Shown: positions 1 to 64,000 of the stretch, in pieces
Numbering within the stretch: position 1 is the first letter of the stretch
Layout: each line of letters opens with the position of its first letter
Assembly (NCBI GenBank): GCA_021296345.1
Contig: JAGWAN010000003.1
Location: forward strand, 1 to 64,000
DNA: 64,000 nucleotides
Source of the DNA: Acidimicrobiia bacterium
GTDB taxonomy: Bacteria; Actinomycetota; Acidimicrobiia; Spongiisociales; Spongiisociaceae
Direction: 5' to 3'
Program-made: the position numbers and the translations under genes
The notes under the pieces: model-generated
Databases searched by the model: none
Seen by the model: the letters and a program-made list of their open reading frames with translations, nothing else
Told to the model about the DNA's origin: nothing

Positions 1-2
1 TG

Positions 3-1220
3 GTGGCCGGTGACGGGCTGATACGCCTTGAGGGTGTTTACAAGATTTTCGGTCCCCAACCTCACGGTCGGGCCTTCGACCTCGCCCGGGCCGGGGTTGG
101 CAAGGATGAGGTTCTGCGCCAATCCGGCCACGTGATCGGCATCCGCGACGTCAACTTCTCGGTACCCGAAGGCGAGATATTCGTGGTCATGGGCCTTTCC
201 GGGTCCGGCAAGTCCACGGCTCTGCGCACCGTCAACAAGCTCTTCGACGCGACGGCCGGCCAGGTTTGGGTCGACGGAACCGACGTCCAGACGCTGAGCG
301 GCGCCCAACTACAGGCTTTCCGCCGCGAGAAGATGGGAATGGTGTTCCAACACTTCGCTCTGTTCCCCCACCGCAACGTGATCGACAACGTCGGATACGG
401 CCTCAAAGTCCAGGGCGTCGACAAGACGGAGCGGGACGCAGCCGCCATGAGGGCCCTGTCGCTGGTGGGTCTCGAACCCTATTCCCGCAACCTCCCCCGC
501 GAGCTCTCAGGCGGAATGCAACAGCGGGTCGGCCTCGCCCGGGCTCTGGCCACCGACCCCGACATCCTGCTGATGGACGAAGCCTTCTCCGCTCTCGACC
601 CGCTCATCCGCCGCCAGATGCAAGACGAGATGATGGACATCCAGAACGAGTTGCGCAAGACGATCCTTTTCATCACCCACGACCTCAACGAGGCACTACG
701 GATCGGCGACCAGGTATGCATCATGCGAGACGGCGCCGTGGTCCAGATCGGCACCCCCGAAGAAATCCTCACCGAACCCGCCACCGCCTATGTCGCAGAG
801 TTCGTCCAAGATGTGGATCAGGGCCGCGTCATCGAATGCGGCGAAGTCATGTTGGAACCCAAACCCATCAACGCTGACCTGTCCCTCGCTGATGCCCTGG
901 AACACATCGGCGAACGCAGCGGCGCCTTCGCCTGCGACACCAACGGGCGACCCACCGGCCTCCTGACCATCGCCGACTGCGTCAGAGTCGCCAGCATGGG
1001 TTCGGTGAACATGTCCGTCGCACTCCGAGACGACTTCGACACCACCACACCCGAGACGACCCTCAACGACGTATACGCCTCGGCCGGCCGAGGACTACCC
1101 ATCGCCGTCATAGACAACAACGGACAACTCGTAGGCAACCTCGACCCCCGCCACATCATGGAAGAAATGGGACGAGTCGAACAACTCATCGACGGCTTCG
1201 AACGAGAAACCTACCTATGA
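3..1220 (+). CDS. proV: Glycine betaine/proline ABC transporter ATP-binding subunit (ProV-like)
   Basis: Cytoplasmic ATPase of an osmoprotectant importer. Walker A GLSGSGKST is near residue 64, the ABC signature LSGGMQQ near 168 and Walker B ILLMDEAF near 188. The stretch before Walker A carries the long ProV-type N-terminal extension (YKIFGPQP onward). Residues from about 290 to the end look like the paired CBS domains that in ProV/OpuAA relatives sense ionic strength or nucleotides. The start is a GTG at the window edge, so an upstream start cannot be excluded. The stop overlaps the ATG of the permease gene (ATGA), indicating translational coupling. The last 350 bases use visibly more A-ending codons than the first half. 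Confidence 0.93.
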   Translation: MAGDGLIRLEGVYKIFGPQPHGRAFDLARAGVGKDEVLRQSGHVIGIRDVNFSVPEGEIFVVMGLSGSGKSTALRTVNKLFDATAGQVWVDGTDVQTLSGAQLQAFRREKMGMVFQHFALFPHRNVIDNVGYGLKVQGVDKTERDAAAMRALSLVGLEPYSRNLPRELSGGMQQRVGLARALATDPDILLMDEAFSALDPLIRRQMQDEMMDIQNELRKTILFITHDLNEALRIGDQVCIMRDGAVVQIGTPEEILTEPATAYVAEFVQDVDQGRVIECGEVMLEPKPINADLSLADALEHIGERSGAFACDTNGRPTGLLTIADCVRVASMGSVNMSVALRDDFDTTTPETTLNDVYASAGRGLPIAVIDNNGQLVGNLDPRHIMEEMGRVEQLIDGFERETYL

Positions 1221-3374
1221 ACATCCTCACCCCCGCAACCACCATCCTCGCCCAGGTTAAGCATCTGGGACAACACCATTCTCGACGAGTGGCGGATCCC
1301 ATTCGGGGACTGGATCGAACAGGGCATCGACTGGGTATCCAACAACCTCCCCACATTGCTCGACATCATTCGGTGGCCCTTCGATACGATGATTCGAAAC
1401 CTTGTGCGGGACTTCCTCGTCGAGATCTCATGGATATGGATCGTGGTGGCGATGGCCCTGATCGCCTGGCTCACCCGTAACGCGAAGGTTGCGGCCTTCG
1501 TGGCCGTTGCCCTTACGATCTGCGGACTCCTAGGTGACGGGTACTGGAAGGAAACCGCCGCCACCATCGGCTTCATAGGAGTCGCCGTGATCCTGTGCGT
1601 AGCGATTGGGATCCCGGTCGGCATCGCCTGCGGTCGGGTTGACAGCGTCTGGCAGGTCACCCGACCAATCCTCGACGCTATGCAGGTCGTTCACTCATTC
1701 GTCTACATGCTGCCGTTCATCTGGTTCTTCGGTCTTGGAGAAGTGTCGGCCACGATGGTGACGATGGTATTCGCGCTTCCGCCGCTGATCCGACTTACCA
1801 ACCTCGGTATCCGCCAGGTACCCGCCGACGTGGTCGAGGCTTCCAGAGCGTACGGCGCCTCGGAACTCCGGGTGCTCTTCGATGTTCAAATCCCTCTGGC
1901 CCGACCGGCCATCATGACCGGCATCAACCAGACGCTGCTGCTTGCCATCTCCATGCTGGGAATAGCCGCCATCATGGGGGCCCCAGGTCTTGGTCGGCTT
2001 CTTTTCAGGGCCATCAACAACCAGAACGCCGCACTCGCAGCATCGGCGGGGTTGGCCTTCTTCCTGGTAGCAGTGGTCCTCGACCGCATGTCCCAGCGCG
2101 AGGGAACCGAGTCCACCTACTTCCTGAAACGGATCTACCTGGCTTGGAAACACCTCCGCGAACCCGAGGTTCTCATCCCTGATGCCGAAGCATCGGCCTT
2201 GGTGAAACACCAGGAAGTCGAAGTGTTCTCCCCGATAGTATCGAGAGAGCGCCTCGCTATGGCGGTCTCGTTGGTCGGTGCAGCCGTGGCCATCCTGAGC
2301 ACTTTTCTTCCCTGGTCCATCGACGCCGGCCGGATGAGTGCTTTCGGCCGATGGTCGGACGCTTCTCTCGAAGGCCAGCTAGCCGGTCAAGCCTTCAGCG
2401 GCTTGGACTCATCCGGTGGGTCGTGGTTCGGCATCGCAGTATTTGCCTTGGCCTCTTTCGTCATACTTGCCGTGATCGGAGCCTGGGCGCGACCCGGACA
2501 CGCTCCCCGCTGGCTTGCGGCCGACGGCGCCACCATTGCGGGCATCTGCCTGCTGATCGTCGCTTGGGCGCACTTCTGGGGGCAATCGGTGTGGGATGCC
2601 AGGCTCGCGCCGGATGCGGTCGACCCCGCCCACGGAGTGGGCATGTACCTCGCCATCGCGGGAGGGCTGATCGCGGTGATCGGTGTCGTGCTCTGGATCA
2701 GGGTCGCCGAACACACCCCCCTGCACCCTCTGCCGACACGGATCGGTTGGGGGAGCCTTATCGGTCTTGGGATCGCCGTTATCGTACTGGTCGTAGGCAT
2801 GTTCTCCGCCTGGAGTGCCGATAGCCGTCCGGACCGGGCCATCACCCCAGAGGCTCTCGCAGAATCAGAGGCTAGAGCCCAGAGGATCGAGGAGCTGGTT
2901 CGCTTGTCGGAGGAGGATCCGGACAACAACGCTACTTATGCAGCCGACCTGTTGGTCGAGACGGCAATAGCCCGTAAACCCAGCTTCACAGATGGTATAT
3001 CGAGGGGCGGTGCCCAGCTCGGCCTTTGGGCACTGGTAGCGGGCTTGCTGGCCATCGTGACCGGGCTTCCCGCCGCGGGCGTCTTCGGGACAAACGAGCA
3101 GCGCAGGTGGAGGTGGAGCGCCGTAACGGCCGGCCTCGGGTTAGGCGCAGCATCCATCGCCTTCGCGTGGCTATTCACCCATGTACGATCCGGCGACCCC
3201 CAGTTCGTGACCGGAATTGGCGCGTTTCTCACCATGCTAGGTGGGCTGATGGTCCTAGCATCAACCATGAAAATCTTGAAGGAGTTCCGACGTGCCAAGG
3301 TCTACGGAGACGCGCTGGGCGGGGACACCGCGGCCGATAGCGCGGCGAAGGCCACAGTAGGAGCCTCGATGTGA
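1217..3374 (+). CDS. proW: ProW-like permease with apparent frameshift and fused C-terminal membrane module
   Basis: Inner-membrane permease of the betaine/proline system. The ATG at 1217 overlaps the ProV stop but opens a frame that ends at 1480. ProW-like sequence (IPFGDWIEQGIDWVSNN) is read in another frame from about 1263, with no ATG, GTG or TTG before the TTG at 1356. One extra base between about 1256 and 1263 would explain this. Counting from the TTG at 1356, the permease core covers residues 1-290 and contains the EAA-type loop (EASRAYGAS near 161). Residues 300-645 add about eight further membrane segments arranged as two similar four-helix units, which standard ProW proteins lack. 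ProX follows 72 bases downstream. Confidence 0.8.
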
Positions 3375-3446
3375 ATACCTGCACACATCCATCCGGAAGT
3401 GGGAATTCCCGAATAGCGGAGACGTATAAGCGAGAAGGAAAGGAGC

Positions 3447-4829
3447 ATGATGAAAACTAGTATCAGGATCATCGCCATAACGGCGGTTCTTGCCCTAGTA
3501 GCGGCTGCCTGTGGAGATGACACCGCGGACCAGCCTGCCACGACAGCGGCCCCGGTGACGGTGACACAGGTTGTGGTGGACGAGGCCGCCCTGGCAGAGG
3601 CTCAAGCCATGATGGACGATGCCGAAGCCATGATGGCGGCGGCCGAATCCGCAGCGGCAGACGCGGCGGCCATGTCTGACCAGGCCGAGGCCATGTCCGA
3701 AGAAGAACGGGCGGCGGCGGAGGCGGCCCAGGCCGAGGCAGAGGCCATGATGGCGGACGCCGAAGCCGCTCTGGCAGAGGCCGAAGCCATGGAGGCGGAA
3801 GCCGAAGCGAGGGCTGCTGAAGAGCAGGCCAGGATGGAAGCCGAGGCCGCGATGCTGCCCGGGGAGGGCGTCAGCCTGACGATGGCCCGAGCCAACTGGT
3901 CGACCGGCTACTTCCAAGCCGAGTTGATGCGCCAGATGATGCAGATGCTGGGCTACGAGGTAAGCGATCCGGCCGATCTCGAGTTGGGTCCCAACCTGGC
4001 CTACCTGGCAATGGCCCAGGGCGAGGCCGACTTCTGGGTCAACAGCTGGTACCCGGGCCACAACAGCTCGGATAGTTCCCTGGTCGGTGAGCACGTACGC
4101 CGGGTGGGCGAGTTGATGATTGCCGGCGGTCTGCAGGGCTTCCTGGTCACCAAGTCGTTCGCCGAAGAGTTCGGGATTAGCACCCTCGACGATCTGAACG
4201 ACAACCCCGACGCCATCGCTGCCTACGACGCCCAAGACGCCAACCCGGGCAACGGCATTGCCGATATATACGGGTGTCCGGAGAGCTGGACCTGTGACGA
4301 CATCATCCAGAGCCAGATCGCGTTCTCCGGATGGGAGAACATCGACCAGGTTCTGGCCGGCTACGACGCCATGTTCGCCGAGGCTTCGGCCAAGGCCAAC
4401 GCCGGCGAGCCGATGGTGGCCTACACGTGGACCCCGAGTTCGTACATCACGGCTCTCTGGATCGGGGTCGAGACCCCGATCGACGACTCCAACCCGCTCG
4501 GCCGTGAAGGCGGCGAGGAATGGGATCAGAGACCTGGCACTTCTCCTGCGATCGGCCCCGATGCCTGCCCCAGTGCGGCGGACGACGGGATTTGCGAGAT
4601 CGGTTGGGTGGCAGCCGATGTCATCGCCTCGGCACGCCACGACATGCTGGCCAACCATCCGGCCGCGGCCAAGCTGCTGGAGATCGTGAAGCTCAACGTC
4701 GTCGACGTGTCGCTCCAGATCGTCAGGCAGGACGCCGGAGAAGACGTCGGCGCGTTGGTCACCGAGTGGATCGCCAACAACCAGGACCAAGTGGACGCCT
4801 GGATCGCGGAGGCAATGGCCGCCGCCTAG
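3447..4829 (+). CDS. proX: Glycine betaine/proline-type substrate-binding lipoprotein with coiled-coil spacer
   Basis: Extracytoplasmic binding protein for the ProVW importer. The signal peptide ends in a lipobox (LVAAAC, Cys22), so the protein should be membrane-anchored. Residues about 47-135 are almost entirely Ala, Glu and Met in a repeating pattern (for example EAEAMMADAEAAL), predicting a long helical stalk. The binding domain follows, with aromatic residues typical of a betaine cage: ANWSTGYF, WVNSWYPGH and YTWTPSSY. The domain is of usual OpuAC/ProX length, so the stalk is an insertion rather than a replacement. A good ribosome site (aaggaaaggagc) precedes the ATG. The ligand is inferred from family and neighbours only. 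Confidence 0.9.
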   Translation: MMKTSIRIIAITAVLALVAAACGDDTADQPATTAAPVTVTQVVVDEAALAEAQAMMDDAEAMMAAAESAAADAAAMSDQAEAMSEEERAAAEAAQAEAEAMMADAEAALAEAEAMEAEAEARAAEEQARMEAEAAMLPGEGVSLTMARANWSTGYFQAELMRQMMQMLGYEVSDPADLELGPNLAYLAMAQGEADFWVNSWYPGHNSSDSSLVGEHVRRVGELMIAGGLQGFLVTKSFAEEFGISTLDDLNDNPDAIAAYDAQDANPGNGIADIYGCPESWTCDDIIQSQIAFSGWENIDQVLAGYDAMFAEASAKANAGEPMVAYTWTPSSYITALWIGVETPIDDSNPLGREGGEEWDQRPGTSPAIGPDACPSAADDGICEIGWVAADVIASARHDMLANHPAAAKLLEIVKLNVVDVSLQIVRQDAGEDVGALVTEWIANNQDQVDAWIAEAMAAA

Positions 4830-4962
4830 TCCGATCCCTGAACGCAACCGAAACACACCTGGAGGGGGCCGGGTTTTCCCGTCGTCATAAGGACGAGAGA
4901 GCCGTGCCGGCTTCATGTGCTGCGAGAATGGCGGTCGGACCGGCTGCCACGAGCCCCTGAAC

Positions 4963-7701
4963 ATGAGACCGAACGCAAGACCCACCGGAGACATACCTGA
5001 TCCGTCTCACCGGACGGCCTCCCCTGAGCCCGCTGACGCCGATCTACGGGCCGATATCCGGCGCCTCGGCCGCCAGCTGGGCGACACCCTGGTCCGGCAG
5101 CACGGCCAGGAGCTCCTCCACTCGGTCGAACAGGTCCGGGCCCTATCCCGCCGGCTGCGATCGGCGCATGTCGAGGTATCCAATGAACTCGCCGAGCTGC
5201 TGCGAGAGGTGGATCTCGAAGCGGCCCTCCAGCTGGCGAAGGCCTTCACCGTATACTTCCATCTCGCCAACGTCACCGAGCAGGTCCACCGGGTGGAGGA
5301 CCTGAACGCCGAGGGGGACACGCTCGAACGCGGATTCGAGGAGAGCCTCGTCGCGCTGGTCGAGTCGGGAATACCGCCCACCGAAGCTGTCTCGCTGGTC
5401 CACCGGACGGTACTTAAGCCGGTTTTCACCGCCCATCCGACCGAAGCGACCCGCCGCACCGTCCTCGAGAAGCTGAGCGAGATCGCCGACGCCACCGCTA
5501 CCCGAAGCAACCCGAGAACCTCCGAGGCCGACCAGGCGCGTATCGACCGCCGGGTGGAGGAACTCATCGAGGCGATCTGGCAGACCGACGAGCTCCGCGA
5601 CCAGCGGCCGAACCCGATCGACGAGGCCCGCTTCGTCCGGCACTACCTCGAACAGACCATCCGCGAGGCCATACCCGGCCTGCTGGACAATATCGCCGCC
5701 GCGGTGCATCTGATCGGAGGCGAGCTGAAAACCGACAGCAGCCCGATCCGGTTCGGTTCCTGGGTGGGCGGCGACCGGGACGGAAACCCCAACGTCACAC
5801 CGGAGATGACCCGGACCGTCCTGGAACAGCAGCGGCAAACCGCCCTCGAGATCCTGATCGCCGAAGTGGTAGGTCTGGCCGGCGAGCTGAGTGCGAACAC
5901 TCGCATCACGGCGATATCGGACGGCCTCGCGGCATTCATCGACCGGCACCGGGAGTCCTACCGCGATGTGCTGGAAACCACCAAGGACCGGGAGCCCTAC
6001 CGCCAGGGTCTGGCGATCGTCCACCAGCGTCTCGTGGAGACACGCGACGGCAGGCCCGGCGCCTACAGCTCTCCGCGGGAGCTCCTGGAAGACCTCGCCG
6101 TGTTCGAATCCTCCCTGCGCGAGAATCGAGGCACCCTCCAGGCCGGTGGCCGGCTGGCGCGGACCCGGCTGCTGGTGGCCACGATCGGTTTCCATCTGGC
6201 CGCGCTCGACATCCGCCAGCACACCGATCACCACCACCGGGCGATCGCCTCCCTCACGTCCTACCTCGGTACCGGCTACGGCGACCTGGATCGGACCGGC
6301 AGGACCGGGTTCCTGGTACGCGAGCTCTCCGGTACCCGGCCGGTGGCGCCGCCGGGGACCGGCGCAGATGATGACGAGACGTTGGTCCTCTTCGGCCTGC
6401 TGAGGGACCTGCTGGATGAGCTCGGCGATCAGGTCATCGACTCCTACATCATCTCGATGGCCCGGGGAGTGGACGACATGCTGGCCCCGATGATGCTGGC
6501 CCGCGAAGTGGGTCTGGTCGATCCGGTCCGGGGCGTGGCGCGCCTCGGCTTCGTCCCGCTGTTCGAAACCATCGACGACCTGCGGCTGATTGGACCCACC
6601 CTGGAGGAGCTGCTGGCGGTGCCTGCCTACCGCCGACTCCTCGAACTGCGCGGCGGGATCCAGGAAGTCATGGTCGGGTACTCCGATTCGAACAAGGACG
6701 GGGGCATCACCACCTCGCAATGGGAGATCCACAAGGCCTTGCTGGTCATCCGCGACATCTCCCGCCGCTCCGGGATACGAATCGACGTCTTCCACGGACG
6801 GGGAGGCTCCGTCGGTCGGGGAGGCGGCCCCACCCATGCCGCCATCCTCAGCCAGCCGTACGGGGCGTTGGACGGCGTCATCAAGCTCACCGAGCAAGGC
6901 GAGGTAATCGCCGACAAGTACGGTCTGGCCGGCCTCGCCCACCGGAACCTCGAGCTGGCCCTGTCGGCCCTGGTGGAAGCATCCCTGGCCCACCGCGCCC
7001 CTCACCACGCCGTCGAGGACGTCCGCCGATGGCACGAGATCATGAACCTCGTATCCTCCGCCGCGCACGAGACCTACCGGCGGTTCATCGAAGATCCGGG
7101 CATGGTCGAGTATTTCACCACCTCTACGCCGGTGGAGGAGCTGGGCCTGCTCAACATCGGATCCCGCCCTGCCAAGCGACATCAGACGGTGGGGGTCACT
7201 CACCTCAGAGCCATTCCGTGGGTGTTCGGCTGGACACAGTCACGCCAGATAGTCCCCGGCTGGTACGGGGTGGGAAGCGGTCTCGCGGCGGCCTCGGAGG
7301 CGGGACTCGGAGCCGACCTGGCCCGGATGTACCAGGAGTGGCCCTTCTTCCGAACCTTCATCTCCAATGTCGAGATGACCGTGGCCAAGACCGATCTTTC
7401 CATCGCCCGCCACTACGTCGACAACCTGGTACCGGTCGAGCGCCGGCTCATGTTCGAGATGATCGCCGCCGAGTACGCTCTCACCGTTGCCTCCCTCCGG
7501 CGGGTGACCGGGGCTGACCTGCTGGCAGATCGCCCGCTGTTGCGGCGCACCCTGAACGTGCGTGACGCCTACCTAGACCCGTTGAACGTGCTGCAGGTCG
7601 AGCTGCTAAAGCGATCCCGTTCAGGTGACCACGAGAGATACCGGCGCGGACTCCTCCTGACCATCAACGGCATCGCGGCGGGCATGCGCAACACGGGATA
7701 G
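4963..7701 (+). CDS. ppc: Phosphoenolpyruvate carboxylase
   Basis: Carboxylates phosphoenolpyruvate to oxaloacetate to refill the TCA cycle. Family motifs appear in order: FTAHPTEATRRT with the catalytic His (about residue 157), GSWVGGDRDGNPNVT, VGYSDSNKDGGITTSQWE, the glycine loop FHGRGGSVGRGGGPTHAA, the active-site segment WVFGWTQSRQIVPGWYG, and the C-terminal end LLLTINGIAAGMRNTG, which is characteristic of bacterial enzymes. I chose the ATG at 4963 (MRPNARP), giving 912 residues; an in-frame ATG at 4915 would add 16 residues with no family resemblance. It stands alone; the malic enzyme about 50 kb away may act on the same carbon node. Confidence 0.97.
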   Translation: MRPNARPTGDIPDPSHRTASPEPADADLRADIRRLGRQLGDTLVRQHGQELLHSVEQVRALSRRLRSAHVEVSNELAELLREVDLEAALQLAKAFTVYFHLANVTEQVHRVEDLNAEGDTLERGFEESLVALVESGIPPTEAVSLVHRTVLKPVFTAHPTEATRRTVLEKLSEIADATATRSNPRTSEADQARIDRRVEELIEAIWQTDELRDQRPNPIDEARFVRHYLEQTIREAIPGLLDNIAAAVHLIGGELKTDSSPIRFGSWVGGDRDGNPNVTPEMTRTVLEQQRQTALEILIAEVVGLAGELSANTRITAISDGLAAFIDRHRESYRDVLETTKDREPYRQGLAIVHQRLVETRDGRPGAYSSPRELLEDLAVFESSLRENRGTLQAGGRLARTRLLVATIGFHLAALDIRQHTDHHHRAIASLTSYLGTGYGDLDRTGRTGFLVRELSGTRPVAPPGTGADDDETLVLFGLLRDLLDELGDQVIDSYIISMARGVDDMLAPMMLAREVGLVDPVRGVARLGFVPLFETIDDLRLIGPTLEELLAVPAYRRLLELRGGIQEVMVGYSDSNKDGGITTSQWEIHKALLVIRDISRRSGIRIDVFHGRGGSVGRGGGPTHAAILSQPYGALDGVIKLTEQGEVIADKYGLAGLAHRNLELALSALVEASLAHRAPHHAVEDVRRWHEIMNLVSSAAHETYRRFIEDPGMVEYFTTSTPVEELGLLNIGSRPAKRHQTVGVTHLRAIPWVFGWTQSRQIVPGWYGVGSGLAAASEAGLGADLARMYQEWPFFRTFISNVEMTVAKTDLSIARHYVDNLVPVERRLMFEMIAAEYALTVASLRRVTGADLLADRPLLRRTLNVRDAYLDPLNVLQVELLKRSRSGDHERYRRGLLLTINGIAAGMRNTG

Positions 7702-7769
7702 CGCGACGCCAGACCCGACCGGCGGACACCCGGTCACCTCTCGGCCACCCGACAACCGGAGACAATCAC

Positions 7770-7787
7770 CGCGCCGTGTCCGGCGCG
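7770..7787 (+). terminator. GC-rich hairpin downstream of ppc
   Basis: A perfect 7-bp stem (CGCGCCG / CGGCGCG) with a TGTC loop lies about 70 bases after the ppc stop. No clear T-run follows, so it may be a weak terminator, a processing site or chance in GC-rich DNA. Confidence 0.3.
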
Positions 7788-7953
7788 TGTTCGTCCAAGA
7801 CCGACGAAACCCCGACCCGCCATGCCGGTAACGGAAACCTCGCTAGTGTGGGGAAGGGACGTTCTCGAACATCCTTGTTCGGTTTCCGGCGACCATCGGT
7901 CACGGATCTGCCAGGAATGTCCTCACCGGCGGGTTCAAGAAGGAGATGACCTG

Positions 7954-10188
7954 ATGCTCGGACCGCTCACTCGCTTCTCGGCGCGCCGGCCGCTGGTCAC
8001 CATCGGTATATGGGCGGGGCTGGTGCTGGTCTCGCTCGGGCTGATCGACCGGCTGCTGGACAGCGCCACCACGACCGAGTTCCGGTTGTCCTCCCGGTAC
8101 GAATCGGAGCAGGCCTCCGCCCTCGTCGAGGACAGGTTGCGGGGTTCCAGGCAACTGGCTGAGCTGGTCGTAGTCCAGTCGCCGTCCGCGACCGTAGACG
8201 ACCCCGCCTTCCGCACGAAGGTCGAGTCGCTCGCTGCCGAGATCACGGCGCTGGGACCCGGCGTGGTGACCCTGCAGGACCATTTCTACGTTTCCAACAA
8301 TCCGGTGCTGGTGTCCCGTGACCGCCAGACCACCATCATGGCCTTTGTCATGACCGGTACCTCCCAGCAGGCCACGGTGAACGTCGGCGACGTGATCCGG
8401 ATCGTCGAGGAAGCCGACGGGGCAGCAGGCTTCCGCGTGTTGATCGGCGGCGACGCCAGCGTTGCCTTCGAGTCCAACGAACTGGCGCTTCACGACCTGG
8501 AGAGGGGTGAACGGTTCGGAGTCCCGGTTGCGCTCGTGATCCTGCTGGTGCTCCTGGGCGCGGTGGTGGCCACCTTGCTCCCGCTGGGCCTGGCCGTGGT
8601 GGCGATCGTCCTCGCCATGGCAGGCGTTGCCGTCATAGGCCAGCAGTTCCAGTTGGTCTTCTTCGTCACGCTGATGGTGGTGATGATCGGCCTGGCGGTC
8701 GGCATCGACTACTCGCTCCTTGTCGTCTCCCGATTCAAAGAAGAGTTGGCGCGCGGGAGGCCTACGCGGGAGGCGGTGGGGCGCGCCACCGCGACGGCGG
8801 GCCGGACGGTGATCTTCAGCGGCGCCACCGTGGTACTGGCCCTGGTCGGTCTGCTGATCACGCCCGCCTCCTTCTACCAATCCCTGGCGTTGGGAGCGAT
8901 CCTGGTGGTGATCTTCGCCATGCTGGCGACGCTGACGCTGCTACCTGCCGGCCTGGCGTTGCTCGGTCCGAGAGTGGACCTTCTCTCGATTCCATTCCTG
9001 GCCAGGTTCTCGCTCAAGAGCGGCGACACCTCACGAGAGGGCTTCTGGGACAACGTCACCCGGCTCGTGATGCGCCGCCCGGTGATCAGCATCCTCCTGG
9101 TCGCCATCCCGATGCTCGCCCTGTCCTACTTCTACTTGGACATGCGTACCGGACTCAACGACGTCAACACCTTCCCTGACGGCGCGCAGACCAAGGAAGC
9201 CTTCCTCCTCCTCGAGGAGGAGTTCTCTGTGGGGAGCGTCACTCCCGCCGGGATACTCAGCCCGGCCGAGATAGTCGTGGACGGTGACGCCGACGACCCC
9301 TCCATAGCAGCCGCGATCGGGAAGCTGCAGGGTGCCCTCATCGCCGATCCGAGGTTCCCCGTGCCTCCTGCCCGGGAGGTGAACGAGGCCGGGGATCTGA
9401 CGCTCGTGGCCCTCCCCTACCCCGGCCAGCCGAGCAGCCCGGAGGCCGCCGAGCTGATGTCGGTCCTCCGCGACGAGATCATCCCGACTGCCTTCGAAGG
9501 GACGCCCGCCCAGGTCTACGTGGGCGGCCTCACCGCGGAGGTGGCCGACTTCTTCGAGATAGTGAGGGTCTACACGCCGATCGTCTTCGCCCTCGTGCTC
9601 GGCCTCAGCTTCCTCATCCTGATGATGGTCTTCCGGTCGCTGGTCATCCCGCTGAAGGCCATCATCATGAACCTGCTCTCCGTAGGCGCCACCTACGGGC
9701 TGCTGGTGCTGGTCTTCCAGAAGGGAATCGGAATCGACCTGTTCGGATTCCAGCGGGCCGAAGTGATCGATGCCTGGATACCGCTGTTCCTGTTCGCCGT
9801 CCTTTTCGGGCTGTCCATGGACTACCACGTCTTCCTACTTAGCCGGATTCGCGAACGCTACGACGAGACGGGTGACAACACCGAGGCGGTGGCCTACGGG
9901 CTCCGTTCCACCGCCGGGATCATCACCGGCGCCGCCCTTATCATGGTGGTCGTGTTCGGCGCCTTCGCCACTGGACGGACCATCATCAACCAACTCATGG
10001 GCTTCGGTCTGGCGGTGGCGGTGCTACTGGACGCCACGCTGGTCCGTTCGGTCCTGGTACCGGCCAGCATGGAGGTGCTCGGCAAGCGCAATTGGTACCT
10101 GCCGCCCTGGCTCGACTGGCTACCCGACCTTCGCGTCGAAGCGGAGGAGCTTCCGGCAAGTGGCTCGGGGGAGGATCGCAACCGGTGA
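7954..10188 (+). CDS. MMPL/RND-family membrane transporter
   Basis: Multi-pass transporter of the MMPL branch of RND proteins, which export lipids or hydrophobic compounds or give drug tolerance. The topology is two halves, each with one helix, a large extracytoplasmic domain and a block of helices. Conserved helix motifs are GIDYSLLVVSRFKEE in the first half and SMDYHVFLLSRIRERY in the second, the proton-relay positions of the family. I chose the ATG at 7954 because AAGGAG lies just upstream and the next residues (MLGPLTRFSARRPLVTI) match the usual MMPL N-terminus; a longer frame from 7822 has no such support. The substrate is unknown. The ispH gene converges on it from downstream. Confidence 0.9.
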   Translation: MLGPLTRFSARRPLVTIGIWAGLVLVSLGLIDRLLDSATTTEFRLSSRYESEQASALVEDRLRGSRQLAELVVVQSPSATVDDPAFRTKVESLAAEITALGPGVVTLQDHFYVSNNPVLVSRDRQTTIMAFVMTGTSQQATVNVGDVIRIVEEADGAAGFRVLIGGDASVAFESNELALHDLERGERFGVPVALVILLVLLGAVVATLLPLGLAVVAIVLAMAGVAVIGQQFQLVFFVTLMVVMIGLAVGIDYSLLVVSRFKEELARGRPTREAVGRATATAGRTVIFSGATVVLALVGLLITPASFYQSLALGAILVVIFAMLATLTLLPAGLALLGPRVDLLSIPFLARFSLKSGDTSREGFWDNVTRLVMRRPVISILLVAIPMLALSYFYLDMRTGLNDVNTFPDGAQTKEAFLLLEEEFSVGSVTPAGILSPAEIVVDGDADDPSIAAAIGKLQGALIADPRFPVPPAREVNEAGDLTLVALPYPGQPSSPEAAELMSVLRDEIIPTAFEGTPAQVYVGGLTAEVADFFEIVRVYTPIVFALVLGLSFLILMMVFRSLVIPLKAIIMNLLSVGATYGLLVLVFQKGIGIDLFGFQRAEVIDAWIPLFLFAVLFGLSMDYHVFLLSRIRERYDETGDNTEAVAYGLRSTAGIITGAALIMVVVFGAFATGRTIINQLMGFGLAVAVLLDATLVRSVLVPASMEVLGKRNWYLPPWLDWLPDLRVEAEELPASGSGEDRNR

Positions 10189-10270
10189 GAATGCCGACCG
10201 ACACGGCCGGCTATGCCGAGGAATCCAGCCCCTGGTAGGACCGGATGACCGAACGGACCTTCCTCTCGGG

Positions 10271-11344
10271 TTAGGCCCCTTCCAGCATGGCAAGAGCGTC
10301 CGTGGCGGTGACCTGGCGGTCGTAGTCGAGCGGTCCCTGACCGTTCGAGGGGGCGGCGAACCCGATCCGGACGGTTGACACCAACGCATTCAGCAGGGAC
10401 CTCAGCCCGGGGGGCAGAGGGAAGTACTCGTCCTCCTCCGTAACCCGGTAGAGGCTCCATCCTTCGACCGGATCAAGGTGATCGAGCACCTCCTGGACCA
10501 GGTGGTCGGGAGCCGATGCACCCGCCGTTATGCCCACCACATCCGCAGTCTCCAACCATTCGGGTCGGATCGAGTCCGCTGAATCGATCCGGTAAGCGGC
10601 GGTTTGCATGCGGGCGGTCCGGACCAGGGCATTGGTGTTCGAGGAGTTATCGGAACCCACCACCAGGATCAGATCACATTCGGCACTCATCTGGAGTACC
10701 GCATCCTGGCGGTTGGTGGTGGCATAACAGAGATCGCTCTTGCGAGAGGTTTCCAGATTCTGGTAGCGCCCGGAGGCCTCGGCCCTGATCGCCTCCCACT
10801 CGTGCATCCCGAGGGTGGTCTGGGCGAACAGTGCCACCTTCCGGGGATCGCTGGGCCTGAACCCGGCCAGCCCTGTCTCCGGTTCGACCAGAGTGATGTT
10901 CGAAGGCGCCCGTGCCACGGTGCCAAGCGCCTCATCGTGACCTTCGTGGCCTACGAAGATTATGTCGAACCCCTTCGCAGCCCGCCGCTTGACCTCATGA
11001 TGAACCTTGGCCACCAGCGGGCACACCGCGTCGATGACGATCCCGGCCCGTTTCTCCCCGTCCTTCACCACTTGGGGGGCGGAGCCATGGGCCGACAGCA
11101 TCACGGGAGCGCCTTCCGGCACCTCGTCGACCGAATCCACGAACACCACCCCGGCGCGTTCAAAGGAGTCCACCACGAACCGGTTATGGACGATCTCGTG
11201 GTAGCAGTAGACCGGAGTGTCGAATATCTGGACCATCCAGACCAGCGCCTTGACTGCCATGTACACCCCGGCGCAGTATCCGTTCGGCTCGGCGAGATAC
11301 ACACGTCTGGGACGGTGGGTGGGCAGGAGGGCGGTCTCAGGCAT
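10271..11344 (-). CDS. ispH: 4-hydroxy-3-methylbut-2-enyl diphosphate reductase
   Basis: Last enzyme of the methylerythritol phosphate pathway, an iron-sulfur enzyme producing IPP and DMAPP. Three cluster cysteines sit in the expected contexts: NGYCAGVYMAV near residue 24, DAVCPLVAKVH near 110 and SDLCYATTNRQDAV near 210. Substrate-binding histidines are present in HEIVHNRFVVDS and LSAHGSAP, and TTLGMHEW and GSDNSSNT are also recognisable. At 357 residues it has a short C-terminal extension of about 40 residues compared with many homologues. It supplies precursors for the polyprenyl and squalene genes that lie upstream on the same strand, although an unrelated ABC ATPase sits between them. 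Confidence 0.95.
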   Translation of the reverse strand: MPETALLPTHRPRRVYLAEPNGYCAGVYMAVKALVWMVQIFDTPVYCYHEIVHNRFVVDSFERAGVVFVDSVDEVPEGAPVMLSAHGSAPQVVKDGEKRAGIVIDAVCPLVAKVHHEVKRRAAKGFDIIFVGHEGHDEALGTVARAPSNITLVEPETGLAGFRPSDPRKVALFAQTTLGMHEWEAIRAEASGRYQNLETSRKSDLCYATTNRQDAVLQMSAECDLILVVGSDNSSNTNALVRTARMQTAAYRIDSADSIRPEWLETADVVGITAGASAPDHLVQEVLDHLDPVEGWSLYRVTEEDEYFPLPPGLRSLLNALVSTVRIGFAAPSNGQGPLDYDRQVTATDALAMLEGA

Positions 11345-11474
11345 CTTGGGAATTGTACCCCCCCAAAGAAAGGAACCGCCTGCCGCTGCGGGCCGGTGGC
11401 GCCCCGGCGGGATGGTGAGATGGATGTGCCGCTCTACGCCGACGGCTCACACCCGTAGCTCGCGGGTCACCTCG

Positions 11475-12497
11475 TCAGGTACGGGTACCGGCTGTGAAGG
11501 CAGCCGCTCCGGGGCCGGCATAGGACACGGATACCCGGTCGCCGGGTACGAAGTCGGGTGCGGCAATCACCCGGGCCACCAGTTTCGTCCCGTTGAGAGC
11601 CAACTCGTAGGTCGTGTCGTGCCCGTAGAACTCGACTGAGGAGACCACACCCTGGTCCCCCCGGCCCACCGCCAGGTACTCGGGACGTACGACCACCCGG
11701 CACGGTCCCTTCACGGGGTCGGCCAGGGGAACGTCGCCGACTGCGGTAGACACGTGCCCGTTGGTCGCCACGCCGCCCAACACGTTGGCCTCACCTACGA
11801 AGGTCGCCACCCACGCGGAGGCGGGGTGCTGGTACACATCGGCCGGGCGGCCTACCTGCTCGATCTGGCCCTCACGCATCACGGCCACCCGGTCGCCCAC
11901 CACGAATGACTCCTCCTGGTCATGGGTGACGAAGATGGAGGTCATCCTCACGTCGCGCATCAGCGCCGCCACATCGGCCCGGATCCTGGTGCGCAGGCCG
12001 GTATCGAGGTTCGAGAACGGCTCGTCGAAGAGCAACACCCGGGGACGGGGAGCCAGAGCTCTGGCCACCGCCACTCGCTGCGCCTGCCCTCCCGACAATT
12101 CGTCGGGGTAGCGGTCCGCGAGATGCGACAGGCCGACCAGATCCAGTGTCTCGGATACCCGGCTGCGGTTGATTCCCGCCTTGCCCAACCCGAACGCGAC
12201 GTTCCTGGCCACCGTCATATGGGGGAACAGTGCCCAGTCCTGGAAGACCATCCCGATACGCCTCTGCTCCGGAGGGACGAACCGGGCCGGGCCGGTAAGG
12301 GTCCTGCCCTCGAGCGTGATGTCGCCCCGGTCGGGAACCTCCAGGCCGGCAAGGATGCGCAGCAGCGTCGTCTTCCCGCAGCCGCTCGGGCCGAGCAGGG
12401 CCAGCGACTCGCCCCGTTCGACCGCTATGTCCACGCCGGCCAGCGCGGAGACGCCATTGAAACGCTTGGAGATATCGATTGCCTGCAGATACGACAT
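11475..12497 (-). CDS. ABC transporter ATP-binding protein, Fe(III)/spermidine-type (FbpC-like)
   Basis: ATPase of the importer subfamily that includes FbpC, PotA and CysA. Walker A GPSGCGKTT is near residue 37, the signature LSGGQAQRVAVARAL near 135, Walker B VLLFDEPFSNLD near 155 and the switch His in VTHDQEE. The last 100 residues form a TOBE-type regulatory domain. No permease or binding protein lies next to it, so it is an orphan ATPase here and its partners must be encoded elsewhere. A DtxR/IdeR-like box upstream favours iron as the substrate. It lies between ispH and the squalene operon on the same strand, with gaps of 130 and 170 bases. Confidence 0.85.
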   Translation of the reverse strand: MSYLQAIDISKRFNGVSALAGVDIAVERGESLALLGPSGCGKTTLLRILAGLEVPDRGDITLEGRTLTGPARFVPPEQRRIGMVFQDWALFPHMTVARNVAFGLGKAGINRSRVSETLDLVGLSHLADRYPDELSGGQAQRVAVARALAPRPRVLLFDEPFSNLDTGLRTRIRADVAALMRDVRMTSIFVTHDQEESFVVGDRVAVMREGQIEQVGRPADVYQHPASAWVATFVGEANVLGGVATNGHVSTAVGDVPLADPVKGPCRVVVRPEYLAVGRGDQGVVSSVEFYGHDTTYELALNGTKLVARVIAAPDFVPGDRVSVSYAGPGAAAFTAGTRT

Positions 12498-12563
12498 ACG
12501 GGCTCCTCAAGGGGCCGTGCTACGAGCGGTTGATCATCCGCCTAACAGCTACCTGATCTATGA

Positions 12564-12584
12564 TGTTAGGGCAGCCTGACTCAT
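12564..12584 (-). promoter_or_regulatory. Possible DtxR/IdeR iron box
   Basis: The plus strand reads TTAGGGCAGCCTGAC, which matches the actinobacterial iron-box consensus TWAGGTWAGSCTWACCTWA at about two thirds of positions by eye. It lies about 70 bases upstream of the FbpC-like ATPase. A second partial match (CCTAACAGCTACCTGA) lies about 20 bases closer to the gene. Repression by an iron-sensing DtxR-family regulator would fit an iron importer ATPase. Confidence 0.38.
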
Positions 12585-12611
12585 CATACCGCGGCCCGGT
12601 GTGATCGCTCT

Positions 12612-12670
12612 AATCAACTAGTTGGTAGTTGGTGGTCGGTAGTTTGTTGGATTCCACTGACCACTGATCA
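12612..12670. repeat. Intergenic GTGG/TTGG-type repeat element, site 1
   Basis: The 3' flank of the polyprenyl synthase gene begins at its stop codon as TGATCAGTGGTCAGTGG on the minus strand, then continues into ACTACCGACCACCAACTACC. It is built from degenerate units of 6-8 bases (CAGTGG, TAGTTGG, GGTCGG). Similar tracts occur at 20558, 36274, 45438, 50430 and 52295. Confidence 0.5.
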
Positions 12671-13684
12671 GAAGTCCCTCTCAACCACGAATGCGGCGAG
12701 GTCCACCAGTTCCTCCGCTACCTGCGGGTCTATGTCCGCCCCCCTCAGGGCATCGGCCGCCCTCCGCATGCAATCGCGGGCCGCGGAGACCGTGGCATCC
12801 CGTCCGCCCGCTTCCTCGACGAGGGCGGCGGCGGCCTCGATCCCATCATCATCCAGTCGCTCCCGGGCGTACAGGTCGGCGAGCCTCTCTCCGGCCCTGG
12901 AGCCCGAAGCCAGCGCCACCGCCACCGGGATCGACTTCTTGCGCTCCCTGAGGTCGTTGCCGGCCGGCTTGCCCGTCACCGAGGGATCTCCCCAGATACC
13001 GAGCAGGTCGTCAATGGCCTGGAACCCCCGACCCAGCTCGAGTCCGAAGCTCCGGAGCCCGCCGACCGTCCCTTCGGAGGCACCGGCCAGGATGGCGCCC
13101 ACCGCAGCGGCATGAGCCAGCAGAGCGCCCGTCTTGAGCGAGACCATCTCCCAGCACAGGTCCACATCCACCGCCTCCGAGCGGTCGAACGACATATCCA
13201 TGTGCTGCCCGGCGATCATCGACGCAGTGGCTTCCGCCAGGTCGGCGGCCGCTACCACCCGCGGAGGCGTGGGCCGTTCCAGCAGCAGCTCGAGACCGAG
13301 CAGCATCATGGCATCCCCGGCGATGATGGCATCCCCGGCGCCGAAGGCCTTCCACACCGTGGCCCTGTGCCGGCGTTCGGGGTCGTTGTCGATGATGTCG
13401 TCGTGCACGAGCGAGAAGTTGTGGACGATCTCCACCGCGAGGGCCCCCGGGAGAGCGACTTCCGCCTCTGTGCCCACCGCTTCGGCCGACAGGAGGGCAA
13501 GCGTGGGCCGGATGCCCTTGCCGTGGCGAGGGTTCGGAAACGGAACACCCGCCGAGTCGATCCACCCGAAGTGGTAGCGGATCGGGAGAGCCAGGCTCGC
13601 CGGCAGCCGGCCCACCGTTTCGATCAGGGCAGGTTCGACCATGAGCCGGGTCCGCTCCAGCAACTCCGGAGTGGCGCGCCTCAC
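12668..13684 (-). CDS. Polyprenyl diphosphate synthase (trans-isoprenyl, GGPP/FPP type)
   Basis: Condenses IPP with an allylic diphosphate. The first aspartate-rich motif is in NFSLVHDDIIDND and the second in FQAIDDLLGIWGDP; GNDLRERKKSIPV is the conserved lysine region. The 338-residue length and the residues before the first motif are consistent with a farnesyl or geranylgeranyl synthase, but chain length cannot be set from sequence reading alone. Its start overlaps the stop of hpnE, making it the last gene of the hpnC-hpnD-hpnE-synthase run, so it probably feeds FPP to squalene synthesis. Confidence 0.9.
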   Translation of the reverse strand: MRRATPELLERTRLMVEPALIETVGRLPASLALPIRYHFGWIDSAGVPFPNPRHGKGIRPTLALLSAEAVGTEAEVALPGALAVEIVHNFSLVHDDIIDNDPERRHRATVWKAFGAGDAIIAGDAMMLLGLELLLERPTPPRVVAAADLAEATASMIAGQHMDMSFDRSEAVDVDLCWEMVSLKTGALLAHAAAVGAILAGASEGTVGGLRSFGLELGRGFQAIDDLLGIWGDPSVTGKPAGNDLRERKKSIPVAVALASGSRAGERLADLYARERLDDDGIEAAAALVEEAGGRDATVSAARDCMRRAADALRGADIDPQVAEELVDLAAFVVERDF

Positions 13685-15072
13685 GTCCTGGCTCCCTCAC
13701 CGGCCGCAGGAGCCGCCTCCCCTACGGGGCTCACACCCCGAAGGGCAAACCCCGCCGCACGGCGCCCGGCCTCCACCCCGCTGCGTACCGCCCCTTCCAT
13801 CGTCGCCGGCCATCCCGTGCGGGACCAGGCGCCGGCCAGGAAGACCCCGGGAATACCGCACCCGGTGCCGGCTCGGAAAGGATGGGTGCCCGGCCCTCCG
13901 CGGAAGGTCGCCCTCGGTTCCCTGGTGACCATCGACTCGGTCACGACCGCCCCGGCCGCATCCGGAAGCAGCCGCGCCATCTCCGCGACGAAGTGCTCCA
14001 CCAGCTCCGGCGCGCTCGCGCCGAGATGGGAATCTGCCGCTGACAGGGAAATCGCCAGGCACTGGCGGCCATCGTCCAGGCCGGCCGCTCCGGTCCGGTC
14101 GAACACGTACTGGATATCGCTCCCGACTGCAGCGAACATCGGTAGGTCGGTGATGGGGCGGTCATAGACCAGATGCACGTTCACGATCGGCGAGACCCCC
14201 AGCCGGTCCAGACGGTCCTGGAAAGGTACGGCACCGGATGGAAGCATCGAGCCGACCACATCATGCGGAACGGCCACGACCACCGAATCGGCTTCAATGC
14301 TCCGGCGGCGGACCGTTACCACCGGACGTTCCCCGGAACCGAATCGAACAGCTGACACCGGTGCCCGGGTCACCACCTCGGCCCCCCGAGCCTCCAGGGC
14401 GCGCCGGCCGGCGTCCCCGTGAAGCACCGAGAGCGGTACCGACGACCACCCGATGTCTGCGGACGCGGCGTCGGTCAGGAGCCCGGTGACGAACACCTTG
14501 GCAGCAAGCTTCAGGGACGCTTCCCTGGCCGCAACGTTCACCGTCGGGAGCACAACCAGGTCCCAGAATCGCTCCACGGCCTCAGCCGGCTGGCCACGGG
14601 CGGCCAGCCAGTCACCAAAAGACACCCTGTCAAGAGTCGGATCCTCCGGGTCGAGCCTTCGTAGGGCTCGTCCGGCAGCCAAAACCTTCAACCTGGCCCT
14701 CAAGCTGATATGGGGGTAAGCCAGGAGCGATGGAGCCAGATGGAGCGGCGCCGGACCGTAGGTGCGCCGGATCGTCCCTGGCTTCCCGCCGGGTCGCAGG
14801 ACGGGAATACTCAACCTCTTCTGGATGGTCACATCACCGAGCGAGCCGATCCTCTCCAGAAAATCCAGATAGGCAGTGCAGCACCGGAGGAAGACATGCT
14901 GGCCGTTGTCGAACCAGATCCCGTTTCGCTTGAAGGACCAGGTCGCGCCCCCCAGGCGGGGTCGCCGTTCCAGCAGGGTGACCGACGCTCCCCGGTCAGC
15001 GGCTTCCAGACCGGCGGCAAGACCGGCCAAGCCGCCACCCACCACTACCACCCGGGGGCGGCGGCTGTTCAC
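13681..15072 (-). CDS. hpnE: Hydroxysqualene dehydroxylase / squalene-associated FAD-dependent desaturase (HpnE)
   Basis: FAD enzyme that reduces hydroxysqualene to squalene in the bacterial HpnCDE route. The N-terminal dinucleotide-binding motif is VVVVGGGLAGLAAGLEAADRG (residues about 9-29), followed by LLERRPRLGGATWSF and DNGQHVF, typical of the phytoene-desaturase-like family. The C-terminus carries the second FAD contact (GVFLAGAWSRTGWPATMEGA). The ATG overlaps the hpnD stop and its own stop overlaps the polyprenyl synthase start. Alone it could be taken for a carotenoid desaturase; the two synthase-like neighbours make HpnE the better call. Confidence 0.9.
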   Translation of the reverse strand: MNSRRPRVVVVGGGLAGLAAGLEAADRGASVTLLERRPRLGGATWSFKRNGIWFDNGQHVFLRCCTAYLDFLERIGSLGDVTIQKRLSIPVLRPGGKPGTIRRTYGPAPLHLAPSLLAYPHISLRARLKVLAAGRALRRLDPEDPTLDRVSFGDWLAARGQPAEAVERFWDLVVLPTVNVAAREASLKLAAKVFVTGLLTDAASADIGWSSVPLSVLHGDAGRRALEARGAEVVTRAPVSAVRFGSGERPVVTVRRRSIEADSVVVAVPHDVVGSMLPSGAVPFQDRLDRLGVSPIVNVHLVYDRPITDLPMFAAVGSDIQYVFDRTGAAGLDDGRQCLAISLSAADSHLGASAPELVEHFVAEMARLLPDAAGAVVTESMVTREPRATFRGGPGTHPFRAGTGCGIPGVFLAGAWSRTGWPATMEGAVRSGVEAGRRAAGFALRGVSPVGEAAPAAGEGART

Positions 15073-15944
15073 GGCTGCAGGCCGGAGATGCTACGGACCG
15101 CTACGAGGCCCTTCTCCCAGGCCGGGAGGGTGACGCGCTCTGTCAGGGGAAGGGTCGGCTGGGAGCACATCCTCCGCAGGAGCCGCCGGTATATCCCCGC
15201 CATCGCGGCCGTGCAGGACCTGCTGCGGTGATCGAGATGCGCCAGCAGCGCAAGGCCGCTGTCGAACCAGACCGAAGCCTGACCCGCCACGTATTCGACC
15301 ATGGCGCCGACCCCCTCCGGCGGGGTCCACCGGCCCGGCGCTATCCCGAAGCGATCCCGATCCTGCTCGGGGAGGTAGATGCGTCCCATCCGGAGGTCCT
15401 CCGCGATGTCCCGCAGCATGTTGGTCAGCTGGAAAGCCACACCCAGGTCATCGGCCATCCGCGAAGCCTCGCTCTTCTCCACCGGGTGCGGCCGCCGCCC
15501 GCCTCGGGTTCCGAACACACCGAGCGAGAGGCGTCCCACGGACCCCGCCACCAGCCGGCAGTAACGGACCGTGTCTTCCATCGTGACATACTCCGCGCCT
15601 CGCACGTCCATCTCGCAACCCTCGACGATCTCGTGCAGTGCCCCGACCGGGATCGGGTAACGCGTCGCCGCATCGGCCATGGCCACCTGGACGGGGTCGT
15701 CCTGGTCTTCCACGTCTCCCGCGCGAAGGCTCTCTACCACCGTGTGGAGCCTGTCCAACTCCTCGAGTTTGCGGTCACCGGGCCAGCTTCCGTCGCCGAC
15801 GTCGTCGATGCGCCTGGCCATGGCATAGAGAGCGGCCATCGCTCGGCGTTTGGGAGGGGGGAGCAACCGGATGCCGTAGGCGAAGTTGCGGGCCGCCTCC
15901 CACGTAATCCGCTCGCATCTCTGGTATGCACGCTCGGGGGTCAC
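15069..15944 (-). CDS. hpnD: Presqualene diphosphate synthase (HpnD)
   Basis: Squalene/phytoene synthase family enzyme that joins two FPP molecules into presqualene diphosphate. Two aspartate-rich motifs are visible: MARRIDDVGD near residue 45 and NMLRDIAEDLRMGRIYLP near 175. The N-terminal pattern (YQRCERITWEAARNFAYGIRLLP) is that of HpnD/CrtB proteins. It overlaps hpnC and hpnE by 4 bases each. Phytoene synthase is the alternative reading, but the HpnC-HpnD-HpnE gene order strongly supports squalene. Confidence 0.9.
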   Translation of the reverse strand: MTPERAYQRCERITWEAARNFAYGIRLLPPPKRRAMAALYAMARRIDDVGDGSWPGDRKLEELDRLHTVVESLRAGDVEDQDDPVQVAMADAATRYPIPVGALHEIVEGCEMDVRGAEYVTMEDTVRYCRLVAGSVGRLSLGVFGTRGGRRPHPVEKSEASRMADDLGVAFQLTNMLRDIAEDLRMGRIYLPEQDRDRFGIAPGRWTPPEGVGAMVEYVAGQASVWFDSGLALLAHLDHRSRSCTAAMAGIYRRLLRRMCSQPTLPLTERVTLPAWEKGLVAVRSISGLQP

Positions 15945-16900
15945 GGATTTGCTCTCGCGTGGTCCCCCTGGCGTTGCCGGCCCAGGTAGACCGGGATGAA
16001 GCGACGGAGGATGCGTGATCGCCCGGCACGCCGGGTGCCACCCAACACCTCGAAGCCGGCCTTCTCGATGGCATCCAACCCTGCCAGCCCTCCAGCCACG
16101 AATCCGGATACCGCCAGGCGAGCGTACCCGGTCAGGGACCGGACGAGCGGAATGCCCTCCTCGACCAGCTCACGGGCGAATCCCGACTCGTAGGCCACGA
16201 GGGCCCGGAGACCGGTCCCGGCTTCGGGCGCCGAAAGGTCCTCGATCGTGCATCCGAACCTCGCCATGTCCTCGGCAGGCAGGTAGACGCGCCCCGCTTC
16301 GGCATCCTCGGCCACGTCTTGGAGGTGCTCCAGTATCTGGAGACCGCTGCAAACCGCGTCCGATGCCGCTAGCCGTTCCGGGGTGATCGACTCGAAGACC
16401 GCCAGCACCATGTAGCCGACCGGGTCCGCGGACAGAGCGCAGTAGTCGAGCAGTTCTGCTCGGGTCTCGTAGCGGTTCTTATGCTGGTCCTGGCGGTTGG
16501 CCGCCAGCAGCTTGTCGAAGGGCCGGCGCGGCAGGCCGAAACGATGGACCGTGGGCGCCAGCCGGCGAAACACCTGGTGGCCGGGAGAACCCGAGTAGAG
16601 AGCGTCCAGTTCCGAGTCGACCCAGTCCAGAGCCGCAGACCGGTCTCCAGGAAACTCGTCCCCCAAGTCGTCCACGAGCCGAGCGTAACCGTAGATGGCT
16701 TCGAGGTGAGACCGCACGTCTCCCGGGAGCAGGCGAAGCGCAACCGGGAAATTCTCCCCGCTTGCTTTGGCCATTACCGCATCGAGTTCCACATGCTGCC
16801 CGACTGCTCCGGATTCGGTGGAGAACGAGCGTGATCCCGCCGCTCCCGTCAGCGAACTCCGGTCGGTCGCCCTCTCAACAGACACCGCACCTCCCACCAC
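15941..16900 (-). CDS. hpnC: Hydroxysqualene synthase (HpnC)
   Basis: Second squalene/phytoene synthase paralogue, converting presqualene diphosphate to hydroxysqualene. ENFPVALRLLP (near residue 47) is the HpnC-type start of the catalytic domain. The metal-binding motifs are ARLVDDLGDE and HLQDVAEDAEAGRVYLP. The first 40 residues before MAKASGENFP are not conserved-looking, so the true start may be at that internal Met. First gene of the four-gene isoprenoid run; no squalene-hopene cyclase lies in the window, so the end product (hopanoid or other triterpenoid) cannot be stated. Confidence 0.9.
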   Translation of the reverse strand: MVGGAVSVERATDRSSLTGAAGSRSFSTESGAVGQHVELDAVMAKASGENFPVALRLLPGDVRSHLEAIYGYARLVDDLGDEFPGDRSAALDWVDSELDALYSGSPGHQVFRRLAPTVHRFGLPRRPFDKLLAANRQDQHKNRYETRAELLDYCALSADPVGYMVLAVFESITPERLAASDAVCSGLQILEHLQDVAEDAEAGRVYLPAEDMARFGCTIEDLSAPEAGTGLRALVAYESGFARELVEEGIPLVRSLTGYARLAVSGFVAGGLAGLDAIEKAGFEVLGGTRRAGRSRILRRFIPVYLGRQRQGDHARANP

Positions 16901-16948
16901 CAGCGAGCGCGACCATCGTTGGTCGATCCATCAGAACGATCACCTCCA

Positions 16949-16964
16949 GACTAGTGGTCTAGTC
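16949..16964. promoter_or_regulatory. Perfect 6-bp inverted repeat upstream of hpnC
   Basis: GACTAG-TGGT-CTAGTC lies 49 bases upstream of the annotated hpnC start, in the 147-base gap that must hold the operon promoter. An overlapping TGGT-CTAGTC-ACCA symmetry is also present. Size and placement fit a dimeric repressor operator (TetR or GntR type); no regulator gene is adjacent. Confidence 0.4.
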
Positions 16965-17047
16965 ACCAATCTCGACACAGCGACCGATCCCTCTCCTCGC
17001 GGAGATCAGAACCTCTCCAAGACTGCGGTGGGCTTCTCCGGCCGTCC

Positions 17048-17299
17048 TCAGGGCAGGGGCGACATGGTGTATCCGGCCTCGGTGACCGCAGCGACCATGC
17101 CTTCGGTGGAGGCAGCAGGCGTGACCGTGACCCGAGCTCGGCCCGAGGCCAGATCGACCTTGGCGCCATCCACGCCAGTCTGGTCGGTCAGTATCCCCTC
17201 GATCCTGGCCACGCAGGACCCGCATGTCATTCCCGTAATATCGAACTGGACCTCCCGGCCCCCGCCGTCGCGCGGGGATCGGTTCCTCTTCCATCTCAT
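17048..17299 (-). CDS. Heavy-metal-associated (HMA) domain protein, CopZ-like
   Basis: Small cytoplasmic metal chaperone-type protein of 83 residues. It is a single HMA domain with the metal-binding motif GMTCGSC (Cys about 26 and 29) in the usual context DITGMTCGSCVARIE, then a ferredoxin-like fold ending VTEAGYTMSP. The charged N-terminal 15 residues look non-conserved, and a GTG at the EVQFDITG stretch is a possible alternative start. Copper(I) is the common ligand in this family. No P-type ATPase or CsoR-type regulator is next to it, so its partner is not visible. Confidence 0.85.
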   Translation of the reverse strand: MRWKRNRSPRDGGGREVQFDITGMTCGSCVARIEGILTDQTGVDGAKVDLASGRARVTVTPAASTEGMVAAVTEAGYTMSPLP

Positions 17300-17339
17300 C
17301 CCTACCTCCCGTACCTCCGTCTACCTGAGACCGGCAGGA

Positions 17340-18785
17340 CTACCAGGCCAGGTATTTCTGCTCCAGGAACTCTTCCATACCATGGTGGCTGCCCTCGCGG
17401 CCCACGCCTGACTCCTTCACGCCACCGAAGGGCGCGGCCTCATCCGAGATGATGCCCCGGTTGAGCGCCACCATTCCCGACTCGATCGCCTCACCCACCC
17501 GGAAAGCCCGGTTCATGTCTCCCGTGTACACGTAGGAGATCAGACCGTGGATGGTGTCGTTAGCAGCCTCGATGACCTCCTCCTCAGAGTCGAAGGACAC
17601 CACCGGCGCCACCGGACCGAAAATCTCATGGCCGAGGATCGCTGCGTCGGGCGCGACCTCGGACAGCACGGTGGGCTGGTAGAAGTAGCCAGGACCATCC
17701 GGCGCCGCTCCACCGGTGCGGACCGAGGCGCGTTCTTCGACCGCTCCCGACACCAGGCTATCGATCTTCTCCACTGCAGAGGTGTTGATCATCGGGCCGA
17801 CATCGTTGGACCTGTCGATGCCGGGCCCCATGCGGAGGCCCGCCATCGCCTCGGTCAAGCGGTCGGTGAACCGTTGCGCCACACCCGACTGTACGTAGAA
17901 GCGGTTGGCTGCCACGCAGGTCTCGCCGGCGACGCGCATCTTGGCCAGAACGGCCCCCTGGACAGCGGCCTCTATGTCGGCATCGTCGAAAACCACGAAG
18001 GGAGCATTGCCACCCAACTCCATGCTGGTCCGGAGGATGCGACGCCCGGCCTTTTCCATCAGGATCCGACCGACTTCGGTGGAACCTGTGAAGGACAGCT
18101 TCCTCACACGCGGGTCTTCGAGCATGACATCCACCACTCCGGAGGAGCCCCGCGCCATCACCACGTTGACGGTTCCCGGAGGGGCGCCCGCCTCCGCCAG
18201 GATGTCCGCCACCGCCAAGGCCGAGAGTGGGGTGTCGGAGGCCGGCTTGAGGATGGTGGTGCATCCGGCCGCCAGAGCCGGACCGATCTTTCGGGTTGCC
18301 ATCGCCGACGGGAAGTTCCACGGGGTAACCATCAGGGAGATGCCGACCGGCTCGGGCAGCACGACGATCCGCTTATCGCCCCGCGGAGCAGTACGTATCT
18401 CGCCGGTGATTCGTACCGCCTCTTCCGAGAACCACCGGAAGAACTCGGCGCCGTAGCGAACCTCCCCTATGGCGTCGGTATAGGTCTTCCCGTTCTCGAG
18501 GATGATCAGCTCGGCCAGCTGTTCCTCCCGGTCGAGCATCAGCTCATAGGCCCGGCGAAGGATGTCCGAGCGCCGGCGCGGAGCGGTGGCCGCCCACCCG
18601 GGCGCTGCTTCGGCGGCGGCATCCACCGCTAGGCGCGCCTCCCCGACTCCCGCTGTCGAGACGGCCGCCAGCACCTGTTCGGTAGCAGGATCGATGACGT
18701 CCAACTCTCCAACCCCCTCTGTCCACTCGCCCCCGATCCGGAGCTTGGTCCTCGGACTCTGGAAAAGCTCGGTTACCGCCGTCAT
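17340..18785 (-). CDS. NAD(P)-dependent aldehyde dehydrogenase, succinate-semialdehyde type
   Basis: Oxidises an aldehyde, probably succinate semialdehyde, to the acid. Catalytic Glu is in SMELGGNAPFVVFDDAD and catalytic Cys in AGETCVAANRFYV; the cofactor-binding segment is VTPWNFPSAMATRKIGPALA and the C-terminal motif is GHEIFGPVAPV. The 481-residue length and FGGVKESGVGREGSHHGMEE end match GabD-like enzymes. The conserved Cys pair spacing and PWNFP are typical. The phosphohexomutase gene lies 29 bases upstream on the same strand, close enough for co-transcription but without an obvious metabolic link. Confidence 0.9.
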   Translation of the reverse strand: MTAVTELFQSPRTKLRIGGEWTEGVGELDVIDPATEQVLAAVSTAGVGEARLAVDAAAEAAPGWAATAPRRRSDILRRAYELMLDREEQLAELIILENGKTYTDAIGEVRYGAEFFRWFSEEAVRITGEIRTAPRGDKRIVVLPEPVGISLMVTPWNFPSAMATRKIGPALAAGCTTILKPASDTPLSALAVADILAEAGAPPGTVNVVMARGSSGVVDVMLEDPRVRKLSFTGSTEVGRILMEKAGRRILRTSMELGGNAPFVVFDDADIEAAVQGAVLAKMRVAGETCVAANRFYVQSGVAQRFTDRLTEAMAGLRMGPGIDRSNDVGPMINTSAVEKIDSLVSGAVEERASVRTGGAAPDGPGYFYQPTVLSEVAPDAAILGHEIFGPVAPVVSFDSEEEVIEAANDTIHGLISYVYTGDMNRAFRVGEAIESGMVALNRGIISDEAAPFGGVKESGVGREGSHHGMEEFLEQKYLAW

Positions 18786-18814
18786 CTTGTTTCCTCCCGG
18801 AACGTGTTGCGTAT

Positions 18815-20545
18815 CTACAGGCCGATGTGGCCGGCCAGGTCGGACGCCACCGCTCCGGCATGCACCTCCAGGTCGCGTTCGATGCCGGACGGGTCATCGA
18901 GTCCGGCAACCGGGCGGGTGGAATCCACGTACATTTTAAGCTTGGGCTCGGTGCCGCTCGGCCGAACGAGCACCCGAGTTCGATCCTGGAGCCGGAGCTC
19001 GATCAGGGACGCTGCCCCGAGCCACCGGGGCCTCCGTCCGGCGCCCTTCCGGTAGTCGGTCATCCCTACCAACGCCACTCCTCCGAGGCGGTCCGGCGGG
19101 TCTTCCACCAACCGCCTCATCGCGCCGGTGATCTCGCTCGCTCCGGCCGATCCGGGCCTCCTGATGCTGCGCTGGACCGAGACCCACAATCCGAACCGGC
19201 GATACAGTGCTTCCAGCCGGTCGAGCACCGTCTCACCCCGTTTCCGGCACTCGGATGCCAGATCGGCCATGAACAGGGCGGCTGACAGGCCGTCCTTGTC
19301 GTACGCCAAGCCCCCCACCGCATGGCCCAGAGCTTCCTCGAAGCCAAAGGCAAGGGCCGACTTGCCCGCGGCCTCGATGTCGAGCGCCGCGTTCATGATC
19401 CACTTGAAGCCGGTGAGGGTGGTCTCGAAGCGGGCCCCTCCTGCAGCCGCCACCAATCCGGCCATCGGTGTGCTGACGATGGTGCTGATGATAAGTGGTT
19501 GCCTGCCGAGAGGGCCTTCGGGAGCCGGCCAGTGCGAGAGTATGTGATCGGTGAGCAGCACGCCAACCTGGTTACCGGTGAGGCTGACCCATCCCTTGGC
19601 GCCGGGCACCGCCACTCCCAACCGATCGGCGTCAGGATCGTTGGCCAGCACCAGGTCGGCGCCAACCCTCCGTGCCATGGCCAGCGCCAGGTCCAGAGCA
19701 CCCGGTTCTTCGGGATTGGGAAACGGCAGGGTCGGGAAGTGCCCGTCCGGGTCGGCCTGCTCGTCAACCGGGTGGACATCCGGGTAACCCGCCTCGGCCA
19801 GGAGCTCGCGCATGTACCGCCAACCCACCCCGTGCATCGGTGTGTAGACGATCCGCAAGCCCGGATCGACCGTCGCGGGCGACCGCAGCCGGGCCAACTC
19901 CTTCCGGTACCCGTGCCAGACATCCGGCAAAACGGGGCCTGTCCCCTCCCCTGCCTTCCGGAGCGGTGCATCCGCCAGGGGCACATCGGCCGCCGGACCC
20001 ACCCGGTCGATGGCCGCGGCGATGGCAGAATCAACCGGGGGGATGATCTGGGCGCCGTTGGCGTCATAGACCTTGTAGCCGTTGTCTCGGGGCGGGTTGT
20101 GGCTGGCAGTGATCATCACGCCGGCGCAGGCGCCCTGGACCCGGACCGCATATGCCACCAGAGGAGTTGGAACCTCCTCTTCCCAGAACCTGACCTGCAG
20201 ACCGGCGGCGCTCAATACCCCGACCGTGTCGCGCATGAACTCAGCGCTGGACGGCCGGGCATCACGACCCACCACCACCGGAGCCGCCGGGACTCCCCCG
20301 TGACGAGCCAGCAAGTAGTCGGCCAGCCCCCGCGTGGTCCGGATGACCGTGGCCCGGTTCATCCGGTTGGAACCGGCCTCCACGATCCCGCGCAGACCGG
20401 CGGTTCCGAAGGCGAGAGTCCCGTCCATCCGATCTGCCAGCTCGCTCCGGTTTCCGGAGTCGAGCAGGGCGCTCAACTCGGCTCTGGTGCGGTGATCGGG
20501 ATCACCCAGGATCCAGGCCCTGGCCCGCTCCACCACGTCGCTCAT
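18815..20545 (-). CDS. Phosphoglucomutase/phosphomannomutase family
   Basis: Interconverts hexose 1- and 6-phosphates through a phosphoserine. The active-site serine loop is GVMITASHNPPRDNGYKVY (near residue 143), the metal-binding loop is NDPDADRLGVAV (near 307) and the sugar-specificity loop is GFEEALGHAVG (near 400). The C-terminal phosphate-binding loop is VLVRPSGTEPKLKMYV. At 576 residues it is of the long type related to PGM2/phosphopentomutase-like enzymes rather than the 450-residue ManB type. Glucose, mannose or pentose phosphate specificity cannot be decided here. Confidence 0.92.
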   Translation of the reverse strand: MSDVVERARAWILGDPDHRTRAELSALLDSGNRSELADRMDGTLAFGTAGLRGIVEAGSNRMNRATVIRTTRGLADYLLARHGGVPAAPVVVGRDARPSSAEFMRDTVGVLSAAGLQVRFWEEEVPTPLVAYAVRVQGACAGVMITASHNPPRDNGYKVYDANGAQIIPPVDSAIAAAIDRVGPAADVPLADAPLRKAGEGTGPVLPDVWHGYRKELARLRSPATVDPGLRIVYTPMHGVGWRYMRELLAEAGYPDVHPVDEQADPDGHFPTLPFPNPEEPGALDLALAMARRVGADLVLANDPDADRLGVAVPGAKGWVSLTGNQVGVLLTDHILSHWPAPEGPLGRQPLIISTIVSTPMAGLVAAAGGARFETTLTGFKWIMNAALDIEAAGKSALAFGFEEALGHAVGGLAYDKDGLSAALFMADLASECRKRGETVLDRLEALYRRFGLWVSVQRSIRRPGSAGASEITGAMRRLVEDPPDRLGGVALVGMTDYRKGAGRRPRWLGAASLIELRLQDRTRVLVRPSGTEPKLKMYVDSTRPVAGLDDPSGIERDLEVHAGAVASDLAGHIGL

Positions 20546-20557
20546 AGATGCCGACGA

Positions 20558-20640
20558 TAGCCAGTGGCTGGTTGCCGCTTGCCGGTTGCTGGTTGGATTG
20601 ACCTAACCAATGGCTAACGACTAGCAACGAACCAACTAGC
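20558..20640. repeat. Intergenic GTGG/TTGG-type repeat element, site 2
   Basis: The whole gap between the mutase start and the stop of the neighbouring exported protein gene is built from short related units: AGCCAGTGGCTGGTTGCCG, TTGCCGGTTGCTGGTTGG, then TAGCAACGAACCAACTAGC. On the minus strand the tract starts with the TAG stop codon (TAGTTGGTTCGTTGCTAG). Its halves can pair imperfectly into a long hairpin. Confidence 0.5.
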
Positions 20641-21862
20641 TTGGGCGGCTCCGGATGGCGAACACCTGGTAGGCGAAGTTGGCATCCTGGCGCCGGGTTC
20701 CGAGGCTCGTCCAACCCGGAGCACCGGACTCCTGGCACTCGCCGCTCCAGACCACCGTTAGGGCGACCGGATACCCGCTCGGGTAACCCGCCCGGAGCGA
20801 GGACCTGAGGTATACCGCCTCCCCTCCCCCGAACCGGACCTCGACCGCGCTCTTGAACGAGCCGGCATCGCCGTAGTCCGTTGCATGGCGCTGGAAGGTC
20901 CTGGTGCCGAGTTCCGTCCCGTGCGGCGTCCCCAGGCCGGTCATCGCCCAGGCCATCCGGCTTACCCAGACCCGGATTGACACCCACTCGCCGTCGATCT
21001 GCTCGGTGTAGATCCGAGACGGATCCCCCTGGTAGTAGGTCTGGACGGGCACCCGCACGTAGCCGTTCCTAACCGGCCGAAAGCCCAGGGACGGGCTTGG
21101 CATACCGTCGATGGCGCCATGGAACCAGTTGAAAGCGCTCGCCGTCGTGCACGCAGGCGGCGGACCGGGCCTGCCCGTGGTGGTAGTGGTCGGCCTGTTG
21201 GGCCGCTTGGTGGTAGTGGTCAGCTTGGTCGTCGTGGTGGTCCCCCTGGTGGTATCGGTAACGGAATCTGGTGGGGACTCCTGTTCGCCTGTCGTGGTCG
21301 GGCAGTCGGGCGGATGGGCGCCCGAATCCTCGGCACAGTGCGCATGGTTTACCTTCACCCAGGTCCCGCAGTTGCCGGGGCTGGTGTCGGCCGGCAGGCT
21401 CCGATCCCCCGCGCATACGTAGTACTTGGGCCCGAGCCGGTCCTCGTGCCTGTTCAGGTACTGGTACTTGACCGTGACACCGTCCCCGTGCGGGGCGTGC
21501 CCGCCCCGTCCGATACCGCAGCTGTTGATGCGGGGCTGCGGCGGGCTGATCCTGGGGCCGCAGGCTCTCCATGTGTTGCCGACGGCCTTCCATTTCCCGC
21601 ACGTGATCTCGCCGGTACCCGTCTCTACGTTGGTCTGCTGGCATTTCAGCTTCCTCCAGTAGTTCCAGTGCTGCTCCCAATCCCATGTCGCCACGGTCCG
21701 GCCTGGCTGCCACGAAGTCTCGGAGGGATGGGCCGCGCTCGGCTCCGAAGCCCACAGGGCAGCCGCGGCGAGCAGCCCGGTCAGGACGAGGGGGCCCACC
21801 GCGGCGGGCGCCCGTCGAGCAAGCGTCGGGAGGTCCCGGATGTGCCTACGTATCCGCACCAT
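20636..21862 (-). CDS. Exported protein of unknown function with Thr-rich linker
   Basis: I do not recognise the family. The N-terminus has a basic stretch and one hydrophobic helix (LVLTGLLAAAALWASEPSAA, near residue 25) that reads as a signal peptide. A Trp- and Cys-containing domain follows (residues about 50-190, with WDWEQHWNYWRKLKC and CGPRISPP), then a Thr/Pro-rich linker (about 205-245) typical of cell-surface proteins in this lineage. The C-terminal 160 residues form a second domain, probably beta-rich (VRVPVQTYYQGDPSRIYTE). The cysteine content suggests extracytoplasmic disulfides. Its ATG overlaps the stop of the upstream gene, so the two are coupled. Confidence 0.75.
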   Translation of the reverse strand: MVRIRRHIRDLPTLARRAPAAVGPLVLTGLLAAAALWASEPSAAHPSETSWQPGRTVATWDWEQHWNYWRKLKCQQTNVETGTGEITCGKWKAVGNTWRACGPRISPPQPRINSCGIGRGGHAPHGDGVTVKYQYLNRHEDRLGPKYYVCAGDRSLPADTSPGNCGTWVKVNHAHCAEDSGAHPPDCPTTTGEQESPPDSVTDTTRGTTTTTKLTTTTKRPNRPTTTTTGRPGPPPACTTASAFNWFHGAIDGMPSPSLGFRPVRNGYVRVPVQTYYQGDPSRIYTEQIDGEWVSIRVWVSRMAWAMTGLGTPHGTELGTRTFQRHATDYGDAGSFKSAVEVRFGGGEAVYLRSSLRAGYPSGYPVALTVVWSGECQESGAPGWTSLGTRRQDANFAYQVFAIRSRPS

Positions 21863-22779
21863 CAGTACCTACCCGTGGAGCCGGGCGCCTCGTCCTCGTT
21901 GACCTCTGGGTTCGGGTCACGGGGACAGCGAACATCGTTTCCTACGTATTCCATGATCACCAGCACCTTCACGCAGTAGGACCTCCTGTACGAAACTCTC
22001 CATTCCCCGTCCACCTGAACGAGCGTGTCCACCAACGGATTGGTGGGTGGGAAGTCGGGATGGTCGATCCGGTAGAGAACCGCTATCACCCCCTGGTCGG
22101 CGTCGGGGCCGCCCCGCCACACGATCTCCTCGAATATCACGCTGGACTGGCCGCGCCGCTCCGGGTCGTACAGGGCGGCGTCGTGGGTCCGGCCGAAGTC
22201 GTCCAGCGCAGCGAACACCTCATCGAGCAGAGGACCGTTCCTGATGGCCGAACGGCGCTCGCGGTCCGTGCCCGTGTATGCCAGGTGCATCGCCCGGCGA
22301 ACCTCCGCCAGCGTGCAAGGATCCTCGACCGCATAGCCGTCCGCGATCCACAATTCTTCGATGGGAGGACACTGCCCGGCCTCCATCACCCGGAACTCAC
22401 CGGCCGGATCCAAGGTTGTGGATACGTCCGATGGGGCGGATCCCCGCTCGACTTCCTCACCGGACTCGGCAGGCGGATACCGGACGGTGGTGGCCGTCGG
22501 CCCGGCGACCGGGTCGGTGTCGTGGCTGTGATCATGACCTGCCACGCCGGTTCGATCCTCGCCGTGCGCGCCCGCACCGATCGAGCTCGATTCCGAAGGC
22601 ACCACCCACTCGGGCGAGGCAGCACCGGCGACTAGCTCCCCCTCCGGAGGAGGCACGGTGGTGGTCGATAAGGGGGCCGATTGCTGCGATGTCCGGACCG
22701 GGAGGGTGATCATGAGCACCGCTGCCAGCGCCCCAGCTACGAATACGATGAATAGCATCTTCTCTACCGGATGGTTCAT
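21862..22779 (-). CDS. Membrane-anchored or secreted protein of unknown function
   Basis: I do not recognise the family. Residues 10-28 (LFIVFVAGALAAVLMITL) form a single hydrophobic helix with too few features for a clear cleavage site, so it may anchor the protein facing outward. Residues 30-120 are low-complexity (Thr, Pro, Ser, Glu and a His-rich DHSHD patch). The remaining 170 residues (from about ECPPIEELWIADGYAVEDP) look like a folded domain with two cysteines and acidic character. It overlaps the following exported protein gene by 4 bases, and the pair probably forms one transcript read from the AT-rich region upstream. Joint function at the cell surface is an inference. Confidence 0.72.
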   Translation of the reverse strand: MNHPVEKMLFIVFVAGALAAVLMITLPVRTSQQSAPLSTTTVPPPEGELVAGAASPEWVVPSESSSIGAGAHGEDRTGVAGHDHSHDTDPVAGPTATTVRYPPAESGEEVERGSAPSDVSTTLDPAGEFRVMEAGQCPPIEELWIADGYAVEDPCTLAEVRRAMHLAYTGTDRERRSAIRNGPLLDEVFAALDDFGRTHDAALYDPERRGQSSVIFEEIVWRGGPDADQGVIAVLYRIDHPDFPPTNPLVDTLVQVDGEWRVSYRRSYCVKVLVIMEYVGNDVRCPRDPNPEVNEDEAPGSTGRY

Positions 22780-23098
22780 GGCTTGATCTGCTCCGATGCG
22801 GGATAGATATCGCTACGCGAGGTAGCGTATCGGAGCTATGACCGGATAAGAACCACCAAACAGGGGTAGAATTTCTCTGACGGTCTAAAATTTTTCTCGC
22901 TCTCGGCTGAGATCACTGTTCAGGCTGTGATCAATTGTGCCGTCCCACAGTAAATCTAAACATACTGTATATTAATAATCCGAACGAGATCACCACTCAA
23001 TTGCAATGTTCCCGCTTCATTGCGGGCTTCGCTCGGCGGGCCCTAGTCCGACGCATCGCCGACCACGCCTCCCGTGCAGGCGCTCGGGCGGGTCGCGG
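22780..23098. other. AT-rich intergenic region with inverted repeats
   Basis: This 319-base gap contains a markedly AT-rich core (about 22840-23005) in otherwise GC-rich DNA. It holds a 10-bp inverted repeat with one bulge (22806-22831, GATATCGCTAC / GTAGCGTATC) 27 bases before the gene that reads leftward, a perfect GATCAC-N10-GTGATC repeat (22911-22932), and a CCCGC-TTCATT-GCGGG hairpin (23011-23026) that may end the transcript of the site-2 protease gene. Promoter and operator sites for the 21862-22779 gene most likely lie here. I see no supported coding frame. Confidence 0.55.
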
Positions 23099-23809
23099 TC
23101 AGGGTGAGGGCGGGCGGATGATGGGACGCCGGTACGCCACCAGGTCCGCCCCGGCGAACACCACCGCCAGTACGGCGGCCAGCACCAGGCCTCGTTGCCA
23201 GGCCCAGACCGCCGCCCCCACGCCCACAACCAGGCCGATGATCCGGGAATGGAGATCGCCGCTCGGACCCAGCATCCTGATCAGCACGGCTCGAAGCATC
23301 TTCGACCCGTCCAGTCCGCCGATGGGTAGCCAGTTGACCAGCCCCCAGACCACAGACACCCAGATGAAGGCCCCCACGAAGAACACCAGATACTCCCCGT
23401 AGCGGTCGGCAGCGGCCAGGTGAACGCGCCACGGGCTCTCGATCGCCAACTCACCGAACCGGCCCAGGCCACCCAGGCGGGCATACAAGTACAAGCCCAT
23501 TCCGGCGAAGAGGCCCACTCCGGAGCCGGATGCGGCGATGGTGAACAACCTCCAGCCCCCGAGCGGGTTCTCCTGCTCCCTCCAGTAGGTCGCGCCGCCC
23601 AACGCGTAGATGGTGATGCCTTCGACATGGCCGCCGAGGCGCCGCACCGTTGCCGCGTGGCCCAGCTCGTGCAGGACCACGGAAGTCAATATGGCCACTG
23701 CCCAGAGCGCCGTCGCAACCAGGCCGAGTCCGGTGTCGAACAGGAGCACCAGCACGAGCAGGAAGGTGAAATGGATGTGGACGGGGAACCCGAACAACCG
23801 GAAGCGCAC
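23099..23809 (-). CDS. Site-2 protease family (M50) membrane metallopeptidase
   Basis: Intramembrane zinc protease of the SpoIVFB/RseP clan. The zinc motif is VVLHELGHAATVRRLGG (HELGH near residue 47) inside a membrane segment, and the second conserved motif is LPIGGLDGSKML (near 167), corresponding to the usual NPxDG-type ligand Asp. The 236-residue length, the opening FGFPVHIHFTFL and the arrangement of about six helices match the short SpoIVFB-like group without PDZ domain. Such proteases release membrane-tethered regulators; the substrate is unknown. A CBS or PDZ extension is absent. Confidence 0.9.
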   Translation of the reverse strand: MRFRLFGFPVHIHFTFLLVLVLLFDTGLGLVATALWAVAILTSVVLHELGHAATVRRLGGHVEGITIYALGGATYWREQENPLGGWRLFTIAASGSGVGLFAGMGLYLYARLGGLGRFGELAIESPWRVHLAAADRYGEYLVFFVGAFIWVSVVWGLVNWLPIGGLDGSKMLRAVLIRMLGPSGDLHSRIIGLVVGVGAAVWAWQRGLVLAAVLAVVFAGADLVAYRRPIIRPPSP

Positions 23810-23866
23810 GGCGGTCAGCGTAGTTGGAAGTGCCTGCCACCCGGCTGCGGCGGGTCGGGAACCGTC

Positions 23867-24913
23867 TCAGGGAGACGGGCAAGCACCACCTTCCAGCGAC
23901 TCGAGGGCAAAATCCGCCAACCGCTCCACCGAACCGACCAGGGATGCGAGGTCCACGCCCGAGATGTTGTCCATCACACCATGCCGGTAGCGAGCGTAGA
24001 CTCCTTCGAGGATGGCGGCCAGGCGCCACGCCTGCATCGCCCGGTAGTAGGGAAGCCCCGCTACGTCCGCCCCGGTGAGGGCCGCGTAACGGGCCACCAT
24101 CTCCTCCAAGGACGGGAATCCACCGTCCTGGACCACCGATGACCGCCAGAGCTCCGGCCTGCCGGGATCGATCCAGTCGTTGGCCAGGAACCCGAGATCC
24201 GCTAGGGGGTCCCCCAGGGTGCAGAGCTCCCAGTCGATCACGGCCTCGACCTTCCCGTCCTCTACGATCAGGTTGCCGAATCGATAGTCACCGTGCACGA
24301 CACCTGTTCGTTGCTGGGCAGGGATCCGGCTCTCCAGCAGGGTACGGACCCGGTCCATGACCGGGAGGTCCCGCTGCCTGGAGGCCTCCCACTGGCGAGA
24401 CCAACGGCGCAACTGGCGCTGCATGTACCCCTCCCGGGGCCCGAGGTCGCCCAGCCCGATGCTATCCGGCTCAAGGGCGTGGAGGCCGGCCAGCACCTTG
24501 ACGGCGTCCTCGCCGAGAGACCTCCGGTCGGCCGGCGTCAGGGACGAGCCAGTCGCCCGGTCGTGGGGCACCAGACCGGCGACAAAGCCCATCACGTAGA
24601 ACGGGGCCCCGTTGACAGCCGGATCGCTGCATAGGCCGAGAGCCGGGGGAACCGGTACGCCCGTCCCGCCCAAGGCTGAGATGATCAGGAACTCGCGTGC
24701 CACATCGTGAGCTGTCGCCAGGGCATGCCCCAACGGGGGCCTTCTGAGGGCGTACTCGGCACCGTCCGTTCCCATGACCCTGTAGGTGAGGTTGGAGTTG
24801 CCGCCCGCCACCGGCTCGAACCGGAACGGCGGGACAGCGCCCTCGATGTTCCCCTCCATCCACGCGGTGACCCGCTCCCGGTCGATCCCGGGGATGACCT
24901 TGGTCCCACTCAC
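23867..24913 (-). CDS. Phosphotransferase family protein (APH/choline kinase fold)
   Basis: Kinase-fold enzyme of the aminoglycoside phosphotransferase superfamily, closest in pattern to the ACAD10/ACAD11 N-terminal-type kinases that often sit with fatty-acid genes. The ATP-binding region is GGNSNLTYRV (near residue 38) with the Lys/Arg position in YALRRPP. The catalytic loop is VVHGDYRFGNLI (near 208) and the metal motif is AVIDWELCTLGDPLADLG. The substrate is not predictable; true antibiotic resistance is unlikely. It starts inside the stop of the YczE-like gene, so the two are coupled. Confidence 0.85.
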   Translation of the reverse strand: MSGTKVIPGIDRERVTAWMEGNIEGAVPPFRFEPVAGGNSNLTYRVMGTDGAEYALRRPPLGHALATAHDVAREFLIISALGGTGVPVPPALGLCSDPAVNGAPFYVMGFVAGLVPHDRATGSSLTPADRRSLGEDAVKVLAGLHALEPDSIGLGDLGPREGYMQRQLRRWSRQWEASRQRDLPVMDRVRTLLESRIPAQQRTGVVHGDYRFGNLIVEDGKVEAVIDWELCTLGDPLADLGFLANDWIDPGRPELWRSSVVQDGGFPSLEEMVARYAALTGADVAGLPYYRAMQAWRLAAILEGVYARYRHGVMDNISGVDLASLVGSVERLADFALESLEGGACPSP

Positions 24914-25518
24914 AGCGGTCCCTTATCGGCCCACCGGAGGGAGATCTGCAGGAGCGGCCCGATAGTCAGCGTATAGATCACGGTGCCTATGCCGACCGCC
25001 CCGCCCAGCAACCATCCGGCGATCAAGACAGCTCCCTCGATGAGGGTGCGGGCCAACCGTATGGACATGCCCCGAGCAGCCAGGCCGGTCATGATCCCGT
25101 CCCTGGGGCCGGGTCCGAGCCGCGACCCTATGTACAAGCCCGATCCGAACGCCGTCATGCCGATGCCACCGACCAGGAACAGCACGCGCAACCAGAGGAG
25201 CTCTGTCTCTCCCACCACGAGCAGCGTGACGTCGATCGTGACTCCCACCAGAGTGGCGTTCAGAATGGTGCCGAGGCCGGGACGCTGTCGCAAGGGAATC
25301 CATGCCAGCAGTACTACGGCGCTGACCGCGATGGTCACCAGTCCCACCGAGAGAGGCGTCCGGAGGGCGATACCTTGGTGGAAGGCGTCCCACGGGGACA
25401 AGCCGAGGTTGGCTCGAATGTTGAGACCTATGCCGGCGCCGAACATGGCCAGCCCGAGGGCCAAGCCGGGGATCCGGGCCAGCACCTCGCGAGTACGGAC
25501 GGTGACCAATGACGCCAC
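24910..25518 (-). CDS. YczE/YitT-like integral membrane protein
   Basis: Small membrane protein of 202 residues with five or six helices. The pattern NIRANLGLSPWDAFHQGIA (residues about 32-50) and GSRLGPGPRDGIMTGL (about 130-145) is an internally duplicated glycine/proline motif diagnostic of the YczE/YyaS family. Function is not established for the family; some members sit next to peptide synthetase loci. The start is a GTG at 25518 with no clear ribosome site, so an internal start is possible. Its stop overlaps the phosphotransferase start. Confidence 0.78.
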   Translation of the reverse strand: MASLVTVRTREVLARIPGLALGLAMFGAGIGLNIRANLGLSPWDAFHQGIALRTPLSVGLVTIAVSAVVLLAWIPLRQRPGLGTILNATLVGVTIDVTLLVVGETELLWLRVLFLVGGIGMTAFGSGLYIGSRLGPGPRDGIMTGLAARGMSIRLARTLIEGAVLIAGWLLGGAVGIGTVIYTLTIGPLLQISLRWADKGPL

Positions 25519-25901
25519 CTAGGAGGATGCTGAGAAAGACGGGGACTGGTTGGCCCGCGACGCCTTGACCTGGGGATTCATTGTTGACTGCCGGGCCAAC
25601 CGGACATTCTTGAGTACCCTCCTTGCAGGCGGGGCAGCGGAACGGGCCGCGGATCGTCCCGGGTCGTATCAGATCCGGGTGGATCATGGCACATCCTGTT
25701 GGAGTCGCCGAGCGTGCGGACAGCGTAGACGAGCCGACCGGACGCGTGGATCCCGGTGACATCGGCGTTCCCGTTCCGTGAAAGCGCTGGTACCCTTGGA
25801 TTACCAGCCAGCCATGTCGCGTGGCCAGGCGCGCCTGATTGCGGATCGGGCCTGCCAAAGGCCATAATTGAACTGCGCGGGAGTCGAAGGAGTCAGACGC
25901 G
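25519..25901. other. Intergenic region between divergent genes, no gene supported
   Basis: This 383-base gap separates the leftward YczE-like gene and the rightward ferredoxin gene. Open frames exist on both strands, but none shows family-like sequence or a start with a ribosome site. CATAAT about 40 bases before the ferredoxin start could be a -10 element, and GAAGGAG at about 25886 is a good ribosome site for that gene. Confidence 0.5.
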
Positions 25902-26219
25902 ATGGCCGACTACAAGATGATGGTGTGGATCGACCAGGATTTGTGCACCGGGGACGGCATCTGCGAGGAAATAGCGCCCGACGTGTTCGAGGGTCGTGAC
26001 GACGGGCTATGGGTTGTGAAGGAAGAGGCCAGGCACTTCGGCTCGACCCTGGTGTTCGACGACGAGAGCGGCGACGGTCACGGCCCCGAGGGTGCCCGCG
26101 GGGTGGCGCGAGTGCCTGACAACCTCATCGAAGATGTGATCGAGTCCGCCGAGGAATGCCCTGGGGAATGCATCATGATCGAGCCGTACAACCCCGAACT
26201 GGTGGCCGAAGGCCGGTAG
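25902..26219 (+). CDS. Ferredoxin, single-cluster type with an acidic insertion
   Basis: Small electron carrier, 105 residues. Cysteines occur as CTGDGIC (residues about 16-22) and ECPGECI (about 86-90), the layout of single-cluster [3Fe-4S] or [4Fe-4S] ferredoxins of actinobacteria that partner cytochrome P450s or other oxidoreductases. Between the two motifs lies an acidic insertion of about 30 residues (SGDGHGPEGARG), longer than in the usual 65-residue proteins. A GAAGGAG ribosome site precedes the ATG. No P450 or reductase is adjacent, so the partner is unknown. Confidence 0.85.
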   Translation: MADYKMMVWIDQDLCTGDGICEEIAPDVFEGRDDGLWVVKEEARHFGSTLVFDDESGDGHGPEGARGVARVPDNLIEDVIESAEECPGECIMIEPYNPELVAEGR

Positions 26220-26248
26220 GCGGCGCCCGGCTGCTCTCACGTACGAGG

Positions 26249-27766
26249 ATGACGGGTACCGGCTCTCGACGCCGGGGCTTGGCCATCCTGGCCGCGACCC
26301 TCTTCGTTTCGACCGTCGCCCTGTCACCGGCCGGCGCCCAGTACTACCCCCCGGGCCCACCCGGCGACGGCGTAGTGATCAGCGACGACGGCTTGGTACT
26401 CCCGGTGCGCGAGATCAGGAATGACGGATACCTGGTCACCACGCCCTGCTGGAACGAAGGTGTGGTGAGAGGAGGCACCTACATCTCCCATGTGGAGGTG
26501 GTGATCGACCCCGGCCACGGAGGTTCGGAATCCGGAGCGGTGGGCAGCAACGGGCTGACCGAGAAGGCCCTCAACCTGGCCGTCTCGGAACTCCTAATCG
26601 AAGAGCTGCGCAACCGTGGTTTCAACGCGATCATGACCCGGACCACCGATGTCCGAATCCCGATCGTGGTGCGGTCCGAGATCGCCCGAGCCCTGAAGCC
26701 CGACGTGTTCCTGTCACTCCACCATAACGGTGGAGCCACCGCCCGCTCCGACCTCCCCGGTACCGAGATGTACCACCAGATCGAGAGTGCCAACTCCAGG
26801 CGGCTGGCGGGCATCCTCTACGAGGAGGTCCAGCGGGCCCTGGCGGCATACGGGAACATCGGGTGGCGCAAGACCGTGTTCCAGGGCGCGTCCTCCGTGC
26901 TCCGCGTCGAGGTTCAGGACGACCTGTACGGGATCCTCCAGTACACCCCCGGTATTGCCACAGTCATCACCGAGGCCGCCTACCTTTCGACACCCGCCGA
27001 AGCTCGGCTACTCGCCCGTCCGGAGGTACAGAAGGTCGAGGCGGTGGCCATCGCGGACGGGATCGAGCGGTACCTCACCACCACCGATCCCGGTTCCGGA
27101 TTCATCCCGATGTTCAGCACCTCCAGAAACCTCTCCTCCGGAGGGCCCGGCGGGTGTAAGGACCCCGAACTGGGCGACATCGGCGTCGACGAGCCGGGCT
27201 TCGAGGACGTCCCGGAAGGCACTCACCAGGCGGGGATCGAAGCCCTCCGGAACGCCGGCATCCTCGACGGCACCGAGTGCGGGCCTGATCTGCTCTGCCC
27301 GACCCAGCCCATCAAGCGCTGGATGATGGCGGTTTGGCTGGTCAGGGCGCTGGACGGCGCCGACCCCGATCCCGTCACGGAATCCCGGTTCACCGACGCG
27401 GGCGCGGACCGCTGGTGGACGCCCTACGTCGAACGCCTAGCCGAACTGGAGGTCACCCGGGGGTGCGATACAAGGCCCGCCCGCTTCTGCCCCTACGACC
27501 TGGTCACCCGGGGCCAGATGGCGTCCTTCCTCACCCGGGCCTTCGATCTCGGCAAAGGTCTCCCGAGCGGCTTCACCGATACCGCCGGTAGCACCCACGC
27601 GGACGCCATCGACGCCGTTGCCGCCGCAGGCATTACTCGAGGCTGCCTGGTCTTCCCGGCCCGCTACTGTCCCGGCGCCAATACCAACAAGGGCCAGACG
27701 GCCACCCTGGTAGCGAGGGCCCTGGAACTGGTTCCCCGCGCTCCCACCTATTCTGCCGGCGGTTAG
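26249..27766 (+). CDS. N-acetylmuramoyl-L-alanine amidase (Amidase_3) with SLH-like repeats
   Basis: Exported zinc amidase that cuts the bond between muramic acid and the peptide stem in peptidoglycan. After a signal peptide (GLAILAATLFVSTVALSPAGAQ) comes the catalytic domain with VVIDPGHGG (zinc His), GLTEKALNL (zinc Glu), FLSLHHNGG (zinc His) and VITEAAYLS (catalytic Glu). The C-terminal 190 residues hold three SLH-like repeats containing FTDAGADRWWTPYVERL, GCDTRPARFCPYDLVTRGQM and an equivalent later copy, likely for wall or S-layer binding. The start ATG at 26249 is preferred to an upstream frame because it opens directly on the signal peptide. Confidence 0.93.
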   Translation: MTGTGSRRRGLAILAATLFVSTVALSPAGAQYYPPGPPGDGVVISDDGLVLPVREIRNDGYLVTTPCWNEGVVRGGTYISHVEVVIDPGHGGSESGAVGSNGLTEKALNLAVSELLIEELRNRGFNAIMTRTTDVRIPIVVRSEIARALKPDVFLSLHHNGGATARSDLPGTEMYHQIESANSRRLAGILYEEVQRALAAYGNIGWRKTVFQGASSVLRVEVQDDLYGILQYTPGIATVITEAAYLSTPAEARLLARPEVQKVEAVAIADGIERYLTTTDPGSGFIPMFSTSRNLSSGGPGGCKDPELGDIGVDEPGFEDVPEGTHQAGIEALRNAGILDGTECGPDLLCPTQPIKRWMMAVWLVRALDGADPDPVTESRFTDAGADRWWTPYVERLAELEVTRGCDTRPARFCPYDLVTRGQMASFLTRAFDLGKGLPSGFTDTAGSTHADAIDAVAAAGITRGCLVFPARYCPGANTNKGQTATLVARALELVPRAPTYSAGG

Positions 27767-27812
27767 CGCCTTAGCCGGCGGGGAATCTAAGAGAAGCTGC
27801 CGGCACCCCTTC

Positions 27813-28685
27813 CTAGAAGCCGAAGAGCGACAGGGCGGTGCCGCCCCGGATATCAGCCCGGTCTTCCGGCGGGATGCCGGGCAGGTAATGATCTACCAGC
27901 GACAACACCTCGGAGTAGCCGGGGTTGTCCTTGATCCAGGGCCAGTCGGATGCGTTGAGCATCCGACTGGCGCCGAAGGCCGCATAGACCCGGTCCACCA
28001 CCTCCTGGACGTCGGGGTACGGAAAGGGGGCCTGGGTGAAGGCATACTGGCCCGACAGGTGCACGTAGAGGTGATCCGGATGCTTGGTGGCCATCTGCTC
28101 GATCAGCTCCAAGGAATCCGGTGGAAGCGGGATGTCGAAGCGGGGACGGCGGTCCTCGTCGATGGCTATCTCCATCCAGATGTCAGGACAGAAGCCCAAG
28201 TGGTTGAGGACCACCTTGAGACCGGGTAGCGACTCCATCACCCCGTCGAGAAGGCCCACCTGGACGGGGTCGCCGTAGAACCACACCTTCATGTCCAGGT
28301 CGCGCATCGCCTCCAAGGCCGGGAACACCGCCAACGAGTCGGGCGCCTGGCCTTCCTCACCACCGAAGCCGTAGAAGCGAAGCCCCTGGATACCGACCTG
28401 CTCCGCTCGCCGGGCTACCTGGCCGGCGCCGTCCTCAGCATCGGTGTCGTAGACGCCCACCCCGGCGAACTTGCCCGGATACTCGACCAGAATCTCCGCG
28501 AGGTAGTGATCGTGGACGGACAGCGGAACGATCACAGCATGGTCCACTCCGGCACCGTCCATGGCCGCCAGGAACTCCTCCGCCGCCTCCTCCCGCTCAA
28601 CCGGGGTCATCGCCTCGAAGACGTCGCGCGGGTACTGCTCGCTAGCCGGCTTAAAAAGATGCAGATGGGCGTCTACTACCGCCAT
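27813..28685 (-). CDS. Amidohydrolase 2-family metal-dependent hydrolase
   Basis: TIM-barrel enzyme of the amidohydrolase-2 (ACMSD-like) group, 290 residues. The first metal motif VDAHLHLF lies at residues 4-11, and KVVLNHLGFCPD and DHLYVHLSGQYA carry further likely ligand or barrel-strand residues; ASDWPWIKDN (near 253) holds the late Asp. Members hydrolyse or decarboxylate small lactones and acids. It follows the alpha/beta hydrolase gene by 24 bases at the end of the peptide-type transporter operon, which suggests that it processes the imported compound. Confidence 0.85.
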   Translation of the reverse strand: MAVVDAHLHLFKPASEQYPRDVFEAMTPVEREEAAEEFLAAMDGAGVDHAVIVPLSVHDHYLAEILVEYPGKFAGVGVYDTDAEDGAGQVARRAEQVGIQGLRFYGFGGEEGQAPDSLAVFPALEAMRDLDMKVWFYGDPVQVGLLDGVMESLPGLKVVLNHLGFCPDIWMEIAIDEDRRPRFDIPLPPDSLELIEQMATKHPDHLYVHLSGQYAFTQAPFPYPDVQEVVDRVYAAFGASRMLNASDWPWIKDNPGYSEVLSLVDHYLPGIPPEDRADIRGGTALSLFGF

Positions 28686-28709
28686 AGTGTCGAACCTCCG
28701 TGTCTTGTC

Positions 28710-29417
28710 CTATTCGTCTCGGGCGTCCGGGCCGGACTCTGCTGCCAGGCGCCTTTCCCGGGCCTCTGTGATCTGGTCGGTGTGGTCGGCGATCCAGGCG
28801 AGATGGTGGCCGGTCAGGTAGCGGCGTAGGAAGGTCACCATGTGCTCGGAGAGCTGTGGCTGATCCTCCAGTAATGGCGGCCCGGTGGCGTCGCTGGCGC
28901 CGCTCACCTGGAGCTTGGGACCCCTCATCCTCGGGTAGATGAAGTCGACCTGGCGCTCGACTTCCTCGTTGAGGGCGCCCTTGATCACCAGGCGCATGGC
29001 GGAGCGGGTGGTGCGCCAGTCGATCTCTCGGGGCGCATCCGGCAGCGGGCTGATCATCACCTGGACGGGCGCGCCCTGATCCACGTTGACGAACAGCATG
29101 GCTTCGGTGACCCGACCGTAGGCGACTAGCGCCACGGGGCCGAACGAAGCGGTCGTCTCCCCCAGCAGCGCCGGGAGGTCCTGCCCCAGCATGCCGGGAT
29201 CGGCATCGCCATCCGACAGGCCGTGGCCTCTCAACTCCACACTGATCACCCGGAACCCGTGAGAAGCCACCCCTGCTGTAACCGGACCCCACGCATCCAG
29301 GTCGCCGCCGTGGTCGTGCAGGAACACGACCGCCGGTCCGTCCACCGGCCACTCGTGGCCCCGGAGAACCAGCCCGTCAGGAAGGCGGATGGCGACGGGG
29401 ACCGGCGCCGCCGGCAT
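28710..29417 (-). CDS. Alpha/beta-fold hydrolase
   Basis: Predicted serine-hydrolase-fold protein of 235 residues. The opening PDGLVLRGHEW...VVFLHDHGGDLDAWGPV (short oxyanion-hole strand) and SVELRGHGLSDGDAD are typical. The expected nucleophile elbow is not clear: the corresponding region reads GPVALVAYGRVTEAM, with Tyr where GxSxG would be expected, so this may be a non-catalytic or divergent member. A late His lies in RYLTGHHLAW. The ATG at 29417 overlaps the stop of the ATPase gene (ATGA); an upstream in-frame start would run deep into that gene and was not chosen. Confidence 0.72.
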   Translation of the reverse strand: MPAAPVPVAIRLPDGLVLRGHEWPVDGPAVVFLHDHGGDLDAWGPVTAGVASHGFRVISVELRGHGLSDGDADPGMLGQDLPALLGETTASFGPVALVAYGRVTEAMLFVNVDQGAPVQVMISPLPDAPREIDWRTTRSAMRLVIKGALNEEVERQVDFIYPRMRGPKLQVSGASDATGPPLLEDQPQLSEHMVTFLRRYLTGHHLAWIADHTDQITEARERRLAAESGPDARDE

Positions 29418-30448
29418 CAAACGGCGAACGGTTGCGGGTTGAAGCACCGGAACACCCGACCGTCCTGGTCCGCGCGCAGCTCCGGCTCTTCGATCCAGCA
29501 GCGATCCAGAGCATGGGGACAGCGCGGGGCGAAGGCGCACCCGGGCGGCATCATCTGGAGGGACGGCACCAGGCCCGGGATCGGATCCAGGCGCTGGCGC
29601 GTGGTGCTCACCTTGGGCAATGCCCGGAGTAGGCCCTGGGTGTAGGGATGGCGCGGGTCCTCGAACAACTCGTCCGCCGGGGCTTGCTCCACGATCTCGC
29701 CGGCGTACATGACCGCCACCCGGTCGGCCACCGCGGCCACCACGGCCAGGTCGTGCGTGATCAGGAGCATGGCCATGTGGCGTTCCCGCTGCTCCGTGAC
29801 GAGCTGGTCGAGGATCTGGGCCTGAACGGTCACATCGAGCGCGGTGGTCGGCTCGTCGGCGATCAGGATGTCGGGGTCCAGCACGAGGGCCATCGCAATC
29901 ATCACCCGCTGCCGCATACCTCCCGAGAGTTGGTGCGGGTACGAATCGAGCCGGGAGATCGGATCGGGCAGGCCCACCTCGGCAAGGGCGTCGCCGGCCA
30001 GCCGGCGAGCTTCCCCCTTGCTCACGTCGCGATGGGCCCTGATCACCTCGACGATCACATCTCCCACCGTGAACACCGGGTCCAGGGAGGTGAGCGGATC
30101 CTGGAAGATCATCGAGATGGAATCTGCCCGGATGCTGCGCATCCGCCTGCCGCTCACGCTCAGCAGATCCTCGCCGCGAAACCGGATCTTCCCTTCCCGG
30201 ACCCGCACCGGCGGGGTGGGTAGCAGGCGCATGATGGAAAGGGCGGTGATGCTCTTACCGCAGCCGCTCTCGCCCACCAGGCAGAGCACCTCGTTGGGGT
30301 AGATGTCGAGCGACAGGCCTCGCACCACATCGAACGACTCCCCCCGGGAGCGGACCATGGTGCGAAGCCCTTCGATCGAGAGCAACGGGCCGGTTACCGG
30401 CTGGTCGCCACCGGATGGCCCGCCGCCGTGATCGGTCACGGTTGTCAT
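29417..30448 (-). CDS. Peptide-type ABC transporter ATP-binding protein (DppD/OppD-like)
   Basis: ATPase of the peptide/nickel importer family. Walker A GESGCGKSITALS is near residue 55, the signature LSGGMRQRVMIAMAL near 165 and Walker B ILIADEPTTALDV near 188. The C-terminal cysteine-rich segment (MMPPGCAFAPRCPHALDRC) is the family's zinc/iron-sulfur-like tail. The partner ATPase DppF/OppF is not encoded in this operon, so either this subunit works as a homodimer or the second ATPase lies elsewhere. It starts one base after the stop of the second B-type permease. Confidence 0.93.
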   Translation of the reverse strand: MTTVTDHGGGPSGGDQPVTGPLLSIEGLRTMVRSRGESFDVVRGLSLDIYPNEVLCLVGESGCGKSITALSIMRLLPTPPVRVREGKIRFRGEDLLSVSGRRMRSIRADSISMIFQDPLTSLDPVFTVGDVIVEVIRAHRDVSKGEARRLAGDALAEVGLPDPISRLDSYPHQLSGGMRQRVMIAMALVLDPDILIADEPTTALDVTVQAQILDQLVTEQRERHMAMLLITHDLAVVAAVADRVAVMYAGEIVEQAPADELFEDPRHPYTQGLLRALPKVSTTRQRLDPIPGLVPSLQMMPPGCAFAPRCPHALDRCWIEEPELRADQDGRVFRCFNPQPFAV

Positions 30449-30449
30449 C

Positions 30450-31367
30450 TCAGCTTCTCCGCAGGCGGGGGTTGACGACCGTGTACCCGACGTCGGCCAG
30501 CCAGTTGGATAGCAGGACGATGGTGATCAGCACCAGCGAGAAGAACTGCGCCACCGGATAATCGCGTCTCAGCACCGCGTTGACCAGCACCTGCCCCAGG
30601 CCGGGCCAACCGAATATCGTCTCGACGACCAGGGCATACCCCACTATCTGCCCGATCCTCAGACCCGCCAGCGACACGATCGGTACCAGCGCGTTGCGGA
30701 AGACGTGGCGACCGATGACCTTCGACTCCGAGAGGCCGCCCGACCGGAGGGTCCGGACGAAGTCCTGGTTGAGGTTCTCCAGCATGGCCGAACGGGTCAT
30801 CCGGACGGTCAGCGCCATACCTTCCATCGCCAGCACCACCGCCGGCAGCACCAACTGTTTGGGACCGCAGCATCCGGCGGAGGGGAGCCACCCCAGCACG
30901 GACGCGAACAACCACACCGCCAGCAGGGCCAGCCAGAAGTTGGGAACGGCCATGCCGGCCACCGAGAAGGTCATGATCCCGCCGTCCCACCACGAGTTCC
31001 TGCGCAGTGAGGCGAGCATGCCCAGGGGGATGCCCACTCCGAACACGAGCACGAAGGCCGCTACCCCGAGGATAAGGCTGTTGCGTCCGTGCTCGGTGAG
31101 CAGCTTGCTGATGTCTGCGTTGTTGGTAAGTGAGTTGCCGAGGTCGCCGCTGAAGAGCCGACCCATATAGTCGAAGTACTGCTCGTGGAACGGGTCGTTC
31201 AACCCGAGTTGCTCGCGCACCGCCTCGCGTTCCTCGGCCGAGGCCGACGCCGGAACTCGAGCCGCCACCGCGTCGCCGCCTGACAGGCGGATGGCGTAGA
31301 ACACCGCCACCGAGGACAACGCCAGCACGATGACCGTATAGATGGTGCGAGCCAGGACACGCTTCAC
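30450..31367 (-). CDS. Peptide-type ABC permease, B subunit (second copy)
   Basis: Inner-membrane permease of the DppB/OppB family, about six helices, 305 residues. The family loop motif is in FVRTLRSGGLSESKVIGRH and the end is GYTVVNPRLRRS. The GTG at 31367 overlaps the stop of the C-type permease (GTGA); the long open frame extending upstream is the out-of-frame shadow of that gene. It is about 70% identical by eye to the B permease at 32362-33288, and the 3' half is also close at nucleotide level, indicating a recent duplication around the C gene. Confidence 0.92.
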   Translation of the reverse strand: MKRVLARTIYTVIVLALSSVAVFYAIRLSGGDAVAARVPASASAEEREAVREQLGLNDPFHEQYFDYMGRLFSGDLGNSLTNNADISKLLTEHGRNSLILGVAAFVLVFGVGIPLGMLASLRRNSWWDGGIMTFSVAGMAVPNFWLALLAVWLFASVLGWLPSAGCCGPKQLVLPAVVLAMEGMALTVRMTRSAMLENLNQDFVRTLRSGGLSESKVIGRHVFRNALVPIVSLAGLRIGQIVGYALVVETIFGWPGLGQVLVNAVLRRDYPVAQFFSLVLITIVLLSNWLADVGYTVVNPRLRRS

Positions 31368-32329
31368 TCCTTGTCCACCCCCTTGGCCTCGTGCCTGAGC
31401 CGGGGGTCGAACACATCTCGCAGGCCGTCGCCGATCAACGACACGGCCAGCACCAGCAGCACGATGGTGACACCGGGAATGGTGGCGCCCCAATGACCGA
31501 CCTGCCCCAACTCGGGCACGTTGTGTTGGAGGTAGTTGCGCCCATCGGAAACCATGCCCCCGAGACTGGGGGTGGGAGGTTGGGCCCCCAGCCCGATGAA
31601 GGAAAGGGCCGCCTCGGCGATGATCGCCACCGCCACGTAGTAGGAGGCCAGCACCAGAGCCGGGGCCAGGATGTTGGGGAATAGGTGGCGCCACATGATG
31701 CGCGAGGTCGAAAGCCCGCCCGCTCGGGCCGCTTCGACGAACTCTCGCTCGCTTAGTGACAGCACCTCGCCTCGGACCACCCGGGCAATGGCGGCTGTGT
31801 TGACCAGCCCAACCGCCAGAATCACCGGGAAAAGGCCTTCCCCCAGACCTCCGGCGAAGAGCACCGCCACCAGGATCAGGGGGAATCCCCACACGAAGTC
31901 GACCGTGCCCCTGATCATTCGATCTCGCCAGCCGCCGAGGAACCCGCCGAACATACCCAGCAGCAGGCCCAACATCAGGGAGAGCACAGTCACGCCCGCC
32001 GCCACCATCAGGCTGACCCGTATCCCGATGAACACCCGCACCGCCAAGTCGCGGCCCAAGTGGTCGGTGCCGAGCAGATGGCCCTCGCTGCCCGGGGGTA
32101 GCAGCGTGGCGGAAAAGCTCTGGAAGTTCGGGTCGGCGCCCGAAATAATCGGACCGAACAGGCCGGTGCCTAGCACGACCAGCCCGAGCACCGACCCCAC
32201 GAGTAGGAGCTTGTTGCGGCGCATCCGACCCAGAGCGGCCCTTGCCGGCCCAACCCGGCGGCTCTCCTCGAACTCGGCTAGCTGGACATTCCAAGCTTCA
32301 AGATGGGTTCGCGTGCTGTCAGCCATCAC
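31364..32329 (-). CDS. Peptide-type ABC permease, C subunit (DppC/OppC-like)
   Basis: Second class of permease in the importer, 321 residues. The N-terminal cytoplasmic stretch (RMRRNKLLLVGSVLGL) and LLGTDHLGRDLAVRVFIG are characteristic of DppC proteins. The EAA-like loop is EFVEAARAGGLSTSRIMWRHLFPN. About six helices are predicted. It lies between two B-type paralogues, 32 bases after the first and overlapping the second by 4 bases. One C subunit with two alternative B partners, or a change of partner during evolution, are both possible. Confidence 0.93.
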   Translation of the reverse strand: MMADSTRTHLEAWNVQLAEFEESRRVGPARAALGRMRRNKLLLVGSVLGLVVLGTGLFGPIISGADPNFQSFSATLLPPGSEGHLLGTDHLGRDLAVRVFIGIRVSLMVAAGVTVLSLMLGLLLGMFGGFLGGWRDRMIRGTVDFVWGFPLILVAVLFAGGLGEGLFPVILAVGLVNTAAIARVVRGEVLSLSEREFVEAARAGGLSTSRIMWRHLFPNILAPALVLASYYVAVAIIAEAALSFIGLGAQPPTPSLGGMVSDGRNYLQHNVPELGQVGHWGATIPGVTIVLLVLAVSLIGDGLRDVFDPRLRHEAKGVDKE

Positions 32330-32361
32330 CCAATCCGCAGAGGTTCGTAAGCATCATACGT

Positions 32362-33288
32362 TCACGATCTGGCAGAGCGCAGGCGCGGATTGGCCAGTTG
32401 GTAGCCCAGATCCGACGCCCAGTTGCCCAGGATCACCAGGATCACCAGCACCAGCGAGAAGAACTGCGCCACCGGGTAGTCCCTCCTCAGCACCGCGTTG
32501 ACCAGCACCTGCCCCAGACCGGGCCAGCCGAATATGGTCTCGACGACCAGGGCATACCCAACGATCTGCCCGATCCGTAGGCCGGCCAGCGATACCAGGG
32601 GAACCATGGCGTTTCGCAGCACGTGGCGCCCGATCACCCGCATCTCGGACAGCCCGCCCGACCGGAGCGTCCGCACGAAATCGCGGTCCAGGTTCTCGAG
32701 CATGGCCGAACGGGTCATCCGAACGGTGAGAGCCAGGCCCTCTGCGGCCAGCACGAACGCCGGCATCACCAACTGTTGGGGACTGCAGCAGCCGGCGGAG
32801 GGGAGCCAGTGGAGGGTGGAGGCGAACAGCCAGACGGCCAGCAGCGCCAACCAGAAGTTGGGGATCGCCATACCGCCCACCGAGAACGTCATGATCGACG
32901 CGTCCACCACGCCGTTGCGGCGCAGCGAGGCCAGGATCCCCAACGGGATGCCTAGGCCGAAGATGATCAGCAGGGCGGCGGCCCCGAGCATCAGGCTGTG
33001 CCGGCCGTGGATGATCAGCATGTCCGATATGGGCGAGCTGTTGGTCAAGGAGTTGCCCAGATCGCCTCGAAGCAGCCGCCCCATGTAGTCGAAGTACTGC
33101 TCGTGGATGGGAAGGTTCAGTCCCCAGAGCTCCCGTAGTTGTTCGCGCGCCTCCAGCGAGGCCGAGCCCGGCTGGATGACGGCGGCCACCGCGTCGCCTC
33201 CCGAGAGCCGGATGGCGTAGAAGACCGCCACCGAGGAGACCGCCACGATGGCCAGCATGTAGGCGGAACGGGCTACCAGCCGCCTCAA
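32362..33288 (-). CDS. Peptide-type ABC permease, B subunit (first copy)
   Basis: DppB/OppB-family inner-membrane permease of 308 residues with SSVAVFYAIRLSGGDAVAA at the first helix, FDYMGRLLRGDLGNSLTNS and the coupling loop FVRTLRSGGLSEMRVIGRH. It precedes the C permease and follows the binding-protein gene. Its sequence is nearly superimposable on the other B copy, including a Cys pair (PSAGCC) in an extracytoplasmic loop. The two copies differ most at the N-terminal helix and in the loop after GDAVAA, where substrate or partner specificity might have diverged. Confidence 0.93.
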   Translation of the reverse strand: MRRLVARSAYMLAIVAVSSVAVFYAIRLSGGDAVAAVIQPGSASLEAREQLRELWGLNLPIHEQYFDYMGRLLRGDLGNSLTNSSPISDMLIIHGRHSLMLGAAALLIIFGLGIPLGILASLRRNGVVDASIMTFSVGGMAIPNFWLALLAVWLFASTLHWLPSAGCCSPQQLVMPAFVLAAEGLALTVRMTRSAMLENLDRDFVRTLRSGGLSEMRVIGRHVLRNAMVPLVSLAGLRIGQIVGYALVVETIFGWPGLGQVLVNAVLRRDYPVAQFFSLVLVILVILGNWASDLGYQLANPRLRSARS

Positions 33289-33306
33289 AGCCGGGCGCTC
33301 CTACGG

Positions 33307-33334
33307 AAAAGGGCCGCGCCGGAGCGCGACCCTT
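33307..33334 (-). terminator. Intrinsic-terminator-like hairpin between binding protein and permease
   Basis: On the minus strand an 11-bp stem with one mismatch (AAGGGTCGCGC / GCGCGGCCCTT), a TCCG loop and a following TTTT run lie in the 82-base gap after the binding-protein gene. Partial termination or 3' protection here would make binding protein more abundant than the membrane components. Confidence 0.65.
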
Positions 33335-33370
33335 CCTCGATCCGAATACCGGCAAGGCTCGTCCAGAACC

Positions 33371-35212
33371 TTAGGCCTCGATCCAGGTGTCGTTGTAGTA
33401 CGGGTAGAGGTTCCACACGAAGGGCTGCCATCCGTGCACCTTGTTGTTGTGTACGAAGGTGGCGTTCTGGTTCATGAGCGGGATGTACGGAAGCTCCTCG
33501 GCCCAGGCCAGCTGGAACTGGGAAGCCGCCGCCTGTGCCTGCGCATCGGTGGCAGATGTCTGCCAGCTGGCGATGGCATCGTCGACCCGCGGCTCCACGG
33601 CGTGCGAGAAGTTCGGCACCGGGATGAACTGGGATCCACCGAAGAGGATCAGCACGTCCAGCGGGATCGGCCACAGCCAGAAGAAAAGCGACATCTCGAC
33701 CGAATCCCGACCCGGGCCGCTCTGCTGCTCGAAGGCGAGCGCTCGGTCGACCACGTCGAGGTTGGCCCTGACGCCGACATTGGCGAACTGGGCCTGTACC
33801 GCTTCGGCCACCGACTTCTGCACCGTCTCGTCCTCGACGAGATAGCGAAACTCGAACCTTACCCCGTCGCGCTCCCGGACACCGCCGCTGCCCATCGTCC
33901 ATCCGGCCCGGTCCAGCTTCTGGTTGGCCAGATCGAGATCGAACTGGTTGTACTGCTCGACCGCCGACTCGTAGTTCCGGTCGGTGGTGGGGAACGGACC
34001 GTAGGTCGCGGCGCCGTTGCCGAACAGGATGGCCTGGACCATGCCCTCCCGATCCAACGCGTGGGACAGGCCCTGGCGGGTCAACCGGTCACCGAAGTAC
34101 TCGGGATAGTCACGGTTCATCGCCAGGTGGTATCCCGACCACTCGGGATGCCGGATCACCGTCAGGTCGGAGTTGGACTCGAGGCGCCCGATGTCCTGGT
34201 GGGCAGGGTTGATCAGGGTATCGATGTCGCCGTTCTCAAGCTGGGTGGCCCGCTGGCCTGCCTCGGTGATGACCGTCCACCGGATAGCGTCCAGATGGGC
34301 CGGGCCCTTGTTCTCGAAGAACGGGGTCTGGGAACCGGGGTAGTCGGCCCAGCGCCGGACCAGCACGTGGCTCCCCGGTACCCACTCCTCATGGGTGAAG
34401 GGACCGGTGCCGTCAGCCAGCTCGGTGCCGTAGGTCGATGCGGCGTTGAGCTCGCCATCGGCCGTGATCGAGTGCTCCTTCCAGGTGTTGATGTTGACGA
34501 TCCGCCAGTACCCGGTCTTGTGCGGGCCGAGTGCCCCCACCCAGGGGTTCTTCATCTTCATGACGACATCGTTGCCGTCCGCCTCGTAGGTGTCGACCGG
34601 CGCCGCCAGGCCGGCGATGAAGCTGTAGGCCTGGATAGACCGGTAGAACTCGGCGACCATCTCGGCGTCGATGGTTCCGCCGGAGTGCGACAGCTTGCCC
34701 TCCGGAATGGTGAACCGGTACTCGAGACCGTCGTCTGACCCCGAGTATCCCGACGCGAACTGGGGCACGGTGGCGCCGCTCGGATCGTTTGACAGGATCG
34801 CCTCGTAGATGGCGAAGAACGCCGGGTCGTACCAGTTGGTGGTCGCCGGATCGTGCTTGGAAACGTCCCGGTTGTAACCCTCACGCAGTGTGCCGCCCGT
34901 GACCGGGCCCATCATCGCCGCTTCGGTTGTCGCGGTCGTCTCCGCCGGCGCGGCCGCCTGGGTGGTGGTGGCGCCGTCATCCGAGGGGGCTGCGGTGGTG
35001 GCGGTAGTGGCGGCGGTGGTAGCAACGGCTTCGGGCTCGTCGTCCCCGCCACAGGCTGCAAGTATCGACGCCGCGGCCGCTACTCCCACGCCGGCAACAC
35101 CCAGACGCTTCATGAACTGGCGCCGCCCGATCTTCTTGGCCATGTACTGCTCGGTGAGTTCGGTCACCTCCGGACCCAGGTCCGGATCCATCCAAGAGTT
35201 GCCCATAACCAA
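33371..35212 (-). CDS. Peptide/nickel-type ABC substrate-binding lipoprotein, Tat-exported
   Basis: Family 5 extracellular solute-binding protein, 613 residues. The signal has an unusually long first segment, then a twin-arginine motif (GRRQFMKRLG, near residue 28), a weakly hydrophobic stretch and a lipobox (ILAAC, Cys about 54). A Thr/Ala-rich linker of about 50 residues separates the anchor from the binding domain, which shows family landmarks such as YRFTIPEGKLSHSG, GTGPFTHEEW and ARQGLSHALDREG-like segments. First gene of the leftward importer operon. Tat export implies folding or cofactor binding before export; the ligand is not known. Confidence 0.92.
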   Translation of the reverse strand: MVMGNSWMDPDLGPEVTELTEQYMAKKIGRRQFMKRLGVAGVGVAAAASILAACGGDDEPEAVATTAATTATTAAPSDDGATTTQAAAPAETTATTEAAMMGPVTGGTLREGYNRDVSKHDPATTNWYDPAFFAIYEAILSNDPSGATVPQFASGYSGSDDGLEYRFTIPEGKLSHSGGTIDAEMVAEFYRSIQAYSFIAGLAAPVDTYEADGNDVVMKMKNPWVGALGPHKTGYWRIVNINTWKEHSITADGELNAASTYGTELADGTGPFTHEEWVPGSHVLVRRWADYPGSQTPFFENKGPAHLDAIRWTVITEAGQRATQLENGDIDTLINPAHQDIGRLESNSDLTVIRHPEWSGYHLAMNRDYPEYFGDRLTRQGLSHALDREGMVQAILFGNGAATYGPFPTTDRNYESAVEQYNQFDLDLANQKLDRAGWTMGSGGVRERDGVRFEFRYLVEDETVQKSVAEAVQAQFANVGVRANLDVVDRALAFEQQSGPGRDSVEMSLFFWLWPIPLDVLILFGGSQFIPVPNFSHAVEPRVDDAIASWQTSATDAQAQAAASQFQLAWAEELPYIPLMNQNATFVHNNKVHGWQPFVWNLYPYYNDTWIEA

Positions 35213-35313
35213 TATCCTCCTTCGCTCGCGCCACTGACGCTAACTCGATATCTTATCCTGTTGCTCGCTACGGCGTTTAGCAAAGTTCACATCGGATCGG
35301 TAAAGGCGGAAAA

Positions 35314-36276
35314 ATGGAACGTTTCCTGGTGACAGGATCAGCCGGTTGTATCGGTGCCTGGGCGGTTCATGAGCTGGTCAGGGAGGGAACTCCGGTAGTC
35401 ACGTTCGACATAAGCGATACCCCCCATCGCCTGCGGCTCCTGCTGGACGAGGACGAGCTCTCCGCCGTCCGGTTCCGCCAGGGTGACATTCGCGACAGCG
35501 AGGCGGTCGAGGCGGCGATCACGGACAACCGGATCACCCACGTGGTCCACCTCGCCGCCCTCCAGGTCCCGTTCTGCATGGCCGATCCGGTCAACGGCTC
35601 ACGGGTCAACGTCACCGGCACCCTGAACGTCCTGGAGGCGGCCCGACAGACCGACGGGCGGGTCCGGGGCGTTACCTATGCGAGCTCGATCGGGGTGTTC
35701 GGCCCCGCCGAGATGTATGAAGGCGGGGTGGTCTACGACGATTCCCCCGCCGCGCCGGCCACGCTCTACGGGGCCTACAAGCAGGCCAACGAGTGGACCG
35801 CCCGGATCTACGGCGCGGACTGGGGAGTCGGCTCGGTGGGCCTGAGACCCTCCGTCATCTACGGCCTGGGACGTGATCAGGGTCTCACCTCGGCGGCCAC
35901 GATGGCCATGCTTTCCGCAGCGGCCGGAGTCACGGGCCACATCAACCACGGCGGAACGGTCACCTACCAGCACGCCCAGGACATGGCCCGCATCTTCATC
36001 GCCGCGGCCCGCCTCGAGGCCGACCGCGCCCTGGTCCACAACGTAGGCGGCCCGGTGGCTCACATCTCGGAGGTGGCGGAGGCGATCGACGCCGCCGCTC
36101 CCGGAATCGAGACCACCTTTGACGATGCGCCCTTCCCGCTTCCATCGACCATCGACGGCGCCGGCCTCGAGCGCGTCATCGACATTCCCCAGCGCCCGCT
36201 GGCGGAGGGAATTGCCGGGACGGTCGATGCCTTCGGCCGGTTGCTCGCCGAGGGCCGGGTCCAGCCCCCGGCCTAG
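35314..36276 (+). CDS. NAD-dependent epimerase/dehydratase family (extended SDR)
   Basis: Nucleotide-sugar or small-molecule SDR enzyme, 320 residues. The cofactor motif GSAGCIG is at residues 8-14, the acidic residue ending strand two is in VVTFDIS, and the catalytic pair is Y-x3-K in LYGAYKQANEW (near 150) with Ser in TYASSIGVFG. C-terminal substrate-binding residues are less typical (LPSTIDGAGLERVID). It is transcribed away from the importer operon, with a 101-base divergent gap holding both promoters. Substrate unknown. Confidence 0.88.
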   Translation: MERFLVTGSAGCIGAWAVHELVREGTPVVTFDISDTPHRLRLLLDEDELSAVRFRQGDIRDSEAVEAAITDNRITHVVHLAALQVPFCMADPVNGSRVNVTGTLNVLEAARQTDGRVRGVTYASSIGVFGPAEMYEGGVVYDDSPAAPATLYGAYKQANEWTARIYGADWGVGSVGLRPSVIYGLGRDQGLTSAATMAMLSAAAGVTGHINHGGTVTYQHAQDMARIFIAAARLEADRALVHNVGGPVAHISEVAEAIDAAAPGIETTFDDAPFPLPSTIDGAGLERVIDIPQRPLAEGIAGTVDAFGRLLAEGRVQPPA

Positions 36277-36370
36277 ATAGTGGTCGGTGGCCAGTGGGTT
36301 CCTATATCAAAGGTCAGTGGTATCTATTGACTGGTAACTAGCGACCGGCAACTGGCCATTACCAACTACC
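36274..36370. repeat. Intergenic GTGG/TTGG-type repeat element, site 3
   Basis: Starts with the TAG stop codon of the epimerase gene: TAGATAGTGGTCGGTGGCC, then GGTCAGTGG and ACTGGTAACTAGCGACC, ending in CTGGCCATTACCAACTACC. The first part (GGTCGGTGGCCAGTGG) is nearly the reverse complement of the last, so the element can fold into an imperfect long hairpin of about 90 bases. Confidence 0.55.
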
Positions 36371-36497
36371 AAACAAGGGTATGGACAAGCCCGCCGTTTC
36401 GCGATAACTGGAGGGGAGGGATCGGAACACCCGACCCCGACCACCAGTTTCGGGCCGGCCTCCGGAGACGGCGACCGGGAAGCGAAAGGAGACCGAG

Positions 36498-37235
36498 ATG
36501 GCGCGCGAATACTGCTCCATCACCCACGGAGACACCACCATCAAGTTCGAGGTACGCCGGAGCGACCGCCGGACGAAGACGGTCGAAGTGGCCGTGACAC
36601 CCACCGGCGTGCGGGTGTATGCCCCGAGGGCAGCACCGGTGGCCGAGCTCGAGCGGTTCGTTCAGGCGAAGGCGCCCTGGATTCTCGGCCACCTGGCTGA
36701 TCTGGAACAGGCCTGCCGGCCAGGCCTACGAGAGGGCCAGATCATGCCCTATCTGGGCCAAGCCGTGCCGCTCACCTACGAGAACGGGGATCTGCCCGGC
36801 CCGGTGGTGGACTTCGACGGGGCTCGGTTCACGGTCACCGTGCCTCCCGGGCAAGGCGACGATTCTCGGCTACTGAACGTCGCCCATAGCTTCGTGGCCT
36901 GGTACAACGCTCGGGCCTGGGAACGGATCCCGGCCACGGTCGCCGCATGGTGGCCGCTCCTCGGCCGCGGACCGAAGTCGAGGGTACTGATCCGCGATCA
37001 GAAGAGCCGCTGGGCCAGTTGTGCTCGTGATGGCACCCTCCGGTTCAACTGGCGGGTCATCATGCTGGAGCCGAGGCTCATCGACTACGTGGTGGTGCAC
37101 GAACTCGCCCACCTTCACGTCAAAGGCCACCCGCCCGAGTTCTGGAACCGGGTGGCCGGCGCCCTGCCCGACCTGGACGAGCGCCGGAGGGGTCTGAAGG
37201 CGGCAGCATCCCACCTGCCGCTCTGGAGCCTGTGA
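36498..37235 (+). CDS. YgjP-like (DUF45) metallopeptidase-fold protein
   Basis: Zinc-motif protein of 245 residues, related to YgjP/SprT-like proteins. The motif VVVHELAHLHVKGHPPEFW (near residue 197) has the HExxH pair and a third His six residues on. Before it, QKSRWASCARDGTLRFNWR is the diagnostic family segment. The N-terminal KFEVRRSDRRTKTVEVAVTP is also typical. Members are often next to type I restriction genes, but not here. Proteolytic activity is assumed from the motif only. AAAGGAG precedes the ATG. Confidence 0.9.
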   Translation: MAREYCSITHGDTTIKFEVRRSDRRTKTVEVAVTPTGVRVYAPRAAPVAELERFVQAKAPWILGHLADLEQACRPGLREGQIMPYLGQAVPLTYENGDLPGPVVDFDGARFTVTVPPGQGDDSRLLNVAHSFVAWYNARAWERIPATVAAWWPLLGRGPKSRVLIRDQKSRWASCARDGTLRFNWRVIMLEPRLIDYVVVHELAHLHVKGHPPEFWNRVAGALPDLDERRRGLKAAASHLPLWSL

Positions 37236-37288
37236 GACGAGGGCCCCGCAGTCCGAAAACCTTCGACCCCGGCGCCCCGCAGCAAGCG

Positions 37289-38095
37289 CTACGAAACCGG
37301 TACCCGATCAGAGGGGTAGGCGGCCAGGAAGTTCTCTACGCCGCCGGGCGACCAGACCGGCCCGAAGGGAAGCTCCATCTCTACACGCGGGGAGCCTTCG
37401 CAAGGCCTTCCGCGGCTAACCATCAGCGTGGTCGTCCCGGCTTGGTGGCGGAGTAAGTAGCTGTAGACGGTGCTGTAGCCCAGGTGGTTGCAAACACCCG
37501 TGTCGCCCTGGTCGTGGCTCCGGAGCAGCTCGAGGATGTCTTCCAGCGAGGCGGCCCGGTCGAGGCGGGCCTGAGCGGAGGCGATCCGGTCGAGCGTGGT
37601 CAACCGGTCATCGTTGTCGGGATGAACTCCGAGCTCGGTGTGATGGTTGGATCGGGCGGTGGGCCTGTCCGGCCGGAGCACGGCCGTTCGCCGGCTCCGC
37701 ACCTCGATAGCTGCCTGCCCGTGACGATCGATCAGCACCAGGTTGGCCCACAGGTAGGGGCGGGACGCCACCGCTCGCTCCACCGCGGCCACGCCCGATG
37801 CCACATCCATGCCCTCGCGCAAGGCGATCTCGACCAGATCGTCGTAGTTGGCGTGGCCGTAGAGGGTGCGGACGTTGGAATCGCACACGAGTAGGCCGGA
37901 GGAGTTGGCGCCTATGGAGAATCCCGAGAACCGGTCCAGGTCGGGATCGGTTCCCGCCCAGGTAGTGATGCCCTCCACGCCGAACACGTCCGGTTCGAGG
38001 ACCAGGCGGTCGTCGAAACTCTCCCTGCCGAAGTCCTTGTTCTTGAACAGCAGGTAGTCGTCAGGTCCGAGCCTGAAGAACCCGGTGGTGCACAC
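37289..38095 (-). CDS. C45-type Ntn hydrolase / acyltransferase-like protein
   Basis: N-terminal-nucleophile hydrolase fold. Cys2 directly after the initiator Met (MCTTGFF) would be the nucleophile without long propeptide; FKNKDFGRESFDDRLV and GVEGITTWAGTDPDLDRFSG, GFSIGANSSGLLVCDSNV continue the family pattern (peptidase C45/linear amide hydrolase). HHTELGVHPDNDDRL is a further conserved-looking segment. Members cleave amide bonds in penicillins, ceramide-like molecules or peptides. The M20 hydrolase gene diverges from it across an 82-base gap. Confidence 0.82.
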   Translation of the reverse strand: MCTTGFFRLGPDDYLLFKNKDFGRESFDDRLVLEPDVFGVEGITTWAGTDPDLDRFSGFSIGANSSGLLVCDSNVRTLYGHANYDDLVEIALREGMDVASGVAAVERAVASRPYLWANLVLIDRHGQAAIEVRSRRTAVLRPDRPTARSNHHTELGVHPDNDDRLTTLDRIASAQARLDRAASLEDILELLRSHDQGDTGVCNHLGYSTVYSYLLRHQAGTTTLMVSRGRPCEGSPRVEMELPFGPVWSPGGVENFLAAYPSDRVPVS

Positions 38096-38177
38096 TTGCC
38101 GGCCTCCCCGTCACGACCACAGTCACAGTGGTATAGGGATTGTAGGTGGACGGGTCCGATTCGGTATCGTTGCTCCC

Positions 38178-39341
38178 GTGCCATCCGAGTTCCAAGGCCA
38201 GGCCGACCGCGCCAGGGTCGAGCGATTGCTCGTCCGGTACGTGGGCACCCACTCCGTCAACCCTGCCATCGACGGGGGCGCCGGCGAGGCCGACCTGGCG
38301 AGCCTGCTCTTCTCCGACCTCAGGGACTGGGGCTTCGATCCCGTGCGGGAACCGGTCCACCCGGGAGGCCGGGACAACGTCATCGCCACCCTGCCGGGCC
38401 GGAACGGCGGACCGATGGTCATGTTCCACGCCCACCTCGACACGGTGGGCCTCTCCGGCAAGGCCACCGCCGATGCCCTGTCTACCGGTGGCAACGTGTA
38501 CGGGCGGGGCGCCTGCGACACCAAGGGCTCGCTGGTGGCGATGGTCGAGTCCCTCCGGTTGCTCGGGTCGGTGGATGCGGCCGAGCGAGCCACCCTCATG
38601 CTGGTGGGCGGCATCGACGAGGAGGTCGGCGGGACCGGGGCGCTGGAGCTGGCGGCTGCCCATCCCGAGATCGACATGGCGGTGATCGGCGAACCCACCA
38701 GCCTCGAAATCGCCACCGCCCACAAGGGCGTGCTGCGCCTCGAAATCGCGACCACCGGTACACCGGCACACTCCTCCAAGCCCCATCTCGGGCGTAACGC
38801 CATCTACGCGATGGGACAGGTCCTGGACATCCTCCAGACCGACTACCTGGCATCCCTCGACCCGGAGGGACACCCGCTGGCCGGGCCGGCCACACTCGCC
38901 GTCACGACCATCCAGGGCGGTTCCGGCTTCAACGTGGTGCCGGCAGAGTGCGTGATCGGCCTTGACCGGCGGGTGATCCCCGGCGAGAACCACGAGGAGT
39001 TGCTCGAGGAGTTCGACAGCTTGCTGGCCGGTCTCGACGTCCCGTTGGAGCGCCGGGATCCTTTCCTGATGACCGCTCCCCTCGACACCCCCGTGACCGA
39101 CCCGGTCGTCCAGGCCTTGAGGCGGGCTCGGGAAGAAGCTACGGGCCGGAAGGCCAATCCGATCGGAGTCACCTACGGCACGGACGCATCCGCGTTCGCG
39201 CCGGCCGGGATCAGCTGCGTGGTGTTCGGACCCGGCAGCATCGACCAGGCCCACTCTGACGAGGAATGGGTAGGCGTGGACGAAACAGCGGTAGCGGCCG
39301 AGATCCTGGCCCAAACCGCCCTGAACCTGGCCATCGGCTGA
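38178..39341 (+). CDS. M20-family metallohydrolase (ArgE/DapE-like)
   Basis: Two-metal amidohydrolase of the acetylornithine deacetylase/succinyl-diaminopimelate desuccinylase family, 387 residues. Metal ligands are in FHAHLDTVGL (His, Asp), GACDTKGSLVAM (Asp), DEEVGGTGA (catalytic Glu then Glu) and late GISCVVFGPGSIDQAHSDEE (His). The dimerisation domain lies in the middle. I chose the GTG at 38178 (VPSEFQGQ), where similarity-like sequence begins; the earlier in-frame ATG at 38085 would overlap the divergent C45 gene. Natural substrate unknown. Confidence 0.9.
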   Translation: MPSEFQGQADRARVERLLVRYVGTHSVNPAIDGGAGEADLASLLFSDLRDWGFDPVREPVHPGGRDNVIATLPGRNGGPMVMFHAHLDTVGLSGKATADALSTGGNVYGRGACDTKGSLVAMVESLRLLGSVDAAERATLMLVGGIDEEVGGTGALELAAAHPEIDMAVIGEPTSLEIATAHKGVLRLEIATTGTPAHSSKPHLGRNAIYAMGQVLDILQTDYLASLDPEGHPLAGPATLAVTTIQGGSGFNVVPAECVIGLDRRVIPGENHEELLEEFDSLLAGLDVPLERRDPFLMTAPLDTPVTDPVVQALRRAREEATGRKANPIGVTYGTDASAFAPAGISCVVFGPGSIDQAHSDEEWVGVDETAVAAEILAQTALNLAIG

Positions 39342-39361
39342 CCGGTCGGGTGCTCCACATC

Positions 39362-39721
39362 TCAGAGCCGGAAGCGGCGGCCCTTCCTCAGTGATTCGGT
39401 CCGCAGGTCGACCACGATCCCCGCGGCCTGCAGAGCAATGGTTCCCAGGAGCGGCTCGGTACCGTCCTCCCCGAACGCGATGAGGCTAGGGACGAACTCT
39501 CCCATGAACTCCAACTCCCCGGCGGTGGTGTCGACGGTCACCACGCTGCCGTCTGCCAACTGGTAGACCCGCTCCCCCTTGGGCTTCAGGCCGATACCCT
39601 CCAGGTAAGGTCTGGGCACCATGCAGTCGCTGGCGCGCGTGTCGACCAGGAAGAGGCCCTCCCAGGTCTGTTGCGGCTCGGCAGGGTTCCGGATCAAGAC
39701 CGGTACATGTGTCTCGCCCAT
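39362..39721 (-). CDS. Retropepsin-like (clan AA) aspartic protease-type protein
   Basis: Small protein of 119 residues with a single aspartic-protease half. The active-site motif reads LVDTRASDCMVPRPYLEG: family members normally have DTGA, so the conserved Gly is Arg here. The second signature LLGTIALQAAGIVVD (hydrophobic-hydrophobic-Gly) is intact. Active enzymes would be homodimers. The Gly-to-Arg change could reduce or abolish activity. GAAGGAG precedes the ATG. No obvious operon partners; it converges with the M20 gene. Confidence 0.78.
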   Translation of the reverse strand: MGETHVPVLIRNPAEPQQTWEGLFLVDTRASDCMVPRPYLEGIGLKPKGERVYQLADGSVVTVDTTAGELEFMGEFVPSLIAFGEDGTEPLLGTIALQAAGIVVDLRTESLRKGRRFRL

Positions 39722-39818
39722 ACTGCTATCTCCTTCACTCTTCCGGCATCTGTCTAGGCGCCTACCACTGTTATACGTCGAGCGGCAGCGCGTGTCAACC
39801 CCCTGCTCCCCGTGTATT

Positions 39819-41558
39819 TCAGGATCTCAGGACGGGTAGAGACACCCGGGTGGGATAGGAGGGGTTGTGCAGCACCGTCTGGGTGGCCGGGATCGAATCG
39901 AGCGGCCCTTCGGTCAGCGGCCGGGCGCCCGTGTTCAGGTTCCGATCCCATTGGGGGAAGTCAGAGCTGGAGATGTTCAGCCGCAGGCGCGACCCGGCGC
40001 CCACCCGAGCGCCCACCGGTCCCAGCTCGATCTTGAACTCGTACACCCGGCCGGGGGTCAGCAGCTCCGGATCCGACAGCGACTCCCGGTAGCGCGCTCT
40101 GAGTATGCCCTCCTGCAGGTTGACCGAGCAGCCGGCCTCGTCCACCACGCAGAGCCGGGCGGTGAAATCGGTGTCGGTGGCCGTCGTGGCCGCATACAGG
40201 GTCACCTCCACATCTCCGACCAGCTCTACGTCCTCCGGCAAGGGCTCGGACGTGTATACCAGCACCATCCGGGACACCTCCGCCTCGTGCTGGTCGGCCG
40301 GACCCATCGGGGTGATGCTATCGAAGCAGCACGAATGTCCTCCCATGGACGGAACCGGCACTCCCGGCTCGTAGATGAAGATGTCGGGCGGCTCGTCACC
40401 GGGCGCAGTGCGGTCGAGCGTACCGTCCCCGAACTTGGAGTTGGCTTGTCCGTCGGAGTGGATGAACCAGTCCTCCACGACCGCCTCCCCGGGCGGCCAC
40501 GAGGCGAAGTCCCGCCATCCCCCGTCCAGCGTGAACGCGGTCACCCGGCTGTCCATGACCCCCGTTTCCCTGCCTTTCAGGGTCTGGTCGAACCACCTGA
40601 CCAGCCAGGAGTCGATCTCCATCGTCGAAGGTCCGTCCGACCCGAGCCGGCTGACCGGCGTCCAGGGCATGTGCGCCCAAGGTCCGACGACCAGCTTCTG
40701 GTTGTCACGCGTCCGATCGTCGTAACCGGAGCCGGAGAGGCCCACGAAGTTCTTGACCGTGCCGGTGAGGAACACGTCATACCAGCCGGCCACGTGGAGA
40801 GCCGGAATCCTGACCCGGCTGTAGTCCTCGTCGATGCTCCACCGCTTCCAGTAGTCGTCGTAGGAACAGTGCTCCGCCCAGTCATTGAAGTAGGGCACGT
40901 GCGGAGTCTGGAGCGGCGGGTAGCCGGCCACGGGAAGCGTGTGGTACCAGTTGGGGGCCGCACCCAGGGCGGCGGCCAGACCGATGTGGCCTTCGAGGTC
41001 CCCGGCCCGCTGCGCCGTCTCCAGCCCCAGGAGTGTGGCCCAGTAGCCGATGAAGGCCAGCGCGAAGGCCCCGCCGTTGTAGGTCCACCCGTCGTAGTAC
41101 TGCGAGGCGGTGAAGGCCGGCGTGATGGAAGCAAGGGAGGGTGGCGCCATCACCGCCGCCAGGAGCTGGGTGGCCCCGACATAGGAGAACCCCATCATCC
41201 CGACCTGGCCATCGGATCCGGTAAGGCGGGCCGCCCATTCGACCGAGTCGTAGCCGTCGTTCATCTCGTGGAGGTAGGGATAGAAGTCGCCTTCGGACGC
41301 GTACCGGCCCCGGCAGTCCTGGACCACGACCACATACCCCTGGGCGGCGAACCAGGCCGGATGAGCGCTTCCGAAGGTGGGAACGCCCGACCGCTTGTCG
41401 TAGATGGTGCGCGTGAGCAACACGGGCAGGTCGGCCCGGGTCACGGGACGGTAGACATCGGCGCGCAGCACGGTCCCATCCCTCATGGTGCCTTCCACGT
41501 CTCGTTCAACGGTGACACCGAGTCCCGGCATCTCCTCGATCAGGGGGGTGGTGGTCAT
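39819..41558 (-). CDS. CocE/NonD-family hydrolase (X-Pro dipeptidyl-peptidase S15 type)
   Basis: Serine hydrolase of the cocaine esterase/S15 family, 579 residues. The opening MRDGTVLRADVYRPVTRADLPVLLTRTIY is diagnostic, the nucleophile elbow is GMMGFSYVGATQLL (Ser near residue 118), and the Asp/His region includes HVAGWYDVFLTGTVKNF. The C-terminal jelly-roll (from about 350) contains WPPGEAVVEDWFIHSDG and ends SLPVLRS. The ATG at 41558 begins directly at the catalytic domain; the upstream in-frame extension was not used. It diverges from the PPOX gene. Confidence 0.88.
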   Translation of the reverse strand: MTTTPLIEEMPGLGVTVERDVEGTMRDGTVLRADVYRPVTRADLPVLLTRTIYDKRSGVPTFGSAHPAWFAAQGYVVVVQDCRGRYASEGDFYPYLHEMNDGYDSVEWAARLTGSDGQVGMMGFSYVGATQLLAAVMAPPSLASITPAFTASQYYDGWTYNGGAFALAFIGYWATLLGLETAQRAGDLEGHIGLAAALGAAPNWYHTLPVAGYPPLQTPHVPYFNDWAEHCSYDDYWKRWSIDEDYSRVRIPALHVAGWYDVFLTGTVKNFVGLSGSGYDDRTRDNQKLVVGPWAHMPWTPVSRLGSDGPSTMEIDSWLVRWFDQTLKGRETGVMDSRVTAFTLDGGWRDFASWPPGEAVVEDWFIHSDGQANSKFGDGTLDRTAPGDEPPDIFIYEPGVPVPSMGGHSCCFDSITPMGPADQHEAEVSRMVLVYTSEPLPEDVELVGDVEVTLYAATTATDTDFTARLCVVDEAGCSVNLQEGILRARYRESLSDPELLTPGRVYEFKIELGPVGARVGAGSRLRLNISSSDFPQWDRNLNTGARPLTEGPLDSIPATQTVLHNPSYPTRVSLPVLRS

Positions 41559-41691
41559 CGCGCTCCTCGGCCGCTGGACATTCCGGGCAGAGCTGCCCCG
41601 TTCGGTAGCATTCTGCGCGACAGCGGCGGATGAAGCAACCAGTCCTCCCGGCGACGGGACCGGCTGGTCCCGGGAAGGGACGGAGGCGCGT

Positions 41692-42264
41692 ATGAGCGAG
41701 TTCAGGCAGGACACCTACTACGAGGAAGGCTCCGACGCCGGTGGGATGCCGCAGAGCCACATCGGAGAGTTTCTCGGAAGCCCGGACAGCACGTGGTTGC
41801 TCAAGCTGGCCTTCCTCAAGGAGGACGGCTGGCCGATGGTGGTCCCGCTCTGGTACCAGTGGGACGGCGAGGCCTTCTACGTGGTGGGCCGTAAGCGCTC
41901 CGGATGGGTGCAGGACCTGGAGCGCAACCCGCGATGCGCCATCTGCATCGAGGAACTCGCCCATCCTCGTATCCGCAAGGTGCTGGCCCAGTGCACCGCC
42001 GAGATCGTCGAGGGCCCGGCCAAGGGCGAGGGGTCGAAGTGGGTTCCGGTGGCCGAGGAAATGGCGGTCCGCTACACGGGGCCCTCGGGACCGGAGCAAC
42101 TGAAGGCGTCGTGGGACTGGGATCGTTACCTGGTGCGCCTGGTGCCCCGTGACGGCAAGCTGATCACATGGCAAGGGGCTGATTGGGCGCTCCGTTACTT
42201 CGATGCGGGTCAACGTCCCGACTTGGAGGAAAAGGCCCGGCAGCGGGAGGGCAGCGCCCGGTGA
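41692..42264 (+). CDS. Pyridoxamine 5'-phosphate oxidase-fold (PPOX) protein
   Basis: Split beta-barrel flavin or F420-binding fold, 190 residues. WLLKLAFLKEDGWPMVVPLWYQWDGE and YVVGRKRSGWVQDLERNPRCAICIEE follow the family pattern of a barrel with a conserved basic residue for the cofactor phosphate. The start ATG at 41692 follows GGACGGAGG. The stop overlaps the GTG of the aminotransferase gene. Reaction unknown; the cofactor cannot be assigned to FMN or F420 by reading. Confidence 0.83.
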   Translation: MSEFRQDTYYEEGSDAGGMPQSHIGEFLGSPDSTWLLKLAFLKEDGWPMVVPLWYQWDGEAFYVVGRKRSGWVQDLERNPRCAICIEELAHPRIRKVLAQCTAEIVEGPAKGEGSKWVPVAEEMAVRYTGPSGPEQLKASWDWDRYLVRLVPRDGKLITWQGADWALRYFDAGQRPDLEEKARQREGSAR

Positions 42265-43430
42265 GGCGCCTGGCCGACCCGGCCGTCGCACTGGCCCGGT
42301 CCGAGATCCGGGTCCTGTTCGACCGGGCGGCGGCCCGTCCCGACACCATCCGCCTCGAGGTGGGTGAACCCAGCTTTCCCACTCCCGAGCACATCGTGGC
42401 CGGCGCCGACGCGGCGGCCCGGGAGGGCTGGACCGGCTACGGGCCCAACGGCGGGCTCGCCGGTTTGCGAGAACTGCTGTCTGCCAAAGTGGAAGAGGTG
42501 GACGGGTTCGCCGCCCATCCAGACCGGATCGTGGTCACGCCCGGCGGGATGAACGCCCTCTTCTCCACCTACTTCGCGCTGCTCAACCCCGGTGACGAAG
42601 TGCTCCTGCCTACGCCCGGGTTCCCGAACATGGACGGGATGGTGCGCCTCCTGGGAGGAACGCCCGTGTTCTATCACCTGGAAGCTTCAGAAGGCTTCCT
42701 GCCCGACCCGGAACGGCTCCAGGCCCTGATCTCGGACCGGACAACCATGCTCTTCGTCAACACGCCGTCCAACCCCACCGGGTCGGTGTTCCCCGAAGTC
42801 CTGATACGGGATCTCGTGGAGCTATGCGACCGCCACGATCTGTGGTTGCTGTCGGACGAGGTCTACGACGAGCTGGTGCTGGACGACACGGCCTGCCACA
42901 CCGCGGCTGCCCGCTACGACGAATCGGACCGGGTAGTCACCGTCTACAGCTTCTCGAAGGTGTACGCGATGACCGGCTGGCGAGTGGGCTACGCGGTAGC
43001 GCCACCCCCGGTGGCCGACCTGCTCCGCAAGCTCCAGGAGCCCCAACTGTCGTGTCCGAGCACCATCTCGCAGAAGGCGGCCGAGGCGGCCCTGCTCGGA
43101 CCTCGGGAACCGATCCGAGCCATGCTCGATGCCTACCGGAGACGCCGCGCGGTGGCAGTCCGCACCGCCACCGAAGCCGGGCTCGAACTGGTGGCGCCCG
43201 CAGGCACCCTATACATGCTGGTCAAGGTCAACACGCACGGACGGTCGATGCTGCAGTTCGCCCTCGATCTGCTCGACCGCCAGGGAGTCAGCGTGGCGCC
43301 GGGATCGGTGTTCGGCCCGGGCGGCGAAGGCTACGTCCGCATCTCGCTGGCCGCCGACCAGGATCGGATCACCGAGGGGCTCCACCGGCTGGCCGCAGCA
43401 TGCCGGGAGAGGACGCTGGTGCGCGCGTGA
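42261..43430 (+). CDS. PLP-dependent aminotransferase, class I/II
   Basis: Fold-type I aminotransferase, 389 residues. GEPSFPTPEHIV and GWTGYGPNGGLAGLRELL are typical early segments; NTPSNPTGSVFP contains the conserved Asn; the PLP lysine is in VYSFSKVYAMTGWRVGYAV (near residue 236). Substrate probably an aromatic or aspartate-type amino acid. The GTG start overlaps the PPOX stop and its stop overlaps the M20 start (both GTGA), so it is in the middle of a coupled three-gene unit. Confidence 0.92.
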   Translation: MRRLADPAVALARSEIRVLFDRAAARPDTIRLEVGEPSFPTPEHIVAGADAAAREGWTGYGPNGGLAGLRELLSAKVEEVDGFAAHPDRIVVTPGGMNALFSTYFALLNPGDEVLLPTPGFPNMDGMVRLLGGTPVFYHLEASEGFLPDPERLQALISDRTTMLFVNTPSNPTGSVFPEVLIRDLVELCDRHDLWLLSDEVYDELVLDDTACHTAAARYDESDRVVTVYSFSKVYAMTGWRVGYAVAPPPVADLLRKLQEPQLSCPSTISQKAAEAALLGPREPIRAMLDAYRRRRAVAVRTATEAGLELVAPAGTLYMLVKVNTHGRSMLQFALDLLDRQGVSVAPGSVFGPGGEGYVRISLAADQDRITEGLHRLAAACRERTLVRA

Positions 43431-44665
43431 CCGGTACCCGGACCGAGGACCGCCTCCGCTCTTACCTTCGGGAGCGCCGGGACGAGGTGCTCGAGTTCGC
43501 TCGGGAACTGATCCGCACGCCGTCGCCCAACCCGCCAGGTGACGAGCGGGCCGTGGCCGATCTGGTCACCGCCCGATTGGCCGACCTGGGGGTGACCGGT
43601 GTGGAGCGTGTGGGGGCGACTCCCGAGCGACCCAACCTCATAGTCCGGATTCCGGGAGTGGGCGGCGGTCCCAAGCTGATGCTCTCCGGGCATCTGGACA
43701 CAAAACCGGCCGGAGACCTCAGGGCCTGGAAGACCGACCCGTGGGACCCGGTCCTGGACGAGGGCAACCTGATCGGGCTCGGATCCGGTGACATGAAGGC
43801 TGCGCTGGCCGCCATGGTCTACGCGCTCGGAGGGATCGAGGCAGTCGGACCGCCAGCCGGAGACCTAGTGGCGGTGTTCACCGCGGACGAGGAGGCAGGA
43901 TCGCTCCTCGGCTCCAAATGGATGGCGGACAACGGCTTGCTGGAAGCCGATGTGGCACTCATCGGGGAGCCCAGCGGCATCGAGCGAGAGTGGGAGTCAA
44001 TCCACCTGGTGTCGAGGGGCGCGGCGCTATTCAAGGTGAGAATCACCGGCACCCAGATGCACTCCTCCATCTCGGACCGTATCGAAGGGATCAACGCCAC
44101 CGTCCAGATGGCCCGGCTGATCGATCGGATGGACAGGGACCTGGAGAGCTACCTGACTTACGAACCCCATCCGCTGTGCCCCACCGGACCGACCGTCAAT
44201 GTCGGCGTGATGGCGGAGGCCGGGGTGTTCTACGGCGTCTATCCGGGCAATGCGGAGTTCGCCTGCGACATCCGCACGCTGCCCGGTATGGGAGAGCAGC
44301 AGATGATCGACGATATCAACCGCTTCCTCACCGCCGCCATGACCGAGCAACCCGACCTGCGGGCGGAACTGGTATGGGAGCTCATGGTGCCTGCCACCGA
44401 GATTTCCGCGGACGAGCCCTTGGTGCCGATCCTCCGGGAGACCACCTCCCAGGTGCTGGGCCACCAACCGCGCCTCGACGCCTTCCCCGGCGCCACCGAC
44501 GCGCCCCATTTCCAGCTGACAGCGGGGATCCCCTGCGTAGCGGCCTTCGGGCCGGGAATGCTGCCGCGCGCCCACAGTCCCAACGAGTACCTATCCGCCG
44601 ACAGCGTGGCGCAGGCGGCGCAGATCTACGGGCTGGCCGCGCTGCGCTACTTGGGAGGCGACTGA
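43427..44665 (+). CDS. M20-family metallohydrolase
   Basis: Amidohydrolase with ArgE/DapE features, 412 residues. Metal and catalytic residues appear in LMLSGHLDTKPAG, GLGSGDMKAALAAM, FTADEEAGSLLGSKW and late CVAAFGPGMLPRAHSPNEY. The N-terminus TPSPNPPGDERAVADL is typical. It is encoded after the aminotransferase with a 4-base overlap, suggesting that deacylation and transamination act on one compound. The start is the GTG at 43427; the long in-frame upstream extension is the shadow of the aminotransferase gene. Confidence 0.9.
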   Translation: MTGTRTEDRLRSYLRERRDEVLEFARELIRTPSPNPPGDERAVADLVTARLADLGVTGVERVGATPERPNLIVRIPGVGGGPKLMLSGHLDTKPAGDLRAWKTDPWDPVLDEGNLIGLGSGDMKAALAAMVYALGGIEAVGPPAGDLVAVFTADEEAGSLLGSKWMADNGLLEADVALIGEPSGIEREWESIHLVSRGAALFKVRITGTQMHSSISDRIEGINATVQMARLIDRMDRDLESYLTYEPHPLCPTGPTVNVGVMAEAGVFYGVYPGNAEFACDIRTLPGMGEQQMIDDINRFLTAAMTEQPDLRAELVWELMVPATEISADEPLVPILRETTSQVLGHQPRLDAFPGATDAPHFQLTAGIPCVAAFGPGMLPRAHSPNEYLSADSVAQAAQIYGLAALRYLGGD

Positions 44666-44768
44666 GATATGTCCAGTTGACCCGAAAGTCGCCAACGAAA
44701 CCCCAAGTCGAGCCCGGCGCGGGCCAACCCACCCCCCGTCATTCTCAGCACCCTCCTGGAGGCCCATC

Positions 44769-45440
44769 ATGAGCATTCCGTCAGCAGAACTCTGCGCCCG
44801 CTACCGGAGGCTGTACGTACCCGCGGTGTGCGACGCCCTCTACTGGATGGGGCTTCGCGAGCAGGTCCTGCCCAGCTACCTGCGACCGCTCTTCGCAGAG
44901 CAACGCATCGCCGGGCTGGCCCATACCGTCCAGGGAGCCCCCATCGAGCCGTGGGTCGGGCGCGAGCCCGGCATCGAACGAATCACTTCCTACCTAAAGG
45001 TGTTCGAGGATCTCACTCCCGACAGCTTGCTGGTGTCGGTCAATCCCGACACGCGCGTGGGGCATCTGGGCGAGCTGTGTTGCAACTCGGCCCGGCAGCA
45101 CGGCTGCGTGGGCGCCATCCTGGATGGCAACCTGCGGGACATCGAAGGGATCCGGGACATCGGGTTCCAGGTGTTCTATCGAGACCTGTCGCCGCTCAAC
45201 GCCATTGGCCGCTGGGAGATGGTCGCTTCCCAGGTTCCGGTCACCATCGGCGACGTCACCGTCTACCCAGGGGACGTGATCCTGGCCGAGTTCGACGGCA
45301 TCCTGGTCATCCCCCGTGATGACGCGGAGCGGGTGCTGGTGCGCGCGGAGGAGATCGAGGGGGCCGAGAAGCTGGTCCGGGAGGAGATGCGGGAGGGTGA
45401 GTCGCCGCTGTCAAGCCTGGACCGCCACGGATACATCTGA
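44769..45440 (+). CDS. RraA family protein (aldolase/RNase E regulator-like)
   Basis: Small protein of 223 residues with the RraA/HMG aldolase fold. Diagnostic segments are AGLAHTVQG, VGHLGELCCNSARQHGCVGAILDGNLRD (substrate/metal loop, near residue 100-125) and VYPGDVILAEFDGILVIP. Arg-Asp in the DGNLRD loop corresponds to the aldolase active site of family members, whereas true RraA lacks metal binding; either is possible. It follows the M20 gene by 103 bases with GGAGG before the ATG and may belong to the same catabolic unit. Confidence 0.88.
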   Translation: MSIPSAELCARYRRLYVPAVCDALYWMGLREQVLPSYLRPLFAEQRIAGLAHTVQGAPIEPWVGREPGIERITSYLKVFEDLTPDSLLVSVNPDTRVGHLGELCCNSARQHGCVGAILDGNLRDIEGIRDIGFQVFYRDLSPLNAIGRWEMVASQVPVTIGDVTVYPGDVILAEFDGILVIPRDDAERVLVRAEEIEGAEKLVREEMREGESPLSSLDRHGYI

Positions 45441-45497
45441 GTCAGTGGTGAGTCGGCAGTGGTCCGTGGTCAGTGGGTCGGGTCTCGGTAGTCGGGG
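45438..45497. repeat. Intergenic GTGG/TTGG-type repeat element, site 4
   Basis: Begins with the TGA stop codon of the RraA-like gene: TGAGTCAGTGGTGAGTCGGC, then AGTGGTCCGTGGTCAGTGGG and GGTAGTCGGGGG up to the start of the DUF418 gene. Mostly direct copies of CAGTGGT; no strong hairpin. Confidence 0.5.
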
Positions 45498-46646
45498 GTG
45501 CCGGTGACGAGTTCGGGAGACGGGACCGGCCGGGCCCGGCCGATACCGCCAGGCGGACCTAATAAATACCTGGACCTGATCAGGGGCGTGGCGCTCCTGG
45601 GCATCGTGGTCATGAACGCCGTTTCCTTCGGCCTCGGTGCCGGTCCCTACTTCAACCTGTCGGCCGGTGGTTCGGATACGTGGCTGGATTGGCTGGTGGG
45701 AGGCTTCGGCGAGGTCTTCGTCGACCAGAAGTTCATGGGCCTCTTCTCGCTGCTCTTCGGCGCGGGTATCGCCCTGTTCTGCGACCGGGCCGCTGCCAGG
45801 ACCCGGCGACCGGCACTGCTGAGCCTGTGGCGCAACCTGCTCCTCCTGGGAATCGGTTTCCTGCATCTTGCGTTGTGGGAGGGAGACATCCTGATCGGGT
45901 ACGCCCTGGTATCGCCGATCATCATCGCGCTGCGGAATCGTCGACCGCGAACCCTGCTGATCCTCGGCGGTGTGGTACTCCTGCTTTCGCCGGTGTCGGC
46001 CATCCTGTTCCAGGCATCCGTGCCGGACGACGGGAGCGGGCTCGGCGGATTCTGGACGGCCGGCGTCGAGGTCGGCGCCACGGCCACATGGTTCATCGTG
46101 ACGGACTTCTTCTCGCGAGCGGTCGGGATGATGTTGATCGGGGTGGCGCTGTACCGCACCGGGGTGTTGACCGGCGAGCGCTCGACTGCCTTCTACCGGC
46201 GAATGGCGCGGACCGGGCTGGGGGTGGGCCTCCCGCTCGCGGCGATCGGGCTGGCGTGGGTGGCAGCCCGTGGCTTCTCCCCGGATGTGGCATTCGCCGG
46301 GACGACTCCGAACACGCTCGGGACCGCACCGGCCGTGCTCGGCTACACCGGCGTGATCGTCCTGTGGAACCGGCGGCCCGAAACCGATCTGCACAGGCGA
46401 CTGTGTTCCGTGGGGCGGATGGCGCTCACCAACTACCTGACCCAGACGCTGCTGGGCGTGCTCATCCTCAGGTACCTCTTCGGAGATGCCGACCTCACCC
46501 GGACGATGCTGGTGGCCTTCATCGGGGTGGTCTGGACATTGCAACTCTGGTGGTCGGTGGCTTGGCTGGACCGGTTCCGGTACGGACCGGCCGAGTGGCT
46601 ATGGAGGATCGCCACCTATCGCCGGTCCCAGCGCCTGCGCCGGTAG
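45498..46646 (+). CDS. DUF418-domain integral membrane protein
   Basis: Membrane protein of 382 residues with about nine helices. The opening KYLDLIRGVALLGIVVMNAVS (near residue 24) is the diagnostic DUF418 start, and the C-terminal region (RMALTNYLTQTLLGVLIL, LQLWWSVAWLDRFRYGPAEWLWR) is the conserved domain itself. Family function is not settled; it resembles acyltransferase-3-like membrane proteins. GTG start at 45498 directly after the intergenic repeat. It converges with the HAD gene. Confidence 0.88.
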   Translation: MPVTSSGDGTGRARPIPPGGPNKYLDLIRGVALLGIVVMNAVSFGLGAGPYFNLSAGGSDTWLDWLVGGFGEVFVDQKFMGLFSLLFGAGIALFCDRAAARTRRPALLSLWRNLLLLGIGFLHLALWEGDILIGYALVSPIIIALRNRRPRTLLILGGVVLLLSPVSAILFQASVPDDGSGLGGFWTAGVEVGATATWFIVTDFFSRAVGMMLIGVALYRTGVLTGERSTAFYRRMARTGLGVGLPLAAIGLAWVAARGFSPDVAFAGTTPNTLGTAPAVLGYTGVIVLWNRRPETDLHRRLCSVGRMALTNYLTQTLLGVLILRYLFGDADLTRTMLVAFIGVVWTLQLWWSVAWLDRFRYGPAEWLWRIATYRRSQRLRR

Positions 46647-46657
46647 CCGGCCGTGGA

Positions 46658-47290
46658 TCAGACCGCCCGACTCGCCAGCTCCAGGGCAACGACGAGGTCG
46701 CCGCCGGTCATCACTCCGCTTCCGAACCGGGTTGCGCCCTCCCGGGTGGCGGCTACGCCCACGAACCCGCACCCGGCGTTCGCGGCGGCCTCGGCGTCCC
46801 AGGTCGAGTCACCGATCATCACCGTCCGGGAGGGTGCCACTCCGAGGAGACGGCAGGCCTCGAGAAGCTGATCGGCCGCCGGCTTGGGCCGCAGGTCCGG
46901 GCGGCGGGGCACCAGCACCGGTATGTCCACCCCGTGCCTCGCCAGGACAGCCCGGGCCGGCGCCTCGGCCACCAGCGTCACTACCGCCCTGGGAATGCCC
47001 TGCGAGAGTGCCAGAGCATCCTCGAGGCGGGGCATGGCATGAGAATCGGCTATCGCGGTCATCTCATGGACGGCGATCGCCTCCGACACCCCGCACCACC
47101 TGGGATCCCCACTGAGGGCCACCAGGATCGACATGGAACGCTGCGTCGGAGCATCCCAGTCGGTTTGCGGCGCGGGTGGATCGTCCCAGGATCCGATCAG
47201 CGACTCCACGTCTTCCAGGGCAGCGCCGTAGTCGGTGTAGGTCTGGAGGTCGATGAGAGTCCGATCCAGGTCGAACAGCACCGCCTTCAT
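46658..47290 (-). CDS. HAD-superfamily hydrolase
   Basis: Phosphatase-type HAD protein, 210 residues. Motif I is AVLFDLDRTLID (nucleophile Asp near residue 7), the Thr/Ser region lies in PRAVVTLVAEAP, the Lys region in LRPKPAADQLL and motif IV in MIGDSTWDAEAAANAGCGF. The cap is helical and short. Substrate unknown; phosphoglycolate-like. It starts 2 bases after the stop of the PPOX-F420 gene on the same strand. Confidence 0.87.
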   Translation of the reverse strand: MKAVLFDLDRTLIDLQTYTDYGAALEDVESLIGSWDDPPAPQTDWDAPTQRSMSILVALSGDPRWCGVSEAIAVHEMTAIADSHAMPRLEDALALSQGIPRAVVTLVAEAPARAVLARHGVDIPVLVPRRPDLRPKPAADQLLEACRLLGVAPSRTVMIGDSTWDAEAAANAGCGFVGVAATREGATRFGSGVMTGGDLVVALELASRAV

Positions 47291-47292
47291 GA

Positions 47293-47688
47293 TCAGCCGG
47301 GCGGGTAGACGAAGACCCGCTCGGGGGCGATCCTCACGATCACCCGCTCAGAAGTGATCGGGTTCGGGTACTCGTCCACCCCCATGTACTTGTGGGCCAG
47401 GGCGTCGATGTGGGAGCGGGCTTCCGCGCCGGTCACAGTGCCCACCACCTCCCCCCGCACCTCGGCGAAGTGCCAGGGGTTGCCACGTTCGGGGATCATC
47501 ACCGTGGCCCGGGGGTTGGCCATCATGTTCCTGAACTTGGGCCGGTGCGTCTCGGTGTTGATCAGGATGTGGTCATCGTCAGCATCCACCCACATCACAT
47601 GCACCTGCATGGACCCGTCGGGCATCACCGTCGCCAGCGAGGCGTAGTTGGCGCCGCGGGCCAGCCTCAGAGCCCGTTTGTCCAGCAT
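47293..47688 (-). CDS. PPOX-class F420-dependent oxidoreductase
   Basis: 131-residue split-barrel protein of the actinobacterial F420-type PPOX family. ANYASLATVMPDGSMQVHVMWV, ILINTETHRPKFRNMMANPRATV and RVFVYPPG match the usual pattern. Such proteins reduce or bind small substrates using F420H2. It is unlike the 190-residue PPOX protein at 41692. It is followed by the HAD gene with a 2-base gap. Confidence 0.87.
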   Translation of the reverse strand: MLDKRALRLARGANYASLATVMPDGSMQVHVMWVDADDDHILINTETHRPKFRNMMANPRATVMIPERGNPWHFAEVRGEVVGTVTGAEARSHIDALAHKYMGVDEYPNPITSERVIVRIAPERVFVYPPG

Positions 47689-47769
47689 GTCATCCCTCCC
47701 GGATCCGAGTAACCGGAGTGATAGTGATGCCCGGCGCCGCCATCCGCAAACCGGCCCGCCGGCACCGCG

Positions 47770-48648
47770 TCATGAGCCGGCCGATCGGCGCAGGAAGTTG
47801 TAGATCGCAGTCCAGTCCAATCGGCCCAGACCATGGTCCCGGGCAGACGAGTAGCACTCGAGGGCTGCCAGACCCGTACCATGAGCGACGCCCGCGGCCT
47901 CGCCCATCCCGATGGCGAGACCGAGGTCCTTGTGGGCCAGATCGATCATGAAGCCGGGCTCCAGGTCGTCCGCCAGGACCTTGCCCGGATAGGTGGTCGC
48001 CAGGTGCCCCCGTCCCGCCGTGGTACCCATCAGCACCTCGATCACCAGGTCGCGATCCAGTCCCTCTCGCTCGGCCAGGATCAGAGCCTCGGCCACCACC
48101 ACGTTGGACACCACGGACAGGTAGTTGTTGACCAGCTTGGTCCGGATCCCGGCGCCCCTGGGACCGCAGTGGATGACCGGGTCGCCGAGGATCTCGAGGA
48201 TGGGCAGGGCCCGGTCAATCTCCTCCGGGCTGCCACCCGCCATGACCAGCAGGGTTCCGGCCTCGGCATCTTCGGAGGTCCGACCCACGGGCGCGTCGAT
48301 CATCCGGCGGCCGGAGGCAGCCAAGCGCTCGGCGGTGGCGTCGAAATGGGCCGGCAACCCGGTGCTCATGTCGATCAGGAGCGCCGCCGGATCGAGGGAT
48401 CCGGACACGCCGTCCTTCCCGAGGACCGCCTCCGAGACGTGCCGGCCGGTGGGAAGCATGGTGATGACGTGCTCCGCCCCTACCGCGGCCTCCCGAGCCG
48501 AGACCGCCTCCTCGGCGCCGTCCCTTACGAGCGCGGCCAGGGCCGCCGGGCTGGTGTCGAAGACCCGAACCCGGTGACCTGCCCTCAAGAGGTTGCGGGC
48601 CATCGGCGCGCCCATCACGCCGACTCCGATGAATCCGACCCTGCTCAT
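47770..48648 (-). CDS. 3-hydroxyisobutyrate dehydrogenase-family oxidoreductase
   Basis: NAD(P)-dependent beta-hydroxyacid dehydrogenase, 292 residues. The cofactor motif GFIGVGVMGAPMARNLLRAG is at residues 5-24, the substrate-binding segment is DAPVGRTSEDAEAGTL (near 120) and the catalytic Lys is in GIRTKLVNNYLSV (near 172). The start ATG at 48648 opens directly on the Rossmann motif; the longer upstream frame lacks similarity. Valine or serine-derived hydroxyacid is the likely substrate class. Gap of 81 bases to the PPOX gene downstream. Confidence 0.9.
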   Translation of the reverse strand: MSRVGFIGVGVMGAPMARNLLRAGHRVRVFDTSPAALAALVRDGAEEAVSAREAAVGAEHVITMLPTGRHVSEAVLGKDGVSGSLDPAALLIDMSTGLPAHFDATAERLAASGRRMIDAPVGRTSEDAEAGTLLVMAGGSPEEIDRALPILEILGDPVIHCGPRGAGIRTKLVNNYLSVVSNVVVAEALILAEREGLDRDLVIEVLMGTTAGRGHLATTYPGKVLADDLEPGFMIDLAHKDLGLAIGMGEAAGVAHGTGLAALECYSSARDHGLGRLDWTAIYNFLRRSAGS

Positions 48649-48803
48649 CCTGCCCTCCGTACCGTGCCGAGAACGGTATGACCGTAGCCGGGCTCGGAGC
48701 CGTGGAAGCCAGGAGTGGTCGTGCCACCTACCGGCCCGGCGCGCCGCAGGTTCAGTGAGGGCCGGCGGAGGTTCGAGCGCCATCCTCCTAGAATCCACCG
48801 CCG

Positions 48804-50450
48804 ATGCGTATCTTCGACACCGACCTCGCCGCCTTCGGCGACTACCGGACGATCGTCGACGGCTTTGCGTGGGACGTTCCCGAGCGGATGAACATCGCCG
48901 CCGAGGTCTTCGACCGCTGGTCCACGGACAGCCGGCGGATCGCTCTCTACGTGGAGCGGCCGGACGGTCGCCGCGACGTCTGGTCATACCGGGAACTCGT
49001 CCGCCTCGCCAAGCGCTACGCCAACTTCCTGGTGTCCCTCGGCCTGGAGCGTGGCGACCGCATCTCCCTGGTCATGCCCCAGGGGGCCGAGCTGGCCGCC
49101 CTCCACCTGGCCGTCTACTCCATCGGCGCGGTGGTCCTGCCAATGTCCGCGCTCTACGGACCGGACTCGTACCGCCACATCCTCGGGGACTCGGGAGCGA
49201 GGGCGATCATCGTGGCCGAGCCCTACGCCGACGCTATCCGTTCGGTCCGGCCCGAACTGCCGGACCTCGAGACCGTGATCATCTCCGGCCGGGTGGACGC
49301 GAGCGAGCATTCGCTGGCCGAGGCGGAGGACTTCCCGCCCCGGTTCGAGCCGGTCGATACCGCGTCGGAAGACCCGGCGATGCTGCTCTACACCTCAGGC
49401 AGCACCGGCCATCCCAAGGGCGCGCTCCACGCCCAGCGGATCATCGAGGGCTACCTGCTCACCTTCAAGCTTTTCTTCAATATCGGATTCGACGAGTCCA
49501 CGGTGTTCTACACGCCGTCGGACTGGGCCTGGGTGGGTGGCCTGCTCGACATCCTGCTTCCTGCCCTGGTGCTCGGAAACCCGGTGGTGGCCGACCAGCA
49601 GCGCTTCTCCGCCGAGCGGGCCTTCGACGTGATCTCCCGTAACGGCGTGACCCACGCCTTCCTCACCCCCACCGCCCTCAAGATGATGGCCCAGGTTCCC
49701 GAGCCGGCCAAGACCTTCGACCTCGATCTGAGGGTCATCGCCAGCGGCGGGGAGTCGGTGGCCGATGAGCTGCACAGGTGGAGCGATACGGAACTGGGGG
49801 CGGTGATCAACGAGTTCTACGGGCTAACCGAGGTGAACCATCTGGTGGGCGGGTGTGAAGCACTGTGGCCGGGGAGGCCCGGCTGGATGGGCCGTCCCTA
49901 TCCGGGCCGGGAGGTGGGAGTGCTGGAACAGGACGGCAAACCCATCGAGGCGGGCGGCATCGGGGAGATCGCGGTACGCCCGGGCGATCCGACGGGGATG
50001 CTGGAGTACTGGGGCAATCCGGAAGCCACCGCCTCCATGCGTCGCAACGGCTGGATAATGACCGGCGACCAGGCGACCGTGAACGAGGCCGGCTACATAA
50101 GGTTCTTGGGCCGCGATGACGACATGATCTCGAGTGCCGGATACCGGATCGGACCGGCAGAGGTCGAGGAGGCGCTGGTGCGGCACCCGACGGTGGCGGA
50201 AGTGGCCGTCATCCCATCCCCGGACCCGATCCGGGGACAGGTGGTCAAGGCGCTGGTGGTACTCGCGGAGGGAGTGCCGGGCAACGCGGATCTGACCTCC
50301 GAGCTCCAGATGCAGGTCAAGACCCAGGTGGCGGCTTACAAGTACCCGCGCATCATCGAGTACGTGGACAACCTGCCCAAGACCACCACCGGCAAGCTCA
50401 ACCGGAAACTGCTGGCATCCCGAGAAGCGGGGGTTGCCGGTAGCCGGTAG
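48804..50450 (+). CDS. AMP-forming acyl-CoA synthetase (medium-chain type)
   Basis: Adenylate-forming ligase, 548 residues. The phosphate-binding loop is YTSGSTGHPKGALHAQR (near residue 197), the adenine motif is INEFYGLTEVNHLVGG (near 335), the Asp of the hinge region is in GWIMTGDQATV and the C-terminal Lys is in TTTGKLNRKLL (near 537). This is the ACSM/acetyl-CoA-synthetase-like pattern and suggests medium-chain or branched acids. The PlsB-like gene begins 79 bases downstream, forming a plausible activation-acylation pair. Confidence 0.92.
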   Translation: MRIFDTDLAAFGDYRTIVDGFAWDVPERMNIAAEVFDRWSTDSRRIALYVERPDGRRDVWSYRELVRLAKRYANFLVSLGLERGDRISLVMPQGAELAALHLAVYSIGAVVLPMSALYGPDSYRHILGDSGARAIIVAEPYADAIRSVRPELPDLETVIISGRVDASEHSLAEAEDFPPRFEPVDTASEDPAMLLYTSGSTGHPKGALHAQRIIEGYLLTFKLFFNIGFDESTVFYTPSDWAWVGGLLDILLPALVLGNPVVADQQRFSAERAFDVISRNGVTHAFLTPTALKMMAQVPEPAKTFDLDLRVIASGGESVADELHRWSDTELGAVINEFYGLTEVNHLVGGCEALWPGRPGWMGRPYPGREVGVLEQDGKPIEAGGIGEIAVRPGDPTGMLEYWGNPEATASMRRNGWIMTGDQATVNEAGYIRFLGRDDDMISSAGYRIGPAEVEEALVRHPTVAEVAVIPSPDPIRGQVVKALVVLAEGVPGNADLTSELQMQVKTQVAAYKYPRIIEYVDNLPKTTTGKLNRKLLASREAGVAGSR

Positions 50451-50453
50451 CCG
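50430..50453. repeat. GGTTGCC/GGTAGCC repeat at a gene end, site 6
   Basis: The last codons and stop of the acyl-CoA synthetase gene read GGTTGCCGGTAGCCGGTAGC, three copies of a 7-base unit that recurs at site 2 (GGTTGCCG). It lies across the stop codon like the other sites. Confidence 0.35.
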
Positions 50454-50529
50454 ATCCGCTACGTATGATCCTTCCCGTGCCGATTCCCGGGAGCAACCGC
50501 GCACCGGCCATCCCCTTTGGGACCGCCGG

Positions 50530-52323
50530 ATGATCCCCCGCTCCGCTCGCCTCGGCGTCCTCGCCGATCCCGGTTTCCGATCCGATCTCGCCCGGATCGC
50601 CAGGGAGACCGGCCGCACCTACGGCAAAGCAATGCGGGACGCCCGCAAGTATCTGCGGGAGGTGAGCGCCAACCCCTCGCCACTCGTAGCAGGATTCGGC
50701 GGATGGGCGGCCGGCATGATGTGGCGCCGGAACTACCGGAGCGTCCGCTTTGACCCCGAGGAACTGGAGCGACTGGCAGAGCTGGGAACCGGCCATCCAC
50801 TTGTCTTCCTGCCATCCCACAAGTCCCAGCTCGACCATGCCGTACTGCACCACGTGCTGTGGACGAGCCGGCATCCGCCCAACTACACGGCGGCCGGCAT
50901 CAACATGAACTTCTTCCTGCTCGGGCCGATTCTGCGTCGCTCGGGTGCCTTCTTCATCCGCCGGCGGATCGGTGACCGCCCTATCTACAAGCGGGTTCTG
51001 CGGGCCTACCTAGCCCATCTACTGGAACAGGGCTACCCGGTGGAGTGGTACATCGAGGGGACCCGGAGCCGGACCGGCAGGGTACTGCCGCCCACGTTCG
51101 GCCTGCTCGCCTACGCCGCCGAGACCCTGTGGAACGGCCGGTGCGACGATATCCATGCGATACCGGTGTCCATCAGCTACGACCACGTGGAGGAAGTCGA
51201 ACCCTACGTCGCAGAGCAGCGCGGCGCCGCCAAGCGGCGGGAGACCTTCATCTGGATGGTCAAGAACGTCCTGACGATGGGCCGGGACTACGGCGACATC
51301 CATGTCCGCCTGGGCGAGCCGCTGTCCATGGCCGAGTTGTTCGGCAGTCGCACGGAAGCTGATCGCCGCGGCATGGTCGAGGCGCTGGGGACCGAGATCT
51401 GTTCGAGGATCAATCGCGCCACGCCTGTCACGGCCACTTCGCTGGTGGTATCGGCCATCCTGGGAGACGCCGAACCGCCCGGGCTGTCCATGGCCAGGCT
51501 CGGGGAGGTGGTCGACGAGTTGGTCCTGGATGCCGGCACCCGGCGGTTGCCCACCGTCGACGGTCTGGCGGCCCTCGATCGGTCAGGAATCGAAAGGATC
51601 GCCGGTACGCTGGCGCGCCGGGGGATCGTGACCATCGACCGGGGCGTATCCGGGCACGGCGGGGCGTCGTCGACCTACCGGATCGAAACCGACCAGCGCC
51701 TAGCTGCCTCTTTCTATCGCAACACCATCGCGCATCACTACGTAGTACCGGCGGTGGCGGAGGTGGCGATCGCCTCGGCAGGCCGCGTGCCCGGGAACTC
51801 CCTGCTAGAAGGCTTCCACGACGGGTTGGAGACGCTGGCCGGCCTGCTCGAAACCGACTTCTTCCTCCCGGAGCGGGAGATCTTCGCCGGCCAGGTGACC
51901 AGCGAACTCACCAGACGGGTCCCGGCCTGGGAATCCCTCCTCCTCAACGACGGGCCGGCGCCGGTGCTGGACAGGCTACGCCCCCACCGGGCCCCCTGGG
52001 CGCTGCGCCACTTCCTCGAGGCGTACTCAGTCGTAGCCGGACAGTTGGCGGAGGAGATGACCGGCCGACCATCAGACGGTAAAGATTTCCTGCAGTCAGC
52101 GCTGGAGCGCAGCCTCGTTTACGTCGAGCAGGAGCGGATTTCGGCCGAGGCCGCCTCCCTCTCCCTGCTGTCGGCAGGGCTGAGAATGGCGACGCGGCAT
52201 GATCCGGCCGCAGCGGAAGAACCGGACCTCCGGCCGGAACGCGAGGCGCTCGCCGCCGAGTTGGGCCGGTTTCTGGAGGCCATCAAGACCTTGGGTCAGT
52301 GGACGGTGGACAGTCGGCAATAG
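50530..52323 (+). CDS. PlsB-like glycerol-3-phosphate acyltransferase
   Basis: Membrane-associated acyltransferase that places the first acyl chain on glycerol 3-phosphate. The catalytic motif HX4D is in PSHKSQLDHAVLHH (near residue 96), motif II has GAFFIRRRIGD, and motif III is YIEGTRSRTGRVLPPTFGLL (near 175), as in PlsB/GPAT proteins. The C-terminal 300 residues are less conserved. The start is uncertain; the ATG at 50530 gives 597 residues. The C-terminus (GQWTVDSRQ) is encoded by DNA resembling the dispersed GTGG repeat, so the end may have been altered. Confidence 0.88.
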   Translation: MIPRSARLGVLADPGFRSDLARIARETGRTYGKAMRDARKYLREVSANPSPLVAGFGGWAAGMMWRRNYRSVRFDPEELERLAELGTGHPLVFLPSHKSQLDHAVLHHVLWTSRHPPNYTAAGINMNFFLLGPILRRSGAFFIRRRIGDRPIYKRVLRAYLAHLLEQGYPVEWYIEGTRSRTGRVLPPTFGLLAYAAETLWNGRCDDIHAIPVSISYDHVEEVEPYVAEQRGAAKRRETFIWMVKNVLTMGRDYGDIHVRLGEPLSMAELFGSRTEADRRGMVEALGTEICSRINRATPVTATSLVVSAILGDAEPPGLSMARLGEVVDELVLDAGTRRLPTVDGLAALDRSGIERIAGTLARRGIVTIDRGVSGHGGASSTYRIETDQRLAASFYRNTIAHHYVVPAVAEVAIASAGRVPGNSLLEGFHDGLETLAGLLETDFFLPEREIFAGQVTSELTRRVPAWESLLLNDGPAPVLDRLRPHRAPWALRHFLEAYSVVAGQLAEEMTGRPSDGKDFLQSALERSLVYVEQERISAEAASLSLLSAGLRMATRHDPAAAEEPDLRPEREALAAELGRFLEAIKTLGQWTVDSRQ

Positions 52324-52387
52324 CTAGTGGAGCGTGGGTGGTAACCAATTGCCGGTAGGCCGGCGGGACTGGCCACTGGCCACTGGC
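52295..52387. repeat. Intergenic GTGG/TTGG-type repeat element, site 5
   Basis: Begins inside the last codons of the PlsB-like gene (GGTCAGTGGACGGTGGACAG), runs through its TAG stop (TAGCTAGTGG), and ends with ACTGGCCACTGGCCACTGGC. The right part is roughly the reverse complement of the left units (CAGTGG versus CCACTGG), so a long imperfect hairpin is possible. Confidence 0.5.
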
Positions 52388-52446
52388 GTTCCGGGCGTCC
52401 CTCACCCGCCGTCGAGCCCTTACGCGGGCCCTCTAATATCAAATCC

Positions 52447-53415
52447 GTGACGCCGCTGCCTGACGAGCTCAACATCGACCTGCACTACTGGATGCGGCTC
52501 ACCCGGACGATGGACGACCAGCTCGTGACCCTATGGAAGCAGGGCCGGGGCGTGGGAACCACCTTCAACCAGCGGGGGCACGAGGCTATCAGCGCGGGCG
52601 CCGGCATAGCCCTCGCTCCGGACGATGTGGTCGCTCCCATGCACCGCGACCTGGGCTGCTACCTGGTGAGAGGCATGACCCCCAGACGGCTCATGGCCAA
52701 CCAGCTGGGCCGGGCCGCCGGCGTTACACGGGGCCGGGACGCCAACCTCCACGGATGCGGAGACCTGTCCCTGAACCTCATCGGCTTCATCAGCCACCTT
52801 CCCCAATCGATGCCTGTGGCGCTCGGTGCGGCCATGTCGTTCTCCTACCGTTCCGAGCCCCGTGTGGCCCTTACGTTCGTCGGTGACGGCTCATCCTGCG
52901 CCGGCGTGTTTCACGAGACGCTCAACCTGGCGGCCGTGCAACGAGCCCCGTTCGTGGTGATCGTCGAGAACAACCAGTACGCCTACTCGACGCCGTTGCA
53001 CCAGCAGATGGCCATCGACCGCCTAGCCGTTCGAGCCACGGCCCACGGGGTGGAGTCCCGAACGGTCGACGGTAACGATGTGGAGGAGGTCTACCGGAAC
53101 GTCGAGGAGGCGGTAAGCAAGGCCCGGGACGGCGGCGGACCGACGCTTATAGAGGCCAGGACCATGCGAATGCTGGGACACGCCATCCACGACGGAGCCG
53201 AATACGTCCCGCAGGTGCTCCTAGACGAATGGAAGGCCCGCGATCCTCTCATCCTCCATGAGGAGAAACTCACCTCGCGCGGGCTGGTCGACCACGAATA
53301 CCTTGCCCGCGTCGCCGAGAAGTGCAGGGAGATCGTGGACGACGCGGTGGAGTTTGCCGAGTCGAGCGAATGGCCGGACCCTGGCACCGTCTCCGACGGT
53401 GTATACGCCCCCTGA
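52447..53415 (+). CDS. 2-oxoacid dehydrogenase E1 component, alpha subunit
   Basis: Thiamine diphosphate enzyme subunit of the pyruvate/branched-chain/acetoin dehydrogenase group, 322 residues. The cofactor motif is TFVGDGSSCAGVFHETLNLA ending at VENNQYAYSTP (GDG...NN, near residue 142-171). RGRDANLHGCGDLSLNL and the phosphorylation-loop-like RTMRMLGHAIHDGAEYVP also match. The start is a GTG. It pairs with the beta subunit 10 bases downstream. No lipoyl transacetylase or lipoamide dehydrogenase lies nearby. Confidence 0.93.
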   Translation: MTPLPDELNIDLHYWMRLTRTMDDQLVTLWKQGRGVGTTFNQRGHEAISAGAGIALAPDDVVAPMHRDLGCYLVRGMTPRRLMANQLGRAAGVTRGRDANLHGCGDLSLNLIGFISHLPQSMPVALGAAMSFSYRSEPRVALTFVGDGSSCAGVFHETLNLAAVQRAPFVVIVENNQYAYSTPLHQQMAIDRLAVRATAHGVESRTVDGNDVEEVYRNVEEAVSKARDGGGPTLIEARTMRMLGHAIHDGAEYVPQVLLDEWKARDPLILHEEKLTSRGLVDHEYLARVAEKCREIVDDAVEFAESSEWPDPGTVSDGVYAP

Positions 53416-53425
53416 GGACACCGTG

Positions 53426-54421
53426 ATGGACAGCAACCGGACCGGCACCCGCACCATGACCTATATCGAGGCCATCAGGGACGGGCTGCGGACCGAGATG
53501 CGGCGTGATCCCGATGTCCTGGTCATGGGCGAGGATATCGGGGGCGACTTCGGAGGCGCTTTCAAGGCCACCCAGGGCTTGGAAGCCGAGTTCGGCGCCA
53601 GGCGGGTAATGAATACACCGATGACCGAGCTGGCCTTCATCGGTGCCGCCACCGGCATGGGTCTGATGGGGCTCCGACCTGTGATCGAAGTGCAGTTCGC
53701 CGACTTCATCTCCACGGGCTTCGACTCCATCGTACAGTATGCCGCCACCACCCATTACCGATGGCAGGCGGCCGTTCCATGGGTGATCCGGGCCCCGGCC
53801 GACGGAGGGATCCGCTCGGGCCCCTTCCATAGCCAGAACCCGGAGGCGTGGTTCGTGCATACCCCCGGCCTGAAGGTGGTGGCCCCGGCCACGCCGGCCG
53901 ACGCGAAAGGGCTCCTGCTGTCCGCTATCCGGGACAACAACCCGGTCATCTACTTCGAGTCGAAGCCGCTCTACCGGAGCCTTCGGGGCGAGGTTCCACG
54001 GGGGGACAGCGCTACCCCGATCGGTCGAGCACGGATCGCACGGGCGGGCCATCATGTAACCGTCATCACCTACGGCGAGATGGTGCGCCAAGCCCTGATA
54101 GCAGCCGACCGCCTGGTGCCCAAGGTCACCGTGGAGGTCATAGATCTCCGCACCCTGAAACCGCTCGACCGGGACACGATCACTGCCTCAGTGCGCAAGA
54201 CAGGCCGGGCCGTGGTGGTACACGCCGCCAACCGTCTGGCCGGAGTCGGTGCCGAGATCGCGGCGGATCTCGGCCAAACCGCCTTCGAGTTCCTGGATGC
54301 GCCCATCCACCGGATAGGTGGCCTCGATGTGCCCGTGCCGTTCAGCCCTCCGCTGGAAGACGCATACCGTCCTGGCGCCGACGACATCATGGCCGCCATC
54401 CGGGAGACCGTCGCCTACTGA
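53426..54421 (+). CDS. 2-oxoacid dehydrogenase E1 component, beta subunit
   Basis: Beta half of the E1 heterotetramer, 331 residues. MGEDIGGDFGGAFKATQGL, NTPMTELAFIGAATGMGLMG and IEVQFADFISTGFDSIVQYA form the typical N-terminal transketolase-like domain, and EVIDLRTLKPLDRDTI the C-terminal domain. I chose the ATG at 53426 (10 bases after the alpha stop); a Met at the MTYIEAIRDG segment is the alternative. The next gene is an alpha/beta hydrolase instead of the E2 gene, which is unusual for acetoin or pyruvate dehydrogenase operons. Confidence 0.93.
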   Translation: MDSNRTGTRTMTYIEAIRDGLRTEMRRDPDVLVMGEDIGGDFGGAFKATQGLEAEFGARRVMNTPMTELAFIGAATGMGLMGLRPVIEVQFADFISTGFDSIVQYAATTHYRWQAAVPWVIRAPADGGIRSGPFHSQNPEAWFVHTPGLKVVAPATPADAKGLLLSAIRDNNPVIYFESKPLYRSLRGEVPRGDSATPIGRARIARAGHHVTVITYGEMVRQALIAADRLVPKVTVEVIDLRTLKPLDRDTITASVRKTGRAVVVHAANRLAGVGAEIAADLGQTAFEFLDAPIHRIGGLDVPVPFSPPLEDAYRPGADDIMAAIRETVAY

Positions 54422-54454
54422 TCCGCACGCTCCACGGCCGGGTACCCTGACCGG

Positions 54455-55528
54455 ATGGAACGCTTCACCATCGACCTGCATGGCCCCTTGCACGGCATGG
54501 AGTACGGCGGGGAAGGCCGGCTGGTGTTGCTGGTCCACGGTTTGAGCGGATCGGCGGTCAATTGGGTGGAAACGGCGGTACCGTTGACCGCCTACGGCCG
54601 GGTGGTGGCGCCAGAGCTACCCGGCTTCGGCCGCACCCCTCCGGCAGGACGGAGCGCCTCGATGAAGGCTCAGGCAGCACTCATGGCCGACTTCATCGAA
54701 TACCAGGGCGGCGGCCCGGCTCTGGTGATCGGGAACTCGATGGGCGCCATGATCAGCATGATCCTGGCCGGACAGCGCCCCGATCTGGTGGAACGTCTGG
54801 TACTGATCGATACGCCGGGATCGACCGCCGACCTGGAAGGGCTTCCTCCGGCCTGGGTCACCAGCATGCTGATGTATCTGGTGCCGGGCGCCAACCTCCT
54901 GTTCGTGAACCGGCTCCTCCGCCGGGGGACTCCCGAACAGACCACCGACACCTCCCTCGACCTGCTGGCCGGCGGGCCGGGGCGGATGTCTGCGAGGGTC
55001 AGGCGGCTCCACGCCCGGGTCGCCGCCGAGCGGAAAGCCATGCCCTGGCCACCGCACGCCTACCTGGAGGCCTTTCAATCGGTCATCGCCAACCTCCTGC
55101 CCTTCTCGCGCTGGCGCCGGACGGCGCTCGATGTTCGGGCACCGACCCTTCTCATCCACGGCACGCACGACCGGGTGGTGCCGATCAGCGCGGCAGAACG
55201 GTTGGCGGACCTCCGCCCGGATTGGTTCTACCGGCCGCTGGTCGGGATCGGCCACATAGCCATGCTGGAAGCCCCGGATCTGTTGCTGGAAGTAGTGGCG
55301 GAGTTCATGGACCGGGCGCCCGCCCGGACGGACGGCCTAGCGTCCGTACCGTCGCGCCCGGGCCCAGGCGAGGAAGCGATCCACCGGCCAGGTGTTGGCG
55401 ATCATGTCGCGGCTCACCCGGCCTCGTTGAGCCTGGAGGACGCCCCAAGTCGTCTGGTCCAGTTCCCCCGTGTTGTGCGAGTCGGAGGAGATGACGAAGC
55501 GCACGTCCCTTCCCCGGGCCTGGAGTAG
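54455..55528 (+). CDS. Alpha/beta-fold hydrolase with extended C-terminus
   Basis: Serine hydrolase-fold protein, 357 residues. LLVHGLSGSAVNWVE holds the oxyanion strand, the nucleophile elbow is VIGNSMGAMISM (Ser near residue 94), and the acid and His are in LIHGTHDRVVPIS and GIGHIAMLEAPDLL (near 270). Homology-like sequence ends near residue 292 (AEFMDRAPAR); the remaining 65 residues read opposite to the end of the PolX gene and are probably run-on. Acetoin E2 proteins carry a related hydrolase domain but also a lipoyl domain, which is absent here. Confidence 0.83.
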   Translation: MERFTIDLHGPLHGMEYGGEGRLVLLVHGLSGSAVNWVETAVPLTAYGRVVAPELPGFGRTPPAGRSASMKAQAALMADFIEYQGGGPALVIGNSMGAMISMILAGQRPDLVERLVLIDTPGSTADLEGLPPAWVTSMLMYLVPGANLLFVNRLLRRGTPEQTTDTSLDLLAGGPGRMSARVRRLHARVAAERKAMPWPPHAYLEAFQSVIANLLPFSRWRRTALDVRAPTLLIHGTHDRVVPISAAERLADLRPDWFYRPLVGIGHIAMLEAPDLLLEVVAEFMDRAPARTDGLASVPSRPGPGEEAIHRPGVGDHVAAHPASLSLEDAPSRLVQFPRVVRVGGDDEAHVPSPGLE

Positions 55529-57082
55529 CACCTCGACGGTCGCGTCGAGCCGGTCCAGGTGGGAATTGATCTCGATAGCCGTGCCGGTCAACTCGGCCGC
55601 TTCGAGCACCGCACCCACCTCCAAGTCGATAGGCGGGCGACGCCCGATCCTCCGTCCCTGGAGGTGACCGACCACGTCGACCGCCGGGTGGGCCATGGCT
55701 GTGATCACCCGCACGGTCTGCTCCTCTTGCGGAAGGTCGAAATGGCTGTGGACGGAGGCAACACACCAGTCGTAGGCCATTAGGAAGGCATGGTCGTAGT
55801 CCAGAGAACCGTCCCGTCCGATATTCAACTCCACCCCGTGGAGGATCCGTAACCCCGGGTAGTGGGTTCGGAGGCGGGCGATGCGGCGGCGCTGGGCCAG
55901 CATCTCATCCCGCCCGACCCCGTTAATGGCCAGGTTCTCGGCGTGGTCCGTGATCGCTATGTACTCCAGTCCCTTGGACACGGCCTTGTCCAGCATCGCC
56001 TCGAGAGAATCCTGCCCGTCCCCCGACATGTCGGAGTGGACATGCAGGTCACCGCGGAGATCGTTATCAACCACCAGGTCGGGCAGCCGACCGCCGAGAG
56101 CCTCCTCGATCTCCCCCTGATCCTCCCGGATCGGTGGAGGTACCCACTCCATTCCCAGCGCCCGGTAGATGTCCGCCTCGGTCTGCTGTGCCACCACGGC
56201 TTCCGTTCCGGACTCGTACAGGGCGTACTCGCTGAGCACCCAGCCCCGCTCGATAGCGAGTCTTCGTAACCGGATGTTGTGCTCCTTGGAACCGGTGAAG
56301 TAAAGGAAGGCCGCTCCCCACTGGCGCTCGGGCACCATGCGCACATCGACTTGGAGGCCTGCGTGGGTCAGCACCGAGGTCTTGGTATCGCCCGACCCGA
56401 TGACTTCGCTGATCCATGACCGGCGTGCCAGGCGCCGGGCTACCGGAGCGGGATCGGAGGTAGCCACTAGGAGGTCGAGGTCGGCCACCGTGTCTCGGAA
56501 CCTCCGCAGGCTGCCGCAGTAGGCGACCCGGTCGACCCCGGGTAGTTGGCTCAGGTCCGCAACCAGGCGCTGAGCCTCGCGCATCGCCACGAGGATCGGG
56601 GTCCGCCGCTCCTTGCCGGCCCAGCCGAGCCGGTCGATGGCCCGCCGCAGGTTCTCCTCCGTCTTGGGACCGAAACCCGGCAGCTCCCGTACTGCCCGGG
56701 AATCAAGCGCCACGAGTAGGGCGTCCACCGAGTCCACCCCCAGGGCCGTTAGCAATGCCACGGCCCGCTTGGGACCCAGGCCCGGGATGGGTACCAACTC
56801 CTGGAAGGCCGGGGGGTACTCCTGACGAAGGGCTTCGAGGCGGCCCAGCCGGCCGTGCTCTACGTATTCGCGAATCATGGATGCCGTGGACTTACCGATC
56901 CCCGGAACCCGCCTCAGATCCGCCGCGGACAGCTCGGCGGCGGGTTGGGGCAGCCCCCTGATGGTCTTGGTCGCCGATTCGTAGGCTCGGGCGCGGAAGG
57001 ACTGGGCAGTCCCGTCAGCGATCCGCGTGAGCGCCGCCAACTCGTCGAAGACGGCTGCTATCTCGGCATTAATCACGGACAC
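55337..57082 (-). CDS. polX: PolX-type DNA polymerase/PHP exonuclease
   Basis: Family X DNA polymerase with C-terminal PHP nuclease, 581 residues, used in base-excision or gap repair. The N-terminal part has helix-hairpin-helix motifs (LRRVPGIGKSTASMI near residue 57 and LVPIPGLGPKRAVALL near 97, ELPGFGPKTEENL near 135). The nucleotidyl transferase region is YCGSLRRFRDTVADLDLLVA (Asp pair near 200). The PHP domain holds DLHVHSDMSGDGQDSL (near 345), ITDHAENL, LHGVELNI and VISSDSHNTGELD. It overlaps the alpha/beta hydrolase gene tail to tail by 192 bases. Confidence 0.93.
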   Translation of the reverse strand: MSVINAEIAAVFDELAALTRIADGTAQSFRARAYESATKTIRGLPQPAAELSAADLRRVPGIGKSTASMIREYVEHGRLGRLEALRQEYPPAFQELVPIPGLGPKRAVALLTALGVDSVDALLVALDSRAVRELPGFGPKTEENLRRAIDRLGWAGKERRTPILVAMREAQRLVADLSQLPGVDRVAYCGSLRRFRDTVADLDLLVATSDPAPVARRLARRSWISEVIGSGDTKTSVLTHAGLQVDVRMVPERQWGAAFLYFTGSKEHNIRLRRLAIERGWVLSEYALYESGTEAVVAQQTEADIYRALGMEWVPPPIREDQGEIEEALGGRLPDLVVDNDLRGDLHVHSDMSGDGQDSLEAMLDKAVSKGLEYIAITDHAENLAINGVGRDEMLAQRRRIARLRTHYPGLRILHGVELNIGRDGSLDYDHAFLMAYDWCVASVHSHFDLPQEEQTVRVITAMAHPAVDVVGHLQGRRIGRRPPIDLEVGAVLEAAELTGTAIEINSHLDRLDATVEVLLQARGRDVRFVISSDSHNTGELDQTTWGVLQAQRGRVSRDMIANTWPVDRFLAWARARRYGR

Positions 57083-57256
57083 GCCCTCCCCAGGAACTTA
57101 GACCGGACCTGAGAGTATCTGCGGTCGCTTCGTATCGGACCTGCACCCTCGAACGGAGCCCCCCGGAAGGCGGAGCGGATGGCCGGAGTAACCTTTCGGG
57201 TCCCGAACCCGTCAGAAACGAACGGGCCGGGTGCCCAGGACAACCCTAGGAACACT

Positions 57257-58642
57257 ATGACACTGGCAAGCGCAGGGTATTCGGTAACCCTCCGACTGTA
57301 CGCCCCGCCCGAAGATCAGCACGCCATCGGCCGCATCACCACCGCCATCGGCACCTCCGGTGGGGTAGTCACCGCGCTCGACTTCGTAGAATCCGAAGCC
57401 ACCCGGCTGGTGCTGGACGTGACCGCCAACACCCGCGATGACGACCACGCTGACGAGATCGCCGATGCGGTAGGCGCGGTTGAGGGGATCACGGTCCACA
57501 AGGTTTCGGACCGCACCTTCCTTTTCCATCTGGGCGGGAAGCTCGAGGTCCGGAACCGGATCCGGCTCCGGAACCGTGACCAGCTCTCGATGGCCTACAC
57601 ACCGGGGGTGGCCCGGATCAGCCGGGCGCTCGCCAAGCGGCCCGAGGATGCTCGCAACCTCACCGTCAAGGGGAACTCGGTGGCGATCGTCACGGACGGC
57701 AGCGCCGTGCTCGGACTCGGCAACATCGGGCCGGTGGCCGCCCTACCGGTCATGGAGGGAAAAGCCGCCCTGTTCAAGCGTTTTGCCAACGTCAACGCCT
57801 GGCCGATCTGCCTCGATTCCCAGGACACCGACGAGATCGTGCGGGCGGTTGAGATGCTGGCCCCCGTATTCGGGGGTATCAACCTCGAGGACATCGCCGC
57901 TCCCCGCTGTTTCGAGATCGAGGACCGGCTCCGCACCTCGCTAGACATCCCGGTCTTCCACGACGACCAGCACGGAACGGCCATCGTGGTACTGGCCGCC
58001 CTGACCAACGCCCTGAGGGTGGTGGACAAGGAGATAGACGGTGTCAGGGTGGCCATGAGCGGGGCCGGCGCGGCCGGCGTCGCCGTCGCCAAGCTCCTCG
58101 AAGCGGCCGGCATCGCGGACATCGTGGCCCTCGACCGGGGCGGCATAATCAGCCCGCACCGCACGTTCACGGACGCCTCGAAGATCTGGCTGATGGAGCA
58201 CACCAACCGGGGGGGCCGCAGGGGCGGCATCCTCGAGGCGTTGGAGGGCATGGATGTGTTCGTGGGCGTGAGCGGCCCCGACCTGTTCGACGCCAGAGAG
58301 ATCAAACGGATGGCCCCCGATCCCATCGTGTTCGGGCTGGCGAATCCCGACCCGGAGTTCGATCCGCAGGTAGCGCGCGAGTACGCACCGGTGGTGGCCA
58401 CCGGCCGCTCCGACTACCCCAACCAGATCAACAACGTGCTGGCCTTCCCTGGGGTCTTCCGCGGGACCCTGGACGCTCGCGCCACGACGATCACCGAAGC
58501 CATGAAGGTTGCCGCCGCCCGCGCCATCGCTTCGGTGGTACGACCCGAACAGGTCAACGCCAGCTACATCATCCCGTCGGTGTTCAACCCGGCTGTGGTT
58601 AAACGGGTGGCGGAGGCCGTGGAGTCCGCCGCGAACCCCTGA
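57257..58642 (+). CDS. NAD(P)-dependent malic enzyme with N-terminal ACT domain
   Basis: Oxidative decarboxylation of malate to pyruvate. The N-terminal 80 residues (YSVTLRLYAPPEDQHAIGRI) form an ACT-type regulatory domain. The catalytic part includes SMAYTPGVARISRAL (Tyr near residue 113), KGNSVAIVTDGSAVLGLGNI, NLEDIAAPRCFEIED (metal Glu/Asp) and VFHDDQHGTAIVVLAAL. The NAD-binding motif is MSGAGAAGVAVAKLLEAAG. I chose the ATG at 57257 (MTLASAG, 461 residues); the frame is open to an upstream ATG at 57179. It is the last intact gene before the decayed region. Confidence 0.93.
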   Translation: MTLASAGYSVTLRLYAPPEDQHAIGRITTAIGTSGGVVTALDFVESEATRLVLDVTANTRDDDHADEIADAVGAVEGITVHKVSDRTFLFHLGGKLEVRNRIRLRNRDQLSMAYTPGVARISRALAKRPEDARNLTVKGNSVAIVTDGSAVLGLGNIGPVAALPVMEGKAALFKRFANVNAWPICLDSQDTDEIVRAVEMLAPVFGGINLEDIAAPRCFEIEDRLRTSLDIPVFHDDQHGTAIVVLAALTNALRVVDKEIDGVRVAMSGAGAAGVAVAKLLEAAGIADIVALDRGGIISPHRTFTDASKIWLMEHTNRGGRRGGILEALEGMDVFVGVSGPDLFDAREIKRMAPDPIVFGLANPDPEFDPQVAREYAPVVATGRSDYPNQINNVLAFPGVFRGTLDARATTITEAMKVAAARAIASVVRPEQVNASYIIPSVFNPAVVKRVAEAVESAANP

Positions 58643-58693
58643 GGAGTGCGCTGATCCGCATCGGTGGCTTCCACTTTGAGGGTGGACCAGCCT

Positions 58694-58985
58694 CCTCGTG
58701 CCGCTGTCGCAGGTAATACGAGCCCACGATCCACCACGTGCCATCCCCCCGGTTGAACAACGTCAAGTCTCCTTTGAGCCGGCCGTCGTGGCCCAACGTC
58801 GGGGCAAGCTTGATCCGCCCCGGTGCCGGCAACGCGCCGGCAAAGAGCCGATCGAGCCACGCTGCCGCGTCGGGACCGGTGACCTCGTACCGGGAGAACC
58901 CGGCAATGTCGAGGATCCCCACACCGGAACGCACCTGGCGGATGTACTCACGGTTCTCCGCAAAGGACCCGGAACGGGCCACGTC
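58694..58985 (-). pseudogene. GcvT/aminomethyltransferase-like domain fragment
   Basis: Remnant of a folate-binding aminomethyltransferase-type domain such as the C-terminal half of dimethylglycine or sarcosine dehydrogenases. YIRQVRSGVGILDIAGFSRY and EVTGPDAAAWLDRLFAG, then GRIKLAPTLGHDGRLKGDLT match the family over about 90 residues; similarity stops after WIVGSYYLRQ, and the usual following residues are missing. Such enzymes are 800 residues or more, so most of the gene is gone. Its upstream end adjoins direct repeat A exactly. Confidence 0.72.
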
Positions 58986-59175
58986 CCGTTCCGTCCACGA
59001 CGAAGCCGCCGCTCACGACGATGTCAAACATCGGTCTTCCCCTCACCACGCATCGGCGTAGAAGTTGCGAGGCCACGAGTGGTCCCGCAATTTCTCGAGC
59101 ACCTCGGACACCAACAGCCGCCCGTCTGAGACGGCGCAATTCTGGCCCACATGAGCCGGCGAGCGCATCCACCGC
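58984..59175. repeat. Direct repeat copy A (192 bases)
   Basis: Nearly identical to 62389-62579 in the same orientation; differences I see are one extra C in the TCTTCC(C)CTCACC stretch and two substitutions. Minus-strand content is the last 43 codons of an aldo/keto reductase (RSPAHVGQNCAVSDGRLL ... WPRNFYADAW, stop at 59043) followed by the start of a D-aminoacylase (MFDIVVSGGFVVDGTG, ATG at 59031). Left of it the frame passes into the GcvT-like fragment, right of it into the IS256 fragment. Confidence 0.88.
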
Positions 59176-59622
59176 AGGCCGGTGTGGTCGTCGGAGATCA
59201 CCAGCTGCACTCCAGAGAGTCCACGGGCGACGAGGGACGGAAGAAGGCGAGCCAGCCGCGCCGTTTTCTGTGGTGGCCAGGTCGAGTCCGAGGATCTCAC
59301 GGTGGCCCTCTGAGTTGACGCCCACAGCGAGGAGGCAGGCGATGTTGACGATGCGGCCACGGACCTTCATCGTCAACGCGTCGGCCCACACATAGGTGTA
59401 CGGGCCGGCATCGAGGGGCCGGTCCCGGAAATCAGCGTCCATCTCGTCGAGGTCTTTGGCCATCTCCGAAACGTGGGACTTCGACAACGACGTAACACCG
59501 AGCGTCTCCACGAGACCCTCCACTCGGCGGGTCGATACCCCACGGACATAGGCTTCGGTAACGACCTGGATGAACGCCCGTTCCGACCGGGTCCGAGCAT
59601 CGAGGAGCCACTCCGGGACTCA
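59176..59622 (-). mobile_element. IS256-family (mutator-type) transposase fragment
   Basis: Middle part of a transposase: AFIQVVTEAYVRGVSTRRVE, GLVETLGVTSLSKSHVSEMA, DRPLDAGPYTYVWADALTMK (including a catalytic Asp) and GVNSEGHREILGLDLATTE. A two-residue loss is apparent where related proteins read KVREGGRIVN (here KVRGRIVN), and a frameshift near 59255 breaks the frame before SGVQLVISDDHTGL. Both ends are missing and no terminal inverted repeats were found, so it cannot move on its own. Confidence 0.85.
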
Positions 59623-59631
59623 CCGTGGAAC

Positions 59632-59916
59632 GAGTCGCACCTCATCTTCGGACGAGACCACATCTTCGGACGAGACCACTGGGTCTCGGACCAGGAGCGG
59701 GTAGAGACGCTCGCCCGGTTGTGCGCAGACGGCTACAGCAAGCAGGTCATGATTGCGCACGACCACTGTCTCAAGGTGCACTTCGCCGAGCATGGCGGCA
59801 AGGGATGGGTGTACACTCTGACCGAGGTGGTTCCGATGCTGCGCGAGGCCGGGGTCACCGAAGATCAGTTGAACGATATCCTGGTGGAGAACCCGAAGCG
59901 GATCTTCGCCGTCTGA
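59632..59916 (+). pseudogene. Phosphotriesterase-family C-terminal fragment
   Basis: Last 90 residues of a phosphotriesterase/lactonase-type amidohydrolase: FGRDHWVSDQERVETLARLC, GYSKQVMIAHDHCLKVHFAE (metal Asp) and MLREAGVTEDQLNDILVENP, then KRIFAV and stop. The first two thirds, with the HxH zinc site, are absent, replaced by the IS256 fragment read from the opposite strand. The stop is 8 bases before the VOC gene start, so an original phosphotriesterase-VOC-amidohydrolase operon was probably beheaded by the insertion. Confidence 0.8.
59643..59678 (+). repeat. 18-base tandem duplication in the phosphotriesterase fragment
   Basis: Two exact copies of CATCTTCGGACGAGACCA in tandem give the duplicated IFGRDHIFGRDH in the fragment. 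It lies a few bases from the junction with the transposase fragment. Confidence 0.85.
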
Positions 59917-59924
59917 GGGTTGAG

Positions 59925-60290
59925 ATGAAGATCGGCGCGGTCATGCTCTACGTCGACGATTTCGACACGGCACTCGAGCTCTATCGCGACACCGTAGGCC
60001 TGGATGTTGCCGACATAAACCCCGGAGCCGGTTACCAGCCGTTGGTCGACTTCGCATTCCTGACGTCGGACCGAGCAGCGCTCGAGATATTCGATCGCGC
60101 CACCCACGGCTCCGGCATCACGGACGATGAGGCAGGGCGGGTGCACATCGGGCTGGAAGTGGCCGATCTGGCAACGGAAAGGGACCGCCTCGACGCGATG
60201 GGCGCTACCGAGACCCGCGACTGGGGGACGCACTTCGTCCTGTCCGACCCCGAAGGCAACCGGCTACAGGTCTACCAGTTCGCAGGATGA
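59925..60290 (+). CDS. VOC-family (glyoxalase-like) protein
   Basis: Single vicinal-oxygen-chelate domain pair, 121 residues. GAVMLYVDDFDTALELYRDT and LDVADINPGAGYQPLVDFAF form the first beta-alpha module, VHIGLEVADLATERDRLDAM and HFVLSDPEGNRLQVYQF the second. The usual metal Glu is in LQVYQFAG-like position replaced by Gln, so metal binding is doubtful. Its ATG follows the phosphotriesterase fragment by 8 bases and its stop overlaps the amidohydrolase start (ATGA). Confidence 0.87.
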   Translation: MKIGAVMLYVDDFDTALELYRDTVGLDVADINPGAGYQPLVDFAFLTSDRAALEIFDRATHGSGITDDEAGRVHIGLEVADLATERDRLDAMGATETRDWGTHFVLSDPEGNRLQVYQFAG

Positions 60291-61528
60291 TCGACCTCAC
60301 CGACGCCGGCGTAGTCGATTTCCATGCCCACATGTCGCTCCAGATCGGTGTGGGCGAGCTGATCCGGCGCGACGTGACCGCGCAACTGAAACTCTTCCAC
60401 GGCACGCCGGGCACGTCATATCGCTGGGACGATCTTGAACCGGCCCCCGACTACGAGCGCGGCATGGCGCAATGGGCCCACCCGCTCAACTCGCAGTACC
60501 GCATGCTGATCAGGTACGTGGCCGGGGCCCTGGGATGCGAGCCCGATGTCGTGGAGATCGACGAAACGCTCTCTGCCACGATGGAGCAGGGCTTCAGCAT
60601 GTATCTCGAATCGGTGCTCGACCGGGAGCGTATCGACCTCGTCGTGCTCGACCTGCTCGGCGAGTTGCGTGACGGGGCCGCCGGATTCCCGGACGACCGT
60701 TATGTGTGGATCTACGGAATCACCCCGTTGCTCTCTCCACTTGCCGTGATCGAGAGCGGCATCACTTCGCTCGACGACGCCATCAGGTGGGTCGACGAGT
60801 CGATCGACAGTGCCGTGGCGCAAGGGTGCGTCGGGTTCAAGAACCTGATGGGCTACTACCGCGCGCTCGACGTCTCGAGGCCCACCGCCGATGAAGCCGC
60901 TTCCGGGCTGCGCCAGGTAGCGGCGACGCCCCCGGCCGACGTGAAAGAGTCGTTCCTGTACGGGCGTGTCGGGATCTACGACGAGGCGTCCGGGCGCGCG
61001 GCGCGGGCATACGAGGACTTCGTGATCCGCCACATCGTCGCCCGCGCCGGCGATCTCGGCCTGCTGCAGCTGATTCACACCGGGGCCCAGTACTCGCCCA
61101 ACCAGAACCTGCACGCCGCGGATCCGGCACGCTTGTTCTCCCTTTTCTCGGACCCGGCTTCGAACGGAACTACGTTCGTCATGCTCCATGCCGGGGCGCC
61201 GTACCACGAGAACGCCGCCTACATGGCCTGGCAGTTCCCCAACGTGTACGTCGACCTGTCCCACACGATGCGGATACCGGGGCGCCTCAATTCGATTCTG
61301 AGCACCATTCTGTCCATAGCTCCTGCGCACAAGGTGCTCTACGGCAGCGATTCCTACGCATCGGCCGAATGGCTCGGCTACAGCGCACACCGGATGCGGA
61401 AACATCTGGCACTCGTGCTGAGCGATCTCTCTGCCGACCTGGAGTGGACCGAGGCGGAGGCCGAACAAGCCGGCCGGATGGTGCTCGGAGACAACGCCAG
61501 GGCCATACTGCCCGGTGTCGCTCGGTGA
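60287..61528 (+). CDS. Amidohydrolase-family (TIM-barrel) enzyme
   Basis: Metal-dependent hydrolase of 413 residues, intact. VVDFHAHMSLQIGVG (near residue 9) carries the HxH site, IHTGAQYSPNQNLHAADPA (near 265) and MLHAGAPYHENAAYMAWQFP (near 302) supply further His, and VLYGSDSYASAEWLGYS (near 347) the late Asp. The arrangement is that of the amidohydrolase-2/uronate-isomerase-like group. Coupled to the VOC gene by overlap. It is the only complete catabolic-looking enzyme in this decayed part of the window. Confidence 0.87.
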   Translation: MIDLTDAGVVDFHAHMSLQIGVGELIRRDVTAQLKLFHGTPGTSYRWDDLEPAPDYERGMAQWAHPLNSQYRMLIRYVAGALGCEPDVVEIDETLSATMEQGFSMYLESVLDRERIDLVVLDLLGELRDGAAGFPDDRYVWIYGITPLLSPLAVIESGITSLDDAIRWVDESIDSAVAQGCVGFKNLMGYYRALDVSRPTADEAASGLRQVAATPPADVKESFLYGRVGIYDEASGRAARAYEDFVIRHIVARAGDLGLLQLIHTGAQYSPNQNLHAADPARLFSLFSDPASNGTTFVMLHAGAPYHENAAYMAWQFPNVYVDLSHTMRIPGRLNSILSTILSIAPAHKVLYGSDSYASAEWLGYSAHRMRKHLALVLSDLSADLEWTEAEAEQAGRMVLGDNARAILPGVAR

Positions 61529-61607
61529 GCGACCAGGCCCACTTCCAGGCATGTCAACGGATTTGACTCACTACTAAGGTCGGAGCCGAGCATCAGGGAG
61601 CTCGGGG

Positions 61608-61661
61608 ATGGTCCGCGAGTTCAGCGAGGAGCAGATAAAGCAGTATCGGGAAGACAATGAT
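61608..61661 (+). pseudogene. Possible 5' scrap of a phytanoyl-CoA dioxygenase gene
   Basis: The plus strand opens with MVREFSEEQIKQYREDNDG, which resembles the start of phytanoyl-CoA dioxygenase (PhyH) proteins (EEQ...QYREDG). Similarity stops after 18 residues, where the leftward D-aminoacylase remnant begins. Too short to be certain. Confidence 0.4.
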
Positions 61662-61662
61662 G

Positions 61663-62436
61663 GCCTCCAGGGCGCCGTCGGGAGCGCCGCGGCGGGGGAT
61701 CAGATGCGAGAGCTGCAGCCTGACGCCCGATGCCATCGGGGCCCTGATGCCCTCTTCGACGGTCTCGATCGCAAGCAAGTCGCGCTCCCTCTCATGGGTG
61801 GCGTAGAGCCCGCCGCGTGCTGCGACGATGCGGCACAACTCGATGATCTCCTCTTCGGATGCATGGTGCTCAGGCGGGTACTCCAGGCCGGTAGACAGCC
61901 CGAAAGCGCTGGCGTCCAGGGCGGCTTCGAGCAGCCTCGCCATGTCGCGGGTCTCGGAGGCCATTGCCGGTCGGGCCACATCATCGACTGCAGCGATCCG
62001 GAGGTTGCCGTTGGGAACCAGGGTGGCAACGTTCACCGCGGGGCGGAGCTCGTCGAGAAGACCCAGGTAGTCGCCGAGGCTCCCCCAGTCGATCTTGAGC
62101 AGATCCTGGTACCCGTAGATGTTGCCCTTGAAGCGCTCGATGTCGCCCACGAAGGGCCCGCAGCCGTGGCCGCAGTTGCCGACCAACTCGGTGGTCCTGG
62201 TAGATCTGGCTCTGGGCCCTGGGGTCGACGAGCAGCGTGAAGTCCGAGTGGCTGTGGATGTCGACGAAGCCGGGGGCGACCACCACTTCGGCGGCGTCGA
62301 GTGTGAGCGACGCCTCCCCACTCCGCAGATTCCCGATTGCGGCGATCCGGTCGCCGTTTACACCGATGTCGGCGTTGCGGCCGGGAGTTCCCGTTCCGTC
62401 CACGACGAAGCCGCCGCTCACGACGATGTCAAACAT
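61663..62436 (-). pseudogene. D-aminoacylase/N-acyl-D-amino-acid deacylase, frameshifted and truncated
   Basis: Starts MFDIVVSGGFVVDGTGTPGR and runs through the metal site VVVAPGFVDIHSHSDFTLL. Near 62196 the frame breaks: expected IYQGVTTELVGNCGHG is read as IYQ then, in another frame, TTELVGNCGHGCGPF, consistent with a 5-base loss. It continues in frame through ALDASAFGLSTGLEYPPEH and RLQLSHLIPRRGAPDGALE and then ends in unrelated sequence, losing more than half of the usual 480-530 residues. The 5' end lies in direct repeat B, directly after the aldo/keto reductase remnant. Confidence 0.85.
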
Positions 62437-62579
62437 CGGTCTTCCCTCACCACGCATCGGCGTAGAAGTTGCGAGGCCACGAGTGGCCCCGCAGTTTCTC
62501 GAGCACCTCGGACACCAACAGCCGCCCGTCTGAGACGGCGCAATTCTGGCCCACATGAGCCGGCGAGCGCATCCACCGC
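62389..62579. repeat. Direct repeat copy B (191 bases)
   Basis: Partner of 58984-59175. Here the repeat lies in its apparent home context: the aldo/keto reductase 3' end and D-aminoacylase 5' end continue into longer pieces of the same genes on either side. The right edge coincides with the point where the aldo/keto reductase loses its frame. Confidence 0.88.
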
Positions 62580-63416
62580 GTCCTCGCTGAGGCAGAAGCG
62601 CAGTGCGCCTTCGGCGAGGCTCGAGGCGTGCTCGGCGAGGGTCTCCGCTACTGCTCCGGCCCGGGCTACGGTCTCGGCCAGGCGGCCGCCTTTGAAGTAG
62701 CCGCGGCGCCAGTCACCGGCCGCAAACACGGTGTCGGAGCGGAGGGCACCGGTGAGGCCGCCCTCGTCGAATGGAGAACGGGCGATCACGCCGATGTCGA
62801 GTTCCTCGCATCGGGGCAGCAGGCGCTCGTGTGCCGACTGGTCGAAGAGGTTGTAGATCACCTGCACGGTGTCCACCAGTCCCGATTCCAACAGGCGCAG
62901 CACCGAATCGGGCTCATGATCGTTGGTGGACACCCCGAAGAACCGGATCTTGCCCTCATTCTTGAGCGCCGACACCGCGTCCGCCCACTGGCCCTGGTCG
63001 GTCCAGGAGTCGGCCCAGAAGTGGAATTGCTGGAGATCGATGTGGTCGGTGCCGAGACGGCGCAGGCTCTCCTCGGTGCACGATCGAATCCACCCCGGTG
63101 AATAGCAGTCCTCGACCGCCATGTCGTCGGTAGCGGGCCAGACACGTGTCTCGAGCGGGACCTTGGTGGCGACGATGGGTGTGACATCCGGTCGGCTTAC
63201 GAGGACCTCGCCTATCAGCTCCTCCGACCGGCCTTCGCCATATCCGTACGCCGTGTCGATGAAGTTGACGCCCAGGTCCAGAGCGTGATGGAGGGCTTGC
63301 TTGGACCGCTCGTCGTCTCGCTCGCCCCAAGCCAGCCCGCCGATGCCCCACGTCCCGATGCCGACTTCCGACACTTCCAGCCCGGTACGCCCGAGCTTTC
63401 GGTAGCGTATCTCAAC
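62447..63416 (-). pseudogene. Aldo/keto reductase, frameshifted near the 3' end
   Basis: NADPH-dependent reductase fold: SEVGIGTWGIGGLAWGERDD, NFIDTAYGYGEGRSEELIGE (catalytic Asp/Tyr), HIDLQQFHFWADSW (catalytic His region) and GVIARSPFDEGGLTG. After GALRFCLSEDAV the frame is lost; the natural end (GMRSPAHVGQNC ... WPRNFYADAW) is read in a different frame, as if about 16-17 bases were deleted near 62575. The start is also unclear: family-like residues (YRKLGRTGLEV) precede the first GTG at 63374, but no standard start is in frame there. Probably inactive. Confidence 0.8.
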
Positions 63417-64000
63417 CTTCCGGGGGGAGCGGATTCCACTCTTCGTAGGTCATCCCGACGGCTTGTCGAGGCTCCTTGGTGCGGACGTGGTTGTAGATGT
63501 GCAGGTACGGCCGGTAGACATGGAGCAGGGAGCGAAGCTCGCCGACGGCGTCGGACGCGTGGAAGTCGATGCGCAGATCGATGTCGGGAAACGTATCCGT
63601 CTCGGCCACCACCAGCGTGGCCGAGCGCTCGTAAAGGTCCCCGCCCTGGCCTCCGGCATCGCGACCGGCCTCCAGGCCGGCCACCAAGCGGTCCTCCACA
63701 GGATTACCCGCCGCCGACTCGAACGCATCGGCCATCGCTTCGACCACCCCTTCGCCCTCGAGGGCGTTCCCCGTGGCGATGTAGCCGTCGCCGATGACAT
63801 GGCCGGACCAGTGGCCTGTCCTGTCCCCGGTGTGCGCAGCGGCGACCCCGTCCGGGGTCAGCACCGCGGTCTGGCGAAAGGCGTAGTCGGGATCAACGTC
63901 GGCCAACCCGGTGACGACTTCCGCAGGAGAGAGGCCGCGCTCCAGCATGTCGGTTGCCACGGGGAGCAGCCTGGGGTCGGCGTACGCCTGGCTGGCGATC
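63412..64000 (-). CDS. DUF1028-family protein, 5' end beyond the window
   Basis: Ntn-hydrolase-like DUF1028 protein. Visible are IASQAYADPRLLPVATDM at the window edge, AHTGDRTGHWSGHVIGDGYI and ATGNALEGEGVVEAMADAF, then the C-terminal half with LYERSATLVVAETDTFPDID and HASDAVGELRSLLHVYRP, ending in PLPPEG. The frame runs through the edge, so the N-terminus lies outside. Function is not established for the family. It sits upstream of the aldo/keto reductase remnant, overlapping its presumed 5' end, and was probably part of the same former operon. Confidence 0.85.
   Translation of the reverse strand, partial: IASQAYADPRLLPVATDMLERGLSPAEVVTGLADVDPDYAFRQTAVLTPDGVAAAHTGDRTGHWSGHVIGDGYIATGNALEGEGVVEAMADAFESAAGNPVEDRLVAGLEAGRDAGGQGGDLYERSATLVVAETDTFPDIDLRIDFHASDAVGELRSLLHVYRPYLHIYNHVRTKEPRQAVGMTYEEWNPLPPEG

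Follow-up and report, generated by a model that had tools for sequence, protein, structure and literature searches.

The window analysed here, a stretch of DNA of 64,000 nucleotides, encodes a member of a known importer family, Opp/Dpp, with two B permease genes in one operon. The permease duplication is real, conserved and selected, and the divergence between its two copies is focused on the scoop. We put at roughly 0.6 the probability that this is an Opp/Dpp-like importer with an additional, diverged B subunit that has become fixed, and that the B1-C and B2-C pairs share the D ATPase and an unlinked F ATPase and differ in the docking of the binding protein (SBP). That both pairs form is something we infer from the gene sequences.

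Operon structure and gene neighborhood

The genes lie on the minus strand in the order SBP, B1, C, B2, D. The SBP (33371..35212) belongs to the SBP_bac_5 family (PF00496, 1e-49), and its N terminus (RRQFMKRLG...LAAC) resembles a lipoprotein signal that we take to be of the twin-arginine type. Then follow B1, the putatively added B permease (32362..33288; PF00528, 5.8e-40), a single-copy C permease (31364..32329), B2, the putatively ancestral B permease (30450..31367; BPD_transp_1_N in addition to PF00528), and a D-type ATPase with an oligo_HPY C-terminal region (29417..30448; PF00005 and PF08352). PF00528 was found in all three permeases and OppC_N in the middle one only; NCBIfam ranked Opp2B first for both outer permeases and Opp4C/Opp2C first for the middle one. 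The top NCBIfam model for the D ATPase is the dipeptide ATP-binding protein PRK11022, with a score under its cut-off. B1 starts at TTG 33288, preceded by AGGAG, and B2 at GTG 31367, with a 4-base overlap with the C stop. Pfam, NCBIfam and the start sites agree with the B-C-B arrangement and the coordinates (30450 to 33288) proposed in a preliminary description of this DNA.

Several traits of Opp/Dpp importers are present: an SBP_bac_5 binding protein, B and C permeases that differ in subtype, an alpha1-loop-alpha2 scoop in B, and D and F ATPases with oligo_HPY, D in the operon and F unlinked. The Opp/Dpp norm of one B and one C, with B before C, is followed neither by the B1-C-B2 operon nor by the C-B operons of its relatives. 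Exactly two permeases occur in 12 of the 13 peptide-type loci of the window's genome (2.83 Mb, 82 contigs, 95% complete) that have an oligo_HPY ATPase beside the permeases. Judged by reading, the B1-C-B2 locus is the only one with three, and all 12 others have B followed by C. Because these 12 loci have B before C, the C-before-B family was an exception even before the gain of B1. In another peptide-type operon of the genome, the B permease gene (G000:C58:20672-21560) is in two frames, possibly through a frameshift or an assembly error.

A candidate for the F subunit is the lone F-type ATPase of the window's genome (G000:C68:8646-9656, or L093 7602-8660; PF08352), which has acetamidase-like and aminotransferase genes as neighbors. 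It is 89% identical to the F of L007, whose block lies some 5 kb behind the operon and on the opposite strand from it. Operon and F orthologue share a contig, about 16 kb or less apart, in five single-B genomes (G021, G061, G111, G380 and G105) and are on different contigs in G000, G034, G030 and G027. The candidate is likely the partner of the operon's D, with which it would cooperate.

Downstream of D on the minus strand are a weakly alpha/beta-hydrolase-like frame (28710..29540; TIGR02427 at 1.6e-6, under the NCBIfam cut-off, and no Pfam match) and an amidohydrolase of the Amidohydro_2 family (27813..28685; PF04909, 1.2e-29). An amidohydrolase gene is near the transporter in most relatives. 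The neighbors of the operon also include M20 and S15-type peptidases and a gene at 37289-38095, and together these genes are consistent with an amide or peptide substrate. The gene at 37289-38095 has no Pfam match; by eye it resembles amide hydrolases of the C45/AAT type, and most relatives keep it close to the operon. At one locus (L001, 10646-14737), the transporter operon and the amidohydrolase gene are separated by an McrBC-like pair (PF10117 with an AAA_5 ATPase); long gaps occur there in L055 and L056 too.

The 82-base spacer between the SBP gene and B1 contains a G+C-rich stem-loop (33309..33334, minus strand; the spacer folds at -41.6 kcal/mol). Behind the SBP gene, all ten two-B loci with a complete spacer have a strong stem-loop, as do G021, G111 and G078 and the six loci of genus g45. 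The stem is weak or missing at x16, x17 and x19 (L016, L017 and L019) and in G387 and G380, and G061 has a longer folded spacer. In most relatives the stem-loop is kept with a differing sequence. Internal terminators behind SBP genes that reduce permease transcripts are described for Clostridia (PMC9045158). The stem-loop is possibly an internal terminator that keeps the permease transcript under that of the SBP, giving an excess of SBP; B1 would therefore lie on the low-expression side, alongside C and B2.

Distribution and history of the two B genes

Searching 138 genomes of the order with B2 at a threshold of E 1e-80, we found matches in 22, of which 11 have two copies and 11 have one. The two-copy genomes are the window's genome, eight others of its genus and two of a sister genus in the same family. 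At this threshold there was no B2 match in G028 (same genus) or G024 (same family), and the one match in G025 is broken by a contig end. Across a class sample of 395 genomes, 23 had a match at E 1e-95, with two copies in 11. The bacteria with this importer are mostly uncultured, and from bin names, several of the relatives are presumably derived from sponges.

Gene order was compared for 30 loci; a repeat, a truncated locus and a distant one were removed, leaving 27, comprising 11 with B1-C-B2 and 16 complete single-B loci with C-B. Rows left out over the whole analysis were L020 and L021 (short contigs with equal length and match), L023 (a short fragment), L060 from G025 (contig ends within B), L066 (a duplicate of G078) and the distant L024 and L022, which served only as tree outgroups and rows of A2 and A3. 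The B-C-B arrangement is thus present in 11 genomes of two sister genera, with D behind B2, a B1-C gap of 22-35 bases and a 4-base C/B2 overlap in every one. The SBP gene precedes B1 in 10 of the 11 (one gene is partial, at a contig edge) and is missing at a contig edge in the other. At one single-B locus, L018, the SBP is located elsewhere.

The single B directly follows C in 16 of 16 single-B loci, which is the place of B2, and B2, the orthologue of this gene, also has the highest identity to the single B of the relatives. Because single-B relatives carry their B at this place, B2 is predicted to be the ancestral copy and B1 the added one; C-B would be the older order in the operon family and B1 an addition between the SBP gene and C. 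Alternatively, B1 is older and was lost elsewhere. The preliminary description found the placement odd, given that duplication normally yields adjacent copies. The copies do flank C, but no unusual mechanism is needed, because C already precedes B in single-B relatives and the added copy went in front of C. Another route is a doubling of the C-B unit followed by loss of one C.

In a thinned tree with 7 of the 11 rows of each copy, B1 forms one clade (100/100) and B2 another (99/98). The B1 clade has a long stem (0.23-0.31), and the B2 clade is near the single B of G021 and G061. A tree of C, D and SBP places the 11 two-B genomes in one clade (SH-aLRT 94) with G021, which has one B, as sister (SH-aLRT 99). 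A single gain of B1 on the two-B branch would be the simplest account. Uniting B1 and B2 in a single clade gives a tree that is not rejected (p-AU 0.20), and B1 may have been born after G021 branched off and changed fast early on, may be older and have been lost in places, or may have been transferred. In 396 genomes of the phylum, no donor-like B1 appeared at E 1e-90: the sole match was the window's own genome.

Aligned, B1 and B2 have 75.1% protein identity and 74.2% DNA identity (dS 0.81, dN 0.19), against the roughly 70% previously estimated by eye. The reported similarity of their 3' parts is also borne out: DNA identity is 78% in the 3' half versus 70% in the 5' half, with a peak of 87% at aligned codons 236-285. 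At these codons pS is 0.33, where random codon choice would give 0.60 +/- 0.08, and the similarity of the last third reflects partly protein conservation and partly fewer silent differences than random codon choice predicts. Identical DNA runs between the copies reach 53 bases. For the eight closest genomes, silent distances between B1 and B2 at aligned codons 240-270 (0.27 within genomes, 0.30 across) are as small as orthologue distances there. Recent gene conversion in this 3' part is not supported; all B1 stay together in a DNA tree of columns 238-300 (SH-aLRT 96). A clade of all B1 and B2 from the eight genomes was neither found nor rejected for these columns (p-AU 0.17) and was rejected for the 5' half (p-AU 1e-7). 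An old and partial conversion may have taken place there.

Divergence of the scoop

Both B genes are under purifying selection, and judging from substitution patterns neither looks to be decaying. Relative to the window's copies, pairwise dN/dS is 0.059-0.121 for the ten B1 orthologues and 0.047-0.093 for the ten B2 orthologues. In 19 alignment columns, all 11 B1 have one residue and all 11 B2 another. The scoop, defined as the 29 of 305 alignment columns that match DppB residues 32-62, holds nine of these fixed differences (9/29 scoop columns versus 10/276 others, Fisher p 9e-6), and no equally dense cluster arose in 5000 random placements. The excess persists among sites invariant in both groups (9/25 versus 10/183, p 5e-5). 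The scoop motif of B1 covers about residues 33-59, with one extra loop residue in all B1 shown.

Within each copy, 28 of 29 scoop columns are invariant in B1 and 26 of 29 in B2, and silent sites in the scoop are near saturation (pS 0.67 and 0.60). Comparing orthologues of the eight close with the three distant genomes, scoop pN/pS is 0.03 in each copy, and outside the scoop it is 0.18 for B1 versus 0.11 for B2. Between B1 and B2 of the same genome, pN is 0.26 in the scoop versus 0.16 elsewhere. The scoop is the most diverged part between the copies and is almost frozen within each. Among single-B relatives it is one of the most variable parts, with 12 of 29 columns invariant versus 148 of 276 elsewhere. 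Ordinary drift, with later fixation, may account for some of the scoop divergence, which would count against two heterodimers.

AlphaFold models place the same helices in B1 and B2, with a scoop loop one residue longer in B1. The scoop helices are modelled at residues 33-37 and 45-55 in B1 and at 33-37 and 44-53 in B2. The B1 model has a pLDDT of 80, and its nearest solved folds are DppB and OppB, DppB being the best. In E. coli Dpp, DppB binds DppD and DppC binds DppF, and D235, T239, K243, H254 and N258 of DppB are given as contacts with DppD (PMC12136057). The positions of D235, T239, H254 and N258 are occupied by identical residues in all 22 B1 and B2 sequences; the K243 position is glycine in every one, which counts against two heterodimers. 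The coupling helix, the TM5-TM6 region and the mapped gate positions (one V, the other I or V) are the same in both copies.

The DppB scoop is described as filling the cleft of DppA, with E41 and R42 forming salt bridges to DppA; changing this charged pair abolished growth on dipeptide, and deletion of the scoop impaired growth (PMC12136057). The charged pair is conserved in neither B1 nor B2, a further point against two heterodimers, and because of this the scoop function is carried over to the window's permeases by place and not by residues. Also counting against two heterodimers, few changes elsewhere in the transporter are tied to the presence of B1 (one site in C, one in D and four in the SBP).

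A proposed two-B importer and its alternatives

We propose that B1 and B2 would each be able to bind D and would compete for the one C, forming either a B1-C or a B2-C translocator that shares the ATPase D and the unlinked F. The two scoops would enter the SBP cleft differently, and substrate could then be released or held differently, or other SBPs or substrate classes accepted. A more tentative extension is that SBP docking and substrate release are tuned through the cell's choice of B and not of binding protein, with two B competing for one C and one D/F. Alternative heterodimers with different specificity had been suggested in the preliminary description. The presence of two distinct, conserved and selected B genes, and their pattern of divergence, fit alternative heterodimers. 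Different specificity fares less well: the coupling helix and mapped gate are the same, and the difference is located in the scoop, which is expected to contact the SBP.

The shared coupling helix, gate positions, TM5-TM6 region and runs of identical DNA would also suit B1 and B2 that are interchangeable, with B1 providing dosage or assembly balance and a neutral difference in a scoop that is variable among single-B relatives anyway. We consider this unlikely, as neutral divergence does not give a scoop that is frozen per copy, with silent change saturated, yet differs between copies, and B1 and B2 have been kept apart in 11 genomes. It is improbable that B1 acts as a regulator, or is on its way to losing its function, and occupies C or D without transport. 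B1 does evolve faster than B2, as seen in its long stem and in its identity to the window's copy (83-96% versus 92-98%), but its frame is open in 11 of 11 genomes, its dN/dS is at most about 0.12 and it keeps the ATPase contact positions. A duplication introduced by assembly or binning has practically no chance of being correct. The relatives, where titles are known, are metagenome-assembled Acidimicrobiia, and the one-B relatives named in the preliminary description as a warning sign do exist, but such an artifact is refuted by the 26% DNA divergence, the distinct flanks, recurrence in the same order in 11 assemblies and clean orthology per copy.

The operon has one SBP gene, and no close SBP paralogue was found in the window's genome, which counts against two heterodimers. 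That B1 instead serves a binding protein encoded elsewhere we hold to be very improbable. One such protein is an orphan of the SBP_bac_5 family (G000:C58:28077-29924, or L091 2075-3928), which occurs in 9 of the 11 two-B genomes and in none of the 12 single-B genomes searched, and which has no matching permease nearby in three other genomes (L095, L096 and L097). However, G027 and G026 have B1 and no match to the orphan, the co-occurrence amounts to a single phylogenetic event, and another peptide-type transporter is about 6 kb from the orphan in the window's genome. The orphan starts with MPTNGPRSELVLHW or MTTNGP..., without an evident export signal. Named by eye, its neighbors are PLP-decarboxylase-like, luciferase-like and FAD-oxidoreductase-like genes.

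As in E. coli DppABCDF (PDB 8z1v and 8z1y), the importer has an SBP, a scoop-bearing B, C, D and F. E. coli Dpp is described with one B and the order A-B-C-D-F in one operon (PMC12136057); here the ancestral B comes after C, an additional B is found in front of C, and the F gene is unlinked. More than one B-type permease per ATPase pair is also described for Borrelia burgdorferi Opp, in which OppB1C1 and OppB2C2 share OppDF and there are five OppA; its authors suggest that the binding proteins vary in affinity for the two permeases (PMC5736914). Borrelia doubles whole B-C pairs, whereas here B alone is doubled and both copies would share the one C of the operon. Modular widening of a peptide importer is likewise described for Pseudomonas aeruginosa, where DppBCDF works with DppA1-A5 (PMC4206461); there several SBPs use one translocator, and here one SBP gene accompanies two B subunits. 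A search of open-licence papers, which is not proof of absence, found no description of a B-C-B arrangement or of scoop-focused divergence.

The role of the DppB scoop has been assigned only recently (PMC12136057). Two frozen versions of the scoop in one operon, with the gate surface and the surface facing the ATPase largely unchanged, make scoop function and the matching of SBP to permease directly testable. This importer would be an unusual case of subunit choice within a heterodimeric importer.
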